DNA from: a virus
Virus record (IMG/VR): IMGVR_UViG_3300042402_002564
Location: 130,145 to 194,144 of that record
Direction: 5' to 3' (one strand)
DNA: 64,000 nucleotides
Both the position numbers and the translations under genes were made by a program. The notes beneath the pieces were generated by a model. The model worked only from the letters and a program-made list of their open reading frames with translations. It had not been told where the DNA came from and searched no databases. Position 1 is the first letter of the stretch; each line of letters opens with the position of its first letter. This document shows, piece by piece, positions 1 through 64,000 of the stretch.

Positions 1-66
1 CATACTAAGTATGCCGCTACGTCTCGCAATAAAGCTCGTAAAAGGTACAGGGGACAAGGAAATTAA
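1..66 (+). CDS. C-terminal end of an upstream gene (truncated by window start)
   Basis: Frame 1 is open from base 1 to a TAA at 64-66 and encodes 21 residues, ending KRYRGQGN. The tail is strongly basic (several Lys/Arg). The stop lies three bases before the next ATG, the tight spacing seen throughout the window, so this is probably the end of a real structural gene. In T4-like phages a baseplate hub or wedge gene (gp5 or gp53) often lies upstream of gp25, but too little is visible to choose. Confidence 0.6.
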   Translation, partial: HTKYAATSRNKARKRYRGQGN

Positions 67-69
67 TCG

Positions 70-678
70 ATGTATCTCTTAGACTCACAAGAAGAATGGA
101 AGAATATCCACGATTCTGATTTGTGGGTCTATAATAAACTTTTTTTAAGTCGGATGTTAGGATATAACTGTGGGCCTGTTGGGGTTCCAGTTCCTAAATC
201 CGACTTTTATATTATTCGCCCGTCTTTTAATTTACTAGGCATGGGGCGTTTCGCTCGAATAGAATGGATAGAACAATATACAGAACATATACATCCTTCA
301 GAGTTTTGGTGTGAAGTATTTGAAGGAGAACATATTAGTATAGACTACAAGAATAAGTATCCAGAATTAGTTGTATTAGGCACAAAAGATTCTAAAGACC
401 CATTATACAAATGGAGTAAATGGGAGAAGGTTGATAGATTCATAGAATTTCCATCAATTTTAAATGGTCTCAAGGGGAATTATGAATATATTAACTGTGA
501 ATTTATAGGTAATAAACTAATAGAAGTTCACTTTAGAAGAAATCCTGACTTTAGATATGGGAATAATGTTGCTATTCCTATTTGGAATGACCAAGATATT
601 AAAGAAGTAGATAATTATAACTATATTAGAGACGAAGATTATCGTCGAAAAGGTTTTTTAATTGATAACACGGGATAG
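70..678 (+). CDS. conserved phage hypothetical protein, 202 aa
   Basis: A soluble, aromatic-rich 202-aa protein with no signal peptide or membrane segment. I recognise the type as a hypothetical protein found next to the baseplate genes of marine T4-like phages, but no function is established. The blocks EFWCEVFEGEH (about residues 98-108) and INCEFIGNKLIEVHFRRNPD (about 141-160), acidic and basic residues in beta-strand contexts, are loosely like the metal- and ATP-binding strands of ATP-grasp folds. That is a guess from pattern only. It starts 3 nt after the upstream stop and sits two genes before gp25, so it is probably co-transcribed with baseplate genes. Confidence 0.75.
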   Translation: MYLLDSQEEWKNIHDSDLWVYNKLFLSRMLGYNCGPVGVPVPKSDFYIIRPSFNLLGMGRFARIEWIEQYTEHIHPSEFWCEVFEGEHISIDYKNKYPELVVLGTKDSKDPLYKWSKWEKVDRFIEFPSILNGLKGNYEYINCEFIGNKLIEVHFRRNPDFRYGNNVAIPIWNDQDIKEVDNYNYIRDEDYRRKGFLIDNTG

Positions 679-716
679 CAACCCCGTAAAAAGTTCTGAT
701 TTTATTTTAAAATCAG
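671..716 (+). other. two short hairpins between genes
   Basis: Two inverted repeats follow one another. The first pairs ACGGG (670-674) with CCCGT (683-687). The second, 696-716, is a perfect 9-bp stem (CTGATTTTA / TAAAATCAG) with a 3-nt loop. Neither is followed by a T tract, so neither is a canonical terminator. The second ends 8 nt before the ATG at 725. It could affect translation or mark an RNA-processing point. Confidence 0.4.
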
Positions 717-724
717 TAAGCACA

Positions 725-1033
725 ATGAACAAACAACCAGACCGAAACAAAGATTACATGTACAATATGTGGGGAACTGATAGACTTTCAACAGATTATA
801 ATTCTATTGAGAGTTTAGAAGTTCCAGCAAAACCCATTGAAGGTTCTCATTTTTCTCATGGAATAAGTCCACACAATGGAAGAATGCTTCGTGAGATTAC
901 CGAAGATGACCTAGTACCAAAAAAACATAATTTTGAAGTACAAAATGAGGTACATGAAAGAATTAGAAATGATGAAGATTATGATGATTGGGACTATGGT
1001 ACAGAACCAATTCCGTTGAGAGAATGGATATAA
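725..1033 (+). CDS. small acidic hypothetical protein, 102 aa
   Basis: I do not recognise this protein. From the ATG at 725 it is 102 aa, hydrophilic, and ends in an acidic stretch (NDEDYDDWDYG). The frame stays open upstream to an ATG at 662, which overlaps the previous gene by 17 nt. The 725 start is preferred because the 21 extra residues would be encoded through the hairpins at 671-716. It lies directly upstream of the late box that precedes gp25, so it ends the preceding unit. Confidence 0.55.
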   Translation: MNKQPDRNKDYMYNMWGTDRLSTDYNSIESLEVPAKPIEGSHFSHGISPHNGRMLREITEDDLVPKKHNFEVQNEVHERIRNDEDYDDWDYGTEPIPLREWI

Positions 1034-1041
1034 AAAAACCC

Positions 1042-1050
1042 TAATAAATA
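1042..1050 (+). promoter_or_regulatory. T4-type late promoter box upstream of gp25
   Basis: TAATAAATA matches the T4 late consensus TATAAATA over its last seven bases. It lies in the gap after the 725-1033 gene and ends 22 nt before the gp25 ATG, the spacing seen at other late boxes in this window. It would drive the wedge block through gp55-dependent transcription. Confidence 0.6.
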
Positions 1051-1071
1051 AATCATAATTAAACAATAAAA

Positions 1072-1473
1072 ATGCCTGTAGAGCGTGTTAGTCTTGGGTT
1101 TAAAGATATTAGTCTCTCGTTAAAGACAAATCCTTTAACGAGAGACCTTATTGATATAAAGAATGAAACTGCAATATCTCGCTCTGTTCAAAATTTAGTA
1201 TTGACTATAAATGGAGAAAGATTTTTTGATCCTTTAATTGGGTCAGGAGTAAACAGGTTATTATTTGAAAACGTTGATAATTTTGTTGCTGATTCTATAA
1301 AAACACAAATTGAAATCAGCATTAATAACTATGAACCAAGAGTGGAATTAAAAAGTGTTGAGGTTACTCCAAATTATGATGAAAATAAATTTGATGTGGT
1401 AATTGTTTACATTATAGTTGGGATTGATGCCCTCCCACAACAATTATCATTCGCATTACTGCCAACTAGATAA
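1072..1473 (+). CDS. gp25: gp25 baseplate wedge subunit
   Basis: Small wedge protein of the contractile-tail baseplate, in the gpW/gp25 family. In T4 it joins gp6 and gp53 in the wedge and helps start sheath assembly. The 133-aa length matches T4 gp25 (about 132 aa). The family pattern is visible: LTRDLIDIKNETAISRSVQN (residues 23-42), then a GERFFDPLIGSGVNRLLFE block (49-67), then a strand-rich C-terminus. It is followed with no gap by gp6 (TAA then ATG), so the two are translationally linked. Confidence 0.95.
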   Translation: MPVERVSLGFKDISLSLKTNPLTRDLIDIKNETAISRSVQNLVLTINGERFFDPLIGSGVNRLLFENVDNFVADSIKTQIEISINNYEPRVELKSVEVTPNYDENKFDVVIVYIIVGIDALPQQLSFALLPTR

Positions 1474-3393
1474 ATGTCACTAGTAAATTTCGCATCATTA
1501 GATTTCGATCAAATAAAGGAATCTATAAAAAGTTATTTAAGATCAAATTCAACATTCACAGATTACGACTTTGAAGGTTCTAATCTGTCGATTTTGATAG
1601 ATGTATTAGCATATAATACTTATATTTCCTCATATAATGCTAACATGCTGTCCAATGAGGTATTCTTGGACGGTGCTACACTACGAGAGAACGTAGTATC
1701 TTTAGCTAGAAATATCGGATATTTACCAAAGTCTGTAACAGCACCAAGAGCACTTATATCTTTTTATATCGATGTAACTGAATTTGAAAGTAACCCAGTA
1801 TCATTAACTTTAAAGCAAGGTATTGTTTGTACAACTTCAATTAATTTTGGAGATAGAAGTTTTGTATTCTCAATTCCATCAGATATAACAGTTCCTGTAA
1901 CTAATGGATTTGCCTTATTTGAAAATATAGAAATTTACGAAGGCATCTATACAGTTAATAATTTTACTGTTGATAGTTTTAATAAGAATCAAAAATTCGT
2001 TTTAAATAATGCTAATATAGACACATCAACCGTAAGAGTTGTTGTAAGAGAAGATAAAAATAGTTCAATATCTAGAGTATATAAGTTTGTAGATAATATC
2101 TCAACTGTAAAAAGCACTGATAATGTATTCTTTTTAAATGAAATTGAAGACCAAAGATACGAACTTATCTTTGGTGACGGAACATTTGGTAGTAAGTTAG
2201 AAAATGATAATTACATTATTTCATCATATATCATAACCAGTGGGGAACTTGGTAATGGTATTGAAGATTTTACATTTTCTGGACGCCTTTTTGATAATAA
2301 TGGTTCTCCAATACTTACAGCAAACCCACCTGCAATAATAGTAAATCAATCATCTCAAGGAGGTTCTAGTATTGAATCGGTATCCTCAATTAAAAAGTAT
2401 GCCCCTAGAGTATATGCTTCCCAAAATAGGGCGGTGACTGCTACCGACTATGAATCATTAATACCTCAGATTTATCCAGAAACAGAATCAGTTTCTGTTT
2501 TTGGTGGAGAAGAATTAGATCCACCAAAATTTGGTAAGGTTTTTATTACTGTTAAACCAAAAAATGGTTCATATGTTCCAAACAATGTAAAAGATAACTT
2601 AAAAGTTCAATTAAGAAACTATTCTGTAGTAGGTATAATCCCAGAATTTATTGATCTAAAATATCTTTACATTGAATATGATGCAAGAGTTTATTATAAT
2701 ACAAATTTAGTTCAGAATAGTGAAGATGTAAAATCTTTAGTGACATCTAATATAATTAAATATTCTAAATCTAGTGAGTTGAATAAGTATGGATCTAGAT
2801 TTAAATACAGTAAATTTTTAAAACTAATTGATGATTCTAGCGATTCTATAACATCGAACATCACTAGAATAGCAATGAGAAGAGATATGAAGATCCAGAT
2901 AGGTTCTTTTGCTGAGTATGAGATATGTTTTGGTAATGAATTTCATATCAAAAATAAAGCAGGTTATAATGTAAAGTCCTCTGGATTTACAGTAAGCGGT
3001 ATATCAGGAACCGTATATATTGCAGACACTCCACCAGCAAATGAATCTGAATCAATTGGTAATATCTTTTTATTCAGATTTGATGGGCAATCAAATCCTA
3101 TTGTTATAAGAAAGTCTATTGGAAATATTGATTATAAAAAAGGAGAGATCAGAATAAATTCTATTAACATTATTGATACAGTTAAAAAATCTTTCGGAGA
3201 TAATATTGTCCAATTTTCGGCAATACCAAAGTCAAATGATGTTATTGGAAAGCAAGACCTTTACATACAATTAGATGTGACATCCTCTTCCGTCAATATG
3301 ATTTCGGACGTTATTTCTTCTGGTATAGATATATCAGGATCACAATACATAGTATCATCAAGTTATTTAAATGGAGATTTAGTAAGGCAGTAA
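1474..3393 (+). CDS. gp6: gp6 baseplate wedge subunit
   Basis: Main ring-forming wedge protein of the T4-type baseplate (J-like family); gp6 dimers link neighbouring wedges. At 639 aa it is close to T4 gp6 (660 aa). The N-terminal region (DYDFEGSNLSILIDVLAYNT, about 28-47) and the segment SAYNANMLSNEVFLDGATLR-like at about 50-70 are typical of gp6 in marine T4-like phages. The ATG at 1474 directly abuts the gp25 stop. The gene order gp25-gp6 is the standard T4-like order and supports the call. Confidence 0.93.
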   Translation: MSLVNFASLDFDQIKESIKSYLRSNSTFTDYDFEGSNLSILIDVLAYNTYISSYNANMLSNEVFLDGATLRENVVSLARNIGYLPKSVTAPRALISFYIDVTEFESNPVSLTLKQGIVCTTSINFGDRSFVFSIPSDITVPVTNGFALFENIEIYEGIYTVNNFTVDSFNKNQKFVLNNANIDTSTVRVVVREDKNSSISRVYKFVDNISTVKSTDNVFFLNEIEDQRYELIFGDGTFGSKLENDNYIISSYIITSGELGNGIEDFTFSGRLFDNNGSPILTANPPAIIVNQSSQGGSSIESVSSIKKYAPRVYASQNRAVTATDYESLIPQIYPETESVSVFGGEELDPPKFGKVFITVKPKNGSYVPNNVKDNLKVQLRNYSVVGIIPEFIDLKYLYIEYDARVYYNTNLVQNSEDVKSLVTSNIIKYSKSSELNKYGSRFKYSKFLKLIDDSSDSITSNITRIAMRRDMKIQIGSFAEYEICFGNEFHIKNKAGYNVKSSGFTVSGISGTVYIADTPPANESESIGNIFLFRFDGQSNPIVIRKSIGNIDYKKGEIRINSINIIDTVKKSFGDNIVQFSAIPKSNDVIGKQDLYIQLDVTSSSVNMISDVISSGIDISGSQYIVSSSYLNGDLVRQ

Positions 3394-3397
3394 TCAT

Positions 3398-6300
3398 ATG
3401 TTAAATTCCCGTGTAAAAATCAGAAATCTTTTAGAAGGACAACTACCTGAGTTTCTAAGAGAATCATATCCAGAATTTCAACAGTTATTAACAGAATACT
3501 ACAAATCTTCAGAGTCTCAGGGGGCACCTTTAGACTTACTTAACAATATTGATCAATATGTAAAGATTGATAATCTTGCAGAAATTACATATTATTCGGA
3601 ACTAAGTGCTAATATTACAGAAAATGATGATGTAATATTAGTAGATAGTACAGATGGATTTCCAAATAATTATGGATTATTGCAAATAAATGATGAGATA
3701 ATATCATATGAGTCTAAAACTAATACTTCTTTTGTAAATTGCTCTAGAGGATTTAGTGGTATTACCTCATATAGAGACGTTGACAAAGATACTTTAATTT
3801 TTTCTACTAGCAATTCAGATTCACATTTTTCTGGTTCAACAGTATATAACTTATCAAATTTCTTTTTACGCGAATTATTTAAAAAATTTAAATCTCAATA
3901 TGTTCCAGGATTTGACAATATTGATTTCTTCCCAGATGTAAATGAAAAGCTGTTCATTTCTAAAGTAAAAGATTTCTATTCGTCAAAAGGTGCCATAACC
4001 TCTTTTGAAATATTATTTAAAGCACTCTATGGTCAAATAGTTAAAGTAGTTAAACCAAAAGATTTTATTATTCAACCATCAGATGCGGACTATAGAATTA
4101 CTAGAGATCTCGTTGTAGAGCAATATCTTGGAAATCCAGAAAACTTATTGAATCTTACTCTGTTTCAAGATCAGACAGAATCAATAACTAAAGCATCTGG
4201 AACTATAACTAAGATAGAAAAAATATATAGAAATTCGAAAGAATATTATCAGCTTAGTTTAGATTACAACCCAGATATCGAAGAATTTGAATTTACAATC
4301 CACCCAAAGACTGCGATAGTATCGGATGTAACACAAAATCAAACTTATCTTGATGTTGATTCAACATTGGGATTCCCAACTTCTGGTGTCTTGTCAGTAA
4401 AAGTTGATGGATTAGAATATTTAATATCTTACTCGGATAAATCTTCAACCCAATTTTTAGGTTGTGCTGATGTTCCATTTATCCCTAGAGGAACTAGAAC
4501 AGAAACTTTAGACTATGCATATGCTATTGATAGATTTGGAAATGAAGTTAGAGTTAAAGTCACTGGAGTAATTTCTTCTTTAGATTATAATCCAGAAGAA
4601 ACTTATTATTATAGAGAAAATGATGAGATTCAATTAGTTTCCTTAGGTAGATTGGGTAATAAACCAAAACATAATGAATGGATATTTAATATTACTCCAA
4701 CATATGATGTAGTTAGTATCACACAATTAACCAATAAAATAAACGGTGCTGCTAGATTTAGATTAGTAACAAAAGATGAAAATATTTTTACCGTTGGTGA
4801 TCCAGCAATCATTAAATCCAATACTGGATTAATTTTAGATGCTTTTGTAATTTCAGTTAGCGATAAAAATACAATTGATATTAATTTAACTGTAGATGTT
4901 GATAAATCTTTAAAATATACAATTACCAAAGATATATCAAAAGTAAACTGCATAAATTATCCAGAATTAAATGTATTGTCATCTGATGTTCAAAATGTTT
5001 ATATTGATAAAAATGATGTTTATGTAACTTCAGCATCTTTACCAAACTATTATAATGTTCCATTATCCTTAAAAGACTATTCAATAGTTTTTAGTGGAGA
5101 ATTTAATGGTGAAGATTTAGTTTTAGGAGATCATCCATTTTATACTGGAGATTCCATTTTTTATAAGTCCCAAAGTCCTACAAATAAATTAAACATTGAA
5201 GATGGAATATATTATGTGAAAAAAGTTAATGAAAGTACTATTAAATTAGCATCTAGTAAATCTAATTTATATAATGATATCTTCATTTCTCTATTTGGTA
5301 CTATAAGTGATAATAAAATTCAGTTATCCAGATTCTATAATTTAAGTCCAAAATCTCAAAAATTAGTAAGAAAAATATCAGATCCTGTTGATGAAGGGAT
5401 TTCATATGAAACTGAATCTGGACAAACTGGTATTTTAAAAAATGGTGTTGAAATTTTAAATTATAAATCTAATGATTTTGTTTATTATGGTGAAATAGAA
5501 GATTTAAAAGTAACTTCTTCTGGAGATTCAAACTATGATGTTATAAGTCCACCTATTTTACACATAAGTGATGCTGTTGGATCTGGTGCTACTGGTGTAT
5601 GTAATGTTGTAGGTTCACTTAAAAGGATTAATATCATTGATGGTGGATATGGATATATAAGTGAACCAAAAATAACAATAATAGGCGGAAATGGTTTTGG
5701 TGCTTCTGCAAAGGCAAACCTAATTTCAATTACAAATTCGGTAAAATTTAATGCTGGAGATCAATACGATCAAGTAAACTTATCAAATAGCACAATAGGA
5801 TTTACTACAGATCATAGATTTTTTGATACTGAACAGGTAGTATATAAGTGTGGAATTCAAACCTCAATTGGTGGATTAACAAATGATTCAATTTACTACG
5901 TTGGAGTAATTGATAGATTCACTATCAATTTATACTCATCTTTAAAAGATTCTATTAGTGGTATAAACACTATATCATTTACTTCTTATGGCGACGGATT
6001 ACACACTATAGATTCATTTGAAAAAAGAAAAAAAATATCATCTATAGATGTTATTTCTTCGGGTGAGAATTATCAAAATAAAACACTATTTTTCAATCCA
6101 TCTGATGTAAATATTTACTCAGATACCATAACAATAAAAAATCACAGATATAAAGATAAAGAAATAGTAAATTACAACTCTACCCAAAGTTTAATTTCTG
6201 GATTATCATCTACTACAGATTATTATGTAAAAGTTATAGATAATGATCATATAAAATTATCCTTAGTTGGAATTGGAACTTCTATTTCGGAAGATTTCTA

Positions 6301-9300
6301 CTTTAATAAAAATAGATTCATATCTTTAGGTACTAAAGGTACTGGAATCCACAAGTTGATATATAAACCAATAACAATTAGTATAGAATCGCCTGTTGGC
6401 ATAACGACATTCTCTGGGCAGGATTTTGATGCCAAAGTGCAGGCTATTTTTAGAGGAAATATTGATTCAATATCATTAAGTAATAAAGGTAAGCATTATG
6501 GTGATGAAGAAATTATAAACTATAATAGACAACCATTGGTTACATTATTAAATGGTGACTCTGCATTAATTACTCCTATTGTTTCCAATACTGGACAAGT
6601 CATTGATGCAATTATTAATAATAGAGGTTTCTATTATAATAGTCCACCAGAATTAATAATAGACGGTGATGGTGTTGGTTGCATATTAACTCCAGTTATT
6701 AAAGATGGAAAAATCGTAGAGGTAAAAATAATTAATACTGGATTTGGATATAATAAAAATAACACTTTTGTTAGAGTTGTATCTCCTGGTTCTGGTGCAA
6801 AGTTTGAAGCTCAAATAAAAAACTGGAGAATTAATCTTGTCGAAAGATTAATAGATACCAATCAAATAAGATTTGATGATGGTGTTTTGTCGTTAGGAAA
6901 AAATGAAAGATATGGTTTACAATATTGCCACCCATATATTCCAAGAGAGTTAAGAAGAAAAAGCTTATCCACATCTTTAGGTGAAGATGGAACAGTAATT
7001 TATAGAAATGATATATTAAATGATGATTTAACTTTAAAATATCATTCTCCAATTATTGGATGGGCTTACGATGGCAATCCAATTTACGGACCTTATGGTT
7101 ACGGTGATAGAGAAGGTGGTTTAGTAAAAAGAATGACTTCTGGTTATTCACTTAGACCAAAACCAGACAGACCATCATCATATCCAATTGGATTATTTGT
7201 TGAAGATTATGAATTCTCGGGTGAGGGTGATTTAGACATTTATAATGGAAGATATTGTAAGACACCAGAATTTCCAAACGGGGTTTATGCATATTTTTCA
7301 ACTATTAATGCTCAAAAAGATTCTTCTGGAATCTTTAATGGATTTTTAAGACCAGTTTTCCCATATTTTATTGGAAATTATTATAAATCAAATCCTATAA
7401 GATTTAATTTTGATTTATTATCAAATCAAGACTTTATTGATATAAATCAAACAAAATGGTTGAGAAATACTACACCATATTCAGTATTTTTAAACAACAG
7501 TTATTATGATGGATTTGTACAACCAGATAAATTCATACAAAACTATCCAATAATCACATCCACGGTTCCTGGATTTGTTGATGAATTAAAGGTTGTTAAT
7601 TTTGGCGATAATTACTCAATTAATGATAATATTTTCTTTAACAATGAAGGTTCTAGTGGTTCTGGAGCATATGCATCTATTAAAGAAATATCTGGAAGAT
7701 CTGTACAAAATATTGTATATAATTCTTCAGTAATTGATAATGTTGAAATTGTTCCATATAATAATAGTGGCACATTTATTGGATTTGCTACAGAACCGCA
7801 TAATTTATCAGTATCAGATTTGATTAGAATCCAAAATCTTTCAAATTTAAATACACAGTTTGATGGAATTTATAAAGTTGGAATAACAACAAATCAATTA
7901 ACACTAACCCAAAACATTCCAAATTCTTCAATAACAGGTATTGTTACTTATATTAATGTTATTGGAACGTTGACTATACCAGATCTTAGTGTAAATGATG
8001 TATTGGGAATTGGAACAGAAAAGGTTAAGGTTTTAGAGGTTGATACACCTAGCTCCAGAATAAAAGTAAGAAGAGAATATGATTCCACACTTGGAGTGGC
8101 ACATTCTCAAGGAATTACTATCCAAGAATATCCAAGAAAGTTTTTTGTTAATATTGGTCTTACTGATATATCAAATTATAAATTAAATAAAGAACTCTAT
8201 TTTTATCCAGCAGAAGCTATTTCTATACCAAGTGAGAATGTACTACCATACTCTAATCCAGTAGATTTCTCCAATTGGTCTTCATATGTTGTTGGATCTG
8301 GATCTACCGTTACTGTAACTTATTACAATCATCCAGCTCCAAATAATACAATATCTGCAGCAAAAGTTCAAGTAGGTGTAGTAACATCAACAGAAATTTC
8401 TGGAATACTAAATGGACCTGTAACATTATCATCTGATGATTACACAATATCAGTATTTTTGAAAGGTCAATTTGGTGGGGAAATTGTTTATTTAATAGTT
8501 GAAGATGGATCTAATTTTATTGCACAGCAATTAGTATTAACTAGTTCTTGGAAAAGATATTCAGTATCTGGCACCGCAAATGCTGGACCTCACGACTTTT
8601 TTGTTGGTGGTTGGGGTCCACAAGGATATACAATACCAGAGTCTACATTTTACATTTGGGGGGCACAAATAGAATCTGGGAATGTATTAACTCCGTATAT
8701 AAAAACTGAATCTTCTATTGTATTAAGAGCAGATAATGAAGTTGGAACTACTTATTTCTCAAATCCTGGATTTGGTATTAAAGAAGTAATTATTCCACAA
8801 AATTCAATTTATTTACCAGGTCATAATCTCAATACTGGAGATACTTTAATCTATAAAAATAATGGAAATAATTCAATCCAAGTTTCATTTGCTACAACGA
8901 CATTTCCATTAGCAAATAATAGTGAACTATTTGCAGTTAGATATTCTGATACTTTTATTGGGATATCTACTATAAAGGTAGGATTAGGTACAACTGGTTC
9001 TTATGTTGGAATTGGAACTACTGCATTAGGAAATATTCTAACATTTTCTGGATATGGCACTGGATTGGACCATAGTTTTGTTACAAACTATGATAATATT
9101 ATATCAGGTGACATTTATAGAAAGGATGCAGTAGTAACTACAGATAGAGAACATGGATTAAGAGTATCTGATATAATTGATATTAATGTTATTTCTGGAA
9201 TTCAAACTACAGTTTATATTAGTTACGATGATTTAAATAGGAGATTGTTGGTAAATCCAAGATCATTTACCGCACTAAATGTAGATACTAATGAAAATAC

Positions 9301-12300
9301 TATATCTATACTTAATCATGGATTTGAATTGGGTTTCAAAGTAATACATAATTCACAAACTCCAACTGGAGGTCTGAATAATGCTCAAATATATTACATA
9401 ATTCCAATTAGTGAGAATTTAATAAAATTATCAAATAACTATTACTCCTCAATATTATCATCAACTGAAGTTGAGTTTGTAGATCTTACTTCTGCATCAT
9501 TTGGTACGTTGACACCTATTAATCCAGAAATAAAGGCGATAGCAAATTCCACTGTTATATTTGATTTGTCAGATCAATCCTTATCCATTAATGGCGTACC
9601 CTCATTCGATTTTAACCTTTATACGGATAGTCAATTTAAAAATAAATTCTTCAACACACAAAGTAACTTAAAGCAATTTAATGTATTCAAATCAGGAACT
9701 ATCGGCATTGATGGTGGACGCTTAACATTGATAATAGATGAAAATGTACCAAAAAATTTATATTATACATTAACTCCAATTAATTATGACGGTGCTTCTG
9801 CTGCAAAACTAGAATATTTTGAAGATGACTTTAATGTAAAAAATAATAATAAATTTAGCATTGTTCAGAGTGAGTTCAGTAAAAGAACAACTATTACTGG
9901 TGTAACAACAAATACATTTAGATATTCTTTAGTAAATACTCCAGAAAAATCTGGATATACAGTATCAGAAGGTATTACTACTTACTTCACAAATTCTCCT
10001 TCTGCTATAGGCCCAGTATATTCAACTAATGTCAGTTCCAAAGGAAGAGGTTATAGAAAATTACCTACAGTTGTAAATATTAGTAGTGGACTTGGAACTA
10101 ATGCTATTTTCTTACCAGCAAGTAAAACTTTAGGAAAAGCATCTGAAGTTGAAATTACTGATATTGGTTTTGACTATCCAGTAGATTATACTTTAAGACC
10201 ATATGCTAAGTTTCCAAATGTATTTAAAATTGAACCTCTTTCCAAATTTAAAGAGATAAAAATAATTTCTCCTGGAGTAAATTATTTTGTTCCACCGCAA
10301 TTATTAGTTTTAGACGGATTTACTGGAAGAGTTAATGATGAAGTAGATTTAAGATATCAAATTGGAGACATTGAAGTAACTATTGTAAGAAATACAACTG
10401 GTTTGTATAACGTTAAGCCTGTCATAATTCCAATTAATAATCCAAATGGTACTAGAATTAGTAATATTTCTTATAATAGTACTACTAAAGAAGTTACCGT
10501 TGGATTAGGTATTAGTTATACTTCAGAAGACCAATTCCCATTTATAATTGGTGAAAAAGTAATTGTAGAAAATACAAATATTGATTTGGTAGAAGGTGGT
10601 AGAGGATATAACTCTGCAAATTATGGTTATGTATTATTTGAAATAATAGATGCCAATTCAAATATTGGTGTAGAAGAAGATCCCTTTATTGTTTATAGTT
10701 TGCAAAGTTTATTGGGACCAAACCAAAGTCCTGGAATATATGATTCTTTTGAATCATTTGGTACAGTTACTCCAGAGAGATATTTCCCAAGTTTTGACAT
10801 AAAATTAGAAAAAGATTCTTTCAGGGCAGGAGAAATAGTTACAACAGATTCTGGTTCTATTGGTGTAGTTCAAAATTATGATCAAGCGAATGAATACTTA
10901 AAAATTAGAACAAAGTATCAATTTAATGTTAATGATTTAATTGTTGGTGCATCTTCTGGAAATAAAGGTGTAATTTCTTCGGTAGAAGGTGCTGAAGGAA
11001 TCTTTGATGTCCGTTCTAATAGCATTACCAGAAAAGGATGGCAAAAACAAACTGGATATTTAAGTGATGGGTTACAAAGAATTCATGATAATGACTATTA
11101 TCAGTATTTTTCATATTCATTGAAGAGTCCAGTAAGTTATGAAATTTGGAATCCTGTAGTAAGTAATTTAAACCATACTGCTGGATTTAAAAAATTTGGA
11201 GAATTATCTATAGAGTCATTCAATGCAGATGAAGTTGGAATAAGCACATCTCAAGATTTCGGAGCACTGATTGCAATTTCTGACCTAGTTGAGGTTGTTG
11301 ATTTAAATTGCGTAAAAGATTTTGATGTTGCTAGAGAAAAAAGTATATTAATAGATGAAACATTAGTTTCAAATGAAATTATATTCAGACTACCATTCCT
11401 ACAAAGATATCAAGAATTTATTGGCAATAGAGTATTAAAAATTGATGATATTAGTAACCAATTTGATAATAATACTAGAAGTTTTGACTTATATAGTAAC
11501 AACTATCCAATATTCAAAGTACAATTTAATGCAAGTGATCCAAATATTGTTGACTTGGCAGATGCGAGTGTTAACTTAATTAATCATTATTTCGTATCAG
11601 GTGAAGAAGTTGAATATATTCCACAAGATAATGATTTTAATAATGCGATAGAAATAGTGCCCACATTTATAAGTGGAATAGGGGTTACTACAAAATTACC
11701 ACCATCAATTTACGTAATTAAGGTAGATAACCAAAGAATTCGTTTTGCTTCTTCACCAGAAAATGCACTTTTATTTAACCCAGTATCTATCAATTTAACT
11801 TCAGTTGGAATTGGAAGTACTCACATTTTTAAATCAAAAATTCAAAATACAAAGGCACTGATTACAATCAATGGAACTATACAAACTCCAATAGTTGGAA
11901 CAGCAATAACCTCTGCTCTTAGCAACTCTGTAGGAATAGGTTCTACTATTATTGGTGTTGTTGGTATTTCTTCATTCTTTGGTGGTGATTTAATTCAAAT
12001 CAATGAAGAGATTATGAAGATTACTGCTGTTAGTTCAGCATCTACTACATTTACTGTATTAAGATCATGGATGGGAACTGTAGAATCTTCTCACAATACT
12101 AATGACCAAATAATTAAACTTTCTGGAACTTACAATATTATTGATAATACAATCAATTTTATTGAACCAATGTGGGGTAATCTACCAATTGGATTTGGAA
12201 CTACAGCAACATCTTCTGGTGAAATAGATTATGCTGGATTGACAACTAGTAGTAGATTTAGTGGAAGAGTATTCATAAGATCGGCACTTAACCAAGCATT

Positions 12301-15025
12301 TACTACAAGTTTTGTAAGAGCGTATGAAACTAACTATATCTTTGATGATATATCAGATCAATTTAATGGTATTACTACACAGTTTACATTAAAGCAAAAT
12401 AGCTTAGATGTAGATGGTTTGACGGCAGGTAACGCTGTTATTCTTATTGATGATATATTCCAAGGTCCTCAAAGACTTGGTAACGTATTGACTAATATTC
12501 TTGGTGATTACAAAATCGAAGAATCTGCTGGCGTATCTACTTTAGGATTTACTGGCAATATAGCAAATTATAGTTTAACTCAAGACATTAATGTTAATAG
12601 AGTTCCAAAAGGTGGTGTAATTGTTTCAGTTGGTTCTTCAAATGGATTTGGATATCAACCATTGGTTTCTGCTGGTGGAACTGCAATAGTTTCAATTGCT
12701 GGCACTATACAATCAATATCAATAGGAAATTCTGGTTCTGGATATAGAGTTGGTATTCAAACTATAGTTAATATTGGAGTTCAAACATATAGTTCTGGAA
12801 CTCCTAATATAACTTTTGTTGGATATGCAACAGTATTAAATGGTAATGTTGTTGGTCCTGTAGTAATTACAAATCCAGGTAGTGGTTTTACGTCATCAAA
12901 TCCACCAGAAGTTATCTTCGATGACCCATTAAGTTATTCAAATATCCCACTAATTTATTCTTCAGATTCTCCACCAAATGGAATTGGAACTGGTGCGATT
13001 GTTGATATTGTAGTTGGTCAAGGTTCCAGTGTAATTAATTTTGAATTTAAAAATTATGGCTATGCTTATGGACAGGGAGACATTCTAACAGTTCCTGTAG
13101 GTGGTCTATCTGGAATACCAACATCTTCTGGACTACCATTTAATGAATTTAAAGTTTTTGTGGATTCCACATATAGATCTAAGTTCTCTGGATGGAATGT
13201 TGGTGATTTCTTAGTATTAGATAATATTGAACAATTCTTTAATGGAAGAAGAAGACTGTTCCCATTAAGTATTAATGGAGAAAGAATTTCTTTCTTTGCA
13301 AGACAGAATTCTGGAATTGATTTACAATCTAACCTTTTAGTATTTGTTAATGATATTTTACAAACTCCTGGAGAAGGATATACCTTCACTGGTGGTAGCG
13401 TTTTAAGATTTAGTGAAGCACCAAAAGGAGGTATCGCTGGTATTTCTACGAAAGGTGATAGATGTAAACTATTAATTTATACTGGAACACAAACCATTGA
13501 CGTTAAACAAGTTGATGTTTTACCAACTGTAAAAATTGGAGATGAAGTTCAACTTTATAATGATACAGATGAAACCTTAAATCAAGAAGATAGATTGGTA
13601 ATTGATATTAGTGCTGCAGATACAATTATTACCAACAACTATGCTGGTCAAGGTGTTGTTGCAGATGAATTATTTGAAAGACCAATTAGTTGGTGTAAAC
13701 AGACAGTAGATAAAATTATTGATGAAAATGAAGTGGCTAAAGATAGAATTTATTATGAACCAGCAATAACACCATCTACAAATATTTTACATAATGTTGG
13801 ATTAGGTTCTACTGCTATTTTTGTATCTTCACTAAGACCATTTTTTGATTATCCTTTAGAAGGAATATCTATTGATGAAAAAACTACAATAGAATTAGTA
13901 TCACAAGAAGATTTAGTTACTGCTACCGCAGAAGCAATAATTTCTGTAGGAGGAACAGTATCTTCAATATCAGTAACAAATCCAGGATTTGGATATACCG
14001 TTGCACCAATGGTTACTATACAGTCTCCAGGATATGCAACGTCAGTATCTTCTACTGCCACAGGAATAGCATCAATTTCTTCTGGTATAGTTACATCTAT
14101 TCAAGTTAGTTTTGGTGGAACTGGATATGTTTATGGTCCAGTTGAAGCATTATCAATTTCTGCTCAAGGTTTAGGGTTCCCAAGAATTGATCCATCTACA
14201 AATAGGTTTATCAAAGCTAAATTAAAATCAAAAACTGGAATTGGTGTTAATGCTACTGCTACTATTACTTTAAATCCATTTACTTATAACATTACAACAT
14301 TAGAAATAATTGATGGTGGTTATAATTATCAACTTGGTGATCAATTATTCATAGACACTTTTGATAATGTTGGACTAGCATCAACACAAAGAAAATATGC
14401 TTTGACTAGACCAATGGAATTTACAGTATCTGCCATTAAACCCCCAGTCGTTTTAGTATCCCCTCCAGCTAGAAAAATTGAATCTATATTCTCAGTCACT
14501 TATTCTGGTGATTATGGAAATATAGTTGGTGTTGGAACTACTAATGTTGGAATTTCTACAGGAGTAGTATTTGATTTTTATATTCCATTAAATTCCATTT
14601 TAAGAAGAGATTATTCTATCTTTACATCAGGAATTCAAACAGGTCAGTATTTTGTAGTTACAGATTCATCTCTAGGTAATTCTTCAGTATCTTTAACATC
14701 TTCCAATGGTGTATTGGGAATTGGTTCTACATGTTTAGATAATGTATATGAAGTTATATCAACTTCTCTAATTAATAGATATATTCCTTCTGATGGTATA
14801 ACAACAAGTGTTGTTAGAGTTGTGACAAAAATTGCTAACTATAATGGTTTGACTGGAATAGCATCTACAGCATTCTATGGCAATTATAGTTGGGGTAGAA
14901 TAGATACTCCAATTAGAACAAGACCAGTTGAATTTAACATTGAAACAAATCAATTTGTTGGCATATCATCAAATCCAATAGTAAGAAGGGCATTCCCATT
15001 AAAATATCTTGGATATATTGTTTAA
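3398..15025 (+). CDS. giant baseplate/virion structural protein with YHYH domain (gp7 position)
   Basis: One uninterrupted 3875-aa reading frame, the largest gene here, in the position of T4 gene 7 (wedge initiator, about 1030 aa). The N-terminus (LPEFLRESYPEFQQLLTEYY, residues 15-34) resembles the large wedge proteins of marine T4-like phages. Visible modules: a YHYH domain at about 1170-1335 centred on GWAYDGNPIYGPYGYG (about 1221); a jelly-roll, carbohydrate-binding-like domain at about 1621-1769 ending FYIWGAQIESG; and many beta-rich repeats containing GxGY (about 700-770, 1020-1135, 3070-3180, 3510-3660). Gly/Ser/Thr/Asn-rich linkers with GIGTT or GIGST recur. It probably forms a wedge plus an outward fibre-like extension; that is inference. 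No frameshift was noticed. Confidence 0.85.
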   Translation: MLNSRVKIRNLLEGQLPEFLRESYPEFQQLLTEYYKSSESQGAPLDLLNNIDQYVKIDNLAEITYYSELSANITENDDVILVDSTDGFPNNYGLLQINDEIISYESKTNTSFVNCSRGFSGITSYRDVDKDTLIFSTSNSDSHFSGSTVYNLSNFFLRELFKKFKSQYVPGFDNIDFFPDVNEKLFISKVKDFYSSKGAITSFEILFKALYGQIVKVVKPKDFIIQPSDADYRITRDLVVEQYLGNPENLLNLTLFQDQTESITKASGTITKIEKIYRNSKEYYQLSLDYNPDIEEFEFTIHPKTAIVSDVTQNQTYLDVDSTLGFPTSGVLSVKVDGLEYLISYSDKSSTQFLGCADVPFIPRGTRTETLDYAYAIDRFGNEVRVKVTGVISSLDYNPEETYYYRENDEIQLVSLGRLGNKPKHNEWIFNITPTYDVVSITQLTNKINGAARFRLVTKDENIFTVGDPAIIKSNTGLILDAFVISVSDKNTIDINLTVDVDKSLKYTITKDISKVNCINYPELNVLSSDVQNVYIDKNDVYVTSASLPNYYNVPLSLKDYSIVFSGEFNGEDLVLGDHPFYTGDSIFYKSQSPTNKLNIEDGIYYVKKVNESTIKLASSKSNLYNDIFISLFGTISDNKIQLSRFYNLSPKSQKLVRKISDPVDEGISYETESGQTGILKNGVEILNYKSNDFVYYGEIEDLKVTSSGDSNYDVISPPILHISDAVGSGATGVCNVVGSLKRINIIDGGYGYISEPKITIIGGNGFGASAKANLISITNSVKFNAGDQYDQVNLSNSTIGFTTDHRFFDTEQVVYKCGIQTSIGGLTNDSIYYVGVIDRFTINLYSSLKDSISGINTISFTSYGDGLHTIDSFEKRKKISSIDVISSGENYQNKTLFFNPSDVNIYSDTITIKNHRYKDKEIVNYNSTQSLISGLSSTTDYYVKVIDNDHIKLSLVGIGTSISEDFYFNKNRFISLGTKGTGIHKLIYKPITISIESPVGITTFSGQDFDAKVQAIFRGNIDSISLSNKGKHYGDEEIINYNRQPLVTLLNGDSALITPIVSNTGQVIDAIINNRGFYYNSPPELIIDGDGVGCILTPVIKDGKIVEVKIINTGFGYNKNNTFVRVVSPGSGAKFEAQIKNWRINLVERLIDTNQIRFDDGVLSLGKNERYGLQYCHPYIPRELRRKSLSTSLGEDGTVIYRNDILNDDLTLKYHSPIIGWAYDGNPIYGPYGYGDREGGLVKRMTSGYSLRPKPDRPSSYPIGLFVEDYEFSGEGDLDIYNGRYCKTPEFPNGVYAYFSTINAQKDSSGIFNGFLRPVFPYFIGNYYKSNPIRFNFDLLSNQDFIDINQTKWLRNTTPYSVFLNNSYYDGFVQPDKFIQNYPIITSTVPGFVDELKVVNFGDNYSINDNIFFNNEGSSGSGAYASIKEISGRSVQNIVYNSSVIDNVEIVPYNNSGTFIGFATEPHNLSVSDLIRIQNLSNLNTQFDGIYKVGITTNQLTLTQNIPNSSITGIVTYINVIGTLTIPDLSVNDVLGIGTEKVKVLEVDTPSSRIKVRREYDSTLGVAHSQGITIQEYPRKFFVNIGLTDISNYKLNKELYFYPAEAISIPSENVLPYSNPVDFSNWSSYVVGSGSTVTVTYYNHPAPNNTISAAKVQVGVVTSTEISGILNGPVTLSSDDYTISVFLKGQFGGEIVYLIVEDGSNFIAQQLVLTSSWKRYSVSGTANAGPHDFFVGGWGPQGYTIPESTFYIWGAQIESGNVLTPYIKTESSIVLRADNEVGTTYFSNPGFGIKEVIIPQNSIYLPGHNLNTGDTLIYKNNGNNSIQVSFATTTFPLANNSELFAVRYSDTFIGISTIKVGLGTTGSYVGIGTTALGNILTFSGYGTGLDHSFVTNYDNIISGDIYRKDAVVTTDREHGLRVSDIIDINVISGIQTTVYISYDDLNRRLLVNPRSFTALNVDTNENTISILNHGFELGFKVIHNSQTPTGGLNNAQIYYIIPISENLIKLSNNYYSSILSSTEVEFVDLTSASFGTLTPINPEIKAIANSTVIFDLSDQSLSINGVPSFDFNLYTDSQFKNKFFNTQSNLKQFNVFKSGTIGIDGGRLTLIIDENVPKNLYYTLTPINYDGASAAKLEYFEDDFNVKNNNKFSIVQSEFSKRTTITGVTTNTFRYSLVNTPEKSGYTVSEGITTYFTNSPSAIGPVYSTNVSSKGRGYRKLPTVVNISSGLGTNAIFLPASKTLGKASEVEITDIGFDYPVDYTLRPYAKFPNVFKIEPLSKFKEIKIISPGVNYFVPPQLLVLDGFTGRVNDEVDLRYQIGDIEVTIVRNTTGLYNVKPVIIPINNPNGTRISNISYNSTTKEVTVGLGISYTSEDQFPFIIGEKVIVENTNIDLVEGGRGYNSANYGYVLFEIIDANSNIGVEEDPFIVYSLQSLLGPNQSPGIYDSFESFGTVTPERYFPSFDIKLEKDSFRAGEIVTTDSGSIGVVQNYDQANEYLKIRTKYQFNVNDLIVGASSGNKGVISSVEGAEGIFDVRSNSITRKGWQKQTGYLSDGLQRIHDNDYYQYFSYSLKSPVSYEIWNPVVSNLNHTAGFKKFGELSIESFNADEVGISTSQDFGALIAISDLVEVVDLNCVKDFDVAREKSILIDETLVSNEIIFRLPFLQRYQEFIGNRVLKIDDISNQFDNNTRSFDLYSNNYPIFKVQFNASDPNIVDLADASVNLINHYFVSGEEVEYIPQDNDFNNAIEIVPTFISGIGVTTKLPPSIYVIKVDNQRIRFASSPENALLFNPVSINLTSVGIGSTHIFKSKIQNTKALITINGTIQTPIVGTAITSALSNSVGIGSTIIGVVGISSFFGGDLIQINEEIMKITAVSSASTTFTVLRSWMGTVESSHNTNDQIIKLSGTYNIIDNTINFIEPMWGNLPIGFGTTATSSGEIDYAGLTTSSRFSGRVFIRSALNQAFTTSFVRAYETNYIFDDISDQFNGITTQFTLKQNSLDVDGLTAGNAVILIDDIFQGPQRLGNVLTNILGDYKIEESAGVSTLGFTGNIANYSLTQDINVNRVPKGGVIVSVGSSNGFGYQPLVSAGGTAIVSIAGTIQSISIGNSGSGYRVGIQTIVNIGVQTYSSGTPNITFVGYATVLNGNVVGPVVITNPGSGFTSSNPPEVIFDDPLSYSNIPLIYSSDSPPNGIGTGAIVDIVVGQGSSVINFEFKNYGYAYGQGDILTVPVGGLSGIPTSSGLPFNEFKVFVDSTYRSKFSGWNVGDFLVLDNIEQFFNGRRRLFPLSINGERISFFARQNSGIDLQSNLLVFVNDILQTPGEGYTFTGGSVLRFSEAPKGGIAGISTKGDRCKLLIYTGTQTIDVKQVDVLPTVKIGDEVQLYNDTDETLNQEDRLVIDISAADTIITNNYAGQGVVADELFERPISWCKQTVDKIIDENEVAKDRIYYEPAITPSTNILHNVGLGSTAIFVSSLRPFFDYPLEGISIDEKTTIELVSQEDLVTATAEAIISVGGTVSSISVTNPGFGYTVAPMVTIQSPGYATSVSSTATGIASISSGIVTSIQVSFGGTGYVYGPVEALSISAQGLGFPRIDPSTNRFIKAKLKSKTGIGVNATATITLNPFTYNITTLEIIDGGYNYQLGDQLFIDTFDNVGLASTQRKYALTRPMEFTVSAIKPPVVLVSPPARKIESIFSVTYSGDYGNIVGVGTTNVGISTGVVFDFYIPLNSILRRDYSIFTSGIQTGQYFVVTDSSLGNSSVSLTSSNGVLGIGSTCLDNVYEVISTSLINRYIPSDGITTSVVRVVTKIANYNGLTGIASTAFYGNYSWGRIDTPIRTRPVEFNIETNQFVGISSNPIVRRAFPLKYLGYIV

Positions 15026-15031
15026 TAAATA
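15023..15031 (+). promoter_or_regulatory. late promoter box upstream of gp8
   Basis: TAATAAATA overlaps the stop codon of the giant wedge gene and ends 23 nt before the gp8 ATG. It matches the T4 late consensus over ATAAATA and has the usual spacing. It would allow gp8 and the following genes to be made independently of the 11.6-kb upstream gene. Confidence 0.6.
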
Positions 15032-15053
15032 GAACAAAATAAGCTAATAGGCA

Positions 15054-16637
15054 ATGTCTGCAATTATAACTGATCAATTGAGAATTAAAAATGCTAGGTC
15101 ATTTATAAATGAAATTAGATCTAGTGATAATTCATATTACACTTTTATTGGTCTTCCTAATGCGTCGGAAATAAGTTCTACATGGGATTCTTATCCACCC
15201 CCACCAAAAGATAGTTTTAATGAACAAAATGATTATTGGGATAGTATTATAGCATTAAAAAAAATTGGAGTAGATGATGTAAGGCCAGTTGTTAGAAGAA
15301 TTCCCTGGGTTTCTGCTACAATTTATGATATGTATCGTCATGATGTAACACGAACTAATCTATCCAGACCATCCAATAAAACTAGTTTATATTCTTCAAA
15401 CTTTTATGTAGTTAATAGCGAATACAGAGTTTATATTTGTTTAAATAACGGGGTAGATCCAGAAAACCCAAACGGAAGACCATCATTAGATGAACCTAAA
15501 TTTACAGATTTAGAACCAAGATCTGCTGGTATTAGTGGTGATGGTTATATTTGGAAGTATTTGTTTACTATTAGTCCAAGTGATGTAATAAAATTTGATT
15601 CTATTAATTTTATTCCATTACCAGTTGATTGGGAAACAAACACCGATTATGCTTCAGTTAGAAATAATGCTTTAAGTAGCGGACAAATAAAAATTTCTAC
15701 TATTACTAATAGAGGATTTTTAGTTGGTCCACCAAATACAACTTACTCTAGAGTACCTATAAAGGGTGATGGATTTGGTGCTGAGGCAACAATAGTTGTA
15801 AATAATGATTCTAAAGTAGAATCAATTACCATTACTAATGGTGGAACAGGATATACATACGGTTCAGTAGATTTAATTGGTGGAAATGTACCTTTAGGTA
15901 ACACCACACCAACTTTTGATGTTATTATTCCTCCAAGTAATGGACACGGATATGACATTTACAGAGAACTTGGTTCTACAAATGTTCTAATTTATTCTAG
16001 AATAGAAAATAATGATCAAAATCCAGATTTTGTTACTGGGACAAAAATTGCTAGAATTGGTATTGTAGAAAATCCAAACTCATTTGAATCAAATACTATT
16101 TTGACTGATGATAGAGCTAGTGGTGTTTATGCCTTAATGTTAAAAGGATTAAGTCCAAATACTGATGATTATAAGATAACTACTTTTCAACCAAATGCAA
16201 TTATAACTCAGACAGTTGGTACTGGTGTAACAGCAGTTGGAAAAGTAATTTCATATGATCAAACAACAGGAGTTTTGAGATATTGGCAAGACCGCACAAT
16301 GGTCGGTTTTAATACAGATGGAACACAGAATCAATCTCCAAAATATGGATATAATATAAATCGTTTTACTTCAGAAATTACTGGTTCTGGCACATTAAGA
16401 ATTGTTGGTGGTAATAAAGATTTATATATTGATTCTGGATTTGGTTCAGAAAACAATCCTGGTATAAGTACTGTCATAAATAATAAAACATATTACCTAG
16501 GACAAACTTTTATTAGTGGGGTATCAAATCCAGAAGTTCAAAAATATTCTGGAAATATTCTTTATGTCGATAATAGACCTTCGATAACAAGATCTATAAA
16601 CCAAAGAGAAGATATTAAAGTAGTGTTGCAATTCTAA
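15054..16637 (+). CDS. gp8: gp8 baseplate wedge subunit
   Basis: Wedge protein that in T4 dimerises and binds gp7 and gp10. At 527 aa it is longer than T4 gp8 (334 aa). Shared landmarks with T4 gp8: a Pro-rich SYPPPPKDS segment (about 45-53), the motif ISGDGYIWKYLF (about 159-170, T4 has GDGYVWEYLF), and the C-terminal LYVDNRPSITRSINQREDIK (about 503-522, T4 has MIYMENRPPI). The extra length lies in the middle and includes a TNGGTGYTYG module (about 260) like those in the neighbouring giant proteins. It starts under its own late box and is followed 6 nt later by the DUF4815 gene. Confidence 0.92.
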   Translation: MSAIITDQLRIKNARSFINEIRSSDNSYYTFIGLPNASEISSTWDSYPPPPKDSFNEQNDYWDSIIALKKIGVDDVRPVVRRIPWVSATIYDMYRHDVTRTNLSRPSNKTSLYSSNFYVVNSEYRVYICLNNGVDPENPNGRPSLDEPKFTDLEPRSAGISGDGYIWKYLFTISPSDVIKFDSINFIPLPVDWETNTDYASVRNNALSSGQIKISTITNRGFLVGPPNTTYSRVPIKGDGFGAEATIVVNNDSKVESITITNGGTGYTYGSVDLIGGNVPLGNTTPTFDVIIPPSNGHGYDIYRELGSTNVLIYSRIENNDQNPDFVTGTKIARIGIVENPNSFESNTILTDDRASGVYALMLKGLSPNTDDYKITTFQPNAIITQTVGTGVTAVGKVISYDQTTGVLRYWQDRTMVGFNTDGTQNQSPKYGYNINRFTSEITGSGTLRIVGGNKDLYIDSGFGSENNPGISTVINNKTYYLGQTFISGVSNPEVQKYSGNILYVDNRPSITRSINQREDIKVVLQF

Positions 16638-16643
16638 CAAACC

Positions 16644-19600
16644 ATGCCAAAAGAAACTAATTTAAATGTATCCCCATATTTTGACGATTTTGATCCAGAA
16701 AAACAATATTATCAGGTTCTTTTTAAACCAGGATTACCAGTACAAGCAAGAGAGTTAACCTCTTTACAGTCCGTACTACAAAATCAAATTGAGCAGTTAG
16801 GAAACCATTTATTTAAAGAGGGTTCTGTAGTTATACCTGGTCAAATTAATTACAATAATAGTCTTTTTGCAGTAGAAGTAGAATCAGAATATCTCGGAAT
16901 CCCCTTTGCAAGTTATGCTAGTGAGTTGCTAGGTAAGGTAATAAGGGGAGAAAATTCTAATGTAAGTGCAAAGGTAGTTCTAATAATAGGTCCAGAATTT
17001 TCGGAAAGAGGATATCATACAATTTATATAAATTATCTCAGTTCTGGAACTGATGAAAGACAAGCATTTGCTAATGGGGAAACATTATTATTAGAAGAAA
17101 ATTTAGTATTAAATAATTTAAACTTCCAATCTGGACAAGGATTTGCTATTACTGCACCTACAGATTGTACTAGTACTGGTTCTGCACTATTTTTATCAGA
17201 GGGAATTTATTTTCTTAGAGGATCTTTTGTTAAAGTTGATGAGCAAGTATTAATATTAGAGCCACACGCAAATAATCCATCCTATAGAGTTGGATTTGAA
17301 ATATTAGAGGAAGTTATTACTTCTTCTCAAGATCAATCTTTAAATGATAATGCTAAAGGATTTAATAATTATGCAGCACCAGGTGCTGATAGATTAAAAA
17401 TAACTGCATCTCTTACTAAAAAACCTTTAGATTCTGAAAAAAATGAAAATTTTATAGAATTTTTAATAGTAAGAAATGGAACAGTTTCTCATATTAATGA
17501 AACACCAGAATATAATGTAATTGTAGATGAATTAGCAAGAAGAACATATGACCAATCTGGTGATTTTTATGTAAAACCATTTTCAATAGTTTCTAGAGAA
17601 TCTTTAAATGATAGTAAAGGTAATAATGGAATTTTTAATTCTAATCAGTTAACTTATGGTAATTTAACACCAAATTCTAGCTTGGGTGTTTACAAAATAT
17701 CTCCAGGTAAAGCATTCATTAAGGGATATGAAGTAAACGTAAGAGGAGTTACTTTTCTAGATTTTGAAAAAACAAGAACTACAAAAACTTTAGAGAATCA
17801 AAAAATAAATTTCATTACTGGACCAACATTAACTTTAAACAGAGTTTTTGGTGCTCCAACAATTGGATTTACAACCGATAATACAATTAGTTTAAGAGAC
17901 CAAAGAATAGGTGTAGCACATTCAATATTTGCAGGAAAAGAAATTGGTGTTGCTAGAGTATATGATTATGCCTTAGAATCTGGTTCTTATTCTTCTTTTG
18001 ACCAAAATCTAAATGAGTGGGATATTGCACTGTATGATATTCAGACTTATACTGAAATTACATTAAATGAACCTTTAACATTAACTGCACCAACTTTTAT
18101 TGAAGGAAAATCTAGCGGTGCAACTGCATACTTAAGATATAATACCACTTCTGGAATTATAACCGCATATAATGGTCAAGGAAAATTCATTTATGGTGAA
18201 AAATTAATATTTAATGGAATCGAAGGAAACCGAGTATCTACAGCAATTACTGCTTATAGTATTGATGATGTAAAATCATTATACTCTTTAGTTGGATCTG
18301 GCATTACATTTAACGCGGATGTCAAACCACAATTAAAATTATCATATGGTCAAGTTAGAATATCTCCAAAATCTGGTGCAGCACCAGGAATTTGTACAGT
18401 AACTTCAAATGATTTAGTATTTTTAAATGCAGTAAAGCCTGGTGATTTAGTATCATTTACAAATCCAGCAATTAATAATGCACAATTAAAAACGTTTGCA
18501 AAAATTGTAAGCGTAACTGATGATTTTAACATTATAATTTCTGGAATAACAACAGTATCTAACATATGTGATGGTGGATTACCAACATCTCAAATTACCC
18601 CTGTAGATTTTTCTATTTTAAAATCTAAATTCCAATCATCATCAGATAATACTTTATATACACCATTACCTAAAAAATGGATATCTAATGTTAATTTAAC
18701 AAATTCTAATTTGACAATTAGAAAAGAATTTGATGTAACTATTACTGCAAATACAACTAATACTATTCAAGCCGATGAAGATGAATTTTTCTTACCTTTT
18801 GATGAAGAAAGATATGTTTTAGTAAATTCTTCTGGGTATATTGAGCCATTAACTCCAGATAAATTTAGATATACTAATGGAAACAGAGAAATAAGAATCT
18901 TTGGTGTAAACAGTGTTGGATCAGCAAGATTAATTGCAACTCTAGAAAAAATCAATATAAAAAATAAAGTAAAAAATATAAGTAGAGTAAATTCAATAAT
19001 TGTTAATAAATCAAATCTTGCCCAATCAGGAATTGGTTCTACAACACTAAATGATGGATTATCTTATGGAAATTATGGATATGGATTAAGAGTTCAAGAT
19101 AAAGAATTGTGCTTGTTAGTTCCAGACGTAACTAAGGTATATGGAATTTTTGAATCTTCAGACACCACAGATCCAAAATTACCAAGAATATCATTGTTCA
19201 ATTTAAATGGACCTACTGGAAGAGTTGACGATTTAATAATAGGTGAAGAGTTTATCGGTAGAGAAAGTGGTGCTGTTGGTATATTTGTAAACAAAGTAGA
19301 CAGTTTGAATTTAGAATTTATATACTTAAATGAATTAAGATTAAAGTTAAATGAAACCATAGAGTTTAAAGAAACAAGTATTAGAGGTGTTGTTAATGGA
19401 TTTGTTGAAGGTGATTCAAATATTACAAATAGATATCTTTTAGACAGTGGACAAAAAGAGACTATTTGCGACTATTCAAAATTGATTAGAATTACTAATA
19501 ATAAAGAACCAAAAAGAAAATTAAGAATTATATTTGAAGCATCCCAATATTCATCTTCAGATAGTGGTGATTTAACAACAGCATCTTCATATGATCAAAT

Positions 19601-22600
19601 AAATTACTGCGACTTACCTTTAATTAATGATAGTACTAGACTTACTGATATTTTAGATATTAGACCAAGGGTATTACCATTTAATCCAGAATCTAGTGTT
19701 TCACCATTCGAATTCTTTGGCAGAACTTTTTCAGAAGAGAATAATTCATCAAAAAATATAATTGCATCTGATGAATCTATAACTTTAACTTATTCATTCT
19801 ATTTACCAAGAATAGATAAAATTTATTTGAATAAGAATAGAAGATTCCAATTAATCAATGGTATTCCTTCAGAGAATCCATTACCACCAATTCCAATTGA
19901 CGATTCATTGGAAGTTGCAACAATAAATCTTCCACCATATATTTGTAACGCTAATTCTTTAGATATATCATTAAAACAGCATAAGCGTTATAGAATGCAA
20001 GATGTTGCCCAACTTGAAGATAGAATCAAAAACTTAGAATATTACACCGCATTATCATTATTAGAAACAAATACAGAAAATTTATTTGTACCTGATGAAA
20101 ATGGATTATCTAGATTTAAATCTGGAATTTTTGTAGATAATTTTTCAACTAGAAATTCTCAAGTAAAAGTAGGTCCAGTAAAAAATAGTATTGACCCAGC
20201 AAATCTAGAATTGAGACCTTCACCATTCACAACAGAAATTGATTTACAAATAGGTTCTAAATCACTTATTGGTATTGGTACTACCGCATCCCCAATTGCA
20301 GACACAAAATTTGTAAATGATCTCGTTGGAAATAATGTAAGAAGAACTGGACAATTAATTACACTGGATTATGATGAAGTAGTTGAAATAAAACAACCCT
20401 TTGCGACAAGAGTTGAAAACGTAGTTCCTTACTTAGTAATATCTTATAAAGGAACTATTGAATTATTCCCATCTTCTGATATTTGGATAGACCAAGTAAG
20501 ATTAGAACCACAAAGATTAGAATTAGACCTGTATACAGAGTCTAGAGAAGAATTAATACATTCTGGTTTCGATCCACAAACAGGTTTAACTCCAGTAACA
20601 TGGGATGCTTGGGAAGCTACTTGGACAGGTAGTACTACATCAGTACAAAATTCTGCAGTATTTGCTGGATCTACTTCTAATCAAATAGGAAGAACTATAA
20701 CAACAACAAATACTTTCCGAAATATTCAAACAACAACAGTAACTAGAACTGGAACTGAAACTAGATCTGGTTCTCAATTGAGATTAGCTGAACAAGTTGA
20801 TGTTGTTAATGAAGGAGATAGAGTTGTTAGCACTTCTGTCATTCCATTCATGAGATCTAGGAATGTTGAATTTACTGGAAAATCATTTAGACCTTTTACT
20901 AGACTATACACATTTTTTGATGGTGTAGATGTAAATAGATTTGTTTTACCAAAATTAATTGAAATTGAAATGATCACTGGTAAATTTAATGTTGGTGAGA
21001 TTATAACTGGTAGAATGTCAACTGGAACTGAAACTGAAATTAATGACTCTACTCCATTTATAACTTTTAGAGTTGCAAAATCAAATCATAAGTATGGTCC
21101 TATTTCCAATCCTACAGATACATTTACTGTAAGTCCATATAATCAGTCATATACAATTCCAGAAGAATATTCTAGTTCTTCAATTCTTCTTAATGTTGAT
21201 ACTGCATCACTATCAGATATAACTCAAGGTTTGTATAGAGGATTCATACAAACAGGTATGAGATTGAGAGGTGAAGAGGGTGAAGCAGTTATAACAAATG
21301 TAAGATTGTTTACAGACCATGTAGGGACTCTTATAGGTTCATTCTTTATTCCAAACCCAAATATTATATCAAATCCATCTTTTGAAACTGGAATTAAATT
21401 ATTTAAATTAACAAGTAGCTCTACAAATAGTTCTGTTGGTGGACTTGTTAGCACAGATGGTGAAGAGCAATATTTTGCTCAAGGTACAATTAATAATCAA
21501 CAAGAAACTATTAGAACTACTAGAAAACCAAGATTTGATGAAGAGACAGTAAGTGAATCTAGAGCGGCAGTAGATGTACAATCAACTACTGCAGTAAGTA
21601 CATTTACAACTGTTAGTACTATTACATTACCGCCACCACCACCACCAGATCCACCATGGGGAGGAGACCCACTAGGACAATCATTCTTTATTACTAATAA
21701 TACTGGAGTTTTTGTAACTGCTGTTGATGTTTTCTTTAATACTAAAGACGAAACACTTCCAGTAACAGTTCAGCTTAGACCTGTTGTTAATGGTGTTCCA
21801 TCTACAGAAGTATATCCATTTGGTGAAGTTGTTGTTGAATCTAAAGATGTTGTTACTTCTTCAGACGGTTCATTACCAACTAAAGTATTATTCCCTTCCC
21901 CAATTTATTTAAATCCAAATTCAGAAAATGCTATTGTATTATTAGCACAATCATATGAATACACTGTTTGGATTTCTAGAATGGGTGAAATTGACATTGG
22001 TACTTTATCTCAACCAGAATCTAGACAGGTTCTAGTTTCTGCACAACCAATGCTTGGTTCTTTATTCAAGTCACAAAATGGTTCCACTTGGACACCTAGC
22101 CAATATGAAGATTTAAAATTCAATCTATATTCGGCAAGATTTAAGGGTAGTAATGGATCTATAACATTCTATAATCCAGAATTATCAGAAGGTAACGCAC
22201 AAATTGCAACTCTATTAAAAGATTCTTTAGAATTTAATGCTAAAAAAATTATTGTAACTTTAAATGATACTGTAGATTTATCTGGAGTAGATTTGGGTAA
22301 TACTATTATTCAAATGAATAATAATGCTTTTGCAAATTATGTTGGTGCTGGTGGTTCTGCTTCTGGAAATTTAAATATTGTTAATCCTGGTATTGGATAT
22401 ACACCATCTAATGGTTCATCGTTTACATTCACTAATATTCCTCTGGTATCTTCTACTGGAAATGGTAAAAATGCGACTGCTAATATTACTATTGGAACTG
22501 TTAATGGATTAAATGGTGTTGCTATTGCTGCAACAATATCCAATGGAGGTTCTGGTTATCAAATTGGCGATGTTCTTACAGTTGAACAAATCGGTTCTGA

Positions 22601-24152
22601 GTCATTAGGAAGAAATTTACAGTTATCATTATCAAATATTTCTGGAACTAATGAACTAATTTTAGATCAAGTTCAAGGTGAATTTAAAATTAATGGGGCA
22701 ATGCCTATACAATATGTTGATAGTGTTGCTGGAATTACTACAATTTTAACTACTTCTGGTCCAAATGCAGTAATTACCGATTTAGAACTTTATTCCCTTG
22801 AGACAGATGGTTTACATATTAAAGTAAATCATAAAAATCATGGTATGCATTCTGAAATTAATAAAGTTCAGATTAATCATGTTGATACTGATATAACACC
22901 TACCATATTGACTGCAGACTATACAAATTCTGACACTGGAAGTATCAGTATTGCAAGTACTACATCTTTCACAACGTTTGAAAATGTTTCGGTTGCTTCC
23001 ACAAATCCAGGATATGTTTTAATAGATAATGAAATAATTTCATATACTGGAGTTGGTGATGGACAATTAATAGGTATTACTAGACAAATAGATCAAACTA
23101 GATCTTACAACTATCCTACTGGTTCAATAGTTAAAAAATATGAATTGAATGGAGTTTCATTAAGAAGAATAAACAAAACTCATGATTTACAAGATTCCCT
23201 AGTACAAAGACCAATAGGATTAGATTACTATTATATTAAACTTGACACATCATCAAATGGAACTGATAGAAATAGTGGAAATGGATTTGAAAAACTATAC
23301 ATTAATGAATCCAAATCTTCTGGTGGCAATTCAGTAAAAGCATCACAAAATATACAATATGAAATAGCAAGACCAATAGTTCAAACATTAGTTTTATCTG
23401 AAACTAACATTCGTTCATCAATTAAAACTGTAACTGGAACTAGTATTGATGGTGATGAAGTATCATTTATTGAATCTGAAATACTTCCATTAAATATAAC
23501 AGAAAATACATTCTTCGATACTCCAAGAATTGTTGCATCTAAGGTTAATGAAACTGATAAATTGTCCAGTTTACCTGGAAATAAATCATTAAGCGTTACA
23601 TTTAACCTATCTACTTTAAATAATACAGTATCTCCTGTTATTGATTTAGATAGAGTTGGATTAATTTTAACAACTAATAGAGTAAATAATGTTATTGACG
23701 ATTACGTAAATGATAGTAGAACATCTTCAATATACGAAGATCCAACAGCTTTCATTTACACTAATAAGATGATTTCTTTAGAAAATTCTGCATCATCTAT
23801 TAAAATTTTATTATCTGCTTATGTAAATGTTTTTAGTGAAGTTAGAGCATTTTACACCATATCTAATAAATTAGAAACAAATCCAATTTATTATCCATTC
23901 CCAGGATATAATAACTTAGATGTAAATGGAAAAGTGATTGATATCTTTAATAGTGATGGACTACCTAATAAGTTAGTACCAAAAACAGATATTCTTGGTT
24001 TTGGTAATAATGAAGTTACCTTTAGAGATTATGAGTTCTTTATTGATAATTTACCAGAATTTAGATACTTTGGCATTAAACTAATTGGAACATCTACAAA
24101 TCAGGCACATCCACCAAGAATAAAAGATTTACGTGTAATTGCATTGGCTTAA
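16644..24152 (+). CDS. giant DUF4815-type virion structural protein
   Basis: A 2502-aa protein whose N-terminus carries the DUF4815 signature: SPYFDDFDPEKQYYQVLF (about 10-27), GLPVQARELTSLQSVLQNQI (about 30-49), then HLFKEGSVVIPGQ. Further landmarks are STRLTDILDIRPRVLPFN (about 1000), a helical stretch RYRMQDVAQLEDRIKNLEYY (about 1115-1135), a proline run PPPPPPDPPWG (about 1663) followed by DPLGQSFFITNNTG, probably a beta-sandwich, and GxGY modules at about 1910-2000. Such proteins occupy the T4 gp9/gp10 region in marine T4-like phages and are virion components. A baseplate-peripheral or short-fibre attachment role is inference. It is exceptionally long for the family. Confidence 0.85.
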   Translation: MPKETNLNVSPYFDDFDPEKQYYQVLFKPGLPVQARELTSLQSVLQNQIEQLGNHLFKEGSVVIPGQINYNNSLFAVEVESEYLGIPFASYASELLGKVIRGENSNVSAKVVLIIGPEFSERGYHTIYINYLSSGTDERQAFANGETLLLEENLVLNNLNFQSGQGFAITAPTDCTSTGSALFLSEGIYFLRGSFVKVDEQVLILEPHANNPSYRVGFEILEEVITSSQDQSLNDNAKGFNNYAAPGADRLKITASLTKKPLDSEKNENFIEFLIVRNGTVSHINETPEYNVIVDELARRTYDQSGDFYVKPFSIVSRESLNDSKGNNGIFNSNQLTYGNLTPNSSLGVYKISPGKAFIKGYEVNVRGVTFLDFEKTRTTKTLENQKINFITGPTLTLNRVFGAPTIGFTTDNTISLRDQRIGVAHSIFAGKEIGVARVYDYALESGSYSSFDQNLNEWDIALYDIQTYTEITLNEPLTLTAPTFIEGKSSGATAYLRYNTTSGIITAYNGQGKFIYGEKLIFNGIEGNRVSTAITAYSIDDVKSLYSLVGSGITFNADVKPQLKLSYGQVRISPKSGAAPGICTVTSNDLVFLNAVKPGDLVSFTNPAINNAQLKTFAKIVSVTDDFNIIISGITTVSNICDGGLPTSQITPVDFSILKSKFQSSSDNTLYTPLPKKWISNVNLTNSNLTIRKEFDVTITANTTNTIQADEDEFFLPFDEERYVLVNSSGYIEPLTPDKFRYTNGNREIRIFGVNSVGSARLIATLEKINIKNKVKNISRVNSIIVNKSNLAQSGIGSTTLNDGLSYGNYGYGLRVQDKELCLLVPDVTKVYGIFESSDTTDPKLPRISLFNLNGPTGRVDDLIIGEEFIGRESGAVGIFVNKVDSLNLEFIYLNELRLKLNETIEFKETSIRGVVNGFVEGDSNITNRYLLDSGQKETICDYSKLIRITNNKEPKRKLRIIFEASQYSSSDSGDLTTASSYDQINYCDLPLINDSTRLTDILDIRPRVLPFNPESSVSPFEFFGRTFSEENNSSKNIIASDESITLTYSFYLPRIDKIYLNKNRRFQLINGIPSENPLPPIPIDDSLEVATINLPPYICNANSLDISLKQHKRYRMQDVAQLEDRIKNLEYYTALSLLETNTENLFVPDENGLSRFKSGIFVDNFSTRNSQVKVGPVKNSIDPANLELRPSPFTTEIDLQIGSKSLIGIGTTASPIADTKFVNDLVGNNVRRTGQLITLDYDEVVEIKQPFATRVENVVPYLVISYKGTIELFPSSDIWIDQVRLEPQRLELDLYTESREELIHSGFDPQTGLTPVTWDAWEATWTGSTTSVQNSAVFAGSTSNQIGRTITTTNTFRNIQTTTVTRTGTETRSGSQLRLAEQVDVVNEGDRVVSTSVIPFMRSRNVEFTGKSFRPFTRLYTFFDGVDVNRFVLPKLIEIEMITGKFNVGEIITGRMSTGTETEINDSTPFITFRVAKSNHKYGPISNPTDTFTVSPYNQSYTIPEEYSSSSILLNVDTASLSDITQGLYRGFIQTGMRLRGEEGEAVITNVRLFTDHVGTLIGSFFIPNPNIISNPSFETGIKLFKLTSSSTNSSVGGLVSTDGEEQYFAQGTINNQQETIRTTRKPRFDEETVSESRAAVDVQSTTAVSTFTTVSTITLPPPPPPDPPWGGDPLGQSFFITNNTGVFVTAVDVFFNTKDETLPVTVQLRPVVNGVPSTEVYPFGEVVVESKDVVTSSDGSLPTKVLFPSPIYLNPNSENAIVLLAQSYEYTVWISRMGEIDIGTLSQPESRQVLVSAQPMLGSLFKSQNGSTWTPSQYEDLKFNLYSARFKGSNGSITFYNPELSEGNAQIATLLKDSLEFNAKKIIVTLNDTVDLSGVDLGNTIIQMNNNAFANYVGAGGSASGNLNIVNPGIGYTPSNGSSFTFTNIPLVSSTGNGKNATANITIGTVNGLNGVAIAATISNGGSGYQIGDVLTVEQIGSESLGRNLQLSLSNISGTNELILDQVQGEFKINGAMPIQYVDSVAGITTILTTSGPNAVITDLELYSLETDGLHIKVNHKNHGMHSEINKVQINHVDTDITPTILTADYTNSDTGSISIASTTSFTTFENVSVASTNPGYVLIDNEIISYTGVGDGQLIGITRQIDQTRSYNYPTGSIVKKYELNGVSLRRINKTHDLQDSLVQRPIGLDYYYIKLDTSSNGTDRNSGNGFEKLYINESKSSGGNSVKASQNIQYEIARPIVQTLVLSETNIRSSIKTVTGTSIDGDEVSFIESEILPLNITENTFFDTPRIVASKVNETDKLSSLPGNKSLSVTFNLSTLNNTVSPVIDLDRVGLILTTNRVNNVIDDYVNDSRTSSIYEDPTAFIYTNKMISLENSASSIKILLSAYVNVFSEVRAFYTISNKLETNPIYYPFPGYNNLDVNGKVIDIFNSDGLPNKLVPKTDILGFGNNEVTFRDYEFFIDNLPEFRYFGIKLIGTSTNQAHPPRIKDLRVIALA

Positions 24153-24153
24153 A

Positions 24154-24384
24154 ATGGATAAAAAATATTTAAAAGTTGAAGGTCATAGTCATTTAGTTCG
24201 TGATGTACAATCAAATGCAATAATTAATATGAATAAAGATGGTTATCAATCTTACAAATCATTAAAAACTGCAAAAGAACGTGAAAAAGGTAGGATTGAT
24301 AACATCGAAAATGATTTAAATAGTTTAAAGTCAGATTTGGATGAAATTAAAACATTATTGAGGCAAATTGCAAATGGATCCTGA
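24154..24384 (+). CDS. small coiled-coil phage protein, 76 aa
   Basis: Begins with MDKKYLKVEGHSHLVRDVQS and ends in a predicted coiled coil (NIENDLNSLKSDLDEIKTLL). I recognise it as a short protein commonly found just before gp13 in marine T4-like phages; its function is unknown. The ATG at 24154 comes one base after the upstream stop and matches the family N-terminus. An in-frame upstream ATG at 24139 would add five residues inside the preceding gene and is less likely. It overlaps the next small gene by 11 nt. Confidence 0.75.
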   Translation: MDKKYLKVEGHSHLVRDVQSNAIINMNKDGYQSYKSLKTAKEREKGRIDNIENDLNSLKSDLDEIKTLLRQIANGS

Positions 24385-24547
24385 CAAAATTTCTTTAACA
24401 GATTTTAACAAATCATTTGAATATGAGAAAATATCTAGAGATATAGATAATATAGAGAGCCTTGAGCAATTAAAGACTATTGCCAAATCTTATGTTAAAT
24501 TATACTTCCAGCAACAAGAAGTATTATTACAGTTAGGTAAAATTTAA
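24374..24547 (+). CDS. small hypothetical protein, 57 aa
   Basis: A 57-aa frame beginning MDPDKISLTDFNKSFEYEKI and ending in a Gln/Leu-rich helix (YFQQQEVLLQLGKI). It exactly bridges the neighbouring genes: its ATG overlaps the upstream gene by 11 nt and its TAA shares one base with the gp13 ATG (TAATG). That packing, and the amphipathic, probably helical character, argue for a real translated gene. No function is recognised. By position it may be a small neck- or head-associated factor. Confidence 0.65.
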   Translation: MDPDKISLTDFNKSFEYEKISRDIDNIESLEQLKTIAKSYVKLYFQQQEVLLQLGKI

Positions 24548-25386
24548 TGGCACAACCAGCATCAAGACAAGAATTAATTGATTATTGCAAGAGAAAACTG
24601 GGTTATCCAGTGTTGGAAATAAATGTTGCAGATGAACAAATTGATGACTTAGTTGATGATGCTATTCAGTTCTTTCAAGAGAGACACTTTGATGGTGTCT
24701 CTCAAATGTATTTGAAATACCAAATAACACAAGAAGATATTGATAGAGGTAGAGCAAAAGTATCGGGAGTTGGAATTGCAACAACTTCTGCAACTGCAAA
24801 TATTGCTGGAACCCCAACAACATTTAACTACTTCGAAACTAGTAATTACTTACAAATTCCTCCTTCTGTTATTGGAATTAATAAAATTTTCCACTTTGAA
24901 GGTTCTAACAGCATTTCAAGTGGAATGTTTAGTATTAAATATCAATTATTTTTAAATGATATTTATTATTGGGGTTCAACAGAACTTTTAACTTATTCTA
25001 TGGTTAAACGATATCTTGAAGATATTGACTTTTTATTAACAACACAAAAACAAATAAGATTTAATCAAAGAATGAATCGTTTATATCTAGACGTTGATTG
25101 GTCTAGTTTAAGAGTAGGTGAATATCTAATAATAGATTGTTATAGAGCTTTAGATCCTAATGATTATACAAGAGTATGGAATGATTCTTTCTTAAAACCA
25201 TACTTAACTGCCCTTATTAAAAAGCAATGGGGTCAAAATTTAATTAAATTCCAAGGTGTAAAGTTACCTGGAGGAATTGAGTTAAATGGTCGTCAAATGT
25301 ATGACGATGCTCAAAGAGAAATTGATGAAATTATGAACAAAATGTCATCTACATATGAATTACCACCATTAGACATGATAGGTTAA
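24547..25386 (+). CDS. gp13: gp13 neck protein
   Basis: Head-completion/neck protein; in T4 gp13 sits under the portal, with gp14, to seal the filled head and receive the tail. The 279-aa length is near T4 gp13 (309 aa). The N-terminal block QELIDYCKRKLGYPVLEINV (8-27) followed by DEQIDDLVDDAIQFFQERHF (about 29-48) is characteristic of gp13 in marine T4-like phages. It precedes gp14, gp15 and gp16 in canonical order. Confidence 0.93.
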   Translation: MAQPASRQELIDYCKRKLGYPVLEINVADEQIDDLVDDAIQFFQERHFDGVSQMYLKYQITQEDIDRGRAKVSGVGIATTSATANIAGTPTTFNYFETSNYLQIPPSVIGINKIFHFEGSNSISSGMFSIKYQLFLNDIYYWGSTELLTYSMVKRYLEDIDFLLTTQKQIRFNQRMNRLYLDVDWSSLRVGEYLIIDCYRALDPNDYTRVWNDSFLKPYLTALIKKQWGQNLIKFQGVKLPGGIELNGRQMYDDAQREIDEIMNKMSSTYELPPLDMIG

Positions 25387-25391
25387 TCAAA

Positions 25392-26774
25392 ATGGCATTA
25401 AATCCATTCTTTCTTCATGGTTCTATAGGTGAAAAAAATCTTATTCAAGATTTAGTAAATGAACAATTAAGGATGTATGGTGTAGAAATTTATTATATAC
25501 CAAGAAGTTATGTCAATGAAAGAACTATTATAGAAGAAGTTTCAAAATCTGAATTTAAATATGCAGTACCATTAGAAGCATATGTAGAAACATATGACGG
25601 ATATAGTGGTGCAGGTACGTTATTATCAAAATTTGGTGTTCAAGAATTAGATGATCTTACATTAACTATTTCAAAAGAAAGATATGAACTTTCAGTAAAA
25701 CCTTTGATTCATGACAAAGAAAATATAAAATTAGCAGATAGACCCAAAGAGGGTGATTTGATTTATTTCCCTCTTGGTGACAGATTATTTGAAATTAAAT
25801 ATGTAGAACACGAAAAACCATTTTATCAGCTTCAAGGAAGTTATACTTATGAATTACGTTGTGAATTATTCGCATATAATCACGAATTAGTAGAAACTAA
25901 CATAGATTTTATAGATGATAATGTTGAATCTGAAGGATTTATTCAATTTTATCAAATGGTTGGATTTGGTTCTACGGCTTCTGCTATAACTTCTGTGGTT
26001 AATGGTGGTGTTACAAGAGTTAATTTATTAAATAGAGGTACTGGATATACAAGCGTTCCTGTAGTTGGATTTTCATCAGCACCAATAAATGGTTTAACTG
26101 CAGTTGGAATAGCATCTATGATTTCTGGAATTATTGATTTTTGTGAACCAAATCCAGATTTATCTAGAGTGCAAGCAGTTAATATAATTAATCCAGGATA
26201 TGGATATACTGTAGCACCTCAAGTTACCTTTATTGGAGGTGGTGGATCGGGTGCTAAAGCAACTTCTGTGATTGGAAATGGAATAGTTGGTGTAATTACA
26301 GTAACTAATGGTGGTTCTGGATATGTTTTACCACCAACTGTTACTTTTACAGGAATTTCAACTATACAAGCATCAGCAACCGCAGTTATAAATGCCAGTG
26401 GTACTGTAACACAAATCTTAATTAATAATGCTGGCCTTGGATATCAATCAACACCTACTATTACAATTTCGTCCCCAGAAAGTATAGTAGGATACGGAAC
26501 ATATATATTTAATGAGGTTGTAGTAGGTAGCTCTAGTAGTGTTACCGCTAGAGTAAAATCTTGGAATGCTATAACAAAAGTATTACAGTTATCTAAAATT
26601 AATGGGTCATTTAATTCTGGTGAAAATCTAGTAGGACAAGAATCTGGTGCTATTTACAGAATTAAATCACTAAATACTGATAATAATGATGGATTTGCTC
26701 AAAATCAAGTTATTCAAGAAGAAGCAAACCAAATAATAGATTTTAGTGAATCAAATCCATTTGGAACACCATAG
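25392..26774 (+). CDS. gp14: gp14 neck protein with inserted beta repeats
   Basis: Neck protein working with gp13 to connect head and tail. The N-terminal half is clearly gp14: NPFFLHGSIGEKNLIQDLVN (3-22), YYIPRSYVNERTIIEEV (about 36-52), RLFEIKYVEHEKPFYQLQG (about 132-150). At 460 aa it is much longer than T4 gp14 (256 aa). The excess is an insert at about 197-361 with four GxGY modules (RGTGYTSVPV, NPGYGYTVAP, NGGSGYVLPP, NAGLGYQSTP). The insert looks like the beta modules of the giant wedge protein and may decorate the collar. The C-terminus after it is ordinary. Confidence 0.92.
   Translation: MALNPFFLHGSIGEKNLIQDLVNEQLRMYGVEIYYIPRSYVNERTIIEEVSKSEFKYAVPLEAYVETYDGYSGAGTLLSKFGVQELDDLTLTISKERYELSVKPLIHDKENIKLADRPKEGDLIYFPLGDRLFEIKYVEHEKPFYQLQGSYTYELRCELFAYNHELVETNIDFIDDNVESEGFIQFYQMVGFGSTASAITSVVNGGVTRVNLLNRGTGYTSVPVVGFSSAPINGLTAVGIASMISGIIDFCEPNPDLSRVQAVNIINPGYGYTVAPQVTFIGGGGSGAKATSVIGNGIVGVITVTNGGSGYVLPPTVTFTGISTIQASATAVINASGTVTQILINNAGLGYQSTPTITISSPESIVGYGTYIFNEVVVGSSSSVTARVKSWNAITKVLQLSKINGSFNSGENLVGQESGAIYRIKSLNTDNNDGFAQNQVIQEEANQIIDFSESNPFGTP
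25980..26475 (+). repeat. four GxGY beta modules inserted in gp14
   Basis: Four degenerate protein-level repeats of roughly 40 aa, each with an Asn-x-Gly-x-Gly-Tyr turn followed by a Pro and a beta strand, at about 26037, 26196, 26310 and 26430. DNA identity between copies is low, so they are old. The same module occurs in gp8, gp18, the DUF4815 protein and the giant wedge protein. Confidence 0.7.
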
Positions 26775-26794
26775 TAGAGTTTTAAATTTCCAAT

Positions 26795-27802
26795 ATGTTT
26801 GATCACTTTTACCACGAAATTCTTAGAAAAACCATTGTAGCCTTTGGTACACTATTTAATGGAATAACCATTGAAAGAAAAAATTCTGATAATAGTGTTG
26901 ACTCTATAATTCAAGTTCCATTAGCTTATGGACCAACTCAAAAGTTTTTGGCTCGTTTAGAACAAGAACCTGATTTAAATAAACCAGTTCAAATAACATT
27001 ACCAAGAATGTCTTTTGAAATGGTTGGTTTAAGATATGATACTGCAAGGAAATTAGCACCAACACAATCATTTATTGCAACAATAAAAACTGATAATACC
27101 GATTTAAGGAAGGCATATATGCCAGTTCCTTATAATATGGATTTTGAATTATCAATAATGACATTGTTGAATGATGATATGTTGCAAATTGTAGAGCAAA
27201 TATTACCATATTTCCAACCATCTTATAACTTAAGTATTGATTTAGTATCAAGTATTGGTGAAAAAAGAGATATCCCAATAACTTTAGATAATATTTCTAT
27301 GCAAGATAATTATGAAGGTGATTATTCGACAAGAAGATCTTTAATTTATACATTAAAGTTTACAGCAAAAACTTATCTTTTTGGACCTATTTCTGGATCC
27401 GATTCTGCAAAAGATATTATCAAAAAAGTTTCTCTGGGTCTTTCTTCTGGAGAATATGGAGATACTCCAAGAAGAAATGTTGTATATACAGTTGAACCAA
27501 AAGCAACTAAAAATTATACTGGGGATGTGGCAACAAATATTGTTGAAGATATTGCAGCATCTGATACTATTATTTTGGTTGATGATAGTTCCACAATTCC
27601 AACCAATTCTTATATAACAATAAATAATGAAACATTATTTGTAAAATCCAATTCAAATAATACTTTAGTTGTTATTAGAGGATCTTATAATACAGTTTCC
27701 TCTGAACATGTTTCTGGAAGTCCTGTTAAGTTAATAACAGATGCAGATAATTTACTAGTAAATAAAAATGATAATTTTGGATTTGATGGTTCTATTGATT
27801 AA
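26795..27802 (+). CDS. gp15: gp15 tail completion / sheath stabilizer protein
   Basis: Tail terminator that in T4 forms a hexamer at the head-proximal end of sheath and tube and binds the neck. The N-terminus (FDHFYHEILRKTIVAFGTLF, 2-21) and the block ITLPRMSFEMVGLRYDTARK (about 68-87) are diagnostic in marine T4-like phages. Length 335 aa versus 272 in T4; a Ser/Asn-rich C-terminal extension with VVIRGSYNTVSSEH resembles segments of the giant structural proteins. Canonical position between gp14 and gp16. Confidence 0.93.
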   Translation: MFDHFYHEILRKTIVAFGTLFNGITIERKNSDNSVDSIIQVPLAYGPTQKFLARLEQEPDLNKPVQITLPRMSFEMVGLRYDTARKLAPTQSFIATIKTDNTDLRKAYMPVPYNMDFELSIMTLLNDDMLQIVEQILPYFQPSYNLSIDLVSSIGEKRDIPITLDNISMQDNYEGDYSTRRSLIYTLKFTAKTYLFGPISGSDSAKDIIKKVSLGLSSGEYGDTPRRNVVYTVEPKATKNYTGDVATNIVEDIAASDTIILVDDSSTIPTNSYITINNETLFVKSNSNNTLVVIRGSYNTVSSEHVSGSPVKLITDADNLLVNKNDNFGFDGSID

Positions 27803-27810
27803 ATTTAAAA

Positions 27811-28248
27811 ATGGCAGAAAAATTTACCGATTTAGAGAGTGCTTTTGATGTAGAGACTGAAATTATTCAGACAGAAAATACATTAAAAGAAATAAAAAAC
27901 ATTGCAAAAGAAGTTGCAGAATTAAATAATGATGTTAGAAAAGATTATGAATATACCAGAGGTAATCTATATTCCATTATAGAAAAGGGTCAAGAAGCAT
28001 TAAATAGTGCATTAGAATTAGCACAAGATGGTGGACAACCCAGAGCTTATGAGGTTGTTGGGCAATTAATAAAAAATGTCTCAGATGCTACTGATAAATT
28101 ATTAGATTTGCAGAAAAAATTAAAAGATATTGAAGATAATGGTCAGGTAAAATCCCAAACCAATGTTACTAACAATGCTCTTTTTATTGGTTCTACTGCA
28201 GAATTATCTAAATTCTTAAAATCTAACAAAAAAAGTGAAAATACTTAA
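27811..28248 (+). CDS. gp16: gp16 small terminase subunit
   Basis: Small subunit of the DNA-packaging terminase, which recognises DNA and stimulates the gp17 motor. The 145-aa sequence is nearly all helical with a central coiled coil (TENTLKEIKNIAKEVAELNN, about 21-40) followed by ARAYEVVGQLIKN-like residues (about 78-90), the fold expected for ring-forming gp16. T4 gp16 is 164 aa. It is separated from gp17 by an unusual 581-aa gene rather than lying directly next to it. Confidence 0.9.
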   Translation: MAEKFTDLESAFDVETEIIQTENTLKEIKNIAKEVAELNNDVRKDYEYTRGNLYSIIEKGQEALNSALELAQDGGQPRAYEVVGQLIKNVSDATDKLLDLQKKLKDIEDNGQVKSQTNVTNNALFIGSTAELSKFLKSNKKSENT

Positions 28249-28253
28249 TATTT

Positions 28254-28261
28254 TATAAATA
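28254..28261 (+). promoter_or_regulatory. late promoter box (perfect TATAAATA)
   Basis: TATAAATA, an exact match to the T4 late consensus, lies six bases after the gp16 stop and ends 22 nt before the ATG of the 581-aa gene, so that gene and gp17 can be expressed as their own late unit. Confidence 0.7.
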
Positions 28262-28282
28262 ATAAAAAACTCTTTTGTAAAA

Positions 28283-30028
28283 ATGAAAAGAATATCCGAA
28301 GATCATAAAGAAATTGCAAGTGGTAAAAGAAAAGATGATGAAGGATATATGGCTCGCAATGAAATGGATGCTATCGAAAGATCTGTTAATAAGTTAAGAA
28401 AAGTAATAAAAAAGAGTGACACTCAACTTCCTGCTTGGGTTCAATCTAAAATCACTAAAGCAGCAGATTATATTGATACTGCAGCAGAATATCTTCAAAG
28501 TGATGAAGAATTAGATGAAAATTCCATTAGTTTTACCGTAGATCCCAAAAAACTTAGATCAGATGCAAGATCTGCAAAAATAAGAACTCTTGCTCAAAAA
28601 GGTTCTACTGAAGGTGAAAGACAAGCAGCAGAAAGAAAAACAAAGGGTCCAAAATTATTTGGTGAAGATATTTCTTTGGTTGAAAAAATTCTAGGTGAAG
28701 AAAAATGTGGTAAGGGAATGTATTGGTGCAATACTGATAAAGTATGCAAACCCATACCAAAAGGATTTAATGTTGATGGGCAAAAGAAAAAACCAACAGA
28801 AGTTGGAATCGGCAAACCTGTTGGAGAAGAGAAATCTTGTAACCACACCAAAAAAGGAACTTATTGCCCCATTCATGGTAAAAATGATTGTTCTTTAAAA
28901 GAAGAAAAAGATCCTAGAGGTCCAGTAAAATCATATAAATCACCTCAAGAAATTGCTAAAAAACATGGTGTATCTTTAGAGGCAATTAAAAAACAATTAG
29001 AAATGGGTCTTGAAGTGGAAAAAGAACATACTTCAAGTAAAACTGCGGCAAGAATCACTGCATTGCAACATTTGGATGAACTTCCAGATTATTATACAAA
29101 GTTAAAAAAGGTGGAAAAAAAATCCATCAAAAATGAAAGTGTAACCGTTGAAGATATGTTTGGTAATACATTTGTTGAATTTATAGATTTGATTACACCG
29201 CAAGATGTTATTGATGAGAAAAAAATTCCTGTTACTCGTCAGGCAGGAGACTTTAGATATTCTGGAAAGACTGGGGAAGAAAAAGCAACAAATAAAGCAA
29301 AACGATTAAGTCAATCACAAAACCCTGCTGATCGTAAAAGAGCAAATAAAATCAGTAAAACTATAAAAACAGTTGCTGATCGTGATACTGCACAAGCAAG
29401 TTCTGATGCAAGGCAGGAACTTTATAGAAGACAACAAAGAAGAGCAAATGATCTTGCTAAACAGTTAAATCAACAAAAAAACAAGGTAGATGAAGCAGTA
29501 AGACTACCATCCCAAAATGGTCAATTAATGATGATTATTTTTACCTGGAGAGGCAAATCATATTCATTAAAAATGTTCTTTCCACAAGTAAAAATGCCAT
29601 CTAGAAAGGAAGTGGAATTCGAACTCCAAAAAGTATATCCTGGAGCAAGAGTTTTACAATCTCATGTAACAGATTTACGTCAAGATGGAGCACCAGTTTT
29701 ACAAATACAAAATTCTAAATCAAAAAATTATTTACTAAATAATGGAACTATTGGTGAAGAGTTAGAAGAAGATTGGCAAAAAGTCAATCGTCAAGATAAG
29801 ACTGATGGATTAAGTAAAAAAGCAGTAAAAGCATATCGCAAAGAAAATCCAGGTTCTAAACTACAAACTGCTGTAACTGAAAAAAATCCAGAAGGAAAAA
29901 GAGCAGAACGCCGTAAATCCTTTTGTAGTCGAATGAAAGGGATGAAGTCAAAATTAACTTCTTCAGATACCGCAAAAGATCCAGATAGCAATATTAATAA
30001 AGCACTAAGACGTTGGAACTGTAATTAA
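28283..30028 (+). CDS. mosaic virion/prohead-type protein with DUF5661-like region, 581 aa
   Basis: A charged multidomain protein. Visible parts: an N-terminal helical unit with QLPAWVQSKITKAADYIDTA (about 49-68) as in marine phage virion proteins; a Cys-rich knuckle CGKGMYWCNTDKVCKPIPKG (about 141-160); a second Cys/His cluster CNHTKKGTYCPIHGKNDC (about 186-203); a DUF5661-like helix set KHGVSLEAIKKQLEMGLEVE (about 228-247); a basic coiled stretch (about 340-400); a domain resembling the 40664-40984 product (KVYPGARVLQSHV, about 451-463); and a C-terminal DUF6321-like tail RRKSFCSRMKGMKSK to RRWNC. No enzymatic motif is evident. The zinc-knuckle-like clusters and basic regions suggest a DNA-associated, packaged protein (inference). 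It interrupts the usual gp16-gp17 adjacency. Confidence 0.8.
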   Translation: MKRISEDHKEIASGKRKDDEGYMARNEMDAIERSVNKLRKVIKKSDTQLPAWVQSKITKAADYIDTAAEYLQSDEELDENSISFTVDPKKLRSDARSAKIRTLAQKGSTEGERQAAERKTKGPKLFGEDISLVEKILGEEKCGKGMYWCNTDKVCKPIPKGFNVDGQKKKPTEVGIGKPVGEEKSCNHTKKGTYCPIHGKNDCSLKEEKDPRGPVKSYKSPQEIAKKHGVSLEAIKKQLEMGLEVEKEHTSSKTAARITALQHLDELPDYYTKLKKVEKKSIKNESVTVEDMFGNTFVEFIDLITPQDVIDEKKIPVTRQAGDFRYSGKTGEEKATNKAKRLSQSQNPADRKRANKISKTIKTVADRDTAQASSDARQELYRRQQRRANDLAKQLNQQKNKVDEAVRLPSQNGQLMMIIFTWRGKSYSLKMFFPQVKMPSRKEVEFELQKVYPGARVLQSHVTDLRQDGAPVLQIQNSKSKNYLLNNGTIGEELEEDWQKVNRQDKTDGLSKKAVKAYRKENPGSKLQTAVTEKNPEGKRAERRKSFCSRMKGMKSKLTSSDTAKDPDSNINKALRRWNCN

Positions 30029-30042
30029 AAACTGGTTTTATT

Positions 30043-31689
30043 ATGGCCGAACATTATCTTGGCAATCCTCTTCTAAAGAAAGCAAATACTGCTATTCAAT
30101 TTACAGAAGAACAAATAATAGAATTTGCTCGTTGTCAAGACGATCCTATTTACTTTGCGAAAAATTATATACAAATTGTCACCTTGGACTATGGTTTGCA
30201 ACCATTTAAACCATATCCATTTCAGGAGACTATGATTGAAAGATTTCATAATTACAGATTTAATGTATGTAAACTACCAAGGCAGTCTGGAAAATCTACA
30301 ATTGTAGTATCGTATCTTTTACACTATGCAATTTTTAATGACAATGTAAACATAGCAATTCTTGCTAACAAGGCATCTACTGCTAAAGACCTTTTAGACC
30401 GCCTACAAACTGCATACGAGAACCTTCCCAAGTGGTTACAGCAAGGTGTAATGACTTGGAACAAAGCATCACTGGAGTTAGAAAATGGTTCAAAAATTAT
30501 TGCTGCTTCTACTTCTGCCTCTGCGGTACGCGGTGGCTCTTATAATATTATATTCCTGGACGAATTTGCGTTTATTCCTAACCACATTGCTGATCAGTTT
30601 TTCAGTTCTGTTTATCCTACTATTTCATCTGGTAAAAATACAAAAGTAATTATCGTTTCTACCCCTCACGGGATGAACCATTTTTATAAAATTTGGCATG
30701 ATGCTGAACGTAAAAAAAATGAATATATTCCAACAGAAGTACACTGGAGTGAAGTTCCAGGTAGAGATGAAAAATGGAAAGAGCAAACTATTGCAAATAC
30801 TAGTGAACAGCAGTTTAAAGTTGAGTTTGAATGTGAATTTTTAGGATCTGTTGATACATTAATTTCTCCAAATAAGCTTAGAAATTTAGTTTACGAATCT
30901 CCAAGACTAAGAAGTGGTGGTTTAGATGTTTTTGAAGATTGTAAAGATGAACATAATTATGTAATGTCTGTTGACGTTGCTAGAGGTGTCGGTAATGATT
31001 ATTCTGCATTTGTTGTAATAGACATCACACAATTTCCACATAAGGTAGTTGCAAAGTATAGAGATAACCAAATAAAACCAATGCTATTTCCAAGTATAGT
31101 ACACGAAGTAGCAAAGAGTTATAATGATGCCTATGTATTGTGTGAAGTTAATGATGTTGGTGATCAGGTAGCATCAATTCTTCACTATGATTTGGAGTAT
31201 CAAAATGTTTTAATGTGCTCTATGCGTGGTAGAGCTGGACAAATTGTTGGACAAGGATTTTCTGGCAAGAAGACTCAACTTGGAGTTAAAATGTCTAAAA
31301 CTGTTAAAAAGGTTGGATGTCTTAACTTAAAAACAATGATAGAAGAGGATAAACTATATTTTAATGATTATGATATTATTAGTGAATTAACAACATTTAT
31401 TCAAAAGTCAAATTCTTTTGAAGCAGAAGATGGATGTAATGATGATTTGGCTATGTGTTTAGTAATATACGCTTGGTTAGTTGTACAAGATTATTTTAAA
31501 GAATTGACAGACCAAGATGTAAGAAAGAAATTATACGAAGAACAAAAAAATCAAATAGAACAAGATATGGCACCATTTGGATTTATTGTAGATGGTATTA
31601 ATAATCAATCATCTTTTGTCGATAATACTGGAGATAGATGGTATACGGACGAATATGGTGATATGTCTTACATGTGGGACTATATGTAA
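30043..31689 (+). CDS. gp17: gp17 terminase large subunit
   Basis: ATP-driven DNA packaging motor and nuclease. The Walker A motif RQSGKST is at residues 80-86, Walker B IIFLDE near 169-174 with catalytic Glu174, and the coupling motif VSTPHG near 206-211. The C-terminal RNase H-like nuclease begins at SVDVARG with Asp311. Length 548 aa versus 610 in T4. The ATG at 30043 follows the upstream stop by 14 nt. The gene is complete with all main catalytic residues, so packaging should be functional. Confidence 0.96.
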   Translation: MAEHYLGNPLLKKANTAIQFTEEQIIEFARCQDDPIYFAKNYIQIVTLDYGLQPFKPYPFQETMIERFHNYRFNVCKLPRQSGKSTIVVSYLLHYAIFNDNVNIAILANKASTAKDLLDRLQTAYENLPKWLQQGVMTWNKASLELENGSKIIAASTSASAVRGGSYNIIFLDEFAFIPNHIADQFFSSVYPTISSGKNTKVIIVSTPHGMNHFYKIWHDAERKKNEYIPTEVHWSEVPGRDEKWKEQTIANTSEQQFKVEFECEFLGSVDTLISPNKLRNLVYESPRLRSGGLDVFEDCKDEHNYVMSVDVARGVGNDYSAFVVIDITQFPHKVVAKYRDNQIKPMLFPSIVHEVAKSYNDAYVLCEVNDVGDQVASILHYDLEYQNVLMCSMRGRAGQIVGQGFSGKKTQLGVKMSKTVKKVGCLNLKTMIEEDKLYFNDYDIISELTTFIQKSNSFEAEDGCNDDLAMCLVIYAWLVVQDYFKELTDQDVRKKLYEEQKNQIEQDMAPFGFIVDGINNQSSFVDNTGDRWYTDEYGDMSYMWDYM

Positions 31690-31699
31690 AGTAACAATT

Positions 31700-31708
31700 T
31701 AATAAATA
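31700..31708 (+). promoter_or_regulatory. late promoter box upstream of gp18
   Basis: TTAATAAATA-type box after the gp17 stop, ending 36 nt before the gp18 ATG. The leader then carries a GGAG Shine-Dalgarno just before the ATG. Matches the T4 late consensus over ATAAATA and is the obvious driver of the abundant sheath and tube proteins. Confidence 0.65.
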
Positions 31709-31743
31709 TTTTGTAGAGCAAAACTGAGATTACGGAGAAAAAC

Positions 31744-34512
31744 ATGGCGACTCCTCAATTATCTCCTGGTGTATTGGTCAGGGAAGTTGATTTAACTGTC
31801 GGGAGAGCTGAAAATGTATTAGATAATATTGGTGCTATAGCTGGTCCTTTTGAAATTGGACCAGTTAATGAACCAATTAGTATCACTACAGAGCAAGAGT
31901 TACTTAATACTTTTGGTAGACCATCTAGTTCTGACAATCAATACGAATATTGGTTAACTGCATCATCGTTCTTAACATACGGCGGAGTTTTAAAAGTTGT
32001 AAGAACTGACGGTGCTACACTAAGTAACGCCAATGTTGGTGTTGGTGCATCATTTGTATCTACAAAAATTAAAAACTTTGATGACTACAATTCAAACTTT
32101 ATAGGTGCGGTAAATAACTTTTATTTTGCTGCAAAAAATCCAGGAAGTTGGTCAAATGGATTAAAAGTTTGTGTAGTTGATGACCAAGCAGACCAAATTG
32201 TCGGTATTGCGACTACAGTTTTATCAAACATTAATATTCAAGTAGGATATGGTGTTACCGTTGATCTTAGTGGAGAAGTTCTTCCTGGTATTGGAACAAC
32301 TTCAGTATTCCAAGGATACCTGAAGGGTATTATTACTGGAACAGTAGATAATGTTAGGGGCGGTTCTGTAATCTACGTTAAGATAATTTCTAGAGTCTCT
32401 ACAGGCGGAACTGAGTATCCAATTAGTTATGCAGAGAATAATACACTAAACTCTATTGTGGAGGGAAGTAAACTATCAATTGTAGATAATAATGGTGCGG
32501 TAATATCACCAAAAGATTCAATTGATGAAGTTGGAATAACAACGTTTACCTCTATTAACGGTCAACAAGATGAAGTTTATACTGGAGTAGGTGCTACATC
32601 ATCTGGTTCTGGAACTCAAGCAACTTTCACAATTACTAGAAATAGCAGTGATGGCGGAGTTCTTTCTGCAGCAGTTGTAAATCCTGGTGTTGGTTATTCA
32701 ACTGGAGATTCTGTAACTATTGCTGGTAGTGATGTTGGTGGATTTGATTTATCTGATGGTGTTATAAGAACTGTTGGTTTAACATCCTCAACAACAGTTG
32801 TTTCTGCAGCAAATGCTACTTATACTGGAGTTGCTGGTGTAAGCACAGTGGGTGCTGGAGTATCATTTACAATCTTTAGAAATGGTAGTGGTGGCATTGG
32901 AACAGTTTTTGTTTCTAACCAAGGAACAAATTATCAAGTAGGAACAGTAATTACTATTCCTGGAAATACAGTTGGTGGAACTGCCCCAGCAGATAACCTC
33001 ACTCTATCAGTTACTGCACTTAGAGACGATAAAATTATCTTAGAAGTAAATGAAGTTGCTTCTAGTATTATTGCAGGTCTTACTGTTGATTGGTATAGTC
33101 AACAGGTATTAAAGTTAGATAATGGAGTTGTATTCTGGAACACAATTGCACCAAAACCTGGAACATCCCAATATGCTCTAGAAAGAAATGGTAGAGCGGA
33201 TGAAATGCACATTGTTGTTGTAGATGATTCTGGTTCTGTTAGTGGTGTAAAAGGTAATATTTTAGAAAAGCACTTATTCTTGTCAAAATCAACGGATGCT
33301 ATTTCTTCTTCCAATTCCCCAACTAAAATTTGGTATAAAAACTATCTTGCAAACTTCTCGAATTACATCTATGCAGGAACTAACCCATCAAATGCTTATG
33401 ATGGATATTGGTTAACTGACCCACAAGCAAATATATTCACATACGGAAGTAATTACACTTCAGATAATTTTGAGACAGATTTTAGTACATATACTATCGG
33501 TGAAACTGTTTGGGATAGACCAGCACAAGATGCGATCTTTAGCACTATTGGACAAGTTACTTATACATTAGGTAATGGAGTTGATTATAGTGCTGGTGGT
33601 GCTTTAAGATCTAGTCTTTCATTCGTTATGGAATCATATGATTTATTTGCTAATCGTGATGAAATTGCAGTAGATTACTTACTTATGGGTCCAAGTGGCG
33701 AAACAATTTCAGAATCACAATCAAAAGCAAATAGACTAATATCTATAGCAGACTCAAGAAAAGATTGTGTTGCAGTAATTTCTCCACATAGAACTGGAGT
33801 AATTGATATATTAAATTCAAATACACAAACAAATAATATCATTGAATTCTTTGGTCCATTATCTTCTTCATCGTATGCAATTTTTGATAGTGGATACAAA
33901 TATACATATGATAGATTTAATAATGCCTTCAGATACATCCCATGTAATGGTGATATCGCTGGATTAATGTGCAGAACAAACATAGTTGCATATCCTTGGT
34001 TCTCTCCTGCTGGTCAGCAAAGAGGTGTTATTAAAAATGCAATTAAACTTGCATACAATCCAAACAAATCACAAAGAGACGCCCTGTATTCAGCAAGAAT
34101 TAATCCAATTATCAATCAACCTGGAATTGGTGTTATTCTATTTGGTGATAAAACTGCACTATCTTATGCATCAGCATTTGATAGAATTAACGTTCGTAGA
34201 TTATTCTTAACTGTTGAACAAGCACTGGAAAGAGCTGCTCAAGCACAACTCTTCGAATTCAACGATCAAATTACAAGGGCAAACTTTGTAAACATTGTTG
34301 AACCATATTTACGTGATATTCAGGCAAAGAGGGGTGTTTATGACTTCTTAGTAATTTGTGATGAAACTAATAACACACCAGATATTATTGATAATAATGA
34401 ATTTAGAGCTGACATCTTCCTGAAACCAGCTAAATCTATCAACTACATTACATTGACCTTTGTTGCTACTCGAACAGGGGTAAGTTTTGAAGAAGTGGCT
34501 GGTAGAGTTTGA
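31744..34512 (+). CDS. gp18: gp18 tail sheath protein
   Basis: Contractile sheath subunit. The N-terminus (SPGVLVREVDLTVGRAENVL, about 7-26) and the C-terminal block (about 855-922, including GVYDFLVICDETNNTP and ATRTGVSFEEV) are typical of sheath proteins, which use these terminal parts for subunit contacts. Length 922 aa versus 659 in T4. Much of the excess is a tandem pair of 81-aa GxGY modules at about 279-426, likely on the outer face of the sheath. A strong GGAG precedes the ATG. gp19 follows 34 nt later, as usual. Confidence 0.95.
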   Translation: MATPQLSPGVLVREVDLTVGRAENVLDNIGAIAGPFEIGPVNEPISITTEQELLNTFGRPSSSDNQYEYWLTASSFLTYGGVLKVVRTDGATLSNANVGVGASFVSTKIKNFDDYNSNFIGAVNNFYFAAKNPGSWSNGLKVCVVDDQADQIVGIATTVLSNINIQVGYGVTVDLSGEVLPGIGTTSVFQGYLKGIITGTVDNVRGGSVIYVKIISRVSTGGTEYPISYAENNTLNSIVEGSKLSIVDNNGAVISPKDSIDEVGITTFTSINGQQDEVYTGVGATSSGSGTQATFTITRNSSDGGVLSAAVVNPGVGYSTGDSVTIAGSDVGGFDLSDGVIRTVGLTSSTTVVSAANATYTGVAGVSTVGAGVSFTIFRNGSGGIGTVFVSNQGTNYQVGTVITIPGNTVGGTAPADNLTLSVTALRDDKIILEVNEVASSIIAGLTVDWYSQQVLKLDNGVVFWNTIAPKPGTSQYALERNGRADEMHIVVVDDSGSVSGVKGNILEKHLFLSKSTDAISSSNSPTKIWYKNYLANFSNYIYAGTNPSNAYDGYWLTDPQANIFTYGSNYTSDNFETDFSTYTIGETVWDRPAQDAIFSTIGQVTYTLGNGVDYSAGGALRSSLSFVMESYDLFANRDEIAVDYLLMGPSGETISESQSKANRLISIADSRKDCVAVISPHRTGVIDILNSNTQTNNIIEFFGPLSSSSYAIFDSGYKYTYDRFNNAFRYIPCNGDIAGLMCRTNIVAYPWFSPAGQQRGVIKNAIKLAYNPNKSQRDALYSARINPIINQPGIGVILFGDKTALSYASAFDRINVRRLFLTVEQALERAAQAQLFEFNDQITRANFVNIVEPYLRDIQAKRGVYDFLVICDETNNTPDIIDNNEFRADIFLKPAKSINYITLTFVATRTGVSFEEVAGRV
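32578..33020 (+). repeat. tandem 81-codon modules inserted in gp18
   Basis: Two diverged copies start at YTGVG (32578) and YTGVAG (32821), exactly 243 nt apart. Each has a TFTI or SFTI-x-RN strand, a GVGY or GTNY turn, a VTI or ITIPG strand and a VGG loop. The duplication is visible in protein but poorly in DNA, so it is not recent. Confidence 0.65.
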
Positions 34513-34546
34513 TCTATATTATTAATTAACGAAGGAGGATCCTACA

Positions 34547-35149
34547 ATGTCAAATAGAAACATCAGAACAATCACTGATTTTAAATCAAAACTACAAGGT
34601 GGAGCAGCCAGACCAAATTTATTTGAAGTATCTATCCCATCTTTTCCATCTTCAGTAACTGGGTGGGACGATGAAACATTCCAGTTTATGTGTAAAGCGG
34701 CTGCTTTACCAGCTTCTAACGTAGCACCAATTGATGTTCCATTTAGAGGTCGTATTTTAAAAGTTGCTGGGGACAGAACATTTGATACCTGGACTGTTAC
34801 TATCATCAATGATGAAGACTTTAAATTAAGAACTGCATTTGAGCAGTGGATGAATCAAATTAGTAAATTAGATAATGCTACTGGTGCCACAAGTCCAACA
34901 TCATACATGGTAAACGCATTTGTTTATCAATTAGGTAGAGGTGCATCAAGATTTTCAACAGGAAATACTGATAATTTAACCAATACCGCATTGAGAACTT
35001 ATAAGTTCTACGATATTTTCCCAACTAATGTATCTCAAATTGATCTTTCATATGATACCTCAGATACAGTTGAAGAGTATACAGTAGAATTCCAAGTTCA
35101 GTGGTGGCAAACTGAGGGTAGTGACCAAACTGGTACTGAAATTAGATAA
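34547..35149 (+). CDS. gp19: gp19 tail tube protein
   Basis: Subunit of the inner tail tube. At 200 aa it is near T4 gp19 (163 aa). Landmarks: FKSKLQGGAARPNLFEVSIP (about 11-30), FMCKAAALPASNVAPIDVPF (about 45-64), then GRILKVAGDRTFDTWTVTII, all typical of the tube fold. An unusually strong Shine-Dalgarno, AAGGAGG, at 34532-34538 lies 8 nt before the ATG. It fixes the start and suggests very high expression. Canonical position between sheath and portal. Confidence 0.95.
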   Translation: MSNRNIRTITDFKSKLQGGAARPNLFEVSIPSFPSSVTGWDDETFQFMCKAAALPASNVAPIDVPFRGRILKVAGDRTFDTWTVTIINDEDFKLRTAFEQWMNQISKLDNATGATSPTSYMVNAFVYQLGRGASRFSTGNTDNLTNTALRTYKFYDIFPTNVSQIDLSYDTSDTVEEYTVEFQVQWWQTEGSDQTGTEIR

Positions 35150-35155
35150 TAAATA
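35147..35155 (+). promoter_or_regulatory. late promoter box upstream of gp20
   Basis: TAATAAATA overlaps the gp19 stop codon and ends 29 nt before the gp20 ATG, so the portal gene has its own late start. Match to the T4 consensus over ATAAATA. Confidence 0.6.
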
Positions 35156-35183
35156 GTAGAGATTTAGAAGGTTATTTTTAGTA

Positions 35184-36851
35184 ATGGCAAAATTATTTGG
35201 ATTTTCTATAGAGAATAAAGAATCTCTTTCACCTTCTGTAGTATCCCCCGTTCCTCAAAATAATGAGGACGGGGTTGATCATTATCTAACAAGTGGTTTT
35301 TTTGGATCTTATGTAGATATAGAGGGTGTTTATAGAACCGAATATGATTTAATTAAAAGATACAGAGAAATGTCACTTCACCCAGAAGTAGACAGTGCTA
35401 TTGAAGATATCGTTAATGAAGCTATTGTTAGTGACACAAACGATACTCCAGTACAAATTGAATTATCTAATTTAAATGCTAGTGATGGATTAAAAAAGAA
35501 GATAAGAGAAGAATTTAAAACAATTTTAGATTTATTAGATTTTGATAAAAAATCTCATGAAATTTATAGGAATTGGTACATTGATGGAAGACTTTATTAT
35601 CATAAAGTAATCGATTTAAAAAATCCACAAAAGGGTATTCAAGAATTAAGATATGTTGACGCATTAAAAATGCGTTATGTTAGACAATCTATTTCTAAAA
35701 AGAAGAATAATGGTGGAGTTAGAATAAAAAATTCTAACGACGAAAATCCAATGGATTATGATTTTCCACAAATTGAAGAATACTTCATCTATAATCCTAC
35801 TGCCCAATCTCCAATTGGGTCTATGAATGGAAGAAATTCTAGTCAGGCAAATTCTGGAATCAAAATTGCGAGAGATGCGATAACTTATTGTACTTCTGGA
35901 TTAGTAGATAGAAATAAAGGAACTTGTCTGTCATACTTACATAAAGCAATTAAGTCTCTCAATCAACTCCGCATGATTGAGGATAGTCTTGTTATTTACA
36001 GATTGTCTCGTGCTCCAGAGCGTCGTATCTTCTATATTGATGTAGGTAATCTTCCTAAAATTAAGGCAGAGCAATATCTTCGTGATGTTATGATGCGTTA
36101 TCGCAATAAATTAGTTTACGATGCCTCTACAGGTGAAATTAGAGATGATAAGAAGTTTATGAGTATGCTTGAGGACTTCTGGTTACCTCGTAGAGAAGGT
36201 GGTAGAGGTACAGAGATTACAACTCTTCCTGGTGGTCAGAATCTTGGAGAAATTACAGATATCAAATATTTCCAGAGTAAATTATACAAATCATTGAACG
36301 TTCCTCCATCAAGAATGGAAGGAGAAGGTGGATTTAATCTTGGTAGATCTTCAGAAATTTTGAGAGATGAACTCAAATTTACCAAATTTGTTGGTAGATT
36401 AAGGAAGCGTTTTTCAAACATGTTTAATGACATGTTAAAGACCCAATTAATATTAAAAAATATCGTAACTCCAGAAGATTGGGAGCAAATGAGTGAGCAT
36501 ATTCAATATGACTTCCTTTATGATAATCACTTCTCTGAACTAAAAGAAGCAGAATTGATGACCGAAAGGTTAAATATTGCTGCTACTGCAGAACCTTATA
36601 TCGGCAAATACTACTCTCAAGATTATGTAAGACGTAAGATTTTACGTCAAACTGATGAAGAGATTATTGAGCAAGATCAATTAATCAAAAAAGAAATTAA
36701 AGCAGGCATTATTCCAGATCCAAATGCACCAATAGACCCAGCAACTGGTATGCCAATGCCTTCTGATGCAAACCAAGATAATATTAATGGTGCATCAGGA
36801 AAAGTTCCTACAGAACCAGGGATAGATGGTTCAAGTACAGAAGTTAAGTAA
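35184..36851 (+). CDS. gp20: gp20 portal vertex protein
   Basis: Twelve-fold portal through which DNA is packaged and ejected. The 555-aa length is near T4 gp20 (524 aa). Diagnostic blocks: HPEVDSAIEDIVNEAIV (about 67-83), DGRLYYHKVID (about 131-141), IYRLSRAPERRIFYIDVGNL (about 271-290, the classic gp20 primer region), and FNLGRSSEILRDELKF (about 382-397). Codon use shifts to more GC in the middle (about 35960-36260) compared with both ends. The stop overlaps the end of the convergent radical SAM gene by 8 nt. Confidence 0.96.
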   Translation: MAKLFGFSIENKESLSPSVVSPVPQNNEDGVDHYLTSGFFGSYVDIEGVYRTEYDLIKRYREMSLHPEVDSAIEDIVNEAIVSDTNDTPVQIELSNLNASDGLKKKIREEFKTILDLLDFDKKSHEIYRNWYIDGRLYYHKVIDLKNPQKGIQELRYVDALKMRYVRQSISKKKNNGGVRIKNSNDENPMDYDFPQIEEYFIYNPTAQSPIGSMNGRNSSQANSGIKIARDAITYCTSGLVDRNKGTCLSYLHKAIKSLNQLRMIEDSLVIYRLSRAPERRIFYIDVGNLPKIKAEQYLRDVMMRYRNKLVYDASTGEIRDDKKFMSMLEDFWLPRREGGRGTEITTLPGGQNLGEITDIKYFQSKLYKSLNVPPSRMEGEGGFNLGRSSEILRDELKFTKFVGRLRKRFSNMFNDMLKTQLILKNIVTPEDWEQMSEHIQYDFLYDNHFSELKEAELMTERLNIAATAEPYIGKYYSQDYVRRKILRQTDEEIIEQDQLIKKEIKAGIIPDPNAPIDPATGMPMPSDANQDNINGASGKVPTEPGIDGSSTEVK

Positions 36852-38637
36852 CTTTAATAAATTTATTTTTTAGAAGTCCTTTTCTTCTCAGTATAAAAAG
36901 ATTATTTTTATCATATCCTATAAAGTCATTATCGATTTTATAGGATATTTTATTTTTCTCCCAAGTTTCTATATTATATTTTGAGTTTAAAGTTAATGGA
37001 TATTTTTGATTTTCATTAAAAATAAATTTTTTCTGAATATCAATAATTTCTGAGTCAATTTGTACAATATTTGAGCAATATAACTCAATAAATTCAAATA
37101 GTTTTGATTTATTTTTAAATAAGAATTCAAAACTACTAGCATGTAAAGAATGACCAGTTTTGGCACCCTGTGTTATCTTCCCAGTCTTAATATAAGTAGA
37201 GACAATATTATATATTTCTTGATAATGAACTCCAATGAATCCATCATCATTTTTTATACAGTCAAATAAATTATCATAAAATTTTCTATAACTTATATTT
37301 AAAATATTAAAGCAATATTTCGATAGCACTTGAGTATATCCCGCTATATGTAATTGAACAATCAACCATCCGTACATATAACATTCAATTAATTCATCTG
37401 TGGTTAAAGTATCGGTTTTATTAATTAATTCTATACTTTCTTTTACTTCTGAGTAATCTTTTTCATTAGTGAATGAAACGTAATCCTCTGCTTTGATAGT
37501 TTCAATACCATATATTTTTCTAGATAATTCACTGTTCAATTCACTGTTACCAAAAACTTGACAAAACCAAACATCAATAGATTCATGTTGCCCAAATTCT
37601 AATATTTTAGAGAATCCTTCCTTCCAAGAATCTATAGTTTCGTTTGGTAATCCTAAAATTAACTCGGTATAAGTTTTTACATCATGCTCTTTACTTTTTT
37701 CAATATGAGATGTAATGTTATTAATACTCATATTTTTTCTTTTAATTGCTTTAAGTGTTGGTTCATTCATACTTTGAACACTTATAGTTACACCTCTACT
37801 AATATCTCCAAGTATTTTTGCTATTTCAAAAACTACTTCTGTAGAATTTTTAGAATATTGCAAATTAACAGATTCTAATTTGCTATTATCAGCAACTTCT
37901 CTTATTAATTTTGCTATTTCCAAATCTCTTTCTTTATACATTCCAAAATTTGCATCTGCACAAAATATAAATGCAACATTATTATTTTTAATCCATTCAA
38001 GATCATTTTTTACACGATCTAGATTAAACATTTTAACTTTACTATAGGTTAATCCACCCCAATCACAAAAAGTACATGAATGGGGGCACCCTCGATTAGT
38101 TTCAATAGTAGAAGCCCAAAGAGTATTTGGATTGTCTTTTACAATTTGATCAAATACTTTAGATTCATATGGACTTGGAAAGTCTAATTGCTCTATTCTA
38201 CTTTTTTGATATATTTTTTCTATTGTTTTATTTTGAACAATACTAGTTAATAAATCTAAGTAACTTTCTTCACCTTCACCAATTATTACACAATCTATAA
38301 ATTCATTATCAAGAATTTTCAAAGTTGCTTGTGGTCCACCAAATTGAATAATACAGTCTGGAAATTTTTCTTTTATTAGTTTTGATAAAAATAGACAATA
38401 TTGCTCATTCCAAACGTAACAACTAAAACTGCACACTGTTGGATTGTCTAATCTTTCCAGTATTTTATTTGGATGCTCTCTTTTAAAGATAATATCTTTT
38501 AATACAAAATTATTTTTTACTTCATCAAATTGATTACAATAACTCCATAAACAACCAACACTGTAAGGAAGCCAATATGTGTCTTCATTTCTAATTTCTA
38601 CAGAATATTGCGGTTGAAATAAATATATATTTTTCAT
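36844..38637 (-). CDS. B12-binding-type radical SAM protein (downstream copy), 597 aa
   Basis: Probable iron-sulfur enzyme that cleaves S-adenosylmethionine to a radical. The radical SAM motif is CPHSCTFC, Cys184, Cys188 and Cys191. The first about 150 residues look like a cobalamin-binding Rossmann domain (SFSCYVWNEQY at about 70-80, QFGGPQA at 98-104, VIIGEGEESY at 117-126) but lack the DxHxxG cobalt-ligand motif, as many class B enzymes do. SAM-pocket-type strands follow (VNLQYSKNSTEVV, ITISVQSMNEPTLKAIKRK, TYTELILGLPNETIDSW). The C-terminal about 200 residues are unassigned and end LRRKGLLKN. The start codon overlaps the stop of the upstream paralog (ATGA). Substrate unknown; methylation, thiolation or peptide modification are all possible. 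Confidence 0.85.
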   Translation of the reverse strand: MKNIYLFQPQYSVEIRNEDTYWLPYSVGCLWSYCNQFDEVKNNFVLKDIIFKREHPNKILERLDNPTVCSFSCYVWNEQYCLFLSKLIKEKFPDCIIQFGGPQATLKILDNEFIDCVIIGEGEESYLDLLTSIVQNKTIEKIYQKSRIEQLDFPSPYESKVFDQIVKDNPNTLWASTIETNRGCPHSCTFCDWGGLTYSKVKMFNLDRVKNDLEWIKNNNVAFIFCADANFGMYKERDLEIAKLIREVADNSKLESVNLQYSKNSTEVVFEIAKILGDISRGVTISVQSMNEPTLKAIKRKNMSINNITSHIEKSKEHDVKTYTELILGLPNETIDSWKEGFSKILEFGQHESIDVWFCQVFGNSELNSELSRKIYGIETIKAEDYVSFTNEKDYSEVKESIELINKTDTLTTDELIECYMYGWLIVQLHIAGYTQVLSKYCFNILNISYRKFYDNLFDCIKNDDGFIGVHYQEIYNIVSTYIKTGKITQGAKTGHSLHASSFEFLFKNKSKLFEFIELYCSNIVQIDSEIIDIQKKFIFNENQKYPLTLNSKYNIETWEKNKISYKIDNDFIGYDKNNLFILRRKGLLKNKFIKVT

Positions 38638-40442
38638 TCATCAATTTTAGATATAGTATTTTTTAGTAATCCCTTTCTTCTTAAAACCCAAAAATCATTT
38701 CGTATTGACTCATCTCTTTTATTTGAAACCATTAAACTTGTTGGTTTATCTTCCCATGTTGTTGTATCAACAGAAGAAGAAATAGTAATAGGATAATCTA
38801 CCTCAGAGTCATAAACAAAGTTTTTTTGAAGATCCCAAAATTCATTAGTTATACCACCAAATTTTACCAGAGATTTATCAATTAAGGCAAATACTTCATT
38901 CCTATTATTCATAAAAAATGAAAAATCATTAGGAGAATTAAATTCTAATGAATGTCCACTTTTATTATCTGGTAAAATTCCCTCTGTTAAGTAATTTTTT
39001 ACATCGAACTTTAATTTTTGAAAATATTCACCAATTATTCCGTTGTCAGTTTGAACCTTTTCAAATATTTCATCATAAAACATCCTATAAGTTATATTTT
39101 TATTGTAAAAAAGATATTTTGCTATTAGTTGAGCATATCCATTTATATGGAATTGTATTACTGTCCAAGCATACAAATAACTTTCAATTAATTCCAAAGT
39201 TGCCATTGAATTAGTTTTATTAACTATCTCAACAATTTCTTTGAATCCATGATATTCCTTAGGATTAGTGAATGAAATATAGTCATACGCCTTTACTGTT
39301 TCAATTCCGTGCATCTTTCTAGATAATTCACTTCCCAATTCACTATTACCAAATAATTGGCAGAACCAAACATCAATCGATTCGTGTTGACCACACTCCA
39401 AAACTTTAGATAATCCGTCTTTCCAAGTTTCTAAAGTTTCCTCGGGTAATGGCAAAATCAGTTCAGTGTATGTTTTAACTCCATATTCTTGACTCATTCT
39501 CATATGATTAGTCAAATCATTTATATGAAGATTCTTTCTCTTAATAGCCTTCAAAGTTGGTTGATTCATACTTTGAACGCTAATTGTTATTCCCCTAAGA
39601 CAATGTTCTTCAAGTATTTTTGCAATTTTAAATACTGCTTCTGTTGAATTCTTAGCAAATTGTAAAACAACGTCACCAACATTGGTTTCTTTTAATTTGT
39701 CTCTGATTATCTCTGCTATAAGTATATCTCGCTCCTTATACATTCCAAAATTAGCATCAGCAACAAATAAGTATCCAATATTATTATTTTTTATCCAAGT
39801 AATATCATCTTCAACTCTCTTTATGTCGAAGTGGTCTACTTTACTCATAGTAGTTCCACCCCAATCACAAAAAGTGCATCTATGAGGACAACCTCTATTT
39901 GTTTCTATAGTTGCAGCCCAAATTACATCGGGATTTTCTTCAATTATTTTACTAAAGACATTAGATTGATATGGACTTGGATAATCTAATGTAGATAATC
40001 TAGTTCTCTCGTAATATTTTTTTATTTCTTTGTTTTCTATAATAGAATTAAGTATGTCTAGAAAATTTTCTTCACCCTCAGAAATTATTACAGTATCAAT
40101 AAAATCATTTTCCTCTTGCATTTTTTTAGATGCTTGAGGTCCACCAAATTCGATAATGCAATTTGGAAATTTTTCTTTTACGAGTTTAGCTATTCCTAGA
40201 CAATACTGTTCATTCCAAATATAACAACTAAATCCACATAAAACAGGATTATCCAATCTTTCTAATATTTTATCTGGATGTTCTCTTTTAAAAATTATAT
40301 CCTTTAAAATAAAATTATTTTTTACTTCATCAAATTGATTACAATAACTCCAAATACATCCAACACTATATGGTATCCAATAATTTTCTTGTTTTCTAAC
40401 TTCTACAGAATATTGTGGTTGAAATAAATATATGTTTTTCAT
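38634..40442 (-). CDS. B12-binding-type radical SAM protein (upstream copy), 602 aa
   Basis: First gene of the minus-strand pair and a clear paralog of the 36844-38637 product: the N-termini are nearly identical (KNIYLFQPQYSVE) and both end LRRKGLLKN. The cluster is CPHRCTFC at Cys185, Cys189, Cys192. As in its partner, a cobalamin-type domain precedes the radical SAM barrel and no DxHxxG is seen. The start at 40442 is chosen because it aligns with the paralog's first residue. A start 11 codons upstream (40475) would lie inside the palindromic promoter. Whether the two act as a heterodimer or on two substrates is unknown. Confidence 0.85.
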   Translation of the reverse strand: MKNIYLFQPQYSVEVRKQENYWIPYSVGCIWSYCNQFDEVKNNFILKDIIFKREHPDKILERLDNPVLCGFSCYIWNEQYCLGIAKLVKEKFPNCIIEFGGPQASKKMQEENDFIDTVIISEGEENFLDILNSIIENKEIKKYYERTRLSTLDYPSPYQSNVFSKIIEENPDVIWAATIETNRGCPHRCTFCDWGGTTMSKVDHFDIKRVEDDITWIKNNNIGYLFVADANFGMYKERDILIAEIIRDKLKETNVGDVVLQFAKNSTEAVFKIAKILEEHCLRGITISVQSMNQPTLKAIKRKNLHINDLTNHMRMSQEYGVKTYTELILPLPEETLETWKDGLSKVLECGQHESIDVWFCQLFGNSELGSELSRKMHGIETVKAYDYISFTNPKEYHGFKEIVEIVNKTNSMATLELIESYLYAWTVIQFHINGYAQLIAKYLFYNKNITYRMFYDEIFEKVQTDNGIIGEYFQKLKFDVKNYLTEGILPDNKSGHSLEFNSPNDFSFFMNNRNEVFALIDKSLVKFGGITNEFWDLQKNFVYDSEVDYPITISSSVDTTTWEDKPTSLMVSNKRDESIRNDFWVLRRKGLLKNTISKIDE

Positions 40443-40465
40443 TTCATTGAACTTTATGTATGTTG

Positions 40466-40480
40466 TATTTATCATAAATA
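40466..40480. promoter_or_regulatory. palindromic, probably bidirectional late promoter
   Basis: TATTTATCATAAATA is an inverted repeat with 7-bp arms around one C. Read on + it offers CATAAATA, on - GATAAATA, both near the TATAAATA late consensus. The + box ends 24 nt before the ATG at 40504 and the - box ends 24 nt before the ATG at 40442, matching the 22-29 nt seen at other late boxes here. Confidence 0.6.
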
Positions 40481-40503
40481 TATCAGAATTAAATGATTAA
40501 AAA

Positions 40504-40662
40504 ATGGACGAACTTTTAGATATGATTATCTCTGACGAATCACCTGCACAAGTCAGTGATAAAATTAAAGAACTTCTTTTCGCAAAATCTGCGGATAAAA
40601 TTGAAGCATTGAGACCAGCAGCAGGAAATTCATTATTTGGGAATCAAGAAGAGGTAGGATGA
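40504..40662 (+). CDS. small head protein, gp67-like by position, 52 aa
   Basis: Short frame beginning MDELLDMIISDESPAQVSDK with a helical middle (IKELLFAKSADKIEALRP) and a Gly/Asn tail. It lies after the portal, where T4 has the small prohead-core gene 67, and it resembles in general layout the N-terminus of T4 gp67. The call rests on synteny and composition. Other marine T4-like phages carry a similar small protein here. It is 24 nt behind the palindromic late box and two bases before the next gene. Confidence 0.65.
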   Translation: MDELLDMIISDESPAQVSDKIKELLFAKSADKIEALRPAAGNSLFGNQEEVG

Positions 40663-40663
40663 T

Positions 40664-40984
40664 ATGAAATCATTCAAGCAATTTATATCTGAATCAGTTA
40701 ATATTGCTGGTGATTTTACTGGAAATCTTTATATTAATTCCGAAACAGAACAACCTCAGCAAGTAGGAGAAAACTATGTTGCTGATGTTATGTGGCAAGG
40801 AAACTTGTATAGATTGGAATTAGTAACCAAATCTGGATTGCCCTCAAAACAGGATTTAGGTGAGCAACTTCAAAGACAATATCCTGGAGCAATTGTTCAT
40901 CAGATTTATCCAGCAGAAGAAAAGAACTTTAACATTAAAAACGTACAAAGATATCACCCCTCAAAATTAGAATGGATTGATTGA
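40664..40984 (+). CDS. small prohead/virion protein with capsid-targeting-like N-terminus, 106 aa
   Basis: Starts MKSFKQFISESVNIAGDF. The first ten residues resemble the capsid targeting sequence of T4 internal proteins (MKTYQEFIAE), and ISE followed by Ser fits the gp21 cleavage rule (Leu/Ile-x-Glu). The rest contains a compact domain (ADVMWQGNLYRLELVTKSGL, about 39-58; QYPGAIVHQIYP, about 72-83) that recurs in the 581-aa protein at 28283. The position between portal and gp21 corresponds to T4 gene 68. Probable prohead core component or internal protein processed by gp21; this is inference. Confidence 0.75.
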   Translation: MKSFKQFISESVNIAGDFTGNLYINSETEQPQQVGENYVADVMWQGNLYRLELVTKSGLPSKQDLGEQLQRQYPGAIVHQIYPAEEKNFNIKNVQRYHPSKLEWID

Positions 40985-40986
40985 TA

Positions 40987-42906
40987 ATGGCTCAGTGGAA
41001 TATACAAAATCAAGATTATCTAAATCAAGAAAGATCTTTATTTGAAGTTAATAATATTGCAACTAAAGATGGTCAACCAGTTAGTGTTGATAATCCATTT
41101 CCAGTATCTCTTGGAAGTTCTAGTATTACAATTAATGGTGATATTAGTATTCCTGGAATAGTAACTGTTACAAGTACACCAGAAAATCCAATTCATTCCC
41201 ATATAGTTGAAGTTGGAACCAGTGGTGCATTAACAACACCATATCTTCCTGTTGGTGTTGGAACAGTAAATATAAATCTTTCATATCTTCCAGTTGGCAT
41301 TTCCTCATTACTGAATACAGTATCAATCTCAAATACAAGTTTTTATATTCTAAATCCTGTTACTTCTGTGACGGTAGGTGGAACAGTATCAATTGCTAAT
41401 ACAGTATCAATCTCAAATACAAGTTTTTATATTCTAAATCCCGTTACTTCTGTAACCGTAGGAGGAACTGTATCAATTGCCAATACAGTATCAATCTCAA
41501 ATACAAGTTTTTATGTAACCAATCCAGTCACAACAGTCGCAGTATCAGGTATTGGTTCTACTGTTACAGTTCAGGGAACAGTAGGAATTGGAACAACTGG
41601 GCAAGTATCACTCAATCTCAATAGTGCTCCTGTAAGTTCTAGTAATCCCCTACCAGTTACGGGAACAGTATCAATTTCCACATCATCAGCAGCAGCATCT
41701 ATTACATTTCCCCCAATAGCAACTGATGCATTTGGTCGTTTAAGAACTTCAACTCCACTTACACTTTTTGATAGTTCCCACAGATACAAGGACAATAATC
41801 TTTGGAGTGGTTTAGTTGTAGGAACTGGTTCAACAGTTGGATTTGTAACAGCACAAGGTTTAGTCAATATTAGTATAGGAACTACTGCTGGATGTTCTGC
41901 GATTAGGGAAACCACAAAAGTATTCTCTTATCAACCAGGAAAATCATTACAAGTGATGAATACTTTTGTAATGAACCCACCAAAAGCAAATCTTCGTCAA
42001 AGAGTAGGATACTTTGGTGCAGATAATGGAATGTATCTGGAACTTGATGGAAGCACTTTATATTTTGCGGAAAGAAGTTTATCTACTGGAATAACAACAC
42101 AAATTTCGCAAAATAACTGGAATATTGATACAATGCTTGGTGCAGGACATCTCAATCCATCTGGTGTTACATTAGATATTTCCAAAGCACAAATTTTGTG
42201 GATGGATATTGAATGGTTAGGACTTGGAACAGTTAGATTGGGTTTTGTAGTCGATGGGAAGTTTATTCACTGCCATTCATTCCATCACGCAAACTTAATC
42301 ACTTCAACTTATATCACAACAGCATCACTACCATTAAGATATGAGATTGTAAATACTGGAATTACAACCAGTGCAAGCACACTTAAACAAGTTTGTTCTA
42401 CTGTAATTTCCGAAGGTGGTTATGAACTTCGTGGATTACAACAGGCAATAGGAACACCAATCACGGCACCAAGAACTCTTACAACTGCTGGGACTTTTTA
42501 TCCTATAGTTAGTTTGAGATTGAAAACTACTGCTTTGGATGCAATTATCATTATGACTGCACTTTCTCTTATGGGAATTGGTAATGGAGTTAATTATAAT
42601 TGGCAGGTAAGAGCATCTGGAACTACAACAGCTGGAAGTTGGGTGAGTGCTGGTGTGGATAGTAGTGTTGAATATAATCTTACTGGAACTTCTTATGCTG
42701 GTGGAAGAATACTTGCGAGTGGATTTTTAAACTCATCAAATCAAGGTTCTCCATCAATTGATATTCTAAAAGAAGCACTATTCAAGTTTCAGTTAGAAAG
42801 AAATAGTTTGACTTCTACACCTTTTGAACTCACACTTCTTGCTACTGCTGCAACTAATGGTGAGCAGATTTTTGCTTCAATGGACTGGGAAGAAATTAGT
42901 AGGTAA
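40987..42906 (+). CDS. repeat-containing fibre or decoration-like structural protein, 639 aa
   Basis: Starts MAQWNIQNQDYLNQERSLFE at an ATG 2 nt after the upstream stop. Residues about 110-195 are 28-residue beta repeats (TVSISNTSFYILNPVTSVTV). Then comes the phage structural motif DAFGRLRTSTPLTLFDSSHR (about 248-267). A large C-terminal domain has lectin-like beta strands (MYLELDGSTLYFAERS, ILWMDIEWLGLGTVRLGFVV, GKFIHCHSFHHAN). The DAFGRLR block is known from many phage virion proteins of uncertain role. Lying among head genes it may be an outer-capsid fibre or decoration. A tail-fibre-like adhesin is the alternative. Confidence 0.75.
   Translation: MAQWNIQNQDYLNQERSLFEVNNIATKDGQPVSVDNPFPVSLGSSSITINGDISIPGIVTVTSTPENPIHSHIVEVGTSGALTTPYLPVGVGTVNINLSYLPVGISSLLNTVSISNTSFYILNPVTSVTVGGTVSIANTVSISNTSFYILNPVTSVTVGGTVSIANTVSISNTSFYVTNPVTTVAVSGIGSTVTVQGTVGIGTTGQVSLNLNSAPVSSSNPLPVTGTVSISTSSAAASITFPPIATDAFGRLRTSTPLTLFDSSHRYKDNNLWSGLVVGTGSTVGFVTAQGLVNISIGTTAGCSAIRETTKVFSYQPGKSLQVMNTFVMNPPKANLRQRVGYFGADNGMYLELDGSTLYFAERSLSTGITTQISQNNWNIDTMLGAGHLNPSGVTLDISKAQILWMDIEWLGLGTVRLGFVVDGKFIHCHSFHHANLITSTYITTASLPLRYEIVNTGITTSASTLKQVCSTVISEGGYELRGLQQAIGTPITAPRTLTTAGTFYPIVSLRLKTTALDAIIIMTALSLMGIGNGVNYNWQVRASGTTTAGSWVSAGVDSSVEYNLTGTSYAGGRILASGFLNSSNQGSPSIDILKEALFKFQLERNSLTSTPFELTLLATAATNGEQIFASMDWEEISR
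41314..41565 (+). repeat. 84-bp tandem repeat, three copies
   Basis: Copies start at 41314, 41398 and 41482, exactly 84 bp (28 codons) apart, each beginning AATACAGTATCAATCTCAAA. The first two differ at only a few bases. The third diverges after about 50 bases. In-frame units of this kind expand or contract by slippage or recombination. Confidence 0.85.
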
Positions 42907-42916
42907 TTGAGTATTT

Positions 42917-42924
42917 TATAAATA
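42917..42924 (+). promoter_or_regulatory. late promoter box (perfect TATAAATA)
   Basis: Exact TATAAATA consensus, 27 nt before the ATG at 42951 and 11 nt after the upstream stop. It would drive the 89-aa gene and gp21. Confidence 0.7.
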
Positions 42925-42950
42925 ACTAATAAAGTCTTTATTATATAATA

Positions 42951-43220
42951 ATGCAAGTAACAAAACCACTTTCTATAGAAACTGATTTAGCAACTTCTTC
43001 TGGTGCTGGAACAAGTATACTTTCTGCAACATGCGTAAGATTATATAATGGAGCTGGTGCAGCAACTACAATTGCAATTTCAGCATCTGTTGGGGCGAGT
43101 GCATCTTATTCATTTACTTTACCATCTGGTGCTGTTGAATTTATACAAAAATTACCCACTGATATTATCTGGGCTTCAGCATCATCTATAAAAGTAACAA
43201 AAGTAGGATTTACTAACTAA
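42951..43220 (+). CDS. small structural-type hypothetical protein, 89 aa
   Basis: Ala/Ser/Thr/Gly-rich, beta-type protein starting MQVTKPLSIETDLATSSGAG, with CVRLYNGAG (about 28-36) and a strand-rich end (AVEFIQKLPTDIIWASASSI). Short proteins with this look occur among virion genes of marine phages and could be decoration proteins, but I recognise no defined function. It is headed by a perfect late box and followed 5 nt later by gp21, so it is made late with the head genes. Confidence 0.65.
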   Translation: MQVTKPLSIETDLATSSGAGTSILSATCVRLYNGAGAATTIAISASVGASASYSFTLPSGAVEFIQKLPTDIIWASASSIKVTKVGFTN

Positions 43221-43225
43221 GAAAA

Positions 43226-43876
43226 ATGAAACTTATCAGAGAAGAAATCGAAAAGGTAGAACTTATCACCGAAGATGTTGGTGGTAAAAAACAAATGTAT
43301 ATCCAAGGTGTATTCCTCCAAAGCGAAACAGTTAATCGTAATGGTAGAATGTATCCTTTTTCGATTATGGAAAGAGAAGTAAATCGTTATAATGAAAATT
43401 ATGTTAAAAAAGGTAGGGCATTAGGAGAACTTGGTCATCCAGATGGTCCTACAGTAAATCTCGATAGAGTTTCTCATAAAATTACTGAATTAAAGCAAAG
43501 TGGTAATAATTTTGTAGGTAAGGCACAAATCTTATCAACTCCAATGGGAAAAATTGCAGCATCTCTTCTTAAGGATGGTGTAACTCTTGGTGTTTCATCC
43601 CGTGGTATTGGTTCATTAAGAGAGAACAATAAAGGATATAAAGAAGTTGGTGAAGACTTCATGCTTGCAACTGCGGCTGATATTGTTGCTGATCCTTCTG
43701 CTCCTGATGCTTTTGTTCAAGGCATTATGGAAGGTAAAGAATGGATTTGGGACGGTGGCATTCTCCGTGAAAAACTCGCTGAAAATACCAAAAGAAAAAT
43801 TAATAATTTAGTCGATCAAAGAAGACTAGAAGAGAATAAAATTGAGTTATTTAATGAATTTTTGAATTCATTATAA
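43226..43876 (+). CDS. gp21: gp21 prohead core protease
   Basis: Serine protease that cleaves scaffold, internal proteins and capsid during head maturation, usually after Leu/Ile-x-Glu. The 216-aa length matches T4 gp21 (212 aa). Family landmarks: MYIQGVFLQSETVNRNGRMY (24-43), the His71 block GELGHPDGPTVN, and the nucleophile region LGVSSRGIGS with Ser124 or Ser125. The gene lies directly before scaffold gp22 and capsid gp23 as expected. Its likely targets here include gp22, gp23 and the small proteins with ISE or IAE sites. Confidence 0.95.
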   Translation: MKLIREEIEKVELITEDVGGKKQMYIQGVFLQSETVNRNGRMYPFSIMEREVNRYNENYVKKGRALGELGHPDGPTVNLDRVSHKITELKQSGNNFVGKAQILSTPMGKIAASLLKDGVTLGVSSRGIGSLRENNKGYKEVGEDFMLATAADIVADPSAPDAFVQGIMEGKEWIWDGGILREKLAENTKRKINNLVDQRRLEENKIELFNEFLNSL

Positions 43877-43894
43877 TATCTTAAATTTAGATTT

Positions 43895-43907
43895 TAATAA
43901 ATAAATA
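43895..43907 (+). promoter_or_regulatory. late promoter boxes upstream of gp22
   Basis: TAATAAATAAATA contains two overlapping ATAAATA boxes (43897-43903 and 43901-43907), ending 37 nt before the gp22 ATG. The leader carries GGAG nine bases before the ATG. Confidence 0.65.
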
Positions 43908-43943
43908 TAGATTAAATTAATAAAGGTTAATCGGAGAGTTCAA

Positions 43944-45170
43944 ATGTCTCGTGGTAAAAATTTACAAGAAATGGAAGCAGGCACTAAGCAATCCAGAACC
44001 GCTGTCAATGCAGGTGCAAAGGCAGGGGATCCAATGCAAAAGCTAGCACCTGGTGCAGTTGCTGGTCAGACTGGTAGCTGGGAAGATCTTGGTGGTCCTA
44101 CTCCAGAAAACTATCGTTCCGATGATAGTTCTGCAGAATTAAAGACCCCAGGAAAAACTTTACAGCAAGTAAAGAATGTTGTAAATAAAGGTGCTAAAGC
44201 TGCTGATCCAATGAAGGGTCTCAAAAAGAGTGAAGCAGTAAAAGAAGATGAAGATCTAGAAGATGAAGACCTCATCGAAGAAGAAATTGAAGAGGACGAA
44301 GATCTTGATGAAGTTGAAGAAGACGTTGAAGAAGAAGTAGTTTCCGAAGCTTCTAAAGAAGAAGAGGATGAAGAGGATGAAGAAGATGAAGATGAAGAGG
44401 GTGAGGAAGAAGACAAAAAAATGAAGAAAGAAGAGTTTGATATTGAAGAAGATGTCAATGCTCTTTTAAACACTGGTGATGAAGAAGAACTCTCCGAAGA
44501 GTTTAAAGAAAAGGCAAAGGTAGTATTCGAATCTGCCCTTAGATCAAAAGTTTCTGAAATCAAAGAAGAACTAGAAGTTCAGTATGAGCAGAGACTTATT
44601 GAAGAAGTAGATGCTATTAAGGCATCTCTTGAGGAAAGAATTGATTCTTACCTTGAGTATGTTTCTGAAGAATGGATTTCAGAAAACGAATTAGCAATTG
44701 AGCACGGTCTTAAGACCGAAATGACCGAATCATTCCTCCAAGGAATGAGAGGACTTTTTGAAGAGCATTATGTATCAATCCCTGAAGATAAATATGATGT
44801 GTTAGAGAGCATGGTAGAAAAACTTGATGAAATGGAGACAAAACTCAACGAGCAGATTGAGAAGAACATTTCCCTAAACAAGCGTCTCTCCGAGTCGGTT
44901 GCACAAGGAATCTTTGATAGTGTTTCTGAGGGTCTAGCACTTTCTCAGAAAGAGAAGCTCGCTTCACTTGCCGAAAGTGTTGAGTTTGAAAGTGACGTAG
45001 AATATCGTGAAAAACTGGAGACTTTGAAGGAATCATATTTCCCTTCAAAAACAGCTGCTCCACAAGCAAAAACTGAAACTCTTTCTGAAGGAGTAGACGT
45101 TGCTACTGAGTATCACTCAGATTCAATGCACGCTTACTTGAGAACTCTTTCAGCTGTTGCTAAAAAGTGA
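43944..45170 (+). CDS. gp22: gp22 prohead core scaffold protein
   Basis: Internal scaffold around which the head shell assembles, later degraded by gp21. It is 408 aa versus 269 in T4. The N-terminal part has two similar stretches (NAGAKAGDPM, about 23-32, and NKGAKAADPM, about 82-91). The middle (about 95-170) is extremely acidic, mostly Asp and Glu. The C-terminal two-thirds is long amphipathic helix typical of gp22. Position between gp21 and gp23 is canonical. The acidic region makes the reverse strand look like a long Ser-rich frame, which is not a gene. Confidence 0.92.
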   Translation: MSRGKNLQEMEAGTKQSRTAVNAGAKAGDPMQKLAPGAVAGQTGSWEDLGGPTPENYRSDDSSAELKTPGKTLQQVKNVVNKGAKAADPMKGLKKSEAVKEDEDLEDEDLIEEEIEEDEDLDEVEEDVEEEVVSEASKEEEDEEDEEDEDEEGEEEDKKMKKEEFDIEEDVNALLNTGDEEELSEEFKEKAKVVFESALRSKVSEIKEELEVQYEQRLIEEVDAIKASLEERIDSYLEYVSEEWISENELAIEHGLKTEMTESFLQGMRGLFEEHYVSIPEDKYDVLESMVEKLDEMETKLNEQIEKNISLNKRLSESVAQGIFDSVSEGLALSQKEKLASLAESVEFESDVEYREKLETLKESYFPSKTAAPQAKTETLSEGVDVATEYHSDSMHAYLRTLSAVAKK

Positions 45171-45223
45171 ACTTAATATTATTCAAATAAAACACAATTA
45201 CACTTAGTAAAAGGTAAAAGCAA

Positions 45224-46633
45224 ATGTTCCAAACTGAGCATCTGCAGGAAAAGTGGGCACCACTTCTCGACTATGATGGTCTTGATCCAATCAAAGATTC
45301 CCATAGAAGAGCTGTAACCGCTGTCCTGCTCGAAAACCAAGAAAAATTCTTAAGAGAACAGCAAGCTTTCTCAAGCGGCGTTCTTATGGAGACCCCAACC
45401 AATGCAGGTAATGCTGCTGGTGCATCTGGTGGTTTCTCAGGTTCCGCAGCTGCAGGTGGTCCTGTAGCAGGTTTTGACCCAGTTCTGATTTCTCTAATCA
45501 GACGTGCAATGCCTAACCTCGTTGCATATGACCTCGCTGGTGTTCAACCAATGAGCGGTCCTACTGGACTCATCTTCGCAATGCGTTCACGCTATAGCGA
45601 TCAGTCTGGCACCGAAGCTCTATTCAACGAAGCAGATACTGCATTCTCTGGTCAGAACTCTGGTATCGGTCTTACTGCGGCTAGCGATGTAACCGCAGGT
45701 ATGGGTACTACTACCCAGTATGGTTCAAACCCAGGTCTTCTCAATCCTGTTGGTACTGGTGCATCCACTGGTTCTTCTGGTTACAACGTTGGTCAGGGTA
45801 TGTTCACTGGAGATTCTGAGAATCTCGGTAACGGTAATGACAACCAGTTCAATGAGATGGCATTCTCAATCGAGAAGGTTCTCGTTGAAGCAAAGTCAAG
45901 AGCCCTCAAAGCTGAGTACTCCTTAGAACTCGCTCAGGACCTCAAGGCTATCCACGGTCTAAACGCAGAAGCAGAACTTGCTAACATTCTCTCCACTGAG
46001 ATCCTCGCTGAGATCAACAGAGAAGTTATCAGAACCATCTACAAGGTCGCTGAGCAAGGTGCTGCTGTAAATACTGCTACCGCTGGTGTATTTGACCTTG
46101 ACGTTGATTCCAACGGTCGTTGGTCTGTTGAGAAGTTCAAGGGTCTACTCTTCCAAATCGAGCGTGATGCTAACGCAATCGCACAAAGAACTCGTAGAGG
46201 TAAGGGTAACGTTATCATGTGTTCTGCTGACGTTGCATCTGCTCTCAGCATGGCTGGTGTACTCGACTACACCCCTGCTCTGAATGCAAACCTCAACGTT
46301 GATGACACTGGTAACACCTTCGCTGGTGTTCTGCTCGGTAAGTTCCGCGTATATATCGACCCATATTCAGCAAACGTATCTGCTAACCAGTACTACGTTG
46401 TTGGTTATAAGGGTTCCAGCCCATATGATGCTGGTCTCTTCTACTGCCCATATGTTCCTCTCCAAATGGTTCGTGCCGTTGGTGAGAACACCTTCCAGCC
46501 TAAGATTGGCTTTAAGACCAGATATGGTCTTGTTGCTAACCCATTTGCTGAAGGCACCACTCAAGGTCTCGGCAGACTTCAAGTTAACGCAAACCGTTAC
46601 TACAGAAGAGTTCAAATCAAGAACCTCATGTGA
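45224..46633 (+). CDS. gp23: gp23 major capsid protein
   Basis: Main head shell protein. Landmarks: WAPLLDYDGLDPIKDSHRRA (11-30), the conserved VAYDLAGVQPMSGPTGLIFA (about 98-117), and the C-terminal FQPKIGFKTRYGLVANPFAE region. Length 469 aa versus 521 in T4. LME at 54-56 followed by Thr fits gp21 cleavage and would release a 56-residue N-terminal piece. Codon use differs sharply from its neighbours, with many C-ending codons (AAC, GAC, CTC), as expected for the most abundant protein. A strong terminator follows 21 nt after the stop. Confidence 0.97.
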   Translation: MFQTEHLQEKWAPLLDYDGLDPIKDSHRRAVTAVLLENQEKFLREQQAFSSGVLMETPTNAGNAAGASGGFSGSAAAGGPVAGFDPVLISLIRRAMPNLVAYDLAGVQPMSGPTGLIFAMRSRYSDQSGTEALFNEADTAFSGQNSGIGLTAASDVTAGMGTTTQYGSNPGLLNPVGTGASTGSSGYNVGQGMFTGDSENLGNGNDNQFNEMAFSIEKVLVEAKSRALKAEYSLELAQDLKAIHGLNAEAELANILSTEILAEINREVIRTIYKVAEQGAAVNTATAGVFDLDVDSNGRWSVEKFKGLLFQIERDANAIAQRTRRGKGNVIMCSADVASALSMAGVLDYTPALNANLNVDDTGNTFAGVLLGKFRVYIDPYSANVSANQYYVVGYKGSSPYDAGLFYCPYVPLQMVRAVGENTFQPKIGFKTRYGLVANPFAEGTTQGLGRLQVNANRYYRRVQIKNLM

Positions 46634-46654
46634 TTTCTGGTCACATTTATCAAG

Positions 46655-46679
46655 AGGGACCCGAAAGGGTCCCTTTTTT
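46655..46679 (+). terminator. Rho-independent terminator after gp23
   Basis: Perfect 8-bp stem AGGGACCC / GGGTCCCT with a GAAA tetraloop, followed by five more T. It closes the head-gene unit; a new late box starts within three bases of it. Confidence 0.95.
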
Positions 46680-46681
46680 AT

Positions 46682-46689
46682 TCTAAATA
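46682..46689 (+). promoter_or_regulatory. late promoter box upstream of gp3
   Basis: TCTAAATA immediately after the gp23 terminator, ending only 12 nt before the ATG at 46701. If used, the mRNA would have a leader of only a few bases, and no Shine-Dalgarno is visible. This short spacing is unlike the other boxes. Confidence 0.5.
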
Positions 46690-46700
46690 GTTAAAAAACA

Positions 46701-47264
46701 ATGGCAGTCGGAAACGCTTTTAGTAATCAAATACAAAATAGAAACTTTTTATCCTCAGTTGGGTTTAAGTTTACATTAACTAGGGCACGTAAAGTATCAT
46801 TCTTTTCCAATTCCGCAAATGTCCCAGGATTAAGTCTAGGAATTGCCCAACAACCAACATACTTGAAGGATATTGATATTCCTGGTGATAAAATGGTTTT
46901 TGAAGATTTTAATCTAAGATTTATTGTTGATGAAAATCTAGAAAATTATATGCAAATTCAAAACTGGATGAGAGGTCTCGGATATCCAGAATCTTTGAAT
47001 GAAATTTATAGTTTACAAAAACAAGAAACAAATTTAAATACTTCTTTGAACAAGCAAATGAACATCTATTCAGATGGAACTTTGCAAGCACTGAATAGCA
47101 ATAATCGCGTTCAATTTGAAGTTGTATTCAAAGATATGTTCCCATATTCACTATCTGCACTGGAGTTTGATTCAACAAATCCAGATGTCGAATACTTTAC
47201 AGCAGAAGTATCATTCAAGTATACTATTTACAATATATTAGATGCTAGTGGAAATAAACTATGA
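46701..47264 (+). CDS. gp3: gp3-like tail completion protein (tail-tube-type fold)
   Basis: In marine T4-like phages the gene between gp23 and uvsY is usually annotated gp3, which in T4 caps the head-proximal end of the tail tube. The 187-aa length fits (T4 gp3, 176 aa). The sequence has the look of a tube-fold protein: GFKFTLTRARKVSFFSNSAN (21-40), VPGLSLGIAQQPTYLKDIDI (41-60), MVFEDFNLRFIVDENLENY, then a beta C-terminus. The call rests on synteny plus general fold; a tube paralog such as gp48 or gp54 type is possible. It overlaps uvsY by ATGA. Confidence 0.65.
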   Translation: MAVGNAFSNQIQNRNFLSSVGFKFTLTRARKVSFFSNSANVPGLSLGIAQQPTYLKDIDIPGDKMVFEDFNLRFIVDENLENYMQIQNWMRGLGYPESLNEIYSLQKQETNLNTSLNKQMNIYSDGTLQALNSNNRVQFEVVFKDMFPYSLSALEFDSTNPDVEYFTAEVSFKYTIYNILDASGNKL

Positions 47265-47698
47265 TTATTGACCTTGAAATGATTCAAAAAATGTGGGAAG
47301 AAGATTCTAAAATTGACATGGATAATTTGCATACAGAATCTACCAATATCCCAGTTTTACATGCAAAATATTTTGATTTATATAATAACATCATTCTTTT
47401 AAAGAAAAAAGCAGAGCAACAAAGAAAAAATATTAGGCACGAGAGATATGAATATTTTACTGGTAAAGCAGATCCAGATGTTTATATAGAAAATCCATTC
47501 CCTAAAAAAATTAGAGACAAAGATACTTTACAAAAATATCTAGATGCAGATGAGAAATTGTCTCAAGTTAGTTTAAAAATAGACTATTATGAAACCATTA
47601 TAAATTACTTAGAGAGTATTCTTAAAGTAATTCAGAATAGAACTTACCAAATTAAGAATGCCATCGAATTTTTAAAATTCCAGGCAGGTTATGGTTGA
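47261..47698 (+). CDS. uvsY: UvsY recombination mediator
   Basis: Helps load the UvsX recombinase on gp32-coated single-stranded DNA. It is 145 aa versus 137 in T4, highly charged and helical, with the typical start MIIDLEMIQKMWEEDSKIDM and the middle block HERYEYFTGKADPDVYIENP. It overlaps gp3 by 4 nt at its start and uvsW by 8 nt at its end, so the trio is translationally coupled. UvsX itself is not in the window. Confidence 0.93.
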   Translation: MIIDLEMIQKMWEEDSKIDMDNLHTESTNIPVLHAKYFDLYNNIILLKKKAEQQRKNIRHERYEYFTGKADPDVYIENPFPKKIRDKDTLQKYLDADEKLSQVSLKIDYYETIINYLESILKVIQNRTYQIKNAIEFLKFQAGYG

Positions 47699-49163
47699 TA
47701 AATTTGATCTAATAATTTCTAAATCCAACGAAGTTTATTTAAAAATAGAATGTGAACCACACATTGAATATGAACTTCGGGATCACTTTAAATTCGAAGT
47801 ACCGAATGCAAAATTCATGCCTCAATATAGAGGCAGAAATTGGAATGGAGAAATTCATCTATTCGACATGAGAACCAAGCAGCTCTACGTAGGTCTGTTG
47901 GATAGATTAATTTCTTTTTGTAAAAACTATGGATACAATTACAAGTTTGTAGAAAATAAATTCTACGGATTACCCTTTGAAGTAAATGAAGAGATTACTC
48001 TTGAGGGTGTTAAAGGATATATGCAATCTATTTGTTCCCACTCTCCAAGGGATTATCAAATAGATGGAGTATGTGATGCGTTAAAGCATAATCGAAGGCT
48101 ATTGATAAGTCCCACAGCATCAGGCAAATCTCTGATGATTTACTCTCTAGTAAGATACTATGTGAGTAAACACGAAAAAATACTTTTAGTTGTTCCAACG
48201 ACATCTCTTGTAGAGCAAATGTACAAGGATTTTCAGGATTATGGTTGGGATGCTGATTCATATTGTCACCGAATTTATTCTGGTAGAGAAAAGACAAACG
48301 AACATCCTGTTACCATTACTACTTGGCAATCCGTATATAAATTAGAACGTTCATTCTTTGAAGATTATGGTGTAATTATAGGTGATGAGGCTCATTTATT
48401 CAAGAGCAAATCACTTATTGAAATTATGACTAAACTTCATCATGCAAAATATAGATTTGGATTTACAGGAACTTTAGATGGAACTCAAACTCACAAATGG
48501 GTTCTTGAAGGTTTATTTGGACCATCATATAAAGTTACACGAACTGCAGAATTAATGGAAAAGGGACACGTATCCAAATTAGATATTCGTTGTCTTGTGT
48601 TAAAACATACTCCTCAGATTTTTGAGACTTATGAAGATGAAGTTCAATTTATTATATCTCACGAAAAAAGAAATAACTTTATTAAAAACCTTGCTTTAGA
48701 TTTAAAGGGTAATACTCTTATATTATTTTCTAGAGTCGAGACTCATGGACTTCCTTTGTATGAATTAATTAATAAGAACAAAAAAGAAAATCGTAAAGTA
48801 TTTTTTGTCCATGGAGGAATTGATACTGAAGAAAGAGAGCAAGTCAGAGAAATAACAGAACGAGAGAATGATGCAATCATCGTAGCTTCTTATGGTGTAT
48901 TTTCTACTGGAATAAATATTAGAAACCTCCATAATGTTATTTTTGCATCCCCAAGTAAATCCAGAGTTCGCAATCTTCAAAGTATTGGTAGAGTTTTAAG
49001 AAAGGGTAAAAATAAAACAAAAGCAATGCTTTATGATATTTCCGATGATTGCACTCACAAAGCAAGAAAAAATTATACTTTAAATCACCTGATAGAAAGA
49101 ATTAAAATTTATAATGAAGAAAACTTTAACTACGAAATAATTACAATCAATTTAACGCCATGA
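47691..49163 (+). CDS. uvsW: UvsW-type DNA/RNA helicase
   Basis: Superfamily 2 helicase that in T4 unwinds branched DNA and R-loops and shifts replication from origin- to recombination-driven. The 490-aa length matches (T4, about 503). Motifs: Walker A SPTASGKS (about 139-146), DEAH box IIGDEAHLF (about 228-236), and the C-terminal domain with ATGIN-like STGINIRNLHNVIFASPSKS and QSIGRVLRKG (motif VI). The N-terminal about 100 residues form the extra DNA-binding domain. Expressed from the late unit with uvsY, as in T4. Confidence 0.95.
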   Translation: MVDKFDLIISKSNEVYLKIECEPHIEYELRDHFKFEVPNAKFMPQYRGRNWNGEIHLFDMRTKQLYVGLLDRLISFCKNYGYNYKFVENKFYGLPFEVNEEITLEGVKGYMQSICSHSPRDYQIDGVCDALKHNRRLLISPTASGKSLMIYSLVRYYVSKHEKILLVVPTTSLVEQMYKDFQDYGWDADSYCHRIYSGREKTNEHPVTITTWQSVYKLERSFFEDYGVIIGDEAHLFKSKSLIEIMTKLHHAKYRFGFTGTLDGTQTHKWVLEGLFGPSYKVTRTAELMEKGHVSKLDIRCLVLKHTPQIFETYEDEVQFIISHEKRNNFIKNLALDLKGNTLILFSRVETHGLPLYELINKNKKENRKVFFVHGGIDTEEREQVREITERENDAIIVASYGVFSTGINIRNLHNVIFASPSKSRVRNLQSIGRVLRKGKNKTKAMLYDISDDCTHKARKNYTLNHLIERIKIYNEENFNYEIITINLTP

Positions 49164-49561
49164 TGGAAGAAGATTTTTATGCAACAATTAAATTAAAGAA
49201 TGGAGAAGAAATATACGCAAAAGTATCTCCATGCTTTGAAGAAGAAAAAACTTTATTATTAATAACTAATCCGATTACAATATCTGAAGTAAAATCAAGA
49301 TCTGGAATGTCTGGGTATAAATTAGAATCTTGGTTAAAGACTAGTAAAGAAGATATGTTATTAATTAATATGAATGATGTATTAACTATTAGTGAGTCTA
49401 AAGATATTGATATGATTATCATGTATCAAAATTACGTTAGACAATCAAAGGATTACGGTGACGATTATCCTAGTAGAAAAAAGATTAATAGAAAAATGGG
49501 ATATATCTCTAATGTTAATGATGCTAAAGAGATATTAGAAAAGCTCTATAAAAATAGCTAG
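49160..49561 (+). CDS. Sm-like small hypothetical protein, 133 aa
   Basis: A short beta-rich N-terminal domain, ATIKLKNGEEIYAKVSP (about 8-24), LLITNPITI (about 33-41), LESWLKTS and DVLTISES (about 75-82), followed by a charged helical tail. The layout matches three other proteins here (59520, 62347, 62700), suggesting one diverged family with an Sm/LSm-like barrel. The fold is inferred, and function unknown. The ATG overlaps the uvsW stop by 4 nt; a second ATG follows at 49163. Confidence 0.7.
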   Translation: MMEEDFYATIKLKNGEEIYAKVSPCFEEEKTLLLITNPITISEVKSRSGMSGYKLESWLKTSKEDMLLINMNDVLTISESKDIDMIIMYQNYVRQSKDYGDDYPSRKKINRKMGYISNVNDAKEILEKLYKNS

Positions 49562-49619
49562 ATATAATGTTTCAAACCTAACAAAGGTATTTTATCTATA
49601 TTTTGGATCCTTGTCAAGT

Positions 49620-49648
49620 TTGTAGATATTTCATATGGATGGTATAAT
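49620..49648 (+). promoter_or_regulatory. sigma70-type promoter for gp55
   Basis: A -35 TTGTAG (49620-49625), a 17-bp spacer and a perfect -10 TATAAT (49643-49648), preceded by TGG, making an extended -10. The start site would fall near 49655, so the gp55 start must lie downstream of it. Host RNA polymerase could use it early, before late transcription begins. Confidence 0.7.
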
Positions 49649-49676
49649 TGATATACATATTAAATTAGGTATTCTT

Positions 49677-50174
49677 ATGATAACTACAAATGCCATGACA
49701 AAGAGGAAGAGATCGGTTCATTACGTCAATAACAAAGATTTTTTAGCAGCATTAATTGAGTATAAAAAAGCAATTGCTGATGCTGAAGGTAGAGGTGACC
49801 CAAAACCACAAATTACGAATTATCTTGGTGAATGCTTTTTAAAAATTGCAACTCATTTATCATTTAAACCAAATTTTGTCAATTACATCTTTAAGGATGA
49901 TATGATTAGTGATGGTATTGAAAACTGTGTTCAGTACATCCATAATTTCAATCCAGAAAAATCTCAAAACCCTTTTGCATACTTCACTCAGATTATTCAC
50001 TACGCATTTCTGAGACGCATTCAGAAAGAAAAGAAGCAACTGGAAATTAAGAATAAGATTCTTGAAAGAACTGGATATGATGAGGTCTTTTTTGACGACA
50101 ACCATATTGACGGAATGAATTATTCTGACTATAATAGCATCAAGGATAGTATTCACTCTAAAACAAGGTACTGA
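49677..50174 (+). CDS. gp55: gp55 late-transcription sigma factor
   Basis: Phage sigma factor that directs host RNA polymerase to TATAAATA late promoters, in T4 together with gp33 and the gp45 clamp. The protein is 165 aa from the ATG at 49677 (T4 gp55, 185 aa). Typical blocks: NYLGECFLKIATHLSFKPNF (about 42-61) and NPEKSQNPFAYFTQIIHYAF (about 85-104), the sigma region 2-like helices. The open frame extends to an ATG at 49635, but that lies upstream of the predicted transcription start, so 49677 (preceded by AGG) or 49695 is preferred. Overlaps gp47 by one base. Confidence 0.9.
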   Translation: MITTNAMTKRKRSVHYVNNKDFLAALIEYKKAIADAEGRGDPKPQITNYLGECFLKIATHLSFKPNFVNYIFKDDMISDGIENCVQYIHNFNPEKSQNPFAYFTQIIHYAFLRRIQKEKKQLEIKNKILERTGYDEVFFDDNHIDGMNYSDYNSIKDSIHSKTRY

Positions 50175-51214
50175 TGCGTGTAGCAATAATTACAGACCAA
50201 CATTTTGGTGCTCGTAAAAATTCTAAATTATTTCATGATTATTTTTTAAAATTCTATAATGATGTGTTTTTCCCGACGCTGGAACAGTACGGGATTACCA
50301 CTATCATTGATATGGGAGATACTTTTGATAGTCGTAAAGGTATTGACTTTGCCGCTTTGGCATGGGCAAAAGATAATTACTATGATAAACTAGAGTCTTT
50401 GGGGTGTCAGGTTTATACTGTAGTTGGAAATCACACAGCTTATTATAAGAATACCAATCAAGTAAATGCTGTTGATTTATTGTTGAGAGAATATAAAAAC
50501 GTAAGAGTAATATCAGAAGCAGAACATATTAAAATTGGAGAGCAGAATATTTTGTTTATTCCTTGGATAAACTCTGAGAATGAACAAAAAACATATGAAA
50601 TAATTGATAAAAGCAATTCCGAGATTGCAATGGGGCACTTAGAATTGAATGGATTTTCTCCATACAAAGGTCATGTGATGACATCTGGGCATGATAGTGA
50701 AATATTTAATAAATTTACCAGAGTTTTTTCTGGACACTATCATACTAGGTCTAATAATGGAAAAATATATTATCTCGGTAATCCCTACGAGATATATTTA
50801 AACGATTACAATGATACCAGAGGATTTCATTTATTTGATTTGAATTCTTTAGAATTGACTTCAATTAATAATCCATATCGCATGTTCTATTCAGTTTTTT
50901 ATGAGGACAATGATCCACAACTGTTTGATGCGAGAGAATATGAAAACAAAATAGTAAAGTTAATCATAAGAAAAAAATCTGATCCTAAAAAATTCGACAA
51001 ATTTTTAGATAAATTATACGCCGCTAATGTTGCAGAAATTAAAATCGTAGAAAGTTTTAGAATAGATGAAGAGATTCAAATAGATGAATTAGAATCTGAA
51101 GATACTGTATCTTTACTTAACCGATATGTTGAAGATTCTGATGTAATTTTGGATAAAAATATTATTAAAGGAATTATCCAAAATATATACAAAGAGGCAT
51201 GTGAGATGATCTAA
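50174..51214 (+). CDS. gp47: gp47 recombination endonuclease subunit (Mre11-type)
   Basis: Nuclease partner of gp46, needed for DNA end resection, recombination-dependent replication and host DNA degradation. It is 346 aa versus 339 in T4. Phosphoesterase motifs: DQHFG (Asp8, His10), GDTFDSR (about 48-54), GNHTAYY (about 80-86), and FSGHYHTR (about 179-186). All expected metal ligands are present. Its ATG shares one base with the gp55 stop, and it is linked the same way to the DUF3110 gene downstream. Confidence 0.96.
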   Translation: MRVAIITDQHFGARKNSKLFHDYFLKFYNDVFFPTLEQYGITTIIDMGDTFDSRKGIDFAALAWAKDNYYDKLESLGCQVYTVVGNHTAYYKNTNQVNAVDLLLREYKNVRVISEAEHIKIGEQNILFIPWINSENEQKTYEIIDKSNSEIAMGHLELNGFSPYKGHVMTSGHDSEIFNKFTRVFSGHYHTRSNNGKIYYLGNPYEIYLNDYNDTRGFHLFDLNSLELTSINNPYRMFYSVFYEDNDPQLFDAREYENKIVKLIIRKKSDPKKFDKFLDKLYAANVAEIKIVESFRIDEEIQIDELESEDTVSLLNRYVEDSDVILDKNIIKGIIQNIYKEACEMI

Positions 51215-51483
51215 TGTTTATTCTAACAATAGAAGGAAAAGAAGATGAAGGTGCATACTCCGTAGTAAATGAAGATGGAGAACAAATATTGTATCTCTTT
51301 GAACAAGAAGACGATGCAGTTAGATTTGCTATGATGCTAGAAGATATGAATTATCCTTCTATGCATGTTATTGAAATTGATGATGATGTTATTATTAAAA
51401 CATGTGAAATGAATGATTATCAATACGCAATAATTACTGAAAACGATATTGTAATTCCCCCTCAAGAAAATGATCTTATTTGA
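51214..51483 (+). CDS. DUF3110-type small protein between gp47 and gp46
   Basis: An 89-aa acidic protein with EGAYSVVNEDGEQILYLFEQ (about 12-31) then EDDAVRFAMMLEDMNYPSM (about 32-50), a pattern I recognise from DUF3110, a small family known chiefly from cyanobacteria and cyanophages. Function unknown. It is tightly embedded: the ATG overlaps the gp47 stop and the last 14 nt overlap gp46, so it is co-translated with the Mre11/Rad50-like pair. Its presence favours a cyanobacterial host. Confidence 0.75.
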   Translation: MFILTIEGKEDEGAYSVVNEDGEQILYLFEQEDDAVRFAMMLEDMNYPSMHVIEIDDDVIIKTCEMNDYQYAIITENDIVIPPQENDLI

Positions 51484-53179
51484 AAAAATTAAGTATAAAA
51501 ACTTTTTAAGTACTGGCAATCAATTTACTGAAGTATCTTTTACGGGAAGTCCTACTACTTTAATTATTGGTAATAATGGTGCAGGTAAGAGTACCATGTT
51601 GGATGCCCTTACATTTTCTCTATTTGGTAAATCATTTAGAGGAGTAAATAAACCACAACTGGTCAATTCTACTAATGAAAAAGATTGTGTAGTTGAGGTT
51701 GAATTCACAATTGGTTCTAATAAATGGAAGGTTATTCGAGGAATTAAACCTGCTATTTTTGAAATTTATAGAAATGATAAACTACTGAATCAAGATTCTG
51801 CTTCCACTGATCAGCAAAAATGGTTGGAGCAAAATGTTCTTAAAATGAACTATAAGTCATTCACTCAAATTGTTATTTTGGGTAGTAGTAGTTTTGTTCC
51901 TTTTATGCAACTTTCTGCTGCTCATCGCAGAGAAGTCATTGAAGATTTGTTGGATATTAAAATATTTTCATCTATGAATGGTTTAGTGAAAGAAAAAATC
52001 CGTTCAGTAAAAGATGAGATTAAAGTTCTTGAATTAAAACGAGAATCTTTTCAAGATAAAGTTGATATGCAAGAGAGTTTTATCGAAGAACTTGAGAATA
52101 GAGGAAGGGATAATATAAGCAACAATAATCGGAAAATTTCCGATTTGGATAAGGAAATCGAACAGTATTTGAAGGAAAACGAATCTGTAGAAGAACCTCT
52201 TCAAGAACTTATTCGTGAGCAAGATGCTATTGCGGGATATGCAGATAAACTTCGTAAGTTAGGAAACCTTAAAGGAAAAATCTCTCAAAAGGTATCTACA
52301 ATTACTAAAGAGCATAAGTTTTTTACAGAGAATACGGTATGCCCCACCTGCACACAATCAATTGATGAGGAATTTAGGATAAATAAAATTGATGACGCTC
52401 AAAATAAAGCAAAAGAGTTGCAATCTGGTTATAAAGAACTAGAGGAGGCAATTAAAGAGGAAGAGAAACGAGAGTGTCAATTCAATTCTCTATCTAAGGA
52501 GATTTCAAATCTAACGAATGGCATTTCTCAAAACAATATTAAGATTAATGGATTGCGAAGACAAATCAAAAATCTTGAATCTGAAATTCAAACTCTTACC
52601 GAAAACCTTGCAAATCGAAATTCTGAACATGAAAAGTTAGAAGAATATAAAAATAATTTGAATTCTGTACTGAGTGATTTAGATTCTGTAAAGGAAAAAA
52701 TTAATTATTACGATTATATCTACAGTCTCTTAAAAGATGGTGGAGTAAAAACTAAAATTATTAAAAAGTATTTGCCTCTTATTAATCAACAAGTCAATCG
52801 TTATTTACAAATGATGGACTTCTATATTAATTTCCATTTGGATGAAGAATTTTCTGAATCCATTAGATCTCCGATTCATGAAGATTTTTCATATACTTCA
52901 TTTAGTGAAGGTGAAAAAATGAGAATTGATTTGGCTCTTCTTTTTACATGGAGAGAAATCGCTAAAATCAAAAATTCTTTGAATTGTAATATTATAATTT
53001 TTGACGAAACTTTTGATTCCTCTTTAGATGGATTTGGTACAGATGAGTTTTTAAAGATTATTAGGTATGTAATTAAAGACGCAAATGTATTTGTAATCTC
53101 TCATAAAGAAGGTATGCGAGATAAATTTAATAACGTAATTAAATTTGAGAAAATAAAAGGATTTAGTAGGGCAGTTTAA
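51470..53179 (+). CDS. gp46: gp46 recombination endonuclease subunit (Rad50-type)
   Basis: SMC-like ATPase partner of gp47. It is 569 aa versus 560 in T4. Walker A GNNGAGKST at 34-42; long coiled coils on both sides of a zinc hook CPTC (Cys291, Cys294); ABC signature SFSEGEKMR (about 478-486); Walker B IIIFDE with Asp512 and Glu513. All parts for ATP-driven DNA end binding are intact. A terminator follows 13 nt after the stop, ending the gp55-gp47-gp46 unit. Confidence 0.96.
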   Translation: MILFEKIKYKNFLSTGNQFTEVSFTGSPTTLIIGNNGAGKSTMLDALTFSLFGKSFRGVNKPQLVNSTNEKDCVVEVEFTIGSNKWKVIRGIKPAIFEIYRNDKLLNQDSASTDQQKWLEQNVLKMNYKSFTQIVILGSSSFVPFMQLSAAHRREVIEDLLDIKIFSSMNGLVKEKIRSVKDEIKVLELKRESFQDKVDMQESFIEELENRGRDNISNNNRKISDLDKEIEQYLKENESVEEPLQELIREQDAIAGYADKLRKLGNLKGKISQKVSTITKEHKFFTENTVCPTCTQSIDEEFRINKIDDAQNKAKELQSGYKELEEAIKEEEKRECQFNSLSKEISNLTNGISQNNIKINGLRRQIKNLESEIQTLTENLANRNSEHEKLEEYKNNLNSVLSDLDSVKEKINYYDYIYSLLKDGGVKTKIIKKYLPLINQQVNRYLQMMDFYINFHLDEEFSESIRSPIHEDFSYTSFSEGEKMRIDLALLFTWREIAKIKNSLNCNIIIFDETFDSSLDGFGTDEFLKIIRYVIKDANVFVISHKEGMRDKFNNVIKFEKIKGFSRAV

Positions 53180-53192
53180 AGAGTGGCACAGG

Positions 53193-53218
53193 GGTCGTCC
53201 AATGGGCGATCTTTTTTT
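53193..53218 (+). terminator. Rho-independent terminator after gp46
   Basis: Hairpin GGTCGTCC / GGGCGATC with an AAT loop (including G-T pairs) followed by seven T. Confidence 0.85.
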
Positions 53219-53247
53219 GTATTATACGCACATACGACATAAATCAA

Positions 53248-55431
53248 ATGCCTGTCTCTCACGAAATCAAGTCTCAACTTGCCAAATTGCTTGCCACTGA
53301 GGATCTCGTTGTCGAGCATAAAAAAGTTTCTACTGCCTGCTTTAATGTCCACACTCGTGTTCTGACACTTCCTTTGTGGGAAAAAGCAAGCAATCTTGTG
53401 TATGACCTTCTGGTGGGTCACGAAGTTGGTCACGCTCTCTTCACTCCTGATGAGGATTGGACTGAGCAAGTAAAGGTTCCTGCTCAATTTGTAAACATCG
53501 TAGAAGATGCTCGCATTGAGAAGTTGATGAAGCGTAAGTATGCAGGACTTGCTAAAACTTTCTTCAATGGATACAAAGAATTAAACGAGGAAGATTTCTT
53601 CCAGATTGCTGATGATGATATCTCTACTTTTAATCTTGCTGACCGTACCAATCTTTATTTTAAAATTGGTAATTTTGTAAATTTAAAATTCGACTCAGAA
53701 GAGCAAGAAATTATTGACATGATTTCTGCTACTGAAACTTTTGCTGATGTTTTAATTGCAGCGGAAGAACTTTACAAATATTGTAAAAAAGAAAAAGAAC
53801 AAGAACAAAAGATTGCTAACTTTGATTCTCATGAGCAACAAGGAGGTTCTCAATCACCTTCTAATGAAATTATAGAGACTAATAATTCTGATTCTGAACA
53901 AGATGGTGATGGTGATAATTCTCAACCAAAAGAGAATGAAGGAACTGGTGGAAATTCTCAAGGTGAACAAACTCCAATCAAATCTTCTGGGGATGATAAT
54001 GAACCTGAAGTTCGTACTGCTGATTCTCTAGAGGAAAAGATTCGTGATCTTGTTGGGAATGATTCATATGAAAATATGTACGTAGAAGTTCCTCAACTAA
54101 ATTTGGACAGTGTTATTGGTAAAAATTCTGATGTTCATAAAGATATTGATGCATCTTTTGAACATCAACAAAAAATTCACAATGAGCATTCTCAAATGAG
54201 TGGTTATCCCACAATAAATTTATATGAAAATGTTGATCTTGAGTTTAGGAAGTTCAAATCTTCAGCACAGAAAGAAGTCAACTATCTCGTGAAAGAGTTT
54301 GAATGTCGCAAGGCAGCAGACCAGTATGCTCGTGCGTCAACTGCTCGCACTGGTGTTCTTGATACTGCTCGACTTCATACCTACAAATATAACGAAGACC
54401 TTTTCAAGAAGGTTTCTGTAATTCCTGATGGTAAGAATCATGGACTAGTGTTTGTTCTAGACTGGAGTGGATCTATGTCTGATGTGATGGTTGATACTTG
54501 TAAGCAACTATTCAATCTCGTTTGGTTCTGTAAAAAAGTTAATATTCCATTTGAGGTATATGCTTTTACTAACGAGTGGCGTCGAGGGGAGTATGACTAT
54601 GAAACTGGAAAATATATTGCGGTAGACCGTGCTTCGCATTATGAAAAGAAAGAAAATTTATTGGTTGTGGATGAATCTTTCTCCATGATGAATATTCTTA
54701 CCAGTAAAGTTTCTGGTAAGCAGATTGAAAAGCAAATGCTGAATATTTGGAGACTTGCTTGTTGTTTTAAAAATACTTATAGGTCTACGTACACTTATCC
54801 AAATCGTTTGAGTCTTTCTGGAACTCCTTTGAATGAAGCACTGATTTCTCTTCATCAAATCCTTCCAAAATTCCAAAAGGAAAACAAACTCCAGAAAGTT
54901 CAATGTATTGTTTTGACTGATGGTGAGGCAAATCAACTAGTTTGTCATAAAGAAGTGAGGCGACATTGGGAAAAAGAACCATATATGGGAGTTGGACATA
55001 TTAATGCTATGAGTACTTTTTTGCGAGATCGTAAACTTGGCACTACTTACAAGATTGGATATGGGTATCATGAATTTACTGATGTTTTACTTAATAACTT
55101 AAAGGATAAGTTTTCTTCAACAAACTTCATTGGTATTCGTGTCCTTGAGAGTCGTGGTGTTCAAAGATTTATTAGTCTTTATCATCAAATTGGTGATAAC
55201 GATTATGACAAAATTCAAAATGACTGGAAAAAAGTGAAAAGTTTTACCATTACAAAATCTGGATATAATGCTTATTTTGGAATGTCTTCCGCTGCTCTTT
55301 CTCAAGATAGTGAGTTTGATGTTGCAGAATCTGCTACTAAGTCTCAAATCAAATCTGCATTTGTTAAATCTTTGAAGACCAAAAAACTAAATAAAAAAGT
55401 TCTTGGTGAATTCATTTCTTTAGTTGCATGA
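53248..55431 (+). CDS. metalloprotease-like plus VWA protein (cobT-like), 727 aa
   Basis: Partner-type protein of a MoxR AAA+ ATPase. The N-terminal domain has a zinc protease motif HEVGH (His58, Glu59, His62) followed by EDARIE (about 92-97), which may supply a third ligand. A Gln/Glu/Ser-rich low-complexity linker covers about 190-260. The C-terminal von Willebrand A domain (about 397-600) has the metal-binding motif DWSGS (Asp405, Ser407, Ser409) and LTDGE near 557. In cyanophages this gene is linked to cobalamin synthesis by name (cobT) because of its neighbour cobS, but the HExxH and VWA layout also fits a general MoxR-VWA remodelling pair. Which is true here is open. Confidence 0.85.
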   Translation: MPVSHEIKSQLAKLLATEDLVVEHKKVSTACFNVHTRVLTLPLWEKASNLVYDLLVGHEVGHALFTPDEDWTEQVKVPAQFVNIVEDARIEKLMKRKYAGLAKTFFNGYKELNEEDFFQIADDDISTFNLADRTNLYFKIGNFVNLKFDSEEQEIIDMISATETFADVLIAAEELYKYCKKEKEQEQKIANFDSHEQQGGSQSPSNEIIETNNSDSEQDGDGDNSQPKENEGTGGNSQGEQTPIKSSGDDNEPEVRTADSLEEKIRDLVGNDSYENMYVEVPQLNLDSVIGKNSDVHKDIDASFEHQQKIHNEHSQMSGYPTINLYENVDLEFRKFKSSAQKEVNYLVKEFECRKAADQYARASTARTGVLDTARLHTYKYNEDLFKKVSVIPDGKNHGLVFVLDWSGSMSDVMVDTCKQLFNLVWFCKKVNIPFEVYAFTNEWRRGEYDYETGKYIAVDRASHYEKKENLLVVDESFSMMNILTSKVSGKQIEKQMLNIWRLACCFKNTYRSTYTYPNRLSLSGTPLNEALISLHQILPKFQKENKLQKVQCIVLTDGEANQLVCHKEVRRHWEKEPYMGVGHINAMSTFLRDRKLGTTYKIGYGYHEFTDVLLNNLKDKFSSTNFIGIRVLESRGVQRFISLYHQIGDNDYDKIQNDWKKVKSFTITKSGYNAYFGMSSAALSQDSEFDVAESATKSQIKSAFVKSLKTKKLNKKVLGEFISLVA

Positions 55432-55613
55432 AACAAAAATTTCCACTTGAACATCTAGTCAAATATGACACTAAAGAAGTGTTAGTAATTTGTGATAGTG
55501 CAATTACTGCTATGGGTATTCCTGCTATTGTAAAAAAATACTATCCAGGATATACGGGCAAAATTGTGAGTAGAGATTACTTTGAAAAATTTAAGAGCCA
55601 GTTGGCGAACTGA
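55428..55613 (+). CDS. small hypothetical protein, 61 aa
   Basis: I do not recognise this protein. It begins MKQKFPLEHLVKYDTKEVLV and has an ICDSAITAMGIPAIVKKYYP core, a possible small alpha/beta fold, with a basic end. Its ATG overlaps the stop of the VWA gene (ATGA), so it is translated with that gene. Sixty-four bases separate it from the cobS-like gene, with a TATAAT at 55647-55652 but no good -35. By position it may assist the VWA/AAA+ pair. Confidence 0.6.
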   Translation: MKQKFPLEHLVKYDTKEVLVICDSAITAMGIPAIVKKYYPGYTGKIVSRDYFEKFKSQLAN

Positions 55614-55677
55614 CCACTGAGAACCTTTCAGAACCAATTTTACCCTTATAATTATTGAGTTGAACAAACACATCGTT

Positions 55678-56796
55678 ATGACACTTTCTTCTGATTACAT
55701 CCGCACCTCTCTTCAAAATCTTTATGGCAACAACATCACCAGTGCCGATGTTCGTGCTTGGTGTAGTATGAATGATACTAATTACCAAACTGTTACTAAT
55801 AAAATTTATCAATATAAAACTGGTCATGGTAAATGGAATCTTGAAGTGACTCAACAAAAAGTGGAAGAAATCGAACGTACTTATCAAGCACCCGCAGTGG
55901 TTCCTCCTGTAGAGCAAAATCTCATTCCTGATAAAGATGATACCTTCGTCAAGTTTGGTAATTTTAACGATATTAAACGCATTATTCAGTCCAATCTCTT
56001 TTATCCTACGTTCATTACGGGTCTTTCGGGTAATGGTAAAACGTTCAGTGTTGAGCAAGCGTGTGCTCAACTTAAGCGTGAATTGATTCGTGTAAACATT
56101 ACAATTGAAACTGATGAAGACGACCTTATCGGTGGATTCCGCCTTGTTGATGGAAATACCGCTTGGCATAACGGTCCCGTTATTGAGGCACTGGAACGAG
56201 GAGCAATCCTTCTCCTTGATGAAATCGACCTTGCATCTAACAAAATCCTGTGTCTTCAATCCATCCTTGAAGGCAAAGGTGTTTTCCTGAAAAAGATTGG
56301 TCGCTGGGTAAAACCCGCTGCTGGGTTTAACGTGATTGCCACCGCAAACACCAAGGGTAAAGGTTCTGATGATGGACGTTTCATCGGCACCAACGTGCTC
56401 AACGAAGCATTCCTGGAGCGTTTCCCTGTGACCTTCGAGCAGTCCTATCCCGCCCCAGCAACTGAGCAGAAAATCCTTGAGGGGGTCGCTCTGGACCTTG
56501 GAGTAGAGGATCGTGACTTCTGCAAGCGTCTGGTGGACTGGGGTGATATCATCCGCAAGACCTTCTACGATGGTGGTATTGAAGAAATCATTAGCACCCG
56601 TCGTCTGGTTCATATCATCCGTGCTTACAGCATCTTCCAGGATAAAGCAAAGGCAATCCAAGTTTGTGTCAATCGTTTTGATGACGAAACTAAGCAAGCA
56701 TTCCTTGAACTTTATGACAAGGTTGATGCTGACTTCCAGATGCCTAAAGAATATGAGCATGTAACTTACGACCTTGACCAACAAACTCAATCCTGA
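55678..56796 (+). CDS. cobS: CobS-like MoxR-family AAA+ ATPase
   Basis: AAA+ ATPase of 372 aa. Walker A is in GLSGNGKTFS (about 115-124), Walker B ILLLDEIDL (about 178-186), and a sensor-1 strand VIATANTKGKG follows. CobS in bacteria is the ATPase of the aerobic cobaltochelatase, working with CobT and CobN. Cyanophages carry CobS-like genes widely, and a boost to host cobalamin synthesis has been suggested, not proved. The start is the ATG at 55678; an upstream in-frame TTG (55660) is unlikely. The second half of the gene is clearly richer in GC than its first third. It ends at a terminator. Confidence 0.9.
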   Translation: MTLSSDYIRTSLQNLYGNNITSADVRAWCSMNDTNYQTVTNKIYQYKTGHGKWNLEVTQQKVEEIERTYQAPAVVPPVEQNLIPDKDDTFVKFGNFNDIKRIIQSNLFYPTFITGLSGNGKTFSVEQACAQLKRELIRVNITIETDEDDLIGGFRLVDGNTAWHNGPVIEALERGAILLLDEIDLASNKILCLQSILEGKGVFLKKIGRWVKPAAGFNVIATANTKGKGSDDGRFIGTNVLNEAFLERFPVTFEQSYPAPATEQKILEGVALDLGVEDRDFCKRLVDWGDIIRKTFYDGGIEEIISTRRLVHIIRAYSIFQDKAKAIQVCVNRFDDETKQAFLELYDKVDADFQMPKEYEHVTYDLDQQTQS

Positions 56797-56805
56797 TAAA
56801 ATATA

Positions 56806-56831
56806 AGGAGGTAAATCTGCCTCCTCTTTTT
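56806..56831 (+). terminator. Rho-independent terminator after cobS-like gene
   Basis: Stem AGGAGG / CCTCCT (extended by a T-G pair), loop of six, then CTTTTT. It ends the VWA/AAA+ unit. The AGGAGG of the ascending arm is not near any start codon. Confidence 0.85.
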
Positions 56832-56852
56832 GTCCTTTTACTATGAAACAAA

Positions 56853-57392
56853 ATGTCTGAAATTCCTGATAAAAATAAAAATTTTACTTCCATTTACGGA
56901 GACTTTATCGCAACTGAAGATTCTTATCCTTCGCCCGACACTATTTCTTTTGCTGGATCTAGACTTTACGGTGGAATGAGTGATCAATCATATTGGGAAA
57001 GTGATGGGATTAGTCTTACTGGTAATCCTGCTCCCATGGGCGAAGACCGTATCACTTTAAATCCACCAACCCCCAAAGATGAATCGCAAAACAATTTTTG
57101 GAAATTTGGTGAAGGTAAAACTCTCAAAGCAGTAGAAGATTACATTATCAGCACTTATAAAGCACATTACGCATCTGATAATTCTAAAGTTCAAGTTCTT
57201 GATATTATTGATGCAATTGGTGATGGTGTTCCATTTTGCCGAGATAATCTGATTAAATATTCTTCTCGTTTTGGTAAAAAAGAGGGGATGTCTCGTCTGG
57301 ATGCACTAAAGATTATTCACTACGGAATTCTTCTTTATCATTTTGCTGGATTTAATAATGAAACTTCGAAATCAAACTATGAAACTTTCTGA
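56853..57392 (+). CDS. DUF3310-domain protein, 179 aa
   Basis: The C-terminal half (about 90-165) carries the DUF3310 (SaV-like) pattern: LKAVEDYIISTYKAHY, then VLDIIDAIGDGVPFCRDNLI, then KYSSRFGKKEGMSRLDALKI and IIHYG. This domain is common in phages and its function is not established. The N-terminal about 85 residues are Pro/Gly/Asp-rich and unassigned, with GSRLYGGMSDQSYW. It overlaps the start of gp45 by 14 nt and is therefore read together with the replication genes. Confidence 0.8.
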   Translation: MSEIPDKNKNFTSIYGDFIATEDSYPSPDTISFAGSRLYGGMSDQSYWESDGISLTGNPAPMGEDRITLNPPTPKDESQNNFWKFGEGKTLKAVEDYIISTYKAHYASDNSKVQVLDIIDAIGDGVPFCRDNLIKYSSRFGKKEGMSRLDALKIIHYGILLYHFAGFNNETSKSNYETF

Positions 57393-58044
57393 TAAAACTC
57401 TGACACTTCTGAAGAATTTTTCTTCGATTAATCAATCCATTCTGTTTAAACAAGGCAATTCTCTTCGTACAATTTCAGTAATGAAGAACATCTTGGCAGA
57501 AGCAACTGTAGAAGAAGAATTTACCAAAGATTTTGGTATCTATGACCTGAATCAATTTTTGAATGGTTTAAATCTTCATCAGAATGCAGAACTTGATTTT
57601 CAAAACGATGGTTATGTCGTTATTAAAGAAGGTAAATCGCGTTCCAAGTATTTCTTTGCAGACCCTAATGTAATCATCACTCCTCCAGAAAAAGATATTA
57701 CACTTCCAAGTGAAGATGTTGCATTTACTCTGGATACAAAAGAACTAGATAAACTCCTTAAAGCTGCTGCAATTTATCAACTTCAAGATTTGTCAGTTAT
57801 TGGAGAAGCAGGTGTTGTAAAACTAGTTGTTCGTGATAAGAAGAACGATACTTCTAATGACTTCTCTGTGATTGTCGGTGAGACTGAAGATGAGTTCTCC
57901 TTTAATTTTAAAGTAGAAAATATCAAGATTCTTCCTGGTAATTATGAAGTTGTTATTTCACGTAAACTTTTGTCACGATTCAAGAATACTGGATTTGATG
58001 TGACTTATCATATTGCCTTGGAGCCTGATTCTACTTTTGGTTGA
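57379..58044 (+). CDS. gp45: gp45 sliding clamp
   Basis: DNA polymerase processivity clamp and, in T4, the mobile activator of late transcription through gp55 and gp33. It is 221 aa from the ATG at 57379 (T4 gp45, 228 aa); the start MKLSDKTLTLLKNFSSINQS is the family's N-terminus. Middle block: FGIYDLNQFLNGLNLHQNAE (about 53-72). Upstream in-frame ATG at 57358 and TTG at 57343 lie inside the DUF3310 gene. It overlaps the following gene by one base. Confidence 0.95.
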   Translation: MKLSDKTLTLLKNFSSINQSILFKQGNSLRTISVMKNILAEATVEEEFTKDFGIYDLNQFLNGLNLHQNAELDFQNDGYVVIKEGKSRSKYFFADPNVIITPPEKDITLPSEDVAFTLDTKELDKLLKAAAIYQLQDLSVIGEAGVVKLVVRDKKNDTSNDFSVIVGETEDEFSFNFKVENIKILPGNYEVVISRKLLSRFKNTGFDVTYHIALEPDSTFG

Positions 58045-58556
58045 TGAACATTTTTGTAACTTCTCCTTGGCCCGCTGAGAGTGCTGTATGTCTTCCCGAT
58101 AAACACATTGTCAAGATGCCTCTAGAGTGCTGCCAGATGCTCTCTATCGTTGCCTCTGACAAGTGGGGACATGGGTACGGCACTCTTCCTAAGGCAGATG
58201 GAACTCCCTACAAGACCGACAAAGGAGCATTCCGCAATCATCCTTGTACCAAGTGGGCAATGGAGAGTATCCATAATGCCTACTGGTTAATCAAATGGGG
58301 ACTGAACTTGTCTGATGAATACTGCCTGCGGTATAATAAAACTCACTCCTGTTATAAAACTCTTGTGGATGCATACTATTTGTTTCCCAAGGGTAAGATT
58401 ACAGAAGTGACTCCATTTGCTCGTGCTATGCCTGAGGAATGGAAGTTTGACGACACTATTGATACATTTGAAGCATACAAAAGATACATAGCATCCAAAC
58501 CTTGGGTTTCTGATAACTATCTTCGTATGCCTGAACGCAAACCTGATTGGGTCTAA
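58044..58556 (+). CDS. Pyr_excise-like small protein, 170 aa
   Basis: Starts MNIFVTSPWPAESAVCLPDK and continues HIVKMPLECCQMLSI, resembling the phage family related to pyrimidine-dimer DNA glycosylase (Pyr_excise, T4 DenV-like in name). Catalytic identity is not proved from sequence alone. It sits between gp45 and gp44, an insertion relative to T4. Its codon use is GC-richer than most of the window. The ATG shares one base with the gp45 stop. A role in repair of ultraviolet damage would suit a surface-ocean phage but is inference. Confidence 0.7.
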   Translation: MNIFVTSPWPAESAVCLPDKHIVKMPLECCQMLSIVASDKWGHGYGTLPKADGTPYKTDKGAFRNHPCTKWAMESIHNAYWLIKWGLNLSDEYCLRYNKTHSCYKTLVDAYYLFPKGKITEVTPFARAMPEEWKFDDTIDTFEAYKRYIASKPWVSDNYLRMPERKPDWV

Positions 58557-58559
58557 ATT

Positions 58560-59504
58560 ATGACAAGTGAATTTCTTTTTGTGGAGAAATACCGTCCTCA
58601 AGTAATTGATGACTGTATTCTTCCCGATGAAACTAAAAAAACATTTAAGGAGTTTGTAGAGAAGGGTGAGATTCCTAACCTTCTTCTTGCAGGTCCTCCT
58701 GGTATTGGTAAAACTACCATTGCAAAAGCATTGTGTAATGAGTTGGGAGCAGATTTTTATGTCATCAACGGATCCGACGAAGGACGTTTCTTGGATACTG
58801 TACGGAACCAAGCAAAGAACTTCGCTTCGACCGTCTCACTTACGGGATCTTCTAAACACAAAGTCATCATCATCGATGAGGCGGATAACACAGGCAACGA
58901 CGTACAACTCCTACTACGGGCGAATATTGAGGCATTTTATAACAACTGCCGATTCATCTTCACCTGTAATTACAAAAATAAAATCATTGAACCCCTTCAC
59001 TCCCGTTGTGCAGTCATCGACTTCACAATTAAAGGAAAACAAAGAGTTCAACTTGCAGGGAATTTCTTTCAAAGGTTACAATTTATCCTTGATAAGGAAA
59101 AGATTGAGTATGATCAAAAGGTCGTTGCGGAACTCGTATCCAAGCACTTTCCCGATTTTCGACGTGTTCTAAACGAAATTCAAAGATATTCTACTAGTGG
59201 TAAGATTGACTCTGGTATTCTTGCTTCTTTTTCTGATATATCTGTAAATGAACTTCTTAAAAATCTTAAGGAGAAAAATTTTACTGAAGTTAGAAAGTGG
59301 GTAGTTGCTAATTTAGATAATGACCCTAATATCATTCTTCGTAGAGTATATGAGTCATGTTATGATAATCTTTTACCCCAGTCGATACCTGCTGCAGTTC
59401 TTATTATTGCTAAGTATCAATATCAAATTGCATTTGTTGCTGACCAGGAGATTAATCTTTTAGCAGCATTAACCGAAATTATGTGTGAATGTGAATTTAA
59501 ATAG
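58560..59504 (+). CDS. gp44: gp44 clamp loader large subunit
   Basis: AAA+ ATPase that, with gp62, opens gp45 and loads it on primed DNA. It is 314 aa versus 319 in T4. Walker A AGPPGIGKTT (44-53), Walker B VIIIDEADN (about 101-109), and the SRC arginine-finger motif in LHSRCAVIDF (about 146-155). Codon use changes abruptly near 59185: the first two-thirds is GC-richer with C-ending codons, the last third returns to the AT-rich style of the window. The protein itself reads through normally. Confidence 0.95.
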   Translation: MTSEFLFVEKYRPQVIDDCILPDETKKTFKEFVEKGEIPNLLLAGPPGIGKTTIAKALCNELGADFYVINGSDEGRFLDTVRNQAKNFASTVSLTGSSKHKVIIIDEADNTGNDVQLLLRANIEAFYNNCRFIFTCNYKNKIIEPLHSRCAVIDFTIKGKQRVQLAGNFFQRLQFILDKEKIEYDQKVVAELVSKHFPDFRRVLNEIQRYSTSGKIDSGILASFSDISVNELLKNLKEKNFTEVRKWVVANLDNDPNIILRRVYESCYDNLLPQSIPAAVLIIAKYQYQIAFVADQEINLLAALTEIMCECEFK

Positions 59505-59519
59505 AGAGGAATTTAAAAA

Positions 59520-59807
59520 ATGAATGTAAAACTTATTCGTATGTCATCTGGTGAAGATATTATTTGTGATTTGATTGAGGAGACTGATAATCAAATTACA
59601 ATTTGTGATCCTATTGTTGCTGTTCCTGCTGGAAATGGTCAGATTGGATTTGCTCCTTGGTCACCTCTAATTAATAAAGATGTAAAAGAACTAACCATTA
59701 ATAAAAAATTTGTAGTGTATATTACGGAAACTACAGATAGAATGGTGCAAGAATATCAATCTATGTTTAGTAGTATTATTACTCCTAATAAACAACTTCA
59801 AATTTAA
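59520..59807 (+). CDS. Sm-like small hypothetical protein, 95 aa
   Basis: Second member of the small beta-rich family in this window: KLIRMSSGEDIICDLIEE (4-21), a DPIVAVP strand, FAPWSPL (about 42-48), and FVVYITETT (about 62-70), ending with a short helix. The fold guess is Sm-like. Shine-Dalgarno AGAGAGGA lies 10 nt upstream. It is inserted, with the methylase gene, between the two clamp-loader subunit genes. The TAA overlaps the ATG of the methylase by one base. Confidence 0.75.
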   Translation: MNVKLIRMSSGEDIICDLIEETDNQITICDPIVAVPAGNGQIGFAPWSPLINKDVKELTINKKFVVYITETTDRMVQEYQSMFSSIITPNKQLQI

Positions 59808-60664
59808 TGAAAAATTTTAAAACACCCCTTCGTTATCCTGGAGGCAAGTCTCGTGCTTGCACCAAAATGGATCCTTACTTCCCAGACCTTCGTAACTATG
59901 ATGAATTTCGTGAACCATTTATTGGTGGGGGAAGTGTTGCAATTCATATTACCAAAAAATATCCTAATTTAAATATTTGGGTAAATGATTTGTATGAACC
60001 TCTTGTTAATTTTTGGCAACAACTTCAAATTTTTGGAACGGATCTAAAAGATAAACTTTTAGAACTTAAATCGCTACACAATAATCCAGATGATGCAAAA
60101 CAATTATTTTTAGTGAGTAAAAAAAATATTAATGATACGAATCTATCAAATATAGAACGTGCAGTTAGTTTTTATATTATTAATAAGTGTTCTTTTTCTG
60201 GTCTTACGGAATCTTCATCCTTTTCAAAACAGGCATCTGAGTCTAACTTCTCTATAAGGGGAATTGAAAAATTACCAGAATATTCCAAATTAATTGAGAG
60301 GTGGCGTATAACTAATTACTCCTATGATTATCTAATGGATGGAAACAAGGGTGCTTTTGTGTATCTCGATCCTCCTTATGACATTAAGGATAATCTCTAT
60401 GGGAACAAAGGATCAATGCATAAAGGATTTGATCACGATAAGTTTGCTACTGATTGCGATTCTTGTAATATGGATCAACTAATCAGTTACAATTCAGACC
60501 AATTGGTAAAGGATCGTTTTAAGAACTGGAATACTGGGGAATTTGACCTTACTTATACAATGAGGTCAGTTGGTGAATATATGCGAGAGCAAAAACAACG
60601 AAAGGAATTGCTATTATTTAATTATGGAATTGAAGGACTGGTTGAATTCAATCAATCAAACTAA
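59807..60664 (+). CDS. dam: Dam-type DNA N6-adenine methyltransferase
   Basis: Class D12 (Dam family) methyltransferase of 285 aa. The SAM-binding FIGGGS motif is at 38-43, the N-terminal LRYPGGKSR at 8-16, and the catalytic DPPY at 188-191. Members usually methylate adenine in short palindromes such as GATC, but the specificity here cannot be read from sequence. No restriction enzyme gene is nearby, so it is an orphan that may protect phage DNA from host enzymes or mark it. It sits within the clamp-loader operon and overlaps gp62 by 41 nt, so expression is early and coupled. Confidence 0.92.
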   Translation: MKNFKTPLRYPGGKSRACTKMDPYFPDLRNYDEFREPFIGGGSVAIHITKKYPNLNIWVNDLYEPLVNFWQQLQIFGTDLKDKLLELKSLHNNPDDAKQLFLVSKKNINDTNLSNIERAVSFYIINKCSFSGLTESSSFSKQASESNFSIRGIEKLPEYSKLIERWRITNYSYDYLMDGNKGAFVYLDPPYDIKDNLYGNKGSMHKGFDHDKFATDCDSCNMDQLISYNSDQLVKDRFKNWNTGEFDLTYTMRSVGEYMREQKQRKELLLFNYGIEGLVEFNQSN

Positions 60665-61004
60665 AACTAATTTAATGGATGAAAATCCAGAATCAGTAAA
60701 AGAATATACACCATATATCATCAATAAGTGTCTTTCTGCTCATATTGATTGTATTTTATTTGCCAATGAAATGAATAAGTATCATCATCTTGATAAAGAT
60801 ATGCAATATTCATTTTATATAAATACTCTGAGGAAGCGAAAGAGATTTTCTCCTTGGCTCCGAAAGGATAAAGTCAAAGATTTAGAATGTGTTAAACGTT
60901 ACTATGGTTATAGTAATGAGAAGGCATCTCAGGCTTTGAAAATTTTATCAAAATCACAACTCGATTTTATTAAACAACGACTTGATATTGGCGGAACAAA
61001 ATGA
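60624..61004 (+). CDS. gp62: gp62 clamp loader small subunit
   Basis: Partner of gp44 in the clamp loader. It is 126 aa from the ATG at 60624 (MELKDWLNSINQTKTNLMDE), shorter than T4 gp62 (187 aa) but usual for marine T4-like phages. Middle block: YIINKCLSAHIDCILFANEM (about 31-50), then RKRKRFSPWLRK. The first 41 nt overlap the end of the methylase gene in another frame, and the last 4 nt overlap regA. The open frame extends upstream to 60570, but that part is methylase coding and lacks family similarity. Confidence 0.9.
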   Translation: MELKDWLNSINQTKTNLMDENPESVKEYTPYIINKCLSAHIDCILFANEMNKYHHLDKDMQYSFYINTLRKRKRFSPWLRKDKVKDLECVKRYYGYSNEKASQALKILSKSQLDFIKQRLDIGGTK

Positions 61005-61441
61005 CTACTCAAACTATCGAACCCCAAGTAAATTGGACACCTGATATGATGGTGGAAGTTATTCTTAATGAACCTGATGATTTTCTGAAAGTTCGTGAGA
61101 CTTTAACCCGTATCGGAGTGGCATCTAGGAAGGAGAAAAAACTCTACCAGAGCTGCCACATTCTTCACAAACAAGGTAGATATTATATTACACACTTTAA
61201 AGAGTTGTTTGCACTTGATGGCAAACATGCAAATCTTACCGTAAATGATGTTCAGCGTCGTAATCGTATTGCTCGATTACTTTCTGATTGGGGATTAATT
61301 ACTATAGTAAATACTGATTCAATCCTCGACATTGCACCTCTTAATCAAATTAAAGTTCTTTCTTATAAAGATAAAGGTGATTGGATTTTGGAGCAGAAGT
61401 ATAATATCGGATCTAAAAAAGGTAAACCTCAAGATGAGTGA
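61001..61441 (+). CDS. regA: RegA translational repressor
   Basis: RNA-binding protein that in T4 represses translation of many early mRNAs, including those of replication genes. It is 146 aa versus 122 in T4. Typical blocks: MMVEVILNEPDDFLKVRETL (16-35), RIGVASRKEKKLYQSCHILH (about 37-56), YYITHFKELFALDGK (about 62-76). It follows gp62 with an ATGA overlap, as the T4 order 44-62-regA predicts. A terminator lies 30 nt after the stop. Confidence 0.95.
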   Translation: MTTQTIEPQVNWTPDMMVEVILNEPDDFLKVRETLTRIGVASRKEKKLYQSCHILHKQGRYYITHFKELFALDGKHANLTVNDVQRRNRIARLLSDWGLITIVNTDSILDIAPLNQIKVLSYKDKGDWILEQKYNIGSKKGKPQDE

Positions 61442-61471
61442 TATTTAAATATAGGTTCGGAATACCATAAG

Positions 61472-61504
61472 AAGAGGTTCGGGTTTTTCCGCACCTCTTT
61501 TTTT
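61472..61504 (+). terminator. Rho-independent terminator after regA
   Basis: Stem AAGAGGT / ACCTCTT, one T-C mismatch, then CGG / CCG around a G+5T loop, followed by five T. It ends the gp45-regA unit. Confidence 0.88.
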
Positions 61505-61526
61505 AATATCTTGTATAATTAATATT

Positions 61527-61543
61527 GGATGCCTTCGGGGTCC
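61527..61543 (+). other. UUCG-loop hairpin in the hsp20 leader
   Basis: GGATGCC TTCG GGGTCC folds with one bulged G around a stable cUUCGg tetraloop. It lies 8 nt behind a TATAAT (61514-61519) and about 20 nt before the AAAAGGAG ribosome site of hsp20, so it would be at the very 5' end of that mRNA and may stabilise it. Confidence 0.4.
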
Positions 61544-61579
61544 ACAAAACACAAACTCGCTTTAAAAGGAGCTACTATA

Positions 61580-62020
61580 ATGACCAACCTTGCAACATCT
61601 AGGTTTACACATGCGGATCTTCCTGCCTTGATGGATAGGATTACTCGCAACAGTATTGGTATGGATGAATATTTTGACCGTCTATTTCATTTACATGAAA
61701 CAACTTCTAACTATCCTCCATACAATTTAGTTCAAGTCAGTAATGTGGAATCAAGATTAGAACTTGCACTTGCAGGATTTAAAAAGAAAGAGGTTTATGT
61801 CTATACACAAGATGGGAAACTATTCGTTGAAGGACAAAAAGAGGATAAGGAATCTGACACCAACTACGTCCATAAGGGACTGGCTCAACGATCTTTCAAA
61901 AGAGCGTGGACAATGGCAGATGATACAGAAGTCGCAGAAGTATCATTTGAAGATGGACTCCTCTCTATCAACTTAAGAAAGATTGTCCCAGATCATCATA
62001 AACGTAAAGATTATCTCTAA
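61580..62020 (+). CDS. hsp20: Hsp20 small heat shock protein
   Basis: Chaperone that binds unfolding proteins without ATP; a well-known core gene of marine T4-like cyanophages. It is 146 aa from the ATG at 61580, which is preceded by the strong ribosome site AAAAGGAG. The alpha-crystallin domain runs from about 55 to 140: VQVSNVESRLELALAGFKKK, VYVYTQDGKLFVEGQKE, then FKRAWTMADDTEVAEVSFED and GLLSINL. The frame extends upstream to 61529, but that part overlaps the leader hairpin and is not needed. The stop codon lies inside a 29-nt palindrome. Confidence 0.95.
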   Translation: MTNLATSRFTHADLPALMDRITRNSIGMDEYFDRLFHLHETTSNYPPYNLVQVSNVESRLELALAGFKKKEVYVYTQDGKLFVEGQKEDKESDTNYVHKGLAQRSFKRAWTMADDTEVAEVSFEDGLLSINLRKIVPDHHKRKDYL

Positions 62021-62042
62021 ATAATTTTAAATTATTTAGAGA
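62014..62042. repeat. 29-nt perfect palindrome between hsp20 and the next gene
   Basis: Two 14-bp arms (TCTCTAAATAATTT and its exact complement) around a single T. It spans the hsp20 stop and ends one base before the ATG at 62044. CTAAATAA, a late-box-like sequence, appears on both strands. There is no T tract, so it is not a normal terminator. Confidence 0.75.
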
Positions 62043-62043
62043 G

Positions 62044-62226
62044 ATGAAAACCTTCCAGCAGTTTATTGCAGAAATTAAAACCATAAGTTTTAAAATGGCA
62101 AAACCACACAAGGTATATAATAAAAATAGGGTAACAAATATTGGTGCTGGAAGGGCAGTTCCGAAAAGATCATCCTCTAGTTCTGGTGGAGATGGTGGTG
62201 ATGGAAGTGGTGGAGATGGTGAATAA
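62044..62226 (+). CDS. 60-aa protein with T4-type capsid-targeting N-terminus
   Basis: Starts MKTFQQFIAEIKTISF; the first ten residues match the T4 internal-protein capsid targeting sequence MKTYQEFIAE at eight positions. Cleavage by gp21 after Glu10 would leave a small basic body (KMAKPHKVYNKNRVTNIG) and a Ser, then Gly/Asp-rich tail ending GDGSGGDGE. This fits a packaged internal protein delivered with the DNA; that is inference, and the function is unknown. It stands apart from the head genes, after hsp20. A palindrome sits directly upstream. Confidence 0.65.
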   Translation: MKTFQQFIAEIKTISFKMAKPHKVYNKNRVTNIGAGRAVPKRSSSSSGGDGGDGSGGDGE

Positions 62227-62229
62227 ATA
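62223..62229 (+). promoter_or_regulatory. late-box-like ATAAATA overlapping the stop of the 60-aa gene
   Basis: ATAAATA overlaps the TAA of the 60-aa gene. The next full gene begins 118 nt downstream, beyond a terminator, so a transcript from here would be only about 65 nt. It may be fortuitous. Confidence 0.3.
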
Positions 62230-62262
62230 GAATTGGCTACCCCAAATATCGTCGGTGCTATC

Positions 62263-62302
62263 AAAGGGAGTTCTGGCAAAATCCAGATTGACTCCCTTTT
62301 TT
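62263..62302 (+). terminator. Rho-independent terminator before the gp43 unit
   Basis: Stem AAAGGGAGT / ACTCCCTTT continued by TCTGG / CCAGA with a TTG bulge and CAAAAT loop, followed by T's. The descending arm overlaps the -35 of the next promoter. Confidence 0.9.
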
Positions 62303-62316
62303 ATTTGTGATACAAT
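62288..62316 (+). promoter_or_regulatory. sigma70-type promoter for the gp43 unit
   Basis: A -35 TTGACT (62288-62293), 17-bp spacer, -10 TACAAT (62311-62316) preceded by TGA, i.e. an extended -10. The -35 lies in the descending arm of the terminator, so ending the upstream unit and starting the polymerase unit are packed into about 55 bp. Confidence 0.75.
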
Positions 62317-62346
62317 TTTAGTAAAAAGTATTATTTAAAAATAATT

Positions 62347-62700
62347 ATGTCTATTAAATTGGTAGTAGTAAAAACAGGTGAGCAAATTATTGCAAAAATT
62401 GAAGAAATGATTCTTGATGATAGAGTTGTTGGATATTTTTTAATAAAACCGTGTGTAGTAAAAATAGAAGACCTGAATCTTAATAAGGATACTGGAGGTG
62501 CATCTTTTGATATTAAATTGACACCTTGGATACCTTTAGGTAAAGGAATTAGATTTCCAGTTCCTACTGACTGGGTTGTTACAATTTCTGAACCAGTAGA
62601 TGAATTAAAATTAATGTATCAGACTGATATTTTAAGAACTACTGAAGAAATTGAAGAGCAAAATATCGTTTTAAAAGATAATTGTGAGGAATGTCAATAA
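62347..62700 (+). CDS. Sm-like small hypothetical protein, 117 aa
   Basis: Third member of the small beta family: IKLVVVKTGEQIIAKIEEM (3-21), FLIKPCVVKI (about 36-45), IKLTPWIPLG (about 58-67), and DWVVTISEPVDELKLMYQ (about 77-94), ending in a Glu/Cys tail (CEECQ). It begins about 24 nt after the expected start of the early promoter and shares one base with the next gene, so it is the first gene of the unit that makes DNA polymerase. Function unknown; the recurring position next to replication genes suggests a shared task. Confidence 0.75.
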   Translation: MSIKLVVVKTGEQIIAKIEEMILDDRVVGYFLIKPCVVKIEDLNLNKDTGGASFDIKLTPWIPLGKGIRFPVPTDWVVTISEPVDELKLMYQTDILRTTEEIEEQNIVLKDNCEECQ

Positions 62701-62966
62701 TGATTAAATTATTAGTATTTTTAGATAAAACCATCTTAATTACAAAAATAGAAGAATCACCATCTGAACTTGGAGAACCAGATTGCAAATTAATTAATCC
62801 ATTTGAAGTTAAAAAACCTCAAGTTGATGGAATGGCACCAACTTTGGAATCTTGGTTGAGTGGATACACTAAACAGAATGAATTTATGATTCACTCTGAT
62901 AAAATCTTGACTATTGCCGAACCTACTGCTAGACTGATTGAACTATATGAAGAATTGACGAAGTAA
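62700..62966 (+). CDS. Sm-like small hypothetical protein, 88 aa
   Basis: Fourth member of the family, closest to the 49160 product: IKLLVFLDKTILITKIEES (2-20), LINPFEVKKP (about 31-40), LESWLSGYT (about 51-59), KILTIAEPTARLIELYEEL (about 69-87). The ATG at 62700 overlaps the previous stop and has GAGGA ten bases upstream. An alternative ATG at 62691 has poor spacing to the same site. The TAA shares one base with the gp43 ATG, giving translational coupling to DNA polymerase. Confidence 0.75.
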   Translation: MIKLLVFLDKTILITKIEESPSELGEPDCKLINPFEVKKPQVDGMAPTLESWLSGYTKQNEFMIHSDKILTIAEPTARLIELYEELTK

Positions 62967-64000
62967 TGAGGTTTTATACCAACGTTCAGATGGTCGGAGA
63001 TCAATTTCTTGTTCGTGGTTATGAAAATGGAAATCATTTCATGACTCGTGAGAAATTTGCTCCGACTCTTTTTGTGCCTTCAAATAAAAAAACTAATTAT
63101 AAAACTTTAAATGGTGAATATGTAGAAAAAATTCATCCAGGTTTTGTTCGTGATTGTAGGGAGTTTATAAAAAAATATGATGGTGTAGAAGGATTTAAAA
63201 TTTACGGGAATGAGAGATATATCTATCAGTATATTTCCGAAAATTATTCTGAGGATGAAATCAAATTTGATATTAGTAAAATTAAATTAATGACCTTGGA
63301 TATTGAGGTTGCATCAGAAAATGGGTTCCCCGATGTAGAAAATGCTGCAGAAGAAGTTCTTCTCATTACTCTACAAGATTATACAACCAAGGAAATTATT
63401 ACTTGGGGTATGGGACCATTCAAGCATAATCGTAATAAAGTTACTTATCGACAATTTAACAACGAGTATGACCTTTTGAATGATTTTATTCATTGGTGGA
63501 TGGATAATACTCCAGAAGTTGTGACTGGGTGGAATAGTAAACTTTACGATATTCCATATCTTGTTCGTCGCCTAGACCGTGTGCTTGGTGAAAAACTTAT
63601 GAAGAGAATGTCTCCTTGGGGTTTGGTAACTGAGGATGAAGTTTATATTTCTGGTCGTAAAAATATTTCTTATGATATTGGGGGTATCTCGCAGTTAGAC
63701 TATCTTGACCTTTATAAAAAATTCACCTACAAGGCACAGGAATCATACCGACTTGATTATATTGCCGAAGTTGAACTTGGTCAGAAAAAACTAGATCACT
63801 CTGAGTTTGATACGTTCAAGGACTTTTATACTAAAGGTTGGCAGAAGTTTGTAGAATACAACATCATTGACGTAGAACTTGTTGACCGTTTGGAAGACAA
63901 GATGAAATTGATTGAACTTGCACTTACTATGGCATATGACGCCAAAGTAAACTATGAGGATGTATTTTCTCAGGTTAGGATGTGGGACACTATCATTTAC
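62966..64000 (+). CDS. gp43: gp43 DNA polymerase (N-terminal part, runs off the window)
   Basis: Family B replicative DNA polymerase; 345 residues are visible before the window ends. The N-terminal domain (MRFYTNVQMVGDQFLVRGYE) is typical of gp43. The 3'-5' exonuclease is intact: Exo I LDIEVASE with Asp112 and Glu114, Exo II GWNSKLYDIPYL with Asp195, and an Exo III-like FVEYNIIDVELV near 310-321. Proofreading is therefore expected. The polymerase active site lies outside the window. Coupled to the upstream Sm-like gene by a one-base stop/start overlap. Confidence 0.95.
   Translation, partial: MRFYTNVQMVGDQFLVRGYENGNHFMTREKFAPTLFVPSNKKTNYKTLNGEYVEKIHPGFVRDCREFIKKYDGVEGFKIYGNERYIYQYISENYSEDEIKFDISKIKLMTLDIEVASENGFPDVENAAEEVLLITLQDYTTKEIITWGMGPFKHNRNKVTYRQFNNEYDLLNDFIHWWMDNTPEVVTGWNSKLYDIPYLVRRLDRVLGEKLMKRMSPWGLVTEDEVYISGRKNISYDIGGISQLDYLDLYKKFTYKAQESYRLDYIAEVELGQKKLDHSEFDTFKDFYTKGWQKFVEYNIIDVELVDRLEDKMKLIELALTMAYDAKVNYEDVFSQVRMWDTIIY

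Follow-up and report, generated by a model that had tools for sequence, protein, structure and literature searches.

In a virus that we assign to the T4-like cyanophages, two adjoining antisense genes, A and B, separate the portal gene gp20 from a gp67-like prohead-core gene. By sequence and predicted structure their products belong to the class-1 cobalamin (Cbl)-dependent radical-SAM (rSAM) enzymes. In the reading we favour, and which we rate as somewhat better than even, they are two C-methyltransferases made from a late antisense operon at gp20|gp67 and acting on two sugars of a phage-encoded glycan, or at two positions in it. If this is true, a phage C-methylates unactivated sugar carbons, a chemistry best known from antibiotic pathways, at the expense of host B12.

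An antisense gene pair after gp20

The window, meaning the whole 64-kb stretch analysed here, spans G000:C1:130145-194144 in a virus record of 246,502 bases. In this record PF00124 (Photo_RC) matches two genes, in line with psbA/psbD, and gp20 is nearest to those of Synechococcus/Prochlorococcus T4-like phages, which marks the record as that of a cyanophage on sequence grounds. Gene A (38634..40442, minus strand) encodes 602 aa and gene B (36844..38637, minus strand) 597 aa, and a 4-bp ATGA start/stop overlap joins them (38634..38637, minus strand). The 3' end of B overlaps that of the convergent gp20 (35184..36851, plus strand) by 8 bp, and on the other side the cassette is bordered by a 52-aa gp67-like ORF (40504..40662, plus strand), named by its position. 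An in-frame ATG lies upstream of A at 40475; the start common to the homologues is 40442. The two proteins are 58% identical across 601 aa and both contain RGCPHxCTFCDWGG. A sequence-only reading of this DNA had described them as clear duplicates linked by an ATGA overlap and lying among head genes, as we also find. It further held that they were the only minus-strand genes in the 64 kb. This is borne out for credible genes, since all other minus-strand ORFs of at least 80 aa in the window overlap plus-strand genes; the record has further minus-strand genes outside the window. Of its statement that the pair splits gp20 from gp21, the insertion directly after gp20 stands, but the adjoining gene on the gp21 side is the gp67-like ORF.

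The motif NATAAATA, of T4-late type, has only two minus-strand occurrences in the 64 kb. One of these copies, GATAAATA (40466..40473, minus strand), lies 31 nt before the start codon of A, in agreement with the late-type promoter proposed earlier, and is retained in the close relative L006. A divergent CATAAATA (40473..40480, plus strand) faces the gp67-like gene. The motif NATAAATA also precedes the ORF at 28283, gp18, gp20, gp22 and the ORF at 42951, at distances of 29-48 nt. An Rfam search around the A/B locus gave no match to an RNA element.

The same locus recurs in related phages. From gp20 to the gp67-like gene, the gap measures 24-823 nt (median 55) in 71 cassette-free contigs and 1.7-6.7 kb in 15 contigs with rSAM genes, these being counts of contigs and not of independent events, as some are near-duplicates. 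The cassette is antisense to gp20 in every one of the 15 and comprises between one and three rSAM copies. It is carried by about 6 of the 80 contigs with the nearest portals. Many relatives have a GT25-type glycosyltransferase (phrog_2835 glucosyltransferase match, E 3e-33) directly upstream of A and an extra 220-aa gene between B and gp20. This extra gene (L016:11505-12167 and relatives) is conserved and overlaps the 3' end of B convergently by about 50 nt. An HxD..H..R pattern had made it a candidate 2OG-Fe(II) oxygenase, but neither Pfam and PDB searches nor a structure prediction (pLDDT 37) bore this out. If our interpretation is right, gp20|gp67 is a late, antisense cargo site in T4-like cyanophages.

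Enzyme class and divergence of the two copies

Pfam Radical_SAM (PF04055) matches both proteins (E 8e-15 for A, 8e-14 for B), with the Cx3Cx2C [4Fe-4S] motif (C185, C189, C192) in the radical-SAM barrel. The Pfam B12-binding profile, also proposed earlier as a check, matches weakly and under its cut-off (3e-4 and 1e-5 for A and B). The top NCBIfam profile is NF033712 B12_rSAM_KedN5, for KedN5-type methylcobalamin-dependent C-methyltransferases (E 1e-48 for A, 1e-46 for B); the scores of 165.8 and 159.2 bits are far under its curated cut-off of 700, and on this sequence comparison we treat A and B as relatives, not members, of the KedN5 subfamily. Close kinship with HpnR, BchE or MiaB was rejected because their NCBIfam scores are far lower.

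The nearest solved structures are TokK (phmmer E 2e-63 for A, 9e-68 for B) and CysS. An AlphaFold2 model of A, built from a 37-sequence alignment (pLDDT 88, pTM 0.89), matches TokK in Foldseek with a TM of 0.84 (E 3e-43) over about 630 columns, the C-terminal domain included, and CysS with a TM of 0.75; TsrM, OxsB and MiaB score far lower. The model divides into a Rossmann Cbl domain (residues ~1-165), a radical-SAM domain (~175-400) and a C-terminal helical domain (~410-602), and B has the same domains. Residues W76, C185, C189 and C192 are invariant across the 37 aligned homologues, and B retains both W76 and the cluster motif. W76 aligns with TokK Trp76 and CysS Trp75, which sit at the lower cobalt face of a base-off, His-off site (PMC13331322, PMC12846815), so that the lack of DxHxxG is what one would expect. 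Together with the model alignment, W76 indicates an N-terminal Rossmann cobalamin domain of the base-off/His-off type, in which cobalamin binding is predicted. The sequence-only reading had already paired a cobalamin-type N-terminus without DxHxxG with a CxxxCxxC cluster in a shared setting, and profiles, fold and W76 confirm that class. It had left the long C-terminus unassigned. A long C-terminal domain is there, but the full-length structural match of the A model, good to TokK and CysS and poor to the others, now assigns it to the TokK/CysS type. By sequence and this confident model, A and B are thus class-1 enzymes, and A is a predicted Cbl-dependent rSAM methyltransferase of the TokK/CysS type. 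At the enzyme level this speaks against an undescribed system, as had been suggested, since the branch of the superfamily is known and tandem arrays exist in gut Clostridia.

In a tree of both copies and their homologues, the first copies of the relatives and A form one group (support 98/98) and the second copies and B another (93/91), the third copy of L012/L013 falling on the A side. This separate clustering indicates that the duplication predates the divergence of these phages and that the A-B order has been retained. The cluster and cobalamin residues are intact in both proteins, and pairwise dN/dS (omega) is 0.04-0.09 among orthologues of both lineages, indicating strong purifying selection on both copies; a loss of residues betraying the decay of one copy is not seen. 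One fixed difference between the lineages, V259 in A and N258 in B, falls at the aligned position of CysS Trp271 and TokK R280. The residues of TokK and CysS are thus not found here, and V259 and N258 are each fixed within their lineage. In CysS, Trp271 is in contact with the substrate and acts as a gate to the active site (PMC12846815). Long-retained orthologous pairs and a paralogue-specific change at a substrate-gate position favour different substrates or positions for A and B rather than redundancy, and the earlier suggestion of two substrates probably holds in this form.

Glycan genes around the pair and elsewhere in the phage

About 28 kb beyond A/B and outside the window, the same phage has a late-motif glycan operon (L119:4433-14664 = G000:C1:198577-208808). 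Its products are a 359-aa protein without assignment, a 176-aa oxygenase-like protein, a sulfotransferase, a minimal DegT, six GT25-like proteins, an inosamine-phosphate amidinotransferase homologue and a UDP-glucose/GDP-mannose dehydrogenase. A perfect TATAAATA stands 32 nt upstream of its first gene, L119:4433, and the motifs suggest that A-B and the operon are co-expressed late. The amidinotransferase (L119:12470-13444) is placed in the inosamine-phosphate/AGAT type by a full-length match and by its invariant D158, H210 and C316, which correspond to the catalytic Asp, His and Cys of AGAT. In hmmsearch its profile matched the StrB1-type PDB 1bwd over positions 2-320 (E 1.2e-95), with arginine:glycine amidinotransferase well behind (1e-54). 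The 176-aa oxygenase-like protein matched PF05118 at E 0.007, under the cut-off, and a PDB search with it gave no match. In four contigs this domain lies inside a protein of about 600 aa (L142:7522-9345, L143:7558-9330, L149:7577-9418, L150:7563-9347), suggesting a fused second activity. The triad of DegT, amidinotransferase and oxygenase-like genes recurs across many viral contigs (L138-L157) and is also found in the cultured Synechococcus phage S-SCSM2R (PQ898602.1).

In S-SCSM2R the homologous operon has a minimal DegT (58%), an inosamine amidinotransferase (65%), GT25 and a 2OG-oxygenase, with the annotations 'inosamine amidinotransferase' and '3-amino-5-hydroxybenzoic acid synthase', and it contains a short radical-SAM gene belonging to a different type. 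A search of the S-SCSM2R genome found no TokK-like gene anywhere. The glycan operon therefore exists without the pair, and the pair most plausibly supplies an extra tailoring step.

Sugar genes also stand beside the rSAM genes themselves. A GT25 gene adjoins the pair in eight relatives (L008, L009, L010, L012, L013, L015, L016, L023), and the gene of the window's phage most similar to it, at 45% identity, belongs to the operon (L119:9920-10825). Single-copy homologues in L018, L019, L020 and L022 abut or lie near a minimal DegT-type aminotransferase of about 200 aa, with epimerase, MocA, ADH or GTP-cyclohydrolase genes nearby. A GTP cyclohydrolase I gene (L022:9821-10567, L018:5967-6662, L019:9821-10570) follows the single-copy rSAM gene directly or lies close to it. 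Both G000 and G001 have a homologue of the minimal DegT, the one in G000 being 47% identical to the L020 copy. A reciprocal DegT scan returned 16 non-redundant contigs, 13 of them with an amidinotransferase gene. In seven, an rSAM gene of the B12 type lies no more than 6 kb away, TokK-like in three cases and of a more distant B12-rSAM type in four. A second, more distant family of B12-binding radical-SAM proteins in phages (~690-770 aa; L018:7833-9896, L142-L157) is encoded upstream of or near DegT/amidinotransferase genes. Around L024-L030, 10 of 42 neighbours are epimerase/GDP-mannose-dehydratase genes, and DegT, glycosyltransferase and dTDP-sugar epimerase genes also occur. Among empty-site control records, most of them fragments, a DegT or rSAM gene was found in none of 14.

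A single-protein scan of bacterial genomes found nothing, and an alignment query of them returned 78 loci. In gut Clostridia, TokK-like B12 radical-SAM genes form arrays of two to seven copies (L034-L111, e.g. L037, L047, L063, L077) interleaved with GT2 genes; four neighbours inspected singly were all GT2. Of the 288 genes lying no more than two positions from an rSAM copy, 37 are GT2-like, versus 5 of 388 farther away, a biased comparison, as the profile was made from neighbours and many loci are related. Overall, the neighbourhood points to a glycan rather than directly to either of the targets proposed earlier, a virion protein or host metabolism just before lysis.

Competing interpretations and known counterparts

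The mechanism we favour would run as follows. A and B would be expressed late in infection from a single antisense operon in the gp20|gp67 gap. Both enzymes would take host (pseudo)cobalamin and SAM and C-methylate two sugars, or two positions of one glycan, the acceptor being assembled by the late GT25/DegT/amidinotransferase operon downstream. The modified glycan would then be displayed on the virion or the host surface. This explanation is weakened by the distance of the pair from the glycan operon, by S-SCSM2R having DegT, amidinotransferase and GT25 yet no TokK-like gene, by the more distant type of most rSAM neighbours in the DegT scan and by the bias in the bacterial GT2 enrichment. B12-rSAM enzymes are not all methylating, OxsB being an example, and oxygen-sensitive enzymes would have to work in an oxygenic host, both of which count against it. 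A broader picture, which we find doubtful, is that large cyanophages make a late aminoglycoside-like decoration. An amino sugar or cyclitol would be guanidinylated (StrB-type), hydroxylated, GT25-linked and C-methylated at two sites by the B12 radical-SAM pair of a head-gene insertion hotspot; the product would coat the virion or alter the host surface, and the phage would consume host cobalamin.

The late-type promoter and the location among head genes could also mean that A and B directly C-methylate a virion protein late, for example one of the capsid or portal region, with no glycan involved. Peptide- or protein-acting B12-rSAM enzymes exist, and RiPP C-methyltransferases and TIGR04014 are among the weaker NCBIfam matches. 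We nevertheless consider this unlikely: TokK and CysS act on small molecules, the phage and bacterial neighbours are glycosyltransferases and sugar enzymes, and the cassette, being absent from most close relatives that share these head genes, is dispensable for assembly. It also seems improbable that the pair serves as an auxiliary metabolic function on a host lipid, tetrapyrrole or secondary metabolite. Pigment and photosynthesis genes are common in cyanophages, two Photo_RC genes are present here and there are lipid, hopanoid and BchE-type NCBIfam matches; these matches are well under cut-off and mostly to the shared radical-SAM core, however, and the examined loci associate glycan genes and no lipid or tetrapyrrole gene with the pair.

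DNA is glycosylated in T4 relatives, and glycosyltransferase, oxygenase-like and DNA methyltransferase genes are all present, as would fit the pair hypermodifying phage DNA, along with glycosyltransferases and oxygenases, against host restriction. That role for the pair is very unlikely, given that the glycosyltransferases match the GT25 LPS type, that DegT and amidinotransferase fit sugar building and that G000 and G001 encode no protein of the dCMP-hydroxymethylase/thymidylate-synthase fold; hydroxymethyl-C modification was rejected for want of a PF00303 protein in either. The patchy occurrence of the cassette might suggest a functionless passenger, recently gained and decaying, but the low omega of orthologue pairs of both copies, the retained catalytic residues, an A-B order older than these phages and the promoter motif kept in L006 make this hardly credible.

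A link to B12 supply may exist within the window through the cobS-like AAA ATPase gene of cyanomyophages (phrog_249; 55660..56796, plus strand). Its PD_CobS match is far under the cut-off and true CobS homology has been doubted (PMC5083919); the gene is almost always present in this phage group, with its role unassigned (PMC9983427). The adjoining 53248-55431 matches a phrog_459 peptidase and, weakly, the cobalamin-biosynthesis phrog_5298. If the favoured mechanism is true, it gives the phage group with this gene a B12-consuming role that can be tested, the cobS link being a suggestion only. The enzyme class is known, the phage setting is new and the combination is probably new. In open-licence full-text literature we found no description of a phage Cbl-dependent radical-SAM or cyanophage amidinotransferase system of this kind, and among 50,697 records of annotated phage genomes there was no close homologue and one weak 27% match.

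Of known systems, the closest in structure are TokK (Streptomyces, asparenomycin; PDB 7kdx/7kdy) and CysS (PDB 9n1b), KedN5-type Cbl-dependent rSAM methyltransferases with the three-domain architecture and full-length fold of A. They share with A and B the Cx3Cx2C motif, the Trp under the cobalt and the base-off/His-off site without DxHxxG. Structure-based identity between A and TokK is 23%, the R280/Trp271 position differs, and the TokK and CysS substrates are antibiotic intermediates, not known sugars. For two sugars the precedent is GenK and GenD1, two Cbl-dependent rSAM C-methyltransferases of one pathway that methylate different gentamicin sugars (PMC4340712), proposed here as a functional analogy. 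Among T4-like marine phages, pelagimyophages have host-recognition islands with glycan/LPS genes, for which a change of the host surface was proposed, and radical-SAM cassettes have been mentioned there already, as additions by which two genomes differ (PMC7029224). Those cassettes lie in the host-recognition cluster, whereas here a TokK-like antisense pair sits exactly in the gp20|gp67 junction.
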